Positions 1 to 32,048 of a stretch of DNA of 32,048 nucleotides are shown piece after piece. Position 1 is the stretch's first letter. Each line of letters begins with the position of its first letter. The stretch covers positions 1 to 32,048 of the forward strand of contig CAIVAR010000153.1 of NCBI GenBank assembly GCA_903904005.1, written 5' to 3'. The stretch is from an uncultured Anaeromyxobacter sp. GTDB taxonomy: Bacteria; Myxococcota; Myxococcia; Myxococcales; Anaeromyxobacteraceae. The position numbers and the translations under genes were made by a program. Under the pieces are notes generated by a model, which was not told the origin of the DNA, made no database searches, and was given only the letters and a program-made list of their open reading frames with translations.

Positions 1-72
1 CCGCCTTCACTGAGCGGATTGGCCCTGCGTCCCCCTCATGCGCTGACGGTTGGGGCGAAGAACCGCCTCAAA

Positions 73-112
73 ATCACCGGAGGGCGCCCGGGTGCCCGGT
101 GATTCCGGTGAT
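73..112. repeat. GC-rich palindrome with repeated CCGGTGAT arms
   Basis: ATCACCGG at 73-80 is answered by its reverse complement CCGGTGAT at 96-103, and the same 8-mer is repeated directly at 105-112. The 15 bases between the first two copies include GGCGCCCGGG and can extend the pairing, so 73-103 could fold as one long hairpin. It lies in a 177-base stretch at the window edge in which I recognise no gene. It could be a terminator-like stem or the end of a mobile element. The sequence cut at base 1 prevents a choice. Confidence 0.4.
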
Positions 113-177
113 CTGGGGGCCCCACCTCCCCGGTGGTGACAGCTGGCCAGCCGGAGGGAGGGGACTCCATGTCGGCG

Positions 178-330
178 CTAGTAGACGGGGAACTGCCCTT
201 CATAGGCAATCGCCCACACGTACCCCGGAGGAGCCTGTAGGTTCGGCAAGCGGAACGTGTCCCCACTTCCGCCATACCGCTGCCCGATCAGGGCGGCGAG
301 CGCGGGATAGCTGGAGCGCGGTGTGCCCGG
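178..330 (-). pseudogene. Tail-collar-domain protein, C-terminal fragment
   Basis: The open frame after an in-frame TAG at 331-333 encodes 50 residues ending at a TAG at 178-180. It reads YPALAALIGQRYGG, then GDTFRLPNLQ, then GYVWAIAYEGQFPVY. A 'YPaLfalIG..YGGdG..TFrLPdL' core followed by a short strand ending in an aromatic residue is characteristic of the C-terminal half of phage-type tail collar (Collar/MdpB-like) proteins. The N-terminal half and any start codon are missing: the frame runs upstream into a stop, and the overlapping other-frame sequence belongs to a maturase fragment. I read it as the 3' remnant of a structural or tail-fibre-like gene left by rearrangement. Identification is from motif resemblance only. 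Confidence 0.6.
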
Positions 331-451
331 CTACCCTCCACCAGTTTCGCGCGAAGCGGGCGGCCATCGCGGCAACGTGCTGGGAGATTCCCCGGGCCCG
401 AAGCTCACGAAAGACCGTCGTTCCTCGCTTCCACTGCTTGAGTGCGATGAC
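305..451 (-). pseudogene. Group II intron maturase, C-terminal fragment
   Basis: In one minus-strand frame 49 residues read LKQWKRGTTVFRELRARG, then a helix ending in ARNWWRVAGHTALQ. The pattern '(L/W)KQWKRg.t.f.eLra.G...(x)n...WWr.a.h.al' is the signature of the group II intron maturase-specific (X/thumb) domain at the C terminus of intron reverse transcriptases. In a complete protein it is preceded by about 350 residues of RT domain and followed by a short 'lPn.yfd.lGlp.L' tail. Neither is present. Upstream sequence in this frame is unrelated, and downstream the collar fragment takes over in another frame within about 25 bases. No intron domain V/VI structure was found. It is a small relic, not an active retroelement. 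Confidence 0.65.
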
Positions 452-594
452 GCTACCTGAAAGACCAGAAGTTCTTGGCCATCGAGAGCCACGACTTGGC
501 TGGTAACCGAGACCGGCGGATCACCGTCCCTTGATGCGCGCAGTCGGGCGGTTGGCGTCTCCAGGAACTTCTGAATCTCATCCGCCGGGTATCC

Positions 595-762
595 GTGACC
601 CGAGATGACGCCGTCGTCCTCGATTCCGAGGAGACGGCCGACGAGGTGGTGCTCATGAAAGACGGCGCGGGGCGCGTCATCGGCATCGAGATTCTCCATT
701 ACCGGCCAGCCACCGCGGACTCGCGGGTGTCGGTCGAGACGGTGGCCCACACGGCAGCGTGA
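595..762 (+). pseudogene. DUF2283-like protein, probable 5'-truncated remnant
   Basis: From the GTG at 595 the frame encodes 55 residues. It includes DAVVLDSEETADEVVLMKD and then GRVIGIEILHY, ending VETVAHTAA before TGA at 760-762. The pattern 'e.e.adgvvl..D..GrviGiEil' is diagnostic of DUF2283, a small domain of unknown function common near toxin-antitoxin and mobile genes. Typical members begin with 'M.i.YDpe.DaLyi.l', which is absent. In-frame sequence back to a TGA at 532-534 does not resemble it, and no Shine-Dalgarno precedes 595. The open frame could start upstream at CTG 571. The most likely reading is a gene that has lost its first third. Confidence 0.5.
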
Positions 763-855
763 CCGGCTGCCGCGCGGAAAGGTTCGCCACCGGAATACGT
801 GGCTGGGCTCATCGACGACCTTCTCGGGTTCGTGCCATCCATCCCTTCGCTGACG

Positions 856-969
856 TCAACGATAGGCGCCTGCCTTCACCGCCGAGACCAGCTCTGGGAC
901 GACCCGGGCGAGGCACTCCAGCAGCCCATCGAATGTCAGGGGCGGGCTCTTCAGGTCGCCCGCCTGCTG
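856..969 (-). pseudogene. Displaced C-terminal tail of the PIN toxin
   Basis: One frame away from the end of the PIN gene, 37 residues read QQAGDLKSPPLTFDGLLE, then a helix LARVVPELVSAV, then TGA at 856-858. In PIN proteins of this class the catalytic domain is followed by a helical tail of the form '..a.l.nPPlT.ddvLe.LarqvP.fv..v'. That is what is seen here, starting at the base where the upstream frame runs out. The family normally has roughly 15 further residues between 'SPDEFLC' and this tail, so a deletion whose length is not a multiple of three best explains the arrangement. The remaining 763-855 holds nothing I can identify. Confidence 0.6.
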
Positions 970-1364
970 CAGAGGAACTCGTCGGGCGACTGGGCCTCGA
1001 TCCCCTCCGGGAGCGGCGTGAAGTGCTTCGAGTTGGCGGTCGCGATCACCTGGGCGCCGGACTTCACGGCTACCGCGACGACGTGGCGGTCCTTCTCGTC
1101 GTTCTGCATCGCCGGAGTGAGCAGTTCGTAGCCGGTCACCTCAGCCTCGGGAAAGTGCTCCTCCATCTTGGCGCGTAGCCGCTGGGCCTTGTCGGCCGGC
1201 ATCACGCCGTTCTCCACGAGGTTTAGCTCCACCTCGTCGAGGATCTCTCGGCTCCAGCGGAGCTGGAAGAAGCCACTCGCGGCCGCACGCAGCAAGGTGT
1301 CCCGAAGCGTGAACGGGTAGAGCAGGTTGGAGTCGACGACGACGATGAAGGGCGCGGGGACCAT
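951..1364 (-). CDS. PIN-domain toxin (VapC-like), C terminus frameshifted
   Basis: This 137-residue protein begins VVVDSNLLYPFTLRDTL, with the first catalytic aspartate at the end of strand 1. It continues with a conserved acidic EILDEVELNL helix and NDEKDRHVVAVAVKSGAQVIAT, which supplies the later acidic cluster of the PIN fold. PIN toxins are metal-dependent ribonucleases acting on tRNA, rRNA or mRNA. It follows the antitoxin gene by 18 nt, with GAGG about six bases before its ATG, so the two are co-transcribed. The catalytic core looks complete, but after SPDEFLC the frame changes to SRRAT and stops. The expected helical tail lies downstream in another frame. The toxin may therefore be weakened or inactive, or may have a shortened tail without loss of activity. 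Confidence 0.8.
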   Translation of the reverse strand: MVPAPFIVVVDSNLLYPFTLRDTLLRAAASGFFQLRWSREILDEVELNLVENGVMPADKAQRLRAKMEEHFPEAEVTGYELLTPAMQNDEKDRHVVAVAVKSGAQVIATANSKHFTPLPEGIEAQSPDEFLCSRRAT

Positions 1365-1382
1365 TCGACCTCGCGCCGGCGC

Positions 1383-1880
1383 CTACTTCAGCTCGGGCTC
1401 GTAGCCACCGAACTCCTGCGTCATCAGCGAGAGCTCGCGGAGACCGGCGCGCCGATCCTTGTCGCGCTTCTCCTTGAACGCGAGCACGTCTTCGATCCGG
1501 AGGCGCCGGTGCTTGCCCGTCCTTCGGAAAGGAATGCGCTCCTCGTCAAGGAGCCGGACGAGATACTGGCGCGAGACGTTCAGCAGGTCGGCCGCCTGCT
1601 GCGTCGTCACCTCGCGCCCCACCGGCACGACCGTGACCGAGTCGCCGCTCGCCATGACCTCGGCCACCCGCTCCAGCACATAGAAGAGCGACTCCGGCAG
1701 CGGGATGGAAATCCCGCCGGGACCGACGAGCTGGCACCTCGGCGAGGTTCGCGCCCGCGTGTGGGCGATCCCTTCGAGCGCCTTGGAGAGCGCGACGACC
1801 TGGGCGTGCTGCTCCGGCGGAGCCGAGACGGGCGTCATCCGGCGGATGCGGTCTTCCATCGTGCGGACGACGTGGGCCAC
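1383..1880 (-). CDS. Excisionase-type HTH antitoxin of the PIN pair
   Basis: A 165-residue DNA-binding protein. The C-terminal half holds a MerR/excisionase-type helix-turn-helix (about residues 90-135: EVTTQQAADLLNVSRQYLVR, then GKHRRLRIEDVLAF), the fold used by excisionase-like regulators. The N-terminal region carries a LSKALEGIA helix and a PLPESLFYVLERVAEVMA segment. HTH proteins of this shape directly upstream of a PIN_3-type gene form a known type II toxin-antitoxin arrangement: the protein would neutralise the toxin and repress the pair. I chose GTG at 1880 because GGAGGT (1887-1892 on the plus strand) sits seven bases before it. ATG 1859 is the alternative, and the more upstream ATG at 1934 lies before the promoter-like elements. 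Confidence 0.75.
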   Translation of the reverse strand: MAHVVRTMEDRIRRMTPVSAPPEQHAQVVALSKALEGIAHTRARTSPRCQLVGPGGISIPLPESLFYVLERVAEVMASGDSVTVVPVGREVTTQQAADLLNVSRQYLVRLLDEERIPFRRTGKHRRLRIEDVLAFKEKRDKDRRAGLRELSLMTQEFGGYEPELK

Positions 1881-1899
1881 GGGGTTACCTCCGAGATGG

Positions 1900-1928
1900 A
1901 ACCTAGTCCGTAATCGACCCAAACGCAA
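1900..1928 (-). promoter_or_regulatory. Sigma-70-like promoter for the toxin-antitoxin pair
   Basis: On the minus strand TTGCGT (1923-1928) is followed after exactly 17 bases by TAGGTT (1900-1905). These match four of six positions of TTGACA and the TAnnnT core of the -10 element. Transcription would begin near 1893, immediately before the GGAGGT that serves the antitoxin GTG at 1880, giving a very short leader. The rest of 1929-2045, between this element and livF, shows no gene and no convincing terminator. Confidence 0.4.
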
Positions 1929-2045
1929 CCCCACCCGAAGGCTTGCGTCGCCTCCCGCAGGGTGCTCGACGCGGCCGCGCCTTCGAGCGCGACCTCGCGG
2001 TGCCTGAGGGAGAGTCGAAGCCCGTGCGCCCTTCGCCCCCGCCCC

Positions 2046-2762
2046 TCACTCCCCGAGGTAGGCCTTCCGCACGTCGGGGCTAGCGAGGAGCTCGGCGCCG
2101 CTCCCCTGCATCACGATCGCGCCCGTCTCCAGCACGTACGCGTGGTGCGACACTTGAAGCGCCATGTTGGCGTTCTGCTCGACGAGGAGCAGCGACACCC
2201 CCGCCTCGTTGATCTCCTGGATGACCTGGAAGATGCGATCCACGAACTGCGGTGCGAGCCCCAGCGAAGGCTCGTCGAGGAGCAGGAGCGTGGGGCGGCT
2301 CATGAGCGCGCGGGCCACGGCCAGCATCTGCTGCTCGCCGCCCGACAGGGTGCCGGAGACCTGGGCGCTGCGCTCCTTCAGGATGGGGAAGAGGGCGTAA
2401 GCCCGCTCCCGGTCGGCGTCGATGCCGCTCCGATCGCGCCGGAGGTAGGCGCCGAGGTCGAGGTTCTCCTTCACGGTCAGGTTGAGGAAGATCCCCCGCC
2501 CCTCGGGCGCCTGGGCCACGCCCTTGGCCACGATCGCGTGGGACGGGATGCCGGCGATGGAGCGCCCCTGGAACTCGATGGCGCCGGAGGTGGGGCGGAG
2601 CAGCCCGGAGATGGCCCGCAGGGTGGTGCTCTTCCCGGCGCCGTTCGCGCCGATGAGGGCCACGATCTTCCCGCGGGGGACCTCGAGCGAGATCCCCGAG
2701 AGCGCCCGGATGACGCCGTAGTGGACCACCAGGTCCCGGATCGAGAGCAGGGTTTCGCTCAA
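2046..2762 (-). CDS. livF: Branched-chain amino acid ABC transporter ATPase LivF
   Basis: This 238-residue ABC ATPase is the second nucleotide-binding subunit of a high-affinity leucine/isoleucine/valine importer. Walker A is GANGAGKST (about residues 37-45), the ABC signature is LSGGEQQMLAVARAL, and Walker B is LLLLDEPSLGLAP. The long SLGLAPQFV segment and the final 'KAYLGE' are typical of LivF rather than LivG. It starts at a TTG whose TTGA overlaps the livG stop, so the two subunits are translationally coupled. It is the last gene of livKHMGF. The substrate could be another amino acid, amide or short-chain compound, because sequence alone does not fix Liv-family specificity. Confidence 0.93.
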   Translation of the reverse strand: MSETLLSIRDLVVHYGVIRALSGISLEVPRGKIVALIGANGAGKSTTLRAISGLLRPTSGAIEFQGRSIAGIPSHAIVAKGVAQAPEGRGIFLNLTVKENLDLGAYLRRDRSGIDADRERAYALFPILKERSAQVSGTLSGGEQQMLAVARALMSRPTLLLLDEPSLGLAPQFVDRIFQVIQEINEAGVSLLLVEQNANMALQVSHHAYVLETGAIVMQGSGAELLASPDVRKAYLGE

Positions 2763-3580
2763 CGTGCGTCCCCATCCGCGGCCCGCGGCGGCTTGAGCCG
2801 GAGCTTGCCGTCCCCCAGGTAGGCCTCGATCACCTTGGGATCCCGGCGCACCTCCTCGGGCAGCCCGTGGGCGATGGTCACGCCGTGGTCGAGCACCATG
2901 ACCCGCTCGGAGACCCCCATGACGAGCCGCATGTCGTGCTCGATCACCAGGATGGCGAGGGCGAACCGGTCCCGGACGCGCCGGATGAGCTCCATGAGCG
3001 CCACCTTCTCGGACGCGTTCATCCCCGCCGCCGGCTCGTCCAGGCAGAGGACCTTCGGCCCGGTGGCCAGCGCACGCGCGATCTCGAGCCGCCGCTGCTC
3101 CCCGTAGGGGAGGTTGCGCGCCAGCTCGTCGCGCCGGTGGGAGAGCTCCATCACCGCGAGGAACTCCCCGGCGCGCTCCGCGATGCGCGCCTCCTCGGCG
3201 TCGTGGGTGGGGGTGAGCATCCAGGCCGAGGTGAACCCGCTCCTCGACCCGGCGTGGCAGGCCACCCGCACGTTGTCGAAGGCCGAGAGCTCCTTGAAGA
3301 GGCGCACGTTCTGGAAGGTGCGCGCCACCCCCAGCTCGCAGATCTGGTGCGGGCGCAGGCCGTTCACCCGCCGTCCGGCCACCACGACTTCACCCTCGGT
3401 CGGCGGGTAGACGCCGGTGAGGGCGTTGAAGGCGGTGGTCTTCCCGGCGCCGTTCGGGCCGATGAGCCCGACGAGCTCCCCGCTCCGGAGCGAGAGGTCG
3501 AACCCGGAGAGGGCGGTGAGCCCCCCGAACCGCATGGCCACCCCGCGGGCGTCGAGCACCACGTCGCCGGGCCCGCTCAC
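2759..3580 (-). CDS. livG: Branched-chain amino acid ABC transporter ATPase LivG
   Basis: This 273-residue ABC ATPase pairs with LivF under the LivH/LivM permeases. Walker A is GPNGAGKTT near residues 41-49. The Q-loop region reads GVARTFQNVRLF, a LivG hallmark. The signature is the LivG-type LPYGEQRRLEIARAL, Walker B is VLCLDEPAAGMN, and the H-loop is LVIEHDM. The family's C-terminal 'EEVRRDPKVIEAYLG' is followed by a short basic tail. Its GTG start overlaps the livM stop (GTGA), and its own stop overlaps the TTG of livF. Length and motif order are normal and nothing looks broken. Confidence 0.94.
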   Translation of the reverse strand: MSGPGDVVLDARGVAMRFGGLTALSGFDLSLRSGELVGLIGPNGAGKTTAFNALTGVYPPTEGEVVVAGRRVNGLRPHQICELGVARTFQNVRLFKELSAFDNVRVACHAGSRSGFTSAWMLTPTHDAEEARIAERAGEFLAVMELSHRRDELARNLPYGEQRRLEIARALATGPKVLCLDEPAAGMNASEKVALMELIRRVRDRFALAILVIEHDMRLVMGVSERVMVLDHGVTIAHGLPEEVRRDPKVIEAYLGDGKLRLKPPRAADGDAR

Positions 3581-4566
3581 GTCGCCCTCCCGCCCGGCCG
3601 GCGCCGCGTCCAGCGCGGCATGGCGTCCCAGATCTCGCGCGTCCCGAAGATGCCGCTCGGCCGGGTGAGCATGAGGACGATGAGCAGCATCGAGAAGATC
3701 ACCATCCGGTACTGGTCGGCGGCCTGGAGCGACTCGAGCGCGACGGTGAGCAGGGTGGCCGCCACGATCGACCCGGTGATGGAGCCCATCCCGCCGAGCA
3801 CCACCATGACCACCACCTCCATCGACTTCACGAAGGTGAACATGCGGGGGGTGACGAGCTGGATCTTGTGGACGAGCAGCGCGCCGGCGAGCCCGGCGAA
3901 GGCCGCCGAGATGACGAAGGCCCGCACCTTCCAGCCCACGGTGTCGACGCCCATGGCCTCGGCCGCCACCTCGTCCTCCCGGATGGCGAGCAGCGCCCGC
4001 CCCTGCGTGGAGAGGAGCAGCCGCCGCGCCATGACCACGGTGGCCACCACCCCCATCCCGGCCCAGACCACGTTGGTGTACGCCGGCAGCCCGGAGATCC
4101 CGGTGGCCTGGCCGAGCACGCGGGTGTTCTCGATGATCACCCGGATGATCTCGCCGAAGCCGAGCGTGACGATGGCGAGGTAGTCGCCGCGCAGGCGCAG
4201 GGACGGGATCCCGACGAGCAGCCCGGCCAGCGAGGCCATGGCCATGCCGGCCACGAGCGCCACGAAGAAGACCACCGCGTCGGAGGCGACGGGCGGAAGC
4301 CCCATCACCTGGAAGGTCTCCATCCCGGTGGTGACGAGCGCCGCGGTGTAGGCCCCCACCGCCATGAAGGCGGCGTGGCCGATGGAGAACTGGCCGGTGA
4401 AGCCGTTCACCACGTTGAGCGAGACCGCCAGGATCACGTTCACCGCGATGTTGATGAAGACGAAGGAGTGGTAGCTGGGCAGCACGCCCTGGACGAGCCA
4501 GAGGACCGGCAGCGCCGCGACGAACGGCGCGATCGAGCGCAGGACGAGGCCGGCCCGGCCGGTCAT
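3577..4566 (-). CDS. livM: Branched-chain amino acid ABC permease LivM
   Basis: A 329-residue inner-membrane permease with about eight to ten hydrophobic segments. It carries the family sequence NVVNGFTGQFSIGHAAFMAVGAY near residues 52-74, the LivM counterpart of the LivH 'GLpNFAhGd' loop. It also has the EAA-like loop containing RGRALLAIREDEVAAEAMGV, which contacts the ATPases. The stretch VVMVVLGGMGSITGSIVAA is typical of the C-terminal half. ATG 4566 has GAGGG five bases upstream and lies seven bases after the livH stop. It would form a heterodimeric channel with LivH. Confidence 0.94.
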   Translation of the reverse strand: MTGRAGLVLRSIAPFVAALPVLWLVQGVLPSYHSFVFINIAVNVILAVSLNVVNGFTGQFSIGHAAFMAVGAYTAALVTTGMETFQVMGLPPVASDAVVFFVALVAGMAMASLAGLLVGIPSLRLRGDYLAIVTLGFGEIIRVIIENTRVLGQATGISGLPAYTNVVWAGMGVVATVVMARRLLLSTQGRALLAIREDEVAAEAMGVDTVGWKVRAFVISAAFAGLAGALLVHKIQLVTPRMFTFVKSMEVVVMVVLGGMGSITGSIVAATLLTVALESLQAADQYRMVIFSMLLIVLMLTRPSGIFGTREIWDAMPRWTRRRPGGRAT

Positions 4567-4573
4567 GGCGCCC

Positions 4574-5584
4574 TCATACCTTCTCCACCGTGGGGCGCCC
4601 GAGCAGCCCCTCGGGGCGGACGATCAGCACCAGGATGAGCATCGCGAAGGCGATGCCGTCGCGGAAGGAGGAGACCGTGTACCCGGCCACCATCTCCTCG
4701 GCGAGGCCGAGGACGATGCCGCCCAGCATGGCCCCGGGCACGTTGCCGATCCCGCCGAAGACCGCGGCCACGAAGGCCTTGAGCCCCGGCATGAGCCCCA
4801 TGATGGGGTCGATGCGGGGGCGCGAGCCGGCCACCAGCAGGGCGGCCACGGCGGCGAGGACGCTGCCGAGCACGAAGGTGGCCGAGATGACCCGGTTCAC
4901 CGGGATGCCCATGAGCCCCGCCACGCGCGGGTCGAAGGAGACCGCCCGCATGGCCGTCCCGAAGCGGGTCCGGTAGACGATCCACTGCAGGAGGAGCATG
5001 AAGCCGACCGCCACCAGGAAGGAGACCACGTCGTAGTTGGAGACGTGCACGCCGCCCAGCACCGTCCAGTCGATGCGGGTGAAGGGTTCGGGGAAGAAGC
5101 GCGGCGTGGGGCCGGGAGGGAACGTGGAGGGGAGCACGCCGACCAGGGAGTGGAGCCATCCCGGAACCGCCCAGCCCCATCCGCGCAGCACCTCCTCGAA
5201 GGTGCGCCCCTGGGCCTGGAGGCTGGGGAGCTGGAAGCCGTACTCGAGGAGGAAGGAGATGCCGATGGCCGTGATGAGCGTGGCGAGGCGCGGGCGGTTG
5301 CGGAGCGGACGGTAGGCGAACCGCTCGATGGCCCAGCCCAGCGCCCCCGCCGCGGCCATCGAACCCACCAGGACCGCGAGAGCCTTGCCGATGGTGGGGT
5401 GGTCGCGGACCCCGAGGGCGGTGGCGATGTAGAAGCCCGCGAAGGCCGCGGCCATGTACACGTCGCCGTGGGCGAAGTTGATGAGCTTCAGCACCCCGTA
5501 GACCATCGTGTAGCCCAGGGCGATGAGGGCGTAGATGGTCCCGAGCGAGACGCCGTTGACGACGTGCTGGAGGAATTCGGTCAA
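4574..5584 (-). CDS. livH: Branched-chain amino acid ABC permease LivH
   Basis: This 336-residue permease opens with LQHVVNGVSLGTIYALIALGYTM and the diagnostic KLINFAHGDVYM (about residues 36-47). It ends with ILVLIVRPEGLLGRP, as LivH proteins do. The EAA loop reads RFGTAMRAVSFDPRVAGLMGI. It is longer than the usual ~300 residues because of an extracytoplasmic insertion around residues 110-170 that is rich in Pro, Gly and Trp. Translation appears to start at a TTG (5584) with only a weak ribosome site. The next ATG is inside the first membrane helix, so the TTG is needed. It lies 27 bases after the binding-protein gene. Confidence 0.93.
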   Translation of the reverse strand: MTEFLQHVVNGVSLGTIYALIALGYTMVYGVLKLINFAHGDVYMAAAFAGFYIATALGVRDHPTIGKALAVLVGSMAAAGALGWAIERFAYRPLRNRPRLATLITAIGISFLLEYGFQLPSLQAQGRTFEEVLRGWGWAVPGWLHSLVGVLPSTFPPGPTPRFFPEPFTRIDWTVLGGVHVSNYDVVSFLVAVGFMLLLQWIVYRTRFGTAMRAVSFDPRVAGLMGIPVNRVISATFVLGSVLAAVAALLVAGSRPRIDPIMGLMPGLKAFVAAVFGGIGNVPGAMLGGIVLGLAEEMVAGYTVSSFRDGIAFAMLILVLIVRPEGLLGRPTVEKV

Positions 5585-5611
5585 GGATGCTTCGGCCGGT
5601 GACGACGTCCG

Positions 5612-6799
5612 TCAGGGTGCGACGGTGGTGACGTAGGACGACTTGCCGTCCTTCACCTCGAGCACCACGGCCGGCTTCACCGCGTCGTGGTTCGCGTCGA
5701 TGGTGATGATGCCGGTGACCCCGGGGTAGCCCTTGGTCGCGGCGATGGCGTCGCGGATGGCCGTCCCCGAGCCGTCGGCGGCGCGGTTCATGGCGTCGAA
5801 TCCCACCATGGCGGCGTCGTAGCCCTGGGCGGCGAGGCCGTCGGGAACCCCGCCGAAACGGGCCTTGTAGGCCGTCACGAACTCCTGGATGCGGGGGCTC
5901 GGGTCGTCGGGCGAGTAGTGGTTCGAGAAGAAGGAGCCCTCGATGGCCTTGCCGCCGATCTCGAAGAGCTTCGAGGAATCCCAGCCGTCGCCGCCGAGGA
6001 GCGGCTGCTTCATGCCGAGCTCGCGGGCCTGCCGCGCGATGAGGGCCACGTCGGTGTAGTAGCCGGGCACGTAGATGGCCTGCGGGTTCTTGTTCTTGAT
6101 GGCGGTGAGCTGGGCCTTGAAGTCCTGGTCGCCGGCCTTGTAGCTCTGGTCGTCGACGATCGTCCCGCCGAGCTCCTTGAACTTGGCGAGGAAGTAGTCG
6201 GCCAGCCCCATCGAGTAGTCGTTGCCCACGTCGCGGAGGATGGCGACCCGGTCGACCTTGAGATCGTTGCGGGCGAACTTGGCCATCACCGTCCCCTGGA
6301 ACGGATCGATGAAGCAGACCCGGAAGACGAAGGGGCGGACCTTGTCCTTGTCCTTGGTGACCCGCGGGTTGGTGGAGGAGGGGGTGATCATGGGGGTGGC
6401 GTTGCCGTCGGCGACCGGCGCCATGGCGAGCGAGCGGGACGACGCGACCTCGCCGAGGAGCAGGTTCACCTTGTCGTTCACGATGAGCCGGGTGGCGGCG
6501 ACGGCCGCCTCCTCGGGCTTGCCCTGGCTGTCGTAGGTGCGCAGCGTGATGTTCTTGCCCTTGATGCCCCCCTTGGCGTTCCACTGCTCGATGGCGAGCT
6601 TGATGCCGTTGTCGGTGGACTGTCCGAAGGTGGCCTCCGAGCCGGTCATCGAGCCGACGTGGCCGACGAGGACCTTGTCGCTCGCCGGTGCAGGCGCCGC
6701 CGCGGCCTTGGCCGGGGCCTCGGCCTCCGGCTTCTTGCTCTGGCAGGCGACGACGGCCAGGGATGCTGCGAGGAGTGCCACGGCACGGGCTGCGCGCAT
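5612..6799 (-). CDS. livK: Liv-type periplasmic amino acid-binding lipoprotein
   Basis: A 395-residue solute-binding protein. The N terminus MRAARAVALLAASLAVVAC is a lipoprotein signal with Cys19 as the lipidation site, followed by an Ala/Pro/Lys-rich tether (residues 20-42) expected to hold it at a membrane. The mature domain begins KVLVGHVGSMTGSEATFGQ and contains GIKLAIEQWNAKGG and a VIVND..NLLLGEVASS segment, typical of the type I periplasmic-binding Peripla_BP_6 fold. ATG 6799 is chosen because GGAGGT stands about six bases before it and the signal peptide begins there; the open frame extends further upstream without meaning. It is the first gene of the livKHMGF operon. The exact ligand is not determined by sequence. 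Confidence 0.92.
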   Translation of the reverse strand: MRAARAVALLAASLAVVACQSKKPEAEAPAKAAAAPAPASDKVLVGHVGSMTGSEATFGQSTDNGIKLAIEQWNAKGGIKGKNITLRTYDSQGKPEEAAVAATRLIVNDKVNLLLGEVASSRSLAMAPVADGNATPMITPSSTNPRVTKDKDKVRPFVFRVCFIDPFQGTVMAKFARNDLKVDRVAILRDVGNDYSMGLADYFLAKFKELGGTIVDDQSYKAGDQDFKAQLTAIKNKNPQAIYVPGYYTDVALIARQARELGMKQPLLGGDGWDSSKLFEIGGKAIEGSFFSNHYSPDDPSPRIQEFVTAYKARFGGVPDGLAAQGYDAAMVGFDAMNRAADGSGTAIRDAIAATKGYPGVTGIITIDANHDAVKPAVVLEVKDGKSSYVTTVAP

Positions 6800-6885
6800 C
6801 GAAACCTCCGGTCGAAGGAGCAAAAAAGAGCGATCTAGCACACGGTCGTTCGGGGGGGGAAGTCTGCCCGACTTCGCGGCCGGCG

Positions 6886-7983
6886 TCATGCCGCGGTGGG
6901 GTCTTTTCCGGCCACCAGGGAGGGCAGCCGGGCCGCGAGCGCCAGCGCCTCGGGGCGGCGCAGCAGGGAACGGATCCGGGCCGGGTCGGCGGGGGGGGCG
7001 GCCCAGGAGAGGAGCCGCCCGATGCGCCCCCGGGCCTCGGCGAGCCGCTCCGGAGACACCCTGCCCTGCTCCACGGCCTGCCGGAGCAGGTCCACCGCGC
7101 GGTTCTGGAGCTCGGCACGGTGGCAGACGAGGAGCCCGTCGACCCCGGCGGCGACGGCCCCCGGCACCACCTCCTCGAGCGGGAAGTGGGCGGCCACCGC
7201 CTTCATCTCCAGGTCGTCGGAGAGGGCGGGGCCGTCGAATCCACACGTGCCGCGCAGGAGCCCCATCACGGCAGGTGAAAGGGTGGCGGGCCGGGAGGGA
7301 TCGAGCGCCTCGAAGATCACGTGGGCGGTCATCACCGACGCCACGCCGGCGCGGGCGAGCGCCCGGAACGGGGCCAGCTCCACCGCCTCGAGCCGCTCGA
7401 GCGGGTGGGAGAGGCGCGGCAGGTCGACGTGCGAGTCCTGGCTGGTGTCACCGTGGCCGGGGAAGTGCTTGGCGCAGGCGGCCACGCCGCGCGACTGGAG
7501 GCCCAGCGCCAGCGCGGCGCCGAGCCGCCCCACGACCTCCGGGTCCCGGCCGAGCGACCGGTCGCCGATGACCGGGTTGGCCGGGTTGGTGTCGACGTCC
7601 ACCACCGGCGCGTAGTCCTGGTCGATGCCGACGGCCCGCAACTCCGAGCCGAGGAGCGCCCCCACCTCGAAGGCGGTGCGCTCGTCGCCGTGCTCCCCGA
7701 GCGCGCGCATCGGGGGAAGCTCGGTGAAGCCCTGCGGGGCCCGCAGCCGCGCTACCCGCCCCCCCTCCTGGTCGATGGTGACGAGGAGCGGACGCCCCGC
7801 GGCCCGCTTGAGCGCCGCCGACAGCTCGGCCACCTGCTCGGCGCTCTCCACGTTGCGGGCGAAGAGGATGACGCCGTAGACCCCGCGCCGCACCAGCTCG
7901 AGGACCTCGGCCGACGGGGTGGTGCCGTCGAAGCCCACGCAGAGGAGGCCGGCGCAGTCGGAATCGAGGCTCGAGCCGTTCAT
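6886..7983 (-). CDS. nagZ: Beta-N-acetylhexosaminidase NagZ
   Basis: A 365-residue glycoside hydrolase family 3 enzyme that removes N-acetylglucosamine from peptidoglycan-derived GlcNAc-anhydroMurNAc fragments in the cytoplasm. Motifs are DQEGGRVARL at about residue 71 and KHFPGHGD at 172-179, whose His and Asp take part in catalysis. The nucleophile motif SDDLEM at 255-260 contains the expected Asp256. RSLGRDP and MTAHVIF are also present. Single-domain length is normal for cytoplasmic NagZ, and no signal peptide is seen. Its ATG overlaps the stop of the upstream BatA/VWA gene (ATGA), placing it last in the envelope operon. The link of peptidoglycan recycling with MoxR/Bat genes suggests a shared role in wall homeostasis. 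Confidence 0.93.
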   Translation of the reverse strand: MNGSSLDSDCAGLLCVGFDGTTPSAEVLELVRRGVYGVILFARNVESAEQVAELSAALKRAAGRPLLVTIDQEGGRVARLRAPQGFTELPPMRALGEHGDERTAFEVGALLGSELRAVGIDQDYAPVVDVDTNPANPVIGDRSLGRDPEVVGRLGAALALGLQSRGVAACAKHFPGHGDTSQDSHVDLPRLSHPLERLEAVELAPFRALARAGVASVMTAHVIFEALDPSRPATLSPAVMGLLRGTCGFDGPALSDDLEMKAVAAHFPLEEVVPGAVAAGVDGLLVCHRAELQNRAVDLLRQAVEQGRVSPERLAEARGRIGRLLSWAAPPADPARIRSLLRRPEALALAARLPSLVAGKDPTAA

Positions 7984-10139
7984 GGCGAGGAGACGAGCAA
8001 GCCCTCGGCGAGGAAGGCGGCGATGGCGAGGAGCAGGAGCCAGGACCAGAGCGGCACCTGGCGCGACCCGCCCGGCTTGCCGTCCGACGCCACCCGGGCC
8101 ACCGCCTCGCCCCCGAACCAGGCGGTGAGCTCGGAGGGCTCGAGCCGCCGCGTGTCCGACTCGCGGGGGTCGGGCCAGACGGCGAAGGAGAGGGCGGGAT
8201 CGATCCGCTCTCCCCCGGTGGCGAGGTCCCTGATTCGAAGTTGCCAGAGACCGGGCCGGTCGGGGGTGAGCACCGGCCCCCCCTCCCGGGCGGGGTCGCC
8301 GGAGGCGGCGAGGTCGCGCCGCTCCCGACCGTCGGGCCCCAGCACCCCGGCGAGCGCGAGCCCCGCCGGCAACGAGAGCGGCCGCGGCGCCCCGACGACG
8401 CTCGGGGCCGAGCGGCGCTCGTCGAGCGCGCCCGCCAGCCACCCGGCGATGCGCTGCATGGCCGGCAGGAAGCTCGTCCGGATGGTCCAGTCGGACCACT
8501 CGGGGTCGAGGGTGGATGCGTAGAGCATCACCCGCCCCCGGCCGCGCCGCGCCTCGATGAGCGCCGGGGCGCCGTCGTCGTAGCGGGCGAGGACCCTGGC
8601 CCCCGACTCGCGCGGTGCGGGCTTGAGCAGCATGTAGCGCCAGGCCCGCACCGACTCGAGCCCCTCCCGCGCCTGGCCGGTGAAGATCCGCAGGGCGGGG
8701 TGCTCCCAGTCGATCTCGGCGAGCCGGGCGGCCTTGGCCTCGGCCCCCGGCGTGCCCCGCTCGGCCGCCGTCTTCACCACGTGCAGCGGCGCCGGGAGCA
8801 GCCCCTTCGCCTCGGCCTCGTAGCGATCGGGATCGACGTCGTCCCCCATCGCCACGAAGAGCCCGCCCCCGTTCTCGACGAAGGAGGCGAGCTCGGCCGC
8901 CTTGGGCCCGGGCGACCGCAGATCGAGCATCATGACCACGTCGAAGTCGGCGAGCCGGGCCTTGCCGAACCCCTCGGCGTCCACCACGGTGGCCCGGACC
9001 GGGGAGGCGGGGCCGGAGAGGGCGGCCTCGAGGAAGTAGGCGGCGTCGCGGTGGCGGACCGCGGACGGGGCCCCGTTCACCACGAGCACCTTCACGTCCC
9101 GGGGGACGTCCACCACCAGCGTGAGCGCGTCGTCCTCCGGCAGCGCGTCAGGCGGCAGGGAGGCGGTCACCACGACCGGGCCGCCGGCGGCGAGGTCGTG
9201 GGCCAGCGTCTTGCGGGTGCTCCCCGACGCGGGAAGCTCGAGCAGCGAGCGGACCACCGTGCGCTCCTCCTTCCCGGAGCCCACCCGCAGCGAGAGGGGG
9301 ACGTCCCGCGCCGCCTCCACCCCCTCGCCGCTCACCGCAACGCCGAACCGGTAGCCGTGGCTGCCCACCGCCGGCTCCGGCTCGGCCACGAGCCCCGAGA
9401 CCCAGCGGTTGCCGAGCCGCTCCCCGCGCGCCGCGTCGAGGAGCGTCACCTCGGGGCGGGCGGGCCCGGCCGGCGTCGACACCACCGGGGGCTGGGCGTC
9501 GAGCCGCCAGGCGCTCGCGGTGAGGTCGGTCGCCACGACGAGCCTGCGCCGCCGGGCGGCCGCCGCGGCCGGGTCGCCGAGCGCGCGCGCCGCCGCGGCG
9601 ACACAGGTGGTGAGGTCGGCGTGGGCGTACCCCTGCGCCGCATCGACGACCCGCCGCCGCAACCCCACCCGGTCGAAGTCGGGAGGATCGGCCGACGGCG
9701 CAGCTTCGCCGCCGCAGATCACCAGGGTGGCCGGCTCGTCCGGCCCGAGCGCGGAGAGCACCTCGAGCACGTCCTCGCGCGCCCGCTCGAGGAGCGTCTT
9801 CCCGCCCAGCCGGTAGGCCATGGAGGCCGAGGTGTCGAGGACGATGGCCGTGGCCGCCGGGCCGGCCGGTCCCTGCGCCGCGCGGGCCTCGGGCGCGTCG
9901 AGCTGCGGGCGGGCGATGGCGAGCGCGGCCGCGGCGAGGAGCGCGGTGCGGGCGGTGAAGAGCAGCACCCGGCGCAGCTTGAGCCGCCGCTCGGTCTCGC
10001 GCCGCGCCTGCATCACGAAGTCGATGGCCGGGAAGGGCACCGGCTTCGGCCGCCGCCGGTAGAAGAGGTGGATGGCGAGCGGGATGGCCGCCGCGGCGAG
10101 CCCCCAGAGGAGCGCCGGATGGAGGAAGGAGAGGCTCAT
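7980..10139 (-). CDS. BatA/VWA-domain membrane protein
   Basis: A 719-residue protein. It begins with the BatA 'aerotolerance' N-terminal domain: FLHPALLWGLAAAAIPLAIHL, the RRRPKPVPFPAIDFV loop, and a second helix at about residues 57-75. A von Willebrand A domain follows with MIDAS motif LDTSASM (101-107). After it come beta-rich regions, a GATase-like segment (DVVMMLDLRSPG, then NGGGLFVAMGDD, about residues 400-435) and a C-terminal membrane helix ending LLVSSP. Proteins of this kind sit in the inner membrane and work with MoxR ATPases and DUF58 proteins, probably in envelope complex assembly or stress resistance. The gene follows the DUF58 gene by seven bases and overlaps nagZ by four. Confidence 0.85.
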   Translation of the reverse strand: MSLSFLHPALLWGLAAAAIPLAIHLFYRRRPKPVPFPAIDFVMQARRETERRLKLRRVLLFTARTALLAAAALAIARPQLDAPEARAAQGPAGPAATAIVLDTSASMAYRLGGKTLLERAREDVLEVLSALGPDEPATLVICGGEAAPSADPPDFDRVGLRRRVVDAAQGYAHADLTTCVAAAARALGDPAAAAARRRRLVVATDLTASAWRLDAQPPVVSTPAGPARPEVTLLDAARGERLGNRWVSGLVAEPEPAVGSHGYRFGVAVSGEGVEAARDVPLSLRVGSGKEERTVVRSLLELPASGSTRKTLAHDLAAGGPVVVTASLPPDALPEDDALTLVVDVPRDVKVLVVNGAPSAVRHRDAAYFLEAALSGPASPVRATVVDAEGFGKARLADFDVVMMLDLRSPGPKAAELASFVENGGGLFVAMGDDVDPDRYEAEAKGLLPAPLHVVKTAAERGTPGAEAKAARLAEIDWEHPALRIFTGQAREGLESVRAWRYMLLKPAPRESGARVLARYDDGAPALIEARRGRGRVMLYASTLDPEWSDWTIRTSFLPAMQRIAGWLAGALDERRSAPSVVGAPRPLSLPAGLALAGVLGPDGRERRDLAASGDPAREGGPVLTPDRPGLWQLRIRDLATGGERIDPALSFAVWPDPRESDTRRLEPSELTAWFGGEAVARVASDGKPGGSRQVPLWSWLLLLAIAAFLAEGLLVSSP

Positions 10140-10146
10140 GCCGCCC

Positions 10147-11055
10147 TCACGCCGCGCTCCGCTCCCGGCGGGCCAGGAAGGGCAGGAGCACGTCGTCGAG
10201 CGGCTGGTCGGTCCGGACCCGGACGTACTCGACGTCGTTCTCGCCGCAGACGCGGCGCACCTCCTCGAGCCAGCGCCCCATCAGCTCGAGGTAGCCCTTG
10301 CGGACGTCGCGCCCGCGCGCCTCCACGCTGCGTGAATCCTCCATGGACTGGAACAGGGTGGGGTCGTCGAAGGGGAAGTCGAGCTCGGCGGGGTCGAGGA
10401 GGTGGAAGACGGTCACCTCGTGGCGCCGGCGCCGCAGGTCGGCGAGCAGGCGGAGCAGCCGCTCGTCGCGGTCGAGGAGGTCGGAGAGGACCATCACCGC
10501 CGAGCGTCGCCGGGCCCGCTCGGCCAGGAAGGAGACCGCCGCCGCGACGCGGGTCTCGCCGCCCGCGGTGAGCCCGTCGAGCGTCTCGAGGATGGCGTTC
10601 ACCTGGGATGGCTCGGCCCGCGGCGTGAGCGCGGCGGTGACCTTGTCCGAGAAGACCGCCAGTCCCGCCGCGTCCTGCTGGCGCACGAGCAGGTGGGCGA
10701 GCGTCCCGGCCAGCGTGCAGGCGTACCCGAGCTTGGTGAGCCGGTCGTCCGCGCCCCGGTAGCCCATCGAGCCGGAGGCGTCGACGACCAGCCAGGCGCG
10801 CAGGTTGGTCTCCTGCTCGAACCGCTTCACGTAGTACTTGTCGAACTTGCCGAAGGCCTTCCAGTCGACGTGGCGCAGCTCGTCGCCGGGGGCGTACTCC
10901 TTGTGCTCGCTGAACTCCACCGACTGCCCGTGGTGGGGGCTGCGGTGCAGGCCGGAGATCACCCCCTCGGCGGTGGCCCGCACGCGCAGGCGCAGGCCGG
11001 CCAGGCGGGCCAGCACCCGGGGATCGAGCAGCCGCTTTCCCGGGTCCGACGTCAG
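10147..11055 (-). CDS. DUF58 domain protein
   Basis: About 302 residues. The DUF58 hallmark YAPGDELRHVDWKAFGK appears near residue 55, with YYVKRFEQETNL after it, and a VWA-like fold with VVDASGSMGY follows. DUF58 proteins are partners of MoxR ATPases. The start is uncertain. The family begins just before 'LDPRVLARLAGLRLR', which fits the CTG at 11055 overlapping the moxR stop (with GAAGG about eight bases upstream). The first standard start is GTG 11016, which would remove conserved residues. No ATG is available in the right place, because the open frame upstream lies inside moxR. Downstream, seven bases separate it from the VWA gene. Confidence 0.85.
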   Translation of the reverse strand: MTSDPGKRLLDPRVLARLAGLRLRVRATAEGVISGLHRSPHHGQSVEFSEHKEYAPGDELRHVDWKAFGKFDKYYVKRFEQETNLRAWLVVDASGSMGYRGADDRLTKLGYACTLAGTLAHLLVRQQDAAGLAVFSDKVTAALTPRAEPSQVNAILETLDGLTAGGETRVAAAVSFLAERARRRSAVMVLSDLLDRDERLLRLLADLRRRRHEVTVFHLLDPAELDFPFDDPTLFQSMEDSRSVEARGRDVRKGYLELMGRWLEEVRRVCGENDVEYVRVRTDQPLDDVLLPFLARRERSAA

Positions 11056-12071
11056 GGCTTCACCTTCTCGAGCAACCGGTCCACGACGTCGCGGCTCGAC
11101 ACCCCGTCGCTCTCGGCCCGGAAGCTGGCGATGACCCGGTGCACGAGCACCGGCCGGGCCAGCGCCCGGACGTCCTCCTCGGAGGCCGCCACCCGCCCGG
11201 CGAGCACCGCACGGCTCTTGGCGCCGAGGATGAGGTACTGGCTGGCCCGCGGCCCGGCGCCCCACGCCACGTAGTCCTTCACGAAGTCGAACGCCCCCGG
11301 CTCCTTCGGCCGCGTGGCCCGCACCAGGTCCACCGCGTAGCGGACCACGTGATCGGCGGCCGGGACGCGCAGGACCAGCTCTTGAAGCTGCCGGATGCGC
11401 TCCGGGGAGAGCACCCGCTTCAGCACCGGCCGCGCCCCCGACGTGGTGGCCCGGACGATCTCCATCTCCTCGGCGGCCGACGGGTAGTCGACGTCGACGT
11501 AGAACATGAAGCGGTCGAGCTGCGCCTCGGGGAGCGGGTAGGTCCCCTCCTGCTCGATGGGGTTCTGGGTGGCGAAGACCAGGAAGGGCAGGTCGAGCGG
11601 GTAGGTCCGTCCACCGGCGGTGACCCGGTACTCCTGCATGGCCTGGAGCAGCGCCGCCTGCGTCTTGGGCGGGGTGCGGTTCACCTCGTCGGCGAGGAGC
11701 AGGTTCGCGAAGATGGGGCCGGGGACGAAGCGGAAGGCCCGTTTACCGGTGGTGTGGTCCTCCTCGAGCACGTCGGTACCGGTGATGTCCGACGGCATGA
11801 GGTCGGGCGTGAACTGGATGCGGTTGAAGGAGAGGTCGAGGGCCTCGGCCACGGTCGAGATGAGGAGCGTCTTGGCGAGCCCCGGCACGCCGACGAACAG
11901 GGTGTGGCCGCGCGCGAAGAGGGCCACGAGCAGGTGATCCACCACCGAGCGCTGCCCGACGATGCGCTTCTCGATCTCGCCGAGCAGGGTCCGGCGCGCC
12001 AGGGCGAGCTCGTCCACGGCGGCGAGGTCGGCCTCGCGCGGCGCGGTCTGCTGGGTCTCACGGTCGTCCAT
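11052..12071 (-). CDS. MoxR-family AAA+ ATPase
   Basis: A 339-residue AAA+ ATPase of the MoxR branch, thought to act as a chaperone for the VWA/DUF58 proteins encoded next to it. Walker A is GVPGLAKTLL. The MoxR-specific RIQFTPDLMPSDITGTDV and PGPIFANLLLADEVNRTPPKTQ (Walker B with the pore region) are intact. The stretch VFATQNPIEQEGTYPLPEAQLDRF carries sensor 1 and the arginine finger. The C-terminal lid domain ends RDVVDRLLEKVKP. ATG 12071 has GAGGAG about five bases upstream. The gene starts 23 bases after the peptidase gene and its stop overlaps the probable DUF58 start. Confidence 0.93.
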   Translation of the reverse strand: MDDRETQQTAPREADLAAVDELALARRTLLGEIEKRIVGQRSVVDHLLVALFARGHTLFVGVPGLAKTLLISTVAEALDLSFNRIQFTPDLMPSDITGTDVLEEDHTTGKRAFRFVPGPIFANLLLADEVNRTPPKTQAALLQAMQEYRVTAGGRTYPLDLPFLVFATQNPIEQEGTYPLPEAQLDRFMFYVDVDYPSAAEEMEIVRATTSGARPVLKRVLSPERIRQLQELVLRVPAADHVVRYAVDLVRATRPKEPGAFDFVKDYVAWGAGPRASQYLILGAKSRAVLAGRVAASEEDVRALARPVLVHRVIASFRAESDGVSSRDVVDRLLEKVKP

Positions 12072-12094
12072 GTGCTCCTCGTTCGTGCTGTCGA

Positions 12095-13647
<1,553 letters not shown>

Positions 13648-13651
<4 letters not shown>

Positions 13652-16600
13652 TTCACGAGCTCCTCGTAGTAGCGCTTCACCTCGCCCCGGTAGGTCTCGG
13701 GGGTGCCCTGCTTCATGGCCTCGAGCAGGTCGTGCCGGAACTGCTCGCGGGCCCGCGAGGCGTCGACCTGGGGGATCTCCACCTTCTCGCGGGATGGATC
13801 GCCCTCCATGCCGTCGTGCTTCGGCGCCCCGGAGGAGGCGAACGGGAACGGGAAGCCGCCGCCCCCCTCCCCTCCGCCCTGGGCCATCTGCTCGAGCCCC
13901 TTGCGGAACCGCTCCAGCGAGCCGAGCGCTTCCCGCTGCTGGCCGGCCCCGCGCTGGGGGTTGCGCTGGCCGAGCGAGCCGGACGCCGCCTGCATGTGGC
14001 TGCGCCCCTCGGCGAGCTCCCGCCCGGCCTGGGGCGGGAAGACCGGGGCCTCCTCCGAGAGCCGCTCGAGCTGCTGCTGGAGGCTTCCGGCGCGCTCCTC
14101 GAGCGCCTGCTGCTCCTTGGCCAGGCGGTCGAGCTTCTGCTGCTCCCCCTGCGGGAGGACGGTGCGGGCGTCGGGGAAGAGCTTCTCCAGCTCCTCGCGG
14201 GCCTGCCGCGCCGGCGGAAGGGCGTTGCGGGCGTGCTCGGCCGCCTGGCGGAGCTCGGCCGGCTCCCGCTTCTGGAGCTGGGGGAAGCGCCCGGTCATCG
14301 CCGCCTCGTCGTCGAGCCCCGTGGCGAGCCGCTGCAGGGGCGGGAGCGCGCGCCGGGCGGCGTCCATGGCCGCGTCGAGGTCGCGGGACGAGAGGGCCTT
14401 GCGCAGGTCGTCGATCCGGTCGCGCGACTGGAGGAAGTCGTCCTCCGAGCGGGGCGAGGTGCCGGGGCGCGACTGGCGCAGCTCGGCCTCGGCCCGCTTG
14501 GCGAGCTCCTCGACCTTGCGCAGGAGGGGCTCGGCGCGCTTCAGCCGCTCCTGGGTGGCCTTGCGGTAGGCGTCGCGAACCTTCTCGGTCTCGGTGGCGA
14601 GCCGCTCCTGCTCCTGCTCGACCGCGCCGAGGTCCTTCTGGAATTCGCGCAGCTTCCGGGTGAGCTCGGCGTTCCGCTCGCCGGGGGCGCCGGCGGTGCG
14701 CTGGAGCGAGGCCATCATGTCCTGCAGGGCGCTCCCCATCGCGTCGAGCTCCTTCAGCGCGGCGTCGACGTCGTCCCGGGCGAGCATCTCCTCCACCCGC
14801 TTCATCCCCCCGGCCACGTCCTTGCTCTTCGACATCTCGGCGAGGGCCTCGGCGTTCATGTGGGCGTCGGAGACCCCGCGCGCCAGCTCGGCCATCTGGC
14901 GGAGCATGTCCTGCATCCGGCTGCGGACCCGGGCCACCTCGGCGAGCAGCTGCTTCTTGGCCTGCTCGGTGGGGGCCTGCTTGTACTTCTCGATGAGCGA
15001 GGCCAGCTCCCGCCGGCGCGAGGCCAGGTCCTTCGCCATGCGGACGAGGTCCTCGGCCCGCCGCCGATCGAAGAGCTGCTCGAGGTAGAGCACGTCCTTC
15101 TCCAGCTCCCGGTCGAGCGCGTCGTCGAGCGCATCCACGCTGCGCGCCAGCGCCGGGTCGGGCCCCTTCGCGAACTGGATCTGCCGGGACAGGGTCTGTC
15201 GCGCCGAGGTGACGAGCACCTCCCGCTCCCGGATCCCGGCGGCCGCGTTGGCGAGGGCCGCCGGCAGCTCCTTGGGCGCGGCCTTCTCCTTGCGCATCGC
15301 CTGGGCGGCGTCCCGCAGCCGCTCGTGCAGCTGCCGGGTCCGCCCGTCGAGGGCGAGCCCCTGCTGGACCCGGGCCGCCTCCGGCGGCTGCCCGCGGGGA
15401 AGCCGCTCCATCCGGTCGCCGAGGATGGCCACCATCTCCTCCCAGTGGCGGCGGGCCTCGGCGAGGAGGCGCTGGTGCTGCTCGGCCTCGCTGTAGATCT
15501 TCACCGTGCGCGTGGCCGAGGCGGCGCGCTTGGGGCCGGAGACGGTGTCGTTGTCCTTCACCTCGAGCCAGAAGAGGAGCCGCTCCCCCTCGGCGAGCCG
15601 CATGGGGGCGAGGTCGAGTTCGAGGCTCCCGGCGTCGCGCCGCGCCGGGGCGAGCGACCGGAGCACCCGCCGCTCCTCGTCCCCGCCGGGCGGCTTCAGC
15701 ACCAGCGTGAGCTCGCCGAGGCCGAAGTCGTCGGAGGCGCTCCACTCCACGTGAACGCGCCCGTCGGCGGCCACCTCCACCTCGCCGGCCGGCGCCGAGA
15801 CGGTCACCTCCGGGAAGGCATCCGGCTCGACCGTCACCGGGATGGGCGGGCCGTTCACCACCACCCGGTCACCCTTGGTGAACTGGAAGCGGTAGCTCCC
15901 CGGCTCCTCGACGACGAAGGCGCCGGAAAGTTCACGCCGGTTCTTCACGGAGAGGGCCACCTGCCGGCGCGACTTCGGGTCGGCCCCCTCGATGGCGAGC
16001 TGCGCCGTCTCCACCGGCCGGTCGGAGCGGGCCTGGAGCCGGACCTCGGTTCCCTTCGGCGCCTGGACCGAACCGTCGCTGCCCGGGACGGTGCGCTCGG
16101 CGCGCCCGGTGTAGGCCGGGTAGCGGTAGGTGATCTCGACGTCGCCGGTCACCGGGTCGGTGCGCGGCGGTCCCGCCGGCACGGGGACGCCGGCGAGGAG
16201 GCGGGAGAAGCCCCGGCCCAGGTCCGCGCCGGCGAAGAGACCCGCGACGAGCCAGGCCCCGAGGACGCCGGCCAGCGCCAGGAGCGCTCGCCGCGCCGGG
16301 CGGTCGGGCACGGCGGCCCGCAGATCGATGGCGCGGGCGCGGATCCCGGTCCGGGCCACGTGCTCGGCGGCCAGGGCGGTGGAGAGTCCGCGGGCGTCGA
16401 GGCTCCCCCGGTCGGCCTCGAGCTCGACGGCGCTCACGAGCGCCGATCGCAGCGCCGGGTCCCCGGCGGCGAGGGTGGCGGCCACCTCGCGGGGCCCCCA
16501 GGCGGTCCGCCAGAGGGTGGAGGCCGCCCAGCCCACGGCGGCCGCGCCGGCGATCACCCCGAGGGCGAGCACCGAGGGGCGGACCCACCCCCCGGGCCCG

Positions 16601-16752
16601 GCGGTTCCCACCCCCATGGCGAGCGCCCCGGCGAGGAGGATGGCGGCGGCCGCAGCCGCGCCCCAGCCGATGGCCGTGGCCAGCACGACCGCGCGCCTTC
16701 GCCGGCGGGCGGTTCCGAGGACGGTCGAGATGTCGGAGTACGGCCCTTGCAC
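13648..16752 (-). CDS. DUF4175-type membrane protein with long coiled-coil region
   Basis: This 1034-residue protein is the first gene of the envelope operon. Membrane helices lie at about 21-47, 58-80 and 150-172. A beta-rich Ig-like region follows (DVEITYRYPAYTGRAERT near residue 205, then EVTVSAPAGEVEVAADG and LTLVLKPPGGDEE). From about residue 400 to 960 it is almost entirely charged helix with coiled-coil character and many Gln/Arg/Glu repeats, ending in a Gly-rich spacer (GGGEGGGGFPFPF) and a short helix. This matches DUF4175 proteins, large inner-membrane proteins whose genes accompany MoxR/DUF58/VWA genes. Their function is unknown; a structural or assembly role in the envelope is inferred. 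The start is GTG 16752, with GGAA nearby. Confidence 0.8.
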
Positions 16753-16800
16753 GTGTTTCCAGAACAGAGGAGACGGGTTGGGAAATCCGCGAAACTACGC

Positions 16801-16841
16801 GTACCCCGACCGAGGCACAAGCGCCCGAGTACCCCCGACCG
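16801..16841. repeat. Direct repeat in the divergent promoter region
   Basis: GTACCCCGACCG at 16801-16812 recurs as GTACCCCCGACCG at 16829-16841, one base longer, with starts 28 bases apart. Both copies lie in the 147-base region between the GTG of the DUF4175 operon (16752, minus) and the ATG of the ECF sigma gene (16900, plus). The rest of that region shows no gene. Paired near-identical 12-mers about 2.7 helical turns apart are what a regulator binding as a dimer or tandem dimers would use. Short CG-rich repeats also arise by chance at this composition. Confidence 0.4.
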
Positions 16842-16899
16842 GGTGTGGTAGCTTTCCACTTCCGGGGTGCATTTCCCCGCCGTCCGAAACGTCCATCCC

Positions 16900-17508
16900 A
16901 TGGCTCCATCCGATATCGAGCTGGTGGACCGAGCCAGGAACGGCGAGCCGGAGGCGTTCCGGGACCTGGTCGTCCGGCACCAGCGAAGGGTCTACGCCGT
17001 GGCGCTCGGAATCGTGAAGGACAGGGATCTGGCCTGGGACGTGGCCCAGGAGACCTTCGTGCGCGTCCACCAGCACCTCGCCGAGTTCCGGGACGAGGCC
17101 GCCTTCGGGACCTGGCTCCGGCGGATCACCGCCCGGATCGCCATCGACGTCCTCCGCAAGGAGCGGCCGTCGCGGCGCAACGACGTCGCCGACGTCCCCG
17201 AATCGGTCCTCCGGGAGGCCGCCCCGGGGGTGCTCGCCACCGCGCTCGGGACCGACCCGCAGGAGACGGTGCTCCGCCGGGAGCTCTCGGGGCGGATCAC
17301 CGAGGCGCTCGGCCAGTTGCCCGAGACCCACCGCGCCATCCTCGTCCTGCGCGAGATGGACGGCCTGTCGTACGAGGAGCTGGCGGAGCGGCTCTCCATC
17401 CCCAAGGGCACGGTGATGAGCCGGCTCTTCCACGCCCGGAAGAAGATGCAGCTCTTGCTCGCCGGCTACGCGGGGATCGACGCGCCTGCCGGGGGAGGTG
17501 CCCCGTGA
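16900..17508 (+). CDS. ECF (RpoE-type) RNA polymerase sigma factor
   Basis: About 202 residues with the two-domain ECF layout. Region 2 covers about 8-75 (AFRDLVVRHQRRVYAVALGI, then DVAQETFVRVHQHL and TWLRRITARIAID). Region 4 covers about 130-190 (LGQLPETHRAILVLREMDG, then SYEELAERLSIPKGTVMSRL, the promoter -35 recognition helix). The DVAQETFV motif is typical of RpoE-like ECF factors. I chose ATG 16900 because sigma-2 begins soon after it; the frame is also open from GTG 16867, and neither start has a strong ribosome site. The next gene, overlapping by four bases, encodes its anti-sigma factor. Divergence from the envelope operon suggests envelope-stress control, which is inference. Confidence 0.92.
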   Translation: MAPSDIELVDRARNGEPEAFRDLVVRHQRRVYAVALGIVKDRDLAWDVAQETFVRVHQHLAEFRDEAAFGTWLRRITARIAIDVLRKERPSRRNDVADVPESVLREAAPGVLATALGTDPQETVLRRELSGRITEALGQLPETHRAILVLREMDGLSYEELAERLSIPKGTVMSRLFHARKKMQLLLAGYAGIDAPAGGGAP

Positions 17509-17987
17509 GGTGCGCCGGCGCGGCGCCGCTGCTGGGATCGCGGCCGGGCGAGCTCGACCCGACCGACGAGGCGCTCCTGCGCGCCCACCTCTCCACCTGC
17601 CCCGCCTGCGAGGCCCGGCAGGCCGATCTCCTGGCCCTCTCCGGGCTCGTGCAGGAGGGGCTGCTGGCCGAGGCCTCGCTGCGCGACCTTTCCGGTCTCG
17701 CCGATGGCGTGATGGCGCGCATCCCGGCCTCCGCCTGGCGCGGCGCCCCGGCGGGTCCCCTGGGCCGGCTGCTGTCGTTCCTGCGCCACCACCGTGTCCT
17801 CGCCACGGCCTCGGCGCTCGCCCCGGCGCTGGCCGCGCTCGCCCTCTACCTGTACATTGGTCGCACTGCGGGACCGGGCCCGGCCGGCCTCGCCATCGAG
17901 GTGACCTCCGAGGACCTCGCGGCGATCGTGCTCGAGACGAGCGACGGCCCGGTCATCCTGGTGGGCGAGGGCTCGGACGGAACCTGA
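17505..17987 (+). CDS. Zinc-finger-type anti-sigma factor, single-pass membrane
   Basis: A 160-residue protein starting at GTG 17505 inside the sigma-factor stop (GTGA), with GGGGGAGGTG upstream. The N terminus carries a zf-HC2-like anti-sigma domain: Cys3, then ELDPTDEALLRAHLSTCPAC with the His and CxxC, matching the C-H-C-C zinc ligands of ZAS domains. A helix follows (SGLVQEGLLAEASL), then one membrane segment at about residues 98-117 (TASALAPALAALALYLYIG). A C-terminal periplasmic domain of about 40 residues ends ILVGEGSDGT. The arrangement fits an inner-membrane protein that holds the sigma factor until an envelope signal is sensed. That periplasmic domain is unusually short. Confidence 0.88.
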   Translation: MRCAGAAPLLGSRPGELDPTDEALLRAHLSTCPACEARQADLLALSGLVQEGLLAEASLRDLSGLADGVMARIPASAWRGAPAGPLGRLLSFLRHHRVLATASALAPALAALALYLYIGRTAGPGPAGLAIEVTSEDLAAIVLETSDGPVILVGEGSDGT

Positions 17988-17997
17988 CGGAGGCGGC

Positions 17998-18435
17998 ATG
18001 AGGGGCATCTGGATGGCGGCGTGGGTGGCGGTGGTCGTCCTCGCGTGCCCGCCCGCGTGGGCAGCCGACGCACCGGTGCCGGTGCGCATCCGGGTGCTCC
18101 AGGGTTTCCGGCAGGGAACGCCCGGGCTGCCCCCCGGCCTCGAGGACCTCCGCGCTCAGCTCTCCGCCACGGCTTACGTCCGCTGGGAGCAGGCGGGCGA
18201 GGTCCAGTCGGCGATGCAGCCGAAGAAGCCGGTCTCGGTGCCGCTGCCCGGCGGGGAGTCGGTCACTGTGACGCTGGTCGAGTCCCGCCCCGGCGCCGCC
18301 ACCTTCGAGGTGAGCGCGCCGGCGTCCCGGACCCAGTCGCGGGTCACGGTGGCGCCGGGAAAGCGCATCGTGCAGCAGGTGACGCCCGAGCGGGGCGGCA
18401 GCGCCTGGTTCGTGACCATCAAGGCGGGGGGGTAG
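17998..18435 (+). CDS. Small exported protein of unknown function
   Basis: A 145-residue protein with a clear signal peptide (MAAWVAVVVLACPPAWA, cleavage expected after AWA near residue 22). The mature part of about 120 residues is beta-rich: VPVRIRVLQGF, an AQLSATAYVRWEQA segment, SVPLPGGESVTVTLV, then TFEVSAPASRTQSRVTVAPG and WFVTIKAGG. I do not recognise a family. It starts ten bases after the anti-sigma gene with GGAGG before its ATG, so it is almost certainly co-transcribed with the sigma/anti-sigma pair. It could be the sensor or effector of that system. Its last 17 bases overlap the tail of the convergent FkbM-like gene. Confidence 0.7.
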   Translation: MRGIWMAAWVAVVVLACPPAWAADAPVPVRIRVLQGFRQGTPGLPPGLEDLRAQLSATAYVRWEQAGEVQSAMQPKKPVSVPLPGGESVTVTLVESRPGAATFEVSAPASRTQSRVTVAPGKRIVQQVTPERGGSAWFVTIKAGG

Positions 18436-19294
18436 CGGGGGGGGCGAACCGGCCCCACCGCGGCTTGTGTCCCCCTCCGTACCGTCCGTAGCGGGGCGGT
18501 TCGTAGTGCGTGTGCGCCGTGAACGGCGCCAGGAATCGGTCTTCCACGAGGTCGGACCGGACGAAGATCGCGTTCACGCCCGCGGTGCAGCACCCGACGA
18601 GCGCGTAGCCCTTCTCCCGGCCCAGGTCCTCGAGCGCGCCCAGGCTGGCGCCCGTACAGGTGCTGCCGTCCCAGCGCTCCAAGGGGTGGTAGGGGCGGAC
18701 GACGCGGGCGCTCCGGCCCAGGCTGGCGTTGTACTCGATCACCGTCAGTCGAGGGCGGTGGCGCCCGATGGCCTTCCAGACCCAGTAGTCGTTGCCGTCG
18801 ATGTCGATCGAGAGCACGTCGGGCTCCGGGGGAACGCCGCCGCGCGCGAAGAGCTCCTCGACGTTCTCGGCCGTCACCATCTCCTCGAGCAGGACGAGCT
18901 GCCCGCTGGCGATGGGCTCCCGGAACTCCTCCCGGACCCCCGCGCAGTGGATGGGATCGGCCTCGATCCAGAGCCCCTTCCAGCCCTGGAGGAGCAGCGC
19001 CAGGGTGTTGTTCTCCAGCCCCGGACCGCATCCGAACTCCACGAAGAACCGGCTCGACGTGCCCACCCGGTGAAGGGCCTCGTCGATCATGCCGTCCTCC
19101 TCGAACTGGGAGAAGTTCCGGTAGCCGTGCCGGACGAGGCAGCGCGGGTCGTCGTACCGGCTCGAGGCCCGCACCTGGTCGAGGCGGGAGGCCTGGTGCC
19201 ATACCGCGAGTGAATCCTCCAGGATGGCCAGGCGGCGCTCGATCGACTCGACCATGACGTCGCGGAACTGGACGGCGAGCGACTTGAACGCCAT
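18419..19294 (-). CDS. FkbM-like SAM-dependent methyltransferase
   Basis: A 291-residue protein. After a helical N terminus and the family's NFSQFEEDGMI motif comes SAM motif I, FFVEFGCGPGLENNTLALLL (about residues 86-105), then LWIEADP (motif II), VTAEN and DVLSIDIDGNDYWVW. This matches the FkbM-type methyltransferase class (Methyltransf_21) often found in glycan and antibiotic clusters, where sugar hydroxyls are O-methylated. The last 25 or so residues are basic and proline-rich (GGGHKPRWGRFAPP) and go beyond the expected end. They overlap the convergent small exported protein gene by 17 nt. Upstream (19302-19307 on the plus strand) a TATAAG stands seven bases before its ATG. Confidence 0.75.
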   Translation of the reverse strand: MAFKSLAVQFRDVMVESIERRLAILEDSLAVWHQASRLDQVRASSRYDDPRCLVRHGYRNFSQFEEDGMIDEALHRVGTSSRFFVEFGCGPGLENNTLALLLQGWKGLWIEADPIHCAGVREEFREPIASGQLVLLEEMVTAENVEELFARGGVPPEPDVLSIDIDGNDYWVWKAIGRHRPRLTVIEYNASLGRSARVVRPYHPLERWDGSTCTGASLGALEDLGREKGYALVGCCTAGVNAIFVRSDLVEDRFLAPFTAHTHYEPPRYGRYGGGHKPRWGRFAPPATPPP

Positions 19295-19331
19295 GGCGGC
19301 CCTTATAGCATGCGCTCCCCGGCGGGCCGCG

Positions 19332-19360
19332 TTGCGGCGCGAGGGCGCAGCCCGTATTCT
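19332..19360 (+). promoter_or_regulatory. Sigma-70-like promoter of the first flippase operon
   Basis: TTGCGG (19332-19337), a 17-base spacer, then TATTCT (19355-19360). The TTG and TAnnnT cores match the consensus. The -10 element ends 11 bases before ATG 19372, which has no Shine-Dalgarno, so the mRNA would be leaderless or nearly so. It lies in the 77-base divergent gap with the FkbM-like gene. Confidence 0.45.
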
Positions 19361-19371
19361 CGCTCGCCACG

Positions 19372-20781
19372 ATGCTCCCGGAACCGGCCCAGATCCTGGC
19401 GCATGTGCGGAGCCTGTTCCGGGTCGCCCGCGTCGAGCCCTTCGACGAGTCGACGGCGGAGGGGCGCTCCCAGGAACGCTACCGGCGGATCGTTCTCAGC
19501 ACAGGGGCGAGCCTCGCCGGGACGGCCGTGACCACGCTGGTCGGGCTGGCGATCGTCCCCCTCCTCGTGTCCCGCATGGGCAAGGACTTCTACGGCCTCT
19601 GGGCCACGGTCTTCTCCCTGACCCCGTGGGTGGCGCTGCTCGACATGGGGATGGTGGGCGGCCTCGTGGTCGCCATCGCGGAGGCCAACGGGCGGGACGA
19701 CCGGGAGGGCGCGGCCGGGGGATTCTCCAGCGCCTTCTTCTCGCTCGCCCTGGTGGGGATCCTGGCGTCCGTCGGGCTCACCGCCGCGATCGCCTTTGCC
19801 CCCTGGGAGTCGGTCGTCCACCTCCCCGCGGGCCTCTCCCGCTCCTCGGTCACGGCCGGGGTCGCCCTGGTAGGGATCTTGGCTGCGCTCTCCCTCCCGC
19901 TCGGGCTCGTGAACCAGGCGTGGACGGGGTACCAGAAGGCCTTCGTGGCCACGGCCTTCACGGCCGGGGGAAGCCTCCTCTCCCTCGCCCTGCTCGTCGC
20001 CGCGGTACAGCTCGGCGGCTCGCCGCTCGCGGTGTTCGCGGCCGCCTCGCTGGCGGGCTTCGTGGCGGGCCTCGCCTCCCTGGCAGCTCTCTCCCGCGCC
20101 ATGCCCTGGATGCGCCCGTCGCCCCGACGGGTGTCCCGTCCCGCCTTCCGCCGCCTGCTGGGGACCGCGACCCCGCTCTACCTGTTCCAGCTTGGTTCAC
20201 TATTGGTGAATCAGTCCCAGCGGCCGATCCTCTCCGCCTCGGCGGGGCTCGGGGTCACGGCCGAGTACGACCTGCTGGCGCGGATCTACGTGCTCGCCAT
20301 CACGCTCATCACCGTCTCGAGCGCCTCCTTCGCGCCCACCTTCCGGGAATCGCTGGAGCGCGGGGACGGGGAGTGGATGCGGAAGACCTTCTGGCGACTG
20401 GTGCGGCTCCGCATGCTGGCGGCGGGGGCGCTCTGCCTGGTGATCGTGCTCGGGGGAAATGCGGTGCTGCGGCTCTGGCTCGGGCGGCAGGACTTCCAGT
20501 TCGCGCTCCCGGTCTGGTTCGCGCTCGCGGCGCTGATCTTGACGGCGGTGTGGGCCAGTCCGTTCTTCGAACTCCTGACCATCCTGGACCGGATCTGGCC
20601 CCAGGTGGCCGTGGTGCTGGTCCAGGGCCCTCTCACCGTGGGGCTCACCTGGTATCTCGGCAGCAGGTACGGGGTGCTCGGCGCGCTCCTGGCGCTCCTC
20701 GCTCCGGCCGTCGCCGTCAGCGGATGGGTCGTCCCTGCGCTCGCATGGAAGACGGTGAGAACGCGGGAGGTGCGGGGATGA
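19372..20781 (+). CDS. Polysaccharide flippase (Wzx/MATE-like), first copy
   Basis: A 469-residue polytopic inner-membrane protein with about 12-14 hydrophobic segments, e.g. LAGTAVTTLVGLAIVPLLV near 45-63 and the C-terminal GALLALLAPAVAVSGWVVPAL. The MGKDFYGLWATVFSLTPWVALLDMGM motif near residues 66-91 is typical of the polysaccharide-biosynthesis flippase superfamily ('G.e.yGl......w....DfGl'), which moves undecaprenyl-linked glycans across the membrane. A cytoplasmic N terminus carries FDEST.EGRSQERYRRIVL, shared with the second flippase at 26859-28247. Downstream the stop overlaps the ATG of a methyltransferase (ATGA). Confidence 0.85.
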   Translation: MLPEPAQILAHVRSLFRVARVEPFDESTAEGRSQERYRRIVLSTGASLAGTAVTTLVGLAIVPLLVSRMGKDFYGLWATVFSLTPWVALLDMGMVGGLVVAIAEANGRDDREGAAGGFSSAFFSLALVGILASVGLTAAIAFAPWESVVHLPAGLSRSSVTAGVALVGILAALSLPLGLVNQAWTGYQKAFVATAFTAGGSLLSLALLVAAVQLGGSPLAVFAAASLAGFVAGLASLAALSRAMPWMRPSPRRVSRPAFRRLLGTATPLYLFQLGSLLVNQSQRPILSASAGLGVTAEYDLLARIYVLAITLITVSSASFAPTFRESLERGDGEWMRKTFWRLVRLRMLAAGALCLVIVLGGNAVLRLWLGRQDFQFALPVWFALAALILTAVWASPFFELLTILDRIWPQVAVVLVQGPLTVGLTWYLGSRYGVLGALLALLAPAVAVSGWVVPALAWKTVRTREVRG

Positions 20782-21794
20782 TCCGATCCTGGGCGGCTTC
20801 CTTCCGGCGCTGGTTCCTGGGGGACCGGCTGTGGCTCGCCTCCCGTCCTCCCAGCCGCGAGCGGATGGCCTCCGACCCGGTCCGGCTGAGCCTGAAGAGC
20901 TTCGGGATCCAGCTGGGGGAGGACCTGGCTCCCCGGCTCGCCGCGGTCGACGGCTCGGGCGAGCCTGCCCACCTGGGGCTCCCGAGCAAGGCCTGCACCC
21001 AGCAGGACGTCGAGAGCGCCTGGTTCGCCCATTGGTGCCGGGAACTCCGGATCGCTCCGACCTACCATCGCAAGCTCTGGGAGTACGCCTTCCTCCTCCA
21101 GGTTCTCCACGAGCGTGGCCTGCTCCGGGGCGGCCGGTCGGGAGTCGGCTTCGGGTGTGGCGAGGAGCCCATCGCCTCCTTCCTCGCCGCACGGGGCGTC
21201 GCAGCCACCGTGACCGACCTGGACCCCTCCGTCGCCAGGGGGCGGGGATGGATGGAGACCGGTCAGCACGCCACCCGGCGCGACCTGGCGTTCCGAGCCG
21301 AGCTGGTCTCGCGGGATGCCTTCGACCGGCTGGTTCAATACGCCCACGTCGACATGAACGACATCCCCAGCTCGCTCCTCGGGCGTTTCGACTTCTGCTG
21401 GTCCCTCTGCGCGTTCGAGCACCTGGGATCGATCGAGGCCGGACTGAGGTTCGTCGAGCGGTCGATGGAGACGCTCCGCCCGGGCGGGGTGGCCGTCCAC
21501 ACGACGGAGTACAACTTCCTCTGCCAGGAGGAGACGCTGGAAACGGGCCCGACGGTCCTGTTCCTGTCCCGTCACTTCGCCGAGCTGAAGGAGCGGCTGG
21601 AGCGCTCCGGTCACCACGTCGGGGTCCTGGACCTGGACGTCGGAAACGGACTCGCCGATCGGTACATCGACCTCCCACCCTACGACCGGGAGGCGCTTCC
21701 CCAGGCCGGGGGAGGCTCCGGGCCCGTGCACCTGAAGCTCTCCCTCGAGGACTTCCCCACGACCTCCTTCGGCCTCGTCGTCCAGCGGGGCTGA
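20778..21794 (+). CDS. SAM-dependent methyltransferase in glycan locus
   Basis: A 338-residue class I methyltransferase. SAM motif I reads GVGFGCGEEPIASFLAARG (about residues 124-142) and motif II TVTDLDPS. FDFCWSLCAFEHLGSIEAG is the motif IV/post-motif IV region of Methyltransf_11-type enzymes, and METLRPGGVAVHTTEYN is the usual strand after it. About 120 residues precede the catalytic core, including KACTQQDVESAWF and LRIAPTYHRKLWEY, characteristic of methyltransferases in polysaccharide loci. Its ATG is embedded in the flippase stop, so coupling is likely. The target, sugar or lipid carrier, cannot be read from sequence. It ends 12 bases before the convergent glycosyltransferase. Confidence 0.8.
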   Translation: MIRSWAASFRRWFLGDRLWLASRPPSRERMASDPVRLSLKSFGIQLGEDLAPRLAAVDGSGEPAHLGLPSKACTQQDVESAWFAHWCRELRIAPTYHRKLWEYAFLLQVLHERGLLRGGRSGVGFGCGEEPIASFLAARGVAATVTDLDPSVARGRGWMETGQHATRRDLAFRAELVSRDAFDRLVQYAHVDMNDIPSSLLGRFDFCWSLCAFEHLGSIEAGLRFVERSMETLRPGGVAVHTTEYNFLCQEETLETGPTVLFLSRHFAELKERLERSGHHVGVLDLDVGNGLADRYIDLPPYDREALPQAGGGSGPVHLKLSLEDFPTTSFGLVVQRG

Positions 21795-21806
21795 CGCCGT
21801 CCTGGC

Positions 21807-23012
21807 TCAGGGGAGCCCGAGTTCCTGGCGCCACCCTCTCGCGGTCAGCCGCCAGCGCGTCCGCCACACGGCCGCCCGGAGGGAACGGGTGGGGAGCGAG
21901 CCCAGCCGCTCCTCGAGGGCCTCGAAGGTGGCGCCGGCCCGCCCGCAGGCGCGTCGTGTGGCCATGTCGATCGCAGCCGCGCGGCCGAGCGCGAGCCTTC
22001 GCGCCGGCGAGTCATGGAGCTCCCGCATGGCGCGAGCCGCAGCACCCACGTCCGGCTCCGCCCACACCTGCCCCGGACGGCCACGCTCCGCCACGTAGTG
22101 GGGGTGGGTGGGCTCGATGTCGACGAGGGAGTAACCCACCGGCACCGAGTTCTCCGCGGTCATGAAGTCGGTGTTTCCGGACCAGCCGGTCGCCACGACC
22201 ACCTTCCCGAGCCCCATCGCCTCCAGGAGGTGGAGCCCGAGCCCTTCCGACCGGTGGAGGGACACCAGGACGTCGCAGCTCGCATAGAGCCGCAGGACAT
22301 CCGCGTAGGGAAGGCTCTCCGCGACGATGCGGATGCGGGGATCGGCGGCGGCCCCGCGGAGCCGCTCGAGCTCGTCCGAGAACTCCCGCACCTTCGGCCA
22401 GGGGCGTGTCTTCACCACCAGTTGAACGTCCTCCCCGCCCGGGAAGGCGCTCCTGAAGGCCTCGATGGCGCCCCAGGGGTTCTTGCGATCGACCCCGCTG
22501 CCGAGGTCGAAGGAGACGATGAAGAGGGTGGCCGTCGGGGAGAGCCCCCAGGCCTCCCGACACGCGACCACGTCCGGGGGGAGGTCCACCGACTGCGGGT
22601 AGTGAAGCACGCGCGCGGCGCCGGCCACCCGGATGCAGGCCTCCTCGATGAAGCGGGTGGGGGCGAGGATCACATCCATGGCGCGCAGGATGGACTCCCA
22701 GCTGCGCGGGACGAGCGGGAGCTCCCAGAACGGGACGCAGGCGTTCCGGGCTCCCGGCGCGATCTCCTCCTTCCACTGCGGGGCGTGCTGCGCGATCTCG
22801 AGCGGGTTGGCCTGGAAGAGCGCGATGCTTCGACCCTCGGCGGCTGCGCGCGTCCCTGGAGCGGCATCCAGCCCGATCTCCCGGACCGGGCGATGCATGG
22901 CCCGGAGGATCCCCACGGTCTGCCGCGCCGCGATGGCCAGTCCGAAATCGCCACCGTGGTAGCCGACCACGTCGTAGGACCAGGGCGGCCCGCCAGCGCT
23001 CTCTCCTGCCAT
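21807..23012 (-). CDS. Glycosyltransferase, GT4-like, family 1 fold
   Basis: A 401-residue GT-B enzyme. The N-terminal domain starts WSYDVVGYHGGDFGLAIAAR. The linker enters the C-terminal domain at TLFIVSFDLGSGVDRKNPWG, with LVVKTRPWPKV after it. The nucleotide-sugar site is SLHRSEGLGLHLLEAMGLGKVV near residues 283-304, with the E-x7-E motif intact, and WSGNTDFM follows. It would transfer a sugar from a nucleotide donor on the cytoplasmic face. The ATG at 23012 has no clear Shine-Dalgarno, but TACCAT stands eight bases before it (plus-strand 23021-23026). It is a single gene on this strand, divergent from the methyltransferase at 23060 by 47 bases. Confidence 0.83.
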   Translation of the reverse strand: MAGESAGGPPWSYDVVGYHGGDFGLAIAARQTVGILRAMHRPVREIGLDAAPGTRAAAEGRSIALFQANPLEIAQHAPQWKEEIAPGARNACVPFWELPLVPRSWESILRAMDVILAPTRFIEEACIRVAGAARVLHYPQSVDLPPDVVACREAWGLSPTATLFIVSFDLGSGVDRKNPWGAIEAFRSAFPGGEDVQLVVKTRPWPKVREFSDELERLRGAAADPRIRIVAESLPYADVLRLYASCDVLVSLHRSEGLGLHLLEAMGLGKVVVATGWSGNTDFMTAENSVPVGYSLVDIEPTHPHYVAERGRPGQVWAEPDVGAAARAMRELHDSPARRLALGRAAAIDMATRRACGRAGATFEALEERLGSLPTRSLRAAVWRTRWRLTARGWRQELGLP

Positions 23013-23059
23013 GGTCGCGCATGGTACACGGAAGGCACGGAGAGTAGACTTCGCGCCCC

Positions 23060-24085
23060 ATGCGCAGGGTCGAGCACCGGCTGCCCCGGCCGAAGCCATC
23101 GCCGTCCTCCCCCGCGCTGACCCCGCTGCAGCTGCGGCTGGCGCTCGCGTCCCGGCTCCTCCGTCACCTGGGATTTGCCGGGGCGGCATGGGCCCGGGGT
23201 GGACCTGGCCTCCGTTTCCATGCCCGGGTCGTCGCCATGTGCACGCGGCTCGCGGCGACCGCCGGAGACCCGGCGACGAGGGTGCTCGCGCTCGAGACCC
23301 TCGCGTTTCCCATGGAGGCCATCCGCTACTTCGAGTTCGGCACGGCCTGGGCATGGGCCGCCGACCGGACGGGGCCGATGCGGGTTCTCGACGTCTCCTC
23401 TCCCCGCCTCTTCCCCCTCCTGCTCGCACGCCACCGCCCCGGGTCGCGATTCGACCTCGTCAATCCGGATGGACGAGATCTCGAGGTCACGGCCAGGTGG
23501 ATGCAAGCGCTCGGTCTCACCTCCTGCGTCCTCCACCGGACCTCGATCGCCGAGACGAAGCTCGAGGCCGGGAGCTACGATCTCGTCACCTCGCTCTCGG
23601 TCCTCGAGCACATCCCCGAGCCCGCGGACCTGGAGGCGGTGGCCCGGATGTGGGGAGCCGTCCGTCCGGGAGGGCGCATGATCCTGACCCTCCCGTGCGC
23701 GAGGGAGTCGTTCGAGGAGTACCTGGACCTCGACGAGTACGGACTCCTCGAGCCCGACGCGAACGGCTTCGTCTTCGGCCAGCGCTTCTACGACGAGGCG
23801 CTCCTCCGCCGGAGGGTCCTCGCGATCTGTGGCAACCCGCGGCGCACCGCGCTGCTCGGCGAACGCACCCCCGGGAGCTTCGTGAAGGACCGGTCGAGGA
23901 AGGTCGCCGGCGATGCCGACCTCGCGCGCGAACCGCTGGCCGCGGCGGTCGAGTATCGACGGTATCCCTCCCTGGAGACGCTCCCCGGGATCGGCGTCCT
24001 CGCGCTCGAATTCGAGAAGCCTCCGGTGCGATCCGCCTCAGCCCGGCAGGCGCTTGAATCCGACCAGCTGCCCCTGCTCCAGTGA
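23060..24085 (+). CDS. Methyltransferase-like protein with atypical SAM motif I
   Basis: A 341-residue protein with a basic, Pro-rich N terminus. The core begins with MRVLDVSSPRLFPLLLA (about residues 107-123) where class I methyltransferases have a Gly-rich 'LDvGcGtG' loop; here it is Ser-Ser-Pro-Arg. FDLVNPDGRD follows as motif II. The later part is standard Methyltransf_11: YDLVTSLSVLEHIPEPAD, then VRPGGRMILTLPC. Ahead of the core is the conserved MEAIRYFEFGTAWAWA helix. The loss of the glycines may mean a changed ligand or a non-methyltransferase role, although a subfamily with this motif could exist. TAGACT lies nine bases before the ATG. Its last 48 bases overlap the convergent GT-GNAT gene. 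Confidence 0.72.
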   Translation: MRRVEHRLPRPKPSPSSPALTPLQLRLALASRLLRHLGFAGAAWARGGPGLRFHARVVAMCTRLAATAGDPATRVLALETLAFPMEAIRYFEFGTAWAWAADRTGPMRVLDVSSPRLFPLLLARHRPGSRFDLVNPDGRDLEVTARWMQALGLTSCVLHRTSIAETKLEAGSYDLVTSLSVLEHIPEPADLEAVARMWGAVRPGGRMILTLPCARESFEEYLDLDEYGLLEPDANGFVFGQRFYDEALLRRRVLAICGNPRRTALLGERTPGSFVKDRSRKVAGDADLAREPLAAAVEYRRYPSLETLPGIGVLALEFEKPPVRSASARQALESDQLPLLQ

Positions 24086-25708
24086 AGGTTCGAACTCGTA
24101 TCCGAGCGAACGGTAGAGATTCACGGCTGCCGTGTTGTCCGGATAGACCTTGAGCCGGATCCGGGGCGCGCCACGGCGCTGCGCCTCCGCGTGAAGGTGG
24201 AGCATCAGCGTCCGGCCGAGCCCCGTGCCGCGCGCGTCCGCGTGGACGGCGATGCCCAGGCTGGGTACTTCGTATCCTCGGTCCCATCCGCGGAGCATGC
24301 CGTACCCGAGGACGACACCCCGGGCGACGGCCACGCAGTAGAGGTCGAGTCCAGAGTGGGCGCAGCGTGCCTCCGCCTCGACCCGCGTGAACGGGTGTGG
24401 ATGGAAGCGCTCTCCCTCTCCCGTGGCGGCCAGATGGTCGAAGAAGGTGGCCAGGGGGCTCTCCAGGCCCGGACCCACCCGGAGCACCTTCAGCTGTCCC
24501 GTCTCGATCATCCCGCCTCCGGGCGAGGTGTGGATCCCCATGACGTTCGCGTAGTCGACCGCAACCTCTCTCCATCCGCGTCGACTCAGGCGCATTCGCT
24601 GTTCGAGTGCCCGGGCCTTGAACTGCGCGTACCCGCCCTCGAGCTCCCGGAGCGCACGCGCCAGGGAGGCGGGATCACGCGGATCGAACCAGAGGACTTC
24701 CCCTCCCACGCGCTCCATCATCTCCCGCATCACCGGGATGTCCGACACGACCGCCGGGATTCCCCTCTCGAGCGCCTCCCACACCGGGAAGCTCCCCCCT
24801 CCCTCGGCCAGGGTTGGCATCACGACGGCCCAGGCGCCCTCCAGGATCGCGTAGTAGTCGGGATCGTCGACGTACCCGATGGCGAAGAGGGTCTCGTCGG
24901 CCACGAGGCCGCCACGCTCCGCCAGCCCGCGCAGCTCCTCGGCTCGAAGGGACTGGCCTCGGTAGATGTCCGTCCCATCCCCCGTGAGCACGAGGGGATG
25001 GCGGGACGCCACGGCTTCCGCAGCGGCGAGCACGACCTCGTGGTTCTTGTGGCGCGAGTGGTTGGCCGGACAGAGCAGGTAGTCGCGGCCGGAGAATGGC
25101 CAGGCGCGGGTCGTCGGGGGCCGGGCGGGAACGCCGTGCTGGCCCGACAGGGGAATGACCGAGACCCTTCCGGCCGGGATCCCGAAGTGTCGGCGGAGCA
25201 GGGCATCGGTGACCCTCGAGCTGACGGCGATTCGCGCGTCCGACCGGAGCCAGGTCTCCAGGATCTTCCGCTCTGCCCCCGCCCCTCCGGGGAACCAGCG
25301 GGGAAACTCGATCATGATGAGGTCGTGGAGGGAACCGACGACCTTGTGGGCGAGCCCGCGCGGGATCCGGTGGCGGTGCAGCCAGGGGAACCAGGCGAGA
25401 TCGCAGTCCTCGAGGACCTTTCCGGAAACGTCGATCCGGTTGGGGTGGGTCCGCAGGATGAAGTTGAGCGGCCCGGCCCCGGGGATCCCGGCCAGGAGCG
25501 TTCGTCCGCGCCAGGCCTGGCTGGGGGGAACGTCGACGAACCCGACATCCATCCCGGCGAGAAGCCCGCGGTAACGCGTCAGCGCGTCGCCGCTGCTCAC
25601 CACCTCGAACGACAGCCCGGGGATCTCGGCCAGCCCGCGGAGCATCTCGGCGGTGAATCGAACCCCGCCGCCGAGGTTGGCCACGTAGTCGACGATCCGG
25701 ATCTTCAC
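24038..25708 (-). CDS. Glycosyltransferase-GNAT acetyltransferase fusion
   Basis: A 556-residue two-domain protein. Residues 1-395 form a GT-B, GT4-type glycosyltransferase: VANLGGGVRFTAEML, VGSLHDLIMIEFPRWFP, LLCPANHSRHKNHEVVL, and the donor site LAEGGGSFPVWEALERGIPAVVSD at about 300-323. Residues 400-556 form a GNAT acyltransferase: FHPHPFT, LGYGMLRGWD, VPSLGIAVHADARGTGLGRTLM with the acetyl-CoA P-loop, then DNTAAVNLYRSLGYE. The gene starts at GTG 25708, one base after the aminotransferase stop, so an amino sugar could be made, attached and acetylated by consecutive products. Met400 (ATG 24511) has GGAGG four bases upstream exactly at the junction, so a free GNAT may also be made. Confidence 0.85.
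   Translation of the reverse strand: MKIRIVDYVANLGGGVRFTAEMLRGLAEIPGLSFEVVSSGDALTRYRGLLAGMDVGFVDVPPSQAWRGRTLLAGIPGAGPLNFILRTHPNRIDVSGKVLEDCDLAWFPWLHRHRIPRGLAHKVVGSLHDLIMIEFPRWFPGGAGAERKILETWLRSDARIAVSSRVTDALLRRHFGIPAGRVSVIPLSGQHGVPARPPTTRAWPFSGRDYLLCPANHSRHKNHEVVLAAAEAVASRHPLVLTGDGTDIYRGQSLRAEELRGLAERGGLVADETLFAIGYVDDPDYYAILEGAWAVVMPTLAEGGGSFPVWEALERGIPAVVSDIPVMREMMERVGGEVLWFDPRDPASLARALRELEGGYAQFKARALEQRMRLSRRGWREVAVDYANVMGIHTSPGGGMIETGQLKVLRVGPGLESPLATFFDHLAATGEGERFHPHPFTRVEAEARCAHSGLDLYCVAVARGVVLGYGMLRGWDRGYEVPSLGIAVHADARGTGLGRTLMLHLHAEAQRRGAPRIRLKVYPDNTAAVNLYRSLGYEFEPSLEQGQLVGFKRLPG
24516..24520 (-). promoter_or_regulatory. Internal ribosome-binding site at the GT-GNAT junction
   Basis: CCTCC on the plus strand gives GGAGG on the minus strand, followed by GCGG and an in-frame ATG at 24511-24509. 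That ATG is Met400, the first residue of the GNAT domain. The four-base spacer is slightly short for an ideal site. The same bases encode a Pro-Gly-Gly-Gly linker, so the match could be a by-product of linker coding. Confidence 0.4.
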
Positions 25709-25709
25709 G

Positions 25710-26825
25710 TCAGCGGACTCCGTCCCTCACCAGGGACGCCACCCGGTCGACGTCGGAGTCGGCCAGCCGGTTATAAGTGGGAAGGTTGATCCCCGATGCC
25801 CCGAGACGGTCCGTCTCGGGCAGGTCCTCGCCTCGGAGCCCCGACTGTTCCCGGTACGGCGGGAGGCGATGGACGGGAACGAAGAAGGGCCGGGTGTCGA
25901 CGCCGTGCTCCTGGAGCCAGGCCATGGCGCCGTCGCGCGAGCGTCCGTAGGCCTCCTCCTCGACCGTGATGCAGAAGAGCCATGGAGCCGGCTCCGCCCA
26001 CGGCGCCGTGGGCTGGAAGCCGATGCCGGGGATGTCCCGCAGGGCTTCCCGGTACCGGGCGAAGATGACCCTGCGACGCGCGACGATCTCCTCGGCCCGC
26101 TCCACCTGCGCGCAGAGGATCGCGCAGGCAAGGTTGGTGATCCGATAGTTGTAGCCCGTGATCGGGAAGAAGTAGCGCCGGTCCGGATCCACGCCCTGTC
26201 CACGGAGGAGCCGCGCCCGCTTCTCCAGGGCCGGATCGTCGAGGGTGACCGCGCCGCCCTCTCCGGAGGTGAGGAGCTTGTTCCCGTAGAAGGAGAAGAC
26301 CCCGATCCGCCCGAGCCCTCCGACGGCGCGCCCCCGGTACCGGGCCAGGTGGGCCTCGGCCGCATCCTCCACCACCCAGAGTCCGTGCGTGGCCGCGATC
26401 CGGTTGATGGCGTCCATGTCGGCCGGGTGGCCGTACAGGTGCACCGGGATGATGCCCTTCGTCCTCGGCGTGATCGCGCTCTCCATCCGCGCCGGGTCGA
26501 TGCACCAGGTGTGCGGGTCGACGTCGACGAAGACGGGCTCGGCCCCGCAGTAGCGAACCGCGTTGGCCGTGGCGATGTAGGTGAGGGACGGAACGAGAAC
26601 CTCGTCGCCGGGACGGAGGTCCAGCGTCAGGAGTGCGAGGTGGAGGGCGAGCGTCCCGTTCGTGACACCGATCGCCGACCTCGTTCCGGCCAGCCGGGCG
26701 AAGTCGGCCTCGAACCGCCCCACGAACGGCCCCGTCGCGGAGATCCAGGAGCTCCGCAGCGCCTCGAGGACGTACCGCTCCTCGTTCCCCGACAGATCGG
26801 GTTCGGCCACGGGGATGTTCTTCAT
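25710..26825 (-). CDS. DegT/DnrJ/EryC1-type sugar aminotransferase (perosamine synthase-like)
   Basis: A 371-residue PLP-dependent aminotransferase that would convert a nucleotide-linked keto-sugar to an amino sugar. Residues 1-40 read IPVAEPDLSGNEERYVL with SSWISATGPFV. The PLP phosphate region is GVTNGTLALHLAL. VVEDAAEAHLA carries D154 for the pyridine nitrogen, and FSFYGNKLLTSGEGG carries the Schiff-base K183. The EDAAEAH form and SSWISATGP start resemble GDP-perosamine synthases and other 4-amino-4,6-dideoxysugar enzymes. No 4,6-dehydratase is in the window. Its stop is one base before the GT-GNAT gene. The flippase end lies 33 bases upstream, so all three may form one minus-strand unit. 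Confidence 0.87.
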   Translation of the reverse strand: MKNIPVAEPDLSGNEERYVLEALRSSWISATGPFVGRFEADFARLAGTRSAIGVTNGTLALHLALLTLDLRPGDEVLVPSLTYIATANAVRYCGAEPVFVDVDPHTWCIDPARMESAITPRTKGIIPVHLYGHPADMDAINRIAATHGLWVVEDAAEAHLARYRGRAVGGLGRIGVFSFYGNKLLTSGEGGAVTLDDPALEKRARLLRGQGVDPDRRYFFPITGYNYRITNLACAILCAQVERAEEIVARRRVIFARYREALRDIPGIGFQPTAPWAEPAPWLFCITVEEEAYGRSRDGAMAWLQEHGVDTRPFFVPVHRLPPYREQSGLRGEDLPETDRLGASGINLPTYNRLADSDVDRVASLVRDGVR

Positions 26826-26858
26826 GGGTATCGGGGCCCTTCCGGAAGCGCGTCGAGT

Positions 26859-28247
26859 CTATCCCGGCTGCGTACGCGGCACGAGCAGGGGAGCCGCGAG
26901 GAGGGGCAGGATCCAGGACGAGACCAGGATCGAGAAGGCTGCGCCGCCCACCAGCGCCCCGACGACGCCCAGCCCGGGCGCCAGCCACCAGGTCAGGGCG
27001 ATGGTGGTCAGCCCGTTCGAGAGCACCAGCCCCACGAGGGGCCAGAACCGGTCCATGATCCAGAGCAGCTCCACGTAGATGGTTCCCCAGACCGCCGCCA
27101 CGAGCAGTCCGGCCATGGCGGCCCAGACGGTCCATCCGTACGTGATGTCGGGGCGGCGGAGCCACAGGAGGAGAACGCGATCTCCGAGGAGAACGAGCCC
27201 CAGTCCGCCCGCGACGGCGAGGGCCATCCGGAAGTTCCGGAGGTGGCGGAAGGCCCGAAGGGCCCAGGCGCGATCTCCCCGCTCGAAGGCCTCGCGAAGG
27301 GGAGGCACGAAGGAGGCCGTTCCCAGCTGGATGAGGCTCGCGAGCACGAGGTACAGGCGGAGGGCGATGGAGTAGTCCGCCACGACGGCGAGCCCGCTCC
27401 GCTGGGCCAGGATGAGCACCTGGGTCTCGTTCACGGTGAGCGCCCCGAGCTGGAAGAGGAAGATGGGAAGGGATCGCGCCGCCAGCGCCTGGAACGCCTG
27501 GCGCGACACGTGGCGAAACTGCACGCGGACCCAGGGCAGGACCTTGCGCGCGAAGGCGAGTGCGAGCGCCGCCGGAAGCGTGCCCGCCACCGAGAGGCAG
27601 AGGACCAGCACCGGCATGGACGCCCGGAGCGTCACGGCCACCACCAGGGCGGCCAGCCCGACGAGCGATCCCAGGAGCGCGAAGACGTTCGCGACGTAGG
27701 TCTTCTGGTACCCGGCGTACAGCTGTGGAACGGCCCCGAGGGGAAGTCCCACCACGAGCGCGGCAGCAGCGGCCGCCACGCTCCATCGCACCGTCGCCTC
27801 GTCCACCTGGCCCCGCACCCCGAGGAACTGGGACCACGGGACGAGCGGGGTCGCGATCGCGAGCACCACCGCGAGCAGCGAGGCGGTGACGGTGAGGGCC
27901 CCGATCGCGGTGGAGAAGTACTCCCGCGCCGCCTCCCGATCCTCCCGCCCGTGGGCCGCGGAGATCAGGTTGAGGAGCCCGCCGGACAGGCCGAAGTCGA
28001 AGAGGGTGGTCCAGGTCACGACGGTGGTGATGGCGGTCCAGAGCCCGAATCGCTCCTTCCCCAGGTACCCGAGCAGCAGCGGGACCGTGACCAGGCCCGC
28101 CAGCACGCCCGCGCCCCTCACGCCCATGCTGGTGACCGTGGTGAGCACGATCCGTCGGTAGCGCTCGTCCGATCGCCCCTCGGGTGTCGACGTGTCGAAC
28201 GGTCGCCAGCGGGCCACCGTTCGGATCTGGCGGAGGTAGGGAAGCAC
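26859..28247 (-). CDS. Polysaccharide flippase (Wzx/MATE-like), second copy
   Basis: A 462-residue membrane protein with about 12-14 hydrophobic stretches. It carries the LGKERFGLWTAITTVVTWTTLFDFGLSGG signature of Wzx-like polysaccharide exporters. It is a paralogue of the protein at 19372-20781: FDTSTPEGRSDERYRRIVLT aligns with FDESTAEGRSQERYRRIVLS, and equal-length helical repeats follow, including IFLFQLGALTVNETQVLIL against LYLFQLGSLLVNQSQRPIL. Overall identity is clearly below that of a recent duplication. It begins the minus-strand unit flippase, aminotransferase, GT-GNAT. The start at 28247 sits 58 bases from the divergent glycosyltransferase. Confidence 0.85.
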   Translation of the reverse strand: MLPYLRQIRTVARWRPFDTSTPEGRSDERYRRIVLTTVTSMGVRGAGVLAGLVTVPLLLGYLGKERFGLWTAITTVVTWTTLFDFGLSGGLLNLISAAHGREDREAAREYFSTAIGALTVTASLLAVVLAIATPLVPWSQFLGVRGQVDEATVRWSVAAAAAALVVGLPLGAVPQLYAGYQKTYVANVFALLGSLVGLAALVVAVTLRASMPVLVLCLSVAGTLPAALALAFARKVLPWVRVQFRHVSRQAFQALAARSLPIFLFQLGALTVNETQVLILAQRSGLAVVADYSIALRLYLVLASLIQLGTASFVPPLREAFERGDRAWALRAFRHLRNFRMALAVAGGLGLVLLGDRVLLLWLRRPDITYGWTVWAAMAGLLVAAVWGTIYVELLWIMDRFWPLVGLVLSNGLTTIALTWWLAPGLGVVGALVGGAAFSILVSSWILPLLAAPLLVPRTQPG

Positions 28248-28305
28248 GGGAACGGAACGAAGCTAGTTCATGGAGGGTTGGCCGTCGAGTAGGATGCCCA
28301 GCCTC

Positions 28306-29637
28306 ATGCGCCGCCTCGCCATCGTCGAGTTCACCATGAGCGCCGGGGGCGTGGAGCGCGTCCTGAAGGGGCTCGCGGGCGCGCTGCTCGATATCCCGGA
28401 GGCGGAGGACTGGGACGTTACCCTGCTCCTCGCCCGCTACAACTCCGCCCACAAGAAGGTGGAATGGCCGGCGGAGCTGACCGGTCCCCGGCTCCACGTG
28501 GAATGGATGGGGCAGGGAACCGCCGTGAGCCGCACGCTCGACCCGCTGGCGCACGCCCAGGGAATCCCCGGCCTCCCCTTCACGCGCATCCCCGGGTACG
28601 TGCTCGCCCGGACGCTCTGGAAGATCGGCCCGGAGGGGTTCCGGGCCCTCGTGGGGGATTCGCGCGCCCTCATCTCCCGGGCCAGCCGGCGCTTCGACGC
28701 GATGCTCTTCACCTATCCGTTCTGGCTGGAGGCCCCGCCGCTCCACTGCCCCGTCCTCTCCTCGCCGTCCGATCTCAACTTCAAGCACTTCCTGCCGGAG
28801 GGGGGACTGCGTCAGCGCATCCACGAGAAGGCGCTCCGGACCTGGCTCGCGCGCTCCGATCGGCTTCTCGTCTACTGCGAGGCGATGGCGAACGAGCTGC
28901 GCCACTTCTACCCGGAGTACGCGGCCCGTACCGTCCCGGTCCCGCTGGGCGTGACGACCGGCCGGGCGCCCCCCACCCCCGAGTCCCTGGCCGCCCTGAG
29001 CCTGCAACACGGCCTCCCGGAGCGCTTTGCGCTCATGACCGGCTGGATCACGCCCCACAAGGACCCGCTCGTCGCGGTCCAGGCCGCGGCCGAACTGCGG
29101 AGGCGGGGCACGCCCATCCCGTTGGTGTTCGTGGGACCCAACGCGACGGAGCTCGCGGATGGCGCGCCCCCGGGCTTCAACGCGGCTTACGTCGCGGAGG
29201 TGCGCCGCGCGATGCAGGCGGGCGGTCTCCTCCACGGGCGCGACATCTTCACGCTGGGTTACGTGAGCGATGCGGAGCTGGAGGGACTCTTCCACCTGGC
29301 CACCGCCTACCTCTTCCCGACGCGCTACGAGGGGTTCGGCCTGCCCAGCCTGGAGGCGACGCTGGCCGGCTGCCCGGCGGTGGTCTCGTCCATCCCACCG
29401 CTCCTCGAGCAGGACCGGGTCCTCGGCGGCGTCTACCGGGTCTTCGAGCCGGGCGACGCCAAGGCGCTGGCCGATTCGCTGGCCTGGGTGCTCGACAACG
29501 AACCGGCGGCCCGCGCGACGGCTCGCGCGGCGTCTGCACGCGTGGCGGAGCACTATGACTGGAAGAGAACGGCGCGCGCCTACCTGGCGCAGGCGGCGGA
29601 GGTGATCTCCGCGCGGGACGAGGTCAGGAACCCGTGA
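28306..29637 (+). CDS. Glycosyltransferase, GT4-like
   Basis: A 443-residue GT-B enzyme. It begins RRLAIVEFTMSAGGVERVLKGLAGALL, the N-terminal 'GGvErv...la' motif of GT4 enzymes. The C-terminal donor-binding half has ALMTGWITPHKDPLVAVQAA, FTLGYVSDAELEGLFHLATA and PTRYEGFGLPSLEATLAGCPAVVSS with the E-x7-E motif. ATG 28306 is preferred because the conserved strand follows at once; ATG 28294 and the further upstream 28270 add only unconserved residues. No clear Shine-Dalgarno is present. The C terminus (VISARDEVRNP) overlaps the convergent membrane-protein gene by 14 nt. It is a lone plus-strand gene between two minus-strand groups. Confidence 0.83.
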   Translation: MRRLAIVEFTMSAGGVERVLKGLAGALLDIPEAEDWDVTLLLARYNSAHKKVEWPAELTGPRLHVEWMGQGTAVSRTLDPLAHAQGIPGLPFTRIPGYVLARTLWKIGPEGFRALVGDSRALISRASRRFDAMLFTYPFWLEAPPLHCPVLSSPSDLNFKHFLPEGGLRQRIHEKALRTWLARSDRLLVYCEAMANELRHFYPEYAARTVPVPLGVTTGRAPPTPESLAALSLQHGLPERFALMTGWITPHKDPLVAVQAAAELRRRGTPIPLVFVGPNATELADGAPPGFNAAYVAEVRRAMQAGGLLHGRDIFTLGYVSDAELEGLFHLATAYLFPTRYEGFGLPSLEATLAGCPAVVSSIPPLLEQDRVLGGVYRVFEPGDAKALADSLAWVLDNEPAARATARAASARVAEHYDWKRTARAYLAQAAEVISARDEVRNP

Positions 29638-30775
29638 GCCGGGCCAGGGCGGCTGGGATGCGTGTGAGGAAGAGGAGCATCACCGCGCCCGCCATCGCCC
29701 AGACGAGCGCGACCCCGCGGAGAATCCGTGCCACGCCCGGCCTCTCCTCCCCGGCGGCCAGCGGGAGCGCCAGCAGGGGGAACGCACAGGTGGCGCGGGC
29801 GAAGGCCCAGCGGTCCTCGTAGACCTTCGCCCCCATCAGCAACGCGAGGAGGACGAATCCGGCGTAGGTCCAGGCCGCCGGGCTCCACCGGCGCCAGCGC
29901 GGAAGCAGGGGCACGAGCGACGCGACGGCCAGGGCCAAGGCCAGCAGCGCGAGGGTCTCACCGACCGATTCGAACGTCCACGGCGAGGCGAGCTTCGTCC
30001 AGATCCAGGTGAGCGGCGGTCCGAGTTCGAGCGGGTCGCCGCCACGGAAGCCGGGGCGTGAGAGCACCCAGACGCGCCAGCCGAGGGCGATTCCGGCTGG
30101 GATCGCTACTGCGCGAGCGGCCCCCATTCTCTGGCCCTGGCGCCAGCGCACGATGGCGAGCGCCCCGGCCGCGATGAAGCTGGTCTCGCGGACGAGCGTG
30201 GCGGCGGCCAGGACGGCGACCGCCCCGGGACGGCGTCGGGAATCGAGCCACAGCGCGAGCAGCATGAGGGACGCTGCGGCGGCGTCGGGCGTGGCTCGCG
30301 TCATGGAGGCGACGAGGCCGGCCGAGAGGACGAGCGGCAGCGCTCGCCACGGGGAGTTCCCTTCGCTCTCGATCCACCGCGCGACGACCCAGATCCCGAG
30401 GAGTCCGAGGAGCCAGGAGAGCGCCAGGTAGGCGAGCGATGCTGCCGGGCGGCTTCCCAGGACGAGCGCCCAGGCGGCCAGCGGCAGCCCGATGCGTCCA
30501 GCCCGATACCACGGCAGGTCGAGGAAGCTGGGCGTCTCCGGTCGAAGCAGCAGCGGATCGACCGTCAGGGCGAAGTAGAACTGTCCGTCGTATCCGAAGC
30601 CCGGCGCGAGATGGGCTCCCGCCATCTCGGGTGGGTGCGCGAAGAAGGTCCCCGGTAAGAAGAACCCACGGGGGTCCCCGCGGAACGCGAACCCCATCAC
30701 GCCGGCGAGGATCACGCTCCAGCCGAGCACGGCCACCAGGAGGACCGTGCCCGCCCCTCCTCTGGCCCGCCTCAC
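29624..30775 (-). CDS. Polytopic membrane protein with YDGQFYF motif
   Basis: A 383-residue integral membrane protein with about eight or nine hydrophobic helices. After the first helix (LLVAVLGWSVILAGVMGFAF, about 12-31) the periplasmic loop contains GFGYDGQFYFALTVDPLL (about 59-76). The GYDGQFY sequence recurs in a class of bacterial polytopic proteins of glycan loci that resemble GT-C glycosyltransferases, where the Asp sits in the first large loop. I cannot confirm catalytic function. ATRATPDAAAASLMLLALWLDSR is another motif of that class. It starts at GTG 30775 with GGAGG about three bases before it, overlapping the upstream glycosyltransferase stop (GTGA), so the two are coupled. Confidence 0.65.
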   Translation of the reverse strand: MRRARGGAGTVLLVAVLGWSVILAGVMGFAFRGDPRGFFLPGTFFAHPPEMAGAHLAPGFGYDGQFYFALTVDPLLLRPETPSFLDLPWYRAGRIGLPLAAWALVLGSRPAASLAYLALSWLLGLLGIWVVARWIESEGNSPWRALPLVLSAGLVASMTRATPDAAAASLMLLALWLDSRRRPGAVAVLAAATLVRETSFIAAGALAIVRWRQGQRMGAARAVAIPAGIALGWRVWVLSRPGFRGGDPLELGPPLTWIWTKLASPWTFESVGETLALLALALAVASLVPLLPRWRRWSPAAWTYAGFVLLALLMGAKVYEDRWAFARATCAFPLLALPLAAGEERPGVARILRGVALVWAMAGAVMLLFLTRIPAALARLTGS

Positions 30776-31875
30776 CGTACCTCCACCGTCGACCGCACCA
30801 CCTCGATCGTCCTCCGTGCAACCTCCTCCCAGGAGAGGGGCGCCGTTGCGAGCCGGGTCGGCGCCGGCAGCGTGAGCGCGCGCGCCACGTCCGCGGGCAC
30901 GTCGAAGTCCACCTGGTTCTCCCGGGGAAGCCCGATCTCGTCGAACACCTCGAGGCGGGAGGCGACCACGCGCGCGCCGGCCGCGGCGGCCTCCACCACC
31001 GGGAGACCGAAACCCTCGTAGCGGGTGGGGAAGACCACGGCCCGAGCCGCGGCCATGAGCGGTTCGACCTGCCCGTGCGGGACGTACCCCAGGTGAAGGA
31101 GGTCACCTTCCACTCCCAGGCTGCGGGCGAGCGGGAGGAGTTCCCGATCCCAGAGCGGGGTCTGCTGACCGGAGAGCACGAGCCGTTCCCGCACCTCCCC
31201 CGACCGCCGGAGCGCCGCGTACGCGCGGAGCAGCCGGTCGTGCCCCTTGTGCGGCCAGGTGGCCGCCGGGCAGTAGAGGAAGGTGCCCGGCGCGAGTCCG
31301 GCCGGGAGCGGCGTCGGCGCCCCGTCCGGACGAGGCTCGACCCCGAGGGGCACGACCACGCCCTTGCCGCGCGGCAGCCCGCAGCGCACCTCCAGCGCGT
31401 CCAGCGTGAAGCGGCTGATGGCGATCACCGCCGCGGCCCTCGCCTGGCTCCGGGGGTAGACCCGGGGACGGAAGGTCCGGTCGAAGAGCCCGAAGTGGTC
31501 GGGGAGATGGACGTGCTGGACGTCCACTGCGGTGATCACCGCCGGCCCCGGCGCCCGGTGCGGGAAGATCGACTGCTGTGGGAAAAGGGTGACGTCGGGA
31601 GCTGCAGCGGCCAGCACGCGCTCGGAGAGCCGGTCCCGCCAGGGCGTGTAGGCCTCCGCGATGCGCCGGGCCACGAGCGAGCGAGCGCCGTAGGGCATGA
31701 CCACCTTGCTCCAGCCCTCGCCCGCGATCTCCCGGTCGAGGTCCCGGTCGAGGAGGAGCAGGGGCTCGTCGCCCGTGGCGGCCGCCGGCAGGTGGCGGAC
31801 GAGCGCCCGGACGTAGGTCTCGACGCCTCCGACCTGACCGGGGCGGAGCGACAGCAGCGAAAGCGCGATGCGCAC
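30772..31875 (-). CDS. Glycosyltransferase, GT4-like
   Basis: A 367-residue GT-B enzyme with the N-terminal RPGQVGGVETYVRALVRHL motif. VDVQHVHLPDHF is the DXXHxxxP-type loop, and VIAISRFTLDALEV the strand-helix before the linker. The C-terminal domain has FLYCPAATWPHKGHDRLL, LHLGYVPHGQVEPLMAAARA and PTRYEGFGLPVVEAAAAGARVV with intact E-x7-E. GTG 31875 is the chosen start, since the family motif begins immediately after it. It leads a minus-strand pair with the YDGQFYF membrane protein (GTGA overlap). A 26-base gap separates it from the divergent GT2 gene, so the two promoters must overlap. Confidence 0.83.
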   Translation of the reverse strand: MRIALSLLSLRPGQVGGVETYVRALVRHLPAAATGDEPLLLLDRDLDREIAGEGWSKVVMPYGARSLVARRIAEAYTPWRDRLSERVLAAAAPDVTLFPQQSIFPHRAPGPAVITAVDVQHVHLPDHFGLFDRTFRPRVYPRSQARAAAVIAISRFTLDALEVRCGLPRGKGVVVPLGVEPRPDGAPTPLPAGLAPGTFLYCPAATWPHKGHDRLLRAYAALRRSGEVRERLVLSGQQTPLWDRELLPLARSLGVEGDLLHLGYVPHGQVEPLMAAARAVVFPTRYEGFGLPVVEAAAAGARVVASRLEVFDEIGLPRENQVDFDVPADVARALTLPAPTRLATAPLSWEEVARRTIEVVRSTVEVR

Positions 31876-31901
31876 CGACGCATTGTATAAGGAAGGCTCG
31901 C

Positions 31902-32048
31902 ATGTCGTCCCTCTCCGTCCTCGTGCCGGTCTACAACGAGCAGCACCTGGTGGCCGCGTCGCTCGGGCGGCTCGGGGTGCTGGAGACGAGCCCCCACCTC
32001 GAGCGCGTGCAGGTGGTGGTCGTCGACGACTCCTCGCGGGACGGGAGC
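31902..32048 (+). CDS. Family 2 glycosyltransferase, N-terminal part (cut by window end)
   Basis: The first 49 codons of a gene running off the window. SLSVLVPVYNEQHLVAASLGRL is the opening strand and helix of a GT-A fold family 2 glycosyltransferase ('vSvviPvyNEe..i...l..l'), and VQVVVVDDSSRDGS is the VDDgS.DgT motif that binds the nucleotide. AGGAAGG (31889-31895) serves as ribosome-binding site for ATG 31902, and TATAAG (31886-31891) overlaps it. Such enzymes include dolichol-phosphate-mannose synthase-like and polymerising glycosyltransferases; which one cannot be said without the rest. Confidence 0.82.
   Translation, partial: MSSLSVLVPVYNEQHLVAASLGRLGVLETSPHLERVQVVVVDDSSRDGS

Follow-up and report, generated by a model that had tools for sequence, protein, structure and literature searches.

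Proteins and metabolites are frequent substrates of GNAT domains. Sugars can also be their substrates, as in PseH and WecD, which transfer an acetyl group to the amine at C4 of a nucleotide-linked 4-amino-6-deoxy sugar (PMC4363471). N-acetylation of amino sugars has also been found joined to sugar transfer within a single protein. The mimivirus protein L142 combines an N-acetyltransferase for the 4-amino sugar of the aminotransferase L136 with a putative glycosyltransferase (GT) that is thought to transfer that 4-amino sugar, and some strains encode the two parts separately (PMC9614988, PMC10117803). The bifunctional PglB of Neisseria couples N-acetylation of a UDP-4-amino sugar to phosphosugar transfer (PMC6959607).

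The window analysed here, a 32,048 nucleotide stretch of contig CAIVAR010000153.1 from an uncultured Anaeromyxobacter sp., encodes a protein that resembles L142 in placing a predicted amino-sugar acetyltransferase and a sugar transferase in one chain. The architectures differ, however. In L142 the acetyltransferase is PglB-like and N-terminal, the transferase is a predicted type 2 GT and the sugar is UDP-viosamine, while in the window protein a GNAT domain forms the C-terminus of a GT4 enzyme. Neisseria PglB is a phosphoglycosyltransferase and not a GNAT. PseH and WecD are stand-alone proteins, whereas the window GNAT is fused and scores far below their NCBIfam cut-offs (20.6 of 93.1 for PseH and 15.9 of 195.1 for WecD). 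The joining of an acetyltransferase to a sugar transferase is already known; what is new is the attachment of a GNAT from an unnamed family to the C-terminus of a GT4 enzyme, and the range of fusions formed by that family. No account of a GNAT acting on perosamine, or of a GT-GNAT fusion, was found in the open-access literature, a result that does not prove their absence. The explanation we prefer, with a probability of roughly three in four, is that the gene is a derived fusion of GT4 and a GNAT N-acyltransferase within a surface-polysaccharide cluster, where an aminotransferase would make an amino sugar that one polypeptide then acylates and transfers.

The fusion gene and its domains

The fusion gene (24038..25708, minus strand) encodes 556 amino acids from a GTG start. 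An earlier note on this DNA had proposed that a GT4 enzyme and a GNAT acyltransferase share one open frame, and Pfam recovers both domains within these 556 codons. The GT4 (GT-B) domain, residues 1–393 (24530..25708, minus strand), exceeds the gathering scores of PF13439 (residues 13–186, 40.0 against a cut-off of 28.5), PF13692 (residues 211–356, 50.6 against 27) and PF00534 (45.8 against 26.4). At the site of the canonical EX7E motif the sequence reads E302-GGGSFPVW-E311, an EX8E variant that also occurs in the homologues of genomes G003 and G019. Free homologues of the GT, with 48–55% identity, stop at the point equivalent to the end of this domain. The GNAT domain (24038..24511, minus strand) matches PF13508 and PF00583, the latter over residues 437–537 at 8.2e-16 with a score of 58.8 against a cut-off of 20.7. 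The linker comprises residues 394–405 (TSPGGGMIETGQ; 24494..24529, minus strand).

An AlphaFold model of the GNAT part, built on an alignment of 20 homologues, has a pLDDT of 90.6, with the nine linker residues 394–402 falling below 50 ahead of the first GNAT strand. Foldseek searches with this model returned matches to GNATs with E down to 2.5e-9. A model of the full-length protein shows a good fold until approximately residue 393, where the GT domain ends, but its GNAT half reaches a pLDDT of only about 40 because its alignment holds few GNATs, and it is consequently uninformative on the mutual orientation of the domains. Mixed GT and GNAT alignments (A2–A4), in which the GT-only rows were misaligned, were left out of the folding.

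The hallmarks of a GNAT are an R/Q-x-x-G-x-G/A loop that binds acyl-CoA and a Tyr or Ser general acid. A GNAT domain without acyl-CoA binding residues would have refuted the reading in the earlier note, but the alignment contains both features: the pyrophosphate loop R493-G-T-G-L-G498 (24215..24232, minus strand), conserved in most rows, and Tyr532 (24113..24115, minus strand), which is invariant in the 20 homologues and a candidate general acid. Its position was compared with that reported for Tyr138 of PseH (PMC4363471). The segment FHPHP is nearly invariant in the family, as is the motif YGMLRGWDxGY (residues 469–479, 24272..24304, minus strand) across the 20 homologues, and both could possibly contribute to sugar binding. 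Among solved structures it is generic GNATs, and not WecD or PseH, that come closest.

Origin of the fusion

The same GT4-GNAT fusion is present in a second uncultured Anaeromyxobacter bin, G003 (contig C82, CAIOAK010000082.1), with 87% amino acid identity over the full length and no gaps. Its presence in this second bin rules out an assembly error. G003 was the sole other genome found with this architecture, and plasmid records gave only GT4 matches, all below 60% identity, and not the fusion. The closest GNAT, 66% identical, is a free gene lying directly after an aminotransferase (AT) in A. terrae SG22 (NZ_JALCYY010000009.1, L050). This AT is 78–79% identical to that of the window, and the A. 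terrae GNAT is unfused; no homologue of the window GT was found in the SG22 genome at E 1e-40. In the tree the two GT-linked GNAT domains group together (100/96), with the free A. terrae GNAT as their sister (98/94). As the closest relative of these domains is unfused and immediately follows an AT, the sequence comparison identifies the fusion as derived, and it also places the event before the split of the source genome and G003. The comparison of split and fused genes suggested in the earlier note found free GNATs in most loci and free GT homologues in G009, G014, G017, G019 and on contig C104 of G003, beside the fusion shared with G003.

At the joint the window gene reads TCG CCC GGA GGC GGG ATG ATC GAG. 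Exactly as previously described, a Shine-Dalgarno-like GGAGG (24516..24520, minus strand) that spans the Gly-Gly codons GGA GGC is followed by CGGG and then by the ATG of Met400 (24509..24511, minus strand), giving a spacing of 4 bases. The corresponding sequence in G003 is TCG CCC GGA GGC GGG CGG ATC GAG. The earlier note's reading would be refuted by homologues that always carry the fusion and lack GGAGG/Met at the joint; in this one comparison of two genomes the fused homologue has retained GGAGG but has Arg in place of the start codon, so the internal start is not conserved between them, which goes most of the way towards refuting dual translation.

A possible though doubtful source of the motif is the fusion event itself: the stop codon of the GT would have been lost, leaving GGAGG and Met400 as the disused start of a formerly free GNAT. 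This fits with the GNAT being ancestrally a free gene beside the AT, with a linker of just ~12 residues in which the position of Met400 would suit the start of a free GNAT, and with the survival of GGAGG in G003. GGAGG is also two Gly codons, however, and the codon GGA is retained at 11 of 16 Gly sites between the two genes anyway. Of the fourfold-degenerate sites, 67 of 313 differ over the whole gene, and the joint shows the same 21%, with 3 of 14. With GGA kept this often and synonymous divergence at the joint no more than average, the retention of GGAGG is what protein conservation alone would produce. In the free A. terrae gene the start codon is a TTG or ATG that follows the AT, at a different site from the joint, and the two genomes are compatible with either Met or Arg as the ancestral residue. 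It is also possible that a plain coincidence of Gly codons explains GGAGG at the joint. From these comparisons the motif looks like a chance occurrence or a leftover, and not like a conserved start site.

The GNAT family and its partner

When 84,980 species genomes were scanned with the GNAT alignment, 20 loci emerged, and the family as a whole ranges over Myxococcota, Pseudomonadota, Cyanobacteriota, Chloroflexota, Verrucomicrobiota, Planctomycetota and Actinomycetota. None of the curated NCBIfam models names it. Genomes from the classes of L064 and L053 provided few additional members. One locus, L068, a weak hit with 27% identity and no AT, is probably an unrelated GNAT.

In 18 of the 20 loci (18 of 19 without L068) a DegT-type AT is found no more than 2.6 kb from the GNAT, and in 13 of the 20 the aligned AT ends at most 66 bp away. 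No AT is nearby in L055. None of eight unrelated GNAT controls had an AT nearby, although the control flanks covered only 1.5 kb against 2.6 kb for the family. The GNAT is a free gene in most loci, including L051, where GT, AT and GNAT are three separate adjoining genes. The GNAT also directly follows an AT on an IMG/VR contig (L108). GNAT-GT fusions occur in three Verrucomicrobiota loci (L061, L063 and L064), and an AT-GNAT fusion in L114. On contig C104 of G003 (L033/L066) a GNAT-AT fusion of 569 amino acids is followed by a free GT that is 54% identical to the window GT; the placement of L066 in the tree is unsure because its branch is very long. The gene immediately behind the AT in G019 encodes a sugar acetyltransferase of the TIGR03570 NeuD/PglB/VioB type (184.6 bits, cut-off 160.8), and the gap that follows the AT in G017 matches this gene in size.

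Across loci, judged by gene neighbourhood, the partner of the GNAT is the AT rather than the GT. Since the GNAT goes with the AT, the amino sugar made by the AT is likely to be its acyl acceptor, as the earlier note had suggested. Fusions to both pathway neighbours, and the occupation of this position by an unrelated sugar N-acetyltransferase, are what would be expected if the GNAT acylates the AT product. An unlikely alternative is that the GNAT has another target, such as a protein, a polyamine or a sugar hydroxyl, and that its neighbourhood with the GT is accidental. The GNAT superfamily is promiscuous, and the top structural and sequence matches of this domain are YpeA, RimI and PAT-like enzymes, but such a target would not account for an AT linkage that is near-constant across phyla, for fusion to the AT in both orders, or for the replacement of the GNAT by a NeuD/VioB-type enzyme in G019. 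Returning to acylation of an amino sugar, we consider the odds to be a little better than even that this uncharacterised family, recognisable by YGMLRGWDxGY, is a dedicated N-acyltransferase for DegT-made 4-amino sugars whose fusion to either AT or GT, in both orders, suggests that handover of the acylated nucleotide sugar favours tethering. This gives a testable function to a family that curated models leave unnamed.

Several further observations concern the family's settings. In G003 a single bacterium holds two amino-sugar modules that differ in their fusions, GT-GNAT in one and GNAT-AT with a free GT in the other. Family members in L052, L053 and L056 lie beside NeuB-like synthases, which suggests nonulosonate-type pathways with unusual steps, and because such genes adjoin it there the substrate of the family probably varies. 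L053 also contains a xylose-isomerase-like TIM-barrel protein and an AT with an N-terminal CBS-like domain. Relatives of the GNAT are found on contigs of the IMG/VR viral collection (L105–L108), one of which is 459 kb long.

A proposed but unlikely translation start at the joint

The frequency of similar motifs was determined in ~263 kb of sampled contigs of the source genome (69% GC), with genes called by a GC-frame heuristic. GGAGG lies 4–9 nt upstream of 17 of 970 internal in-frame ATGs, and 16 of 170 genes contain at least one such ATG. Synonymous shuffling gave a mean of 13.75, with a range of 9–20, against the 17 observed, and thus no excess of GGAGG before internal ATGs in this sample. 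The only notable aspect of the motif is its position at the joint.

The earlier note had proposed that one gene could give both a tethered and a soluble acetyltransferase, with GGAGG-ATG as a working internal start and products of ~60 kDa (fusion) and ~17 kDa (GNAT); despite GGAGG, a 4 nt spacing and ATG within a disordered linker just ahead of the GNAT fold, the sequence comparison makes this very unlikely, because CGG replaces the start in the sole other fused homologue, where the nearest in-frame candidate after the joint is a GTG 28 bases past GGAGG, because Met400 is one of only two Met codons lost in G003 while 10 of 12 are retained, and because synonymous constraint is not raised at the joint, the motif occurs at the shuffled rate and a spacing of 4 nt is short. 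For a Shine-Dalgarno-like motif in a GC-rich linker, reading it as a start site needs a second genome.

The aminotransferase and its predicted sugar

The gene ahead of the fusion (25710..26825, minus strand) encodes a DegT/DnrJ/EryC1/StrS sugar aminotransferase (PF01041, 7.5e-125) that is perosamine-synthase-like. Its stop codon and the GTG start of the fusion gene are one base apart, in agreement with the earlier note. Its top three PDB matches, and closest solved relatives, are the perosamine synthetases 3bn1, 3dr7 and 3dr4 (E 1e-105 to 1e-106, nearly full length). It falls below every curated equivalog cut-off (330.4 of 420 for LegC), which is why its product is not fixed by these scores. 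GDP-mannose 4,6-dehydratase (Gmd) is the source of GDP-4-keto-6-deoxymannose. Gmd adjoins AT and GT in G009 and G014, lies near the AT-GNAT pair in L054, L057, L058, L062 and L067, and is present in all family members tested, the source genome included. From this co-occurrence and the PDB matches the product is probably a nucleotide-linked 4-amino-6-deoxyhexose, with GDP-perosamine favoured. Upstream of the AT is a Wzx-like polysaccharide flippase (26859..28247, minus strand; PF01943, 7.5e-15), and flippase-like frames also accompany AT and acyltransferase in G003, G017, G019 and G020.

In the pathway that we propose for this soil bacterium, the AT would aminate C4 of a nucleotide-linked 4-keto-6-deoxyhexose, most likely to give GDP-perosamine. 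The GNAT domain would N-acylate this amine with acyl-CoA as donor, the GT4 domain would move the acylated sugar onto a growing chain, and the neighbouring Wzx would export the chain. The fusion protein would be produced as a single polypeptide, and the covalent tether may hold acylation and transfer together. That the GNAT has repeatedly been joined to one or the other of its pathway neighbours leads us to predict a coupling between three steps on 4-amino-6-deoxy sugars, namely their amination, N-acylation and transfer.

The Gmd gene of the source genome lies outside the window, on contig C104 of G000 (~1357–3381, minus strand; L089, L090), and is split by an in-frame, intein-like insert. The insert begins with Cys, ends with His-Asn before Ser and contains two LAGLIDADG-like motifs. 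The Gmd of the congener G001 shows the same split match, and Gmd is uninterrupted in G002 and G003. Within the window, a methyltransferase-like gene (23060–24085, plus strand) is convergent with the fusion gene and overlaps its 3′ end by 48 bases; in the open frames of G003 the overlap is ~20.
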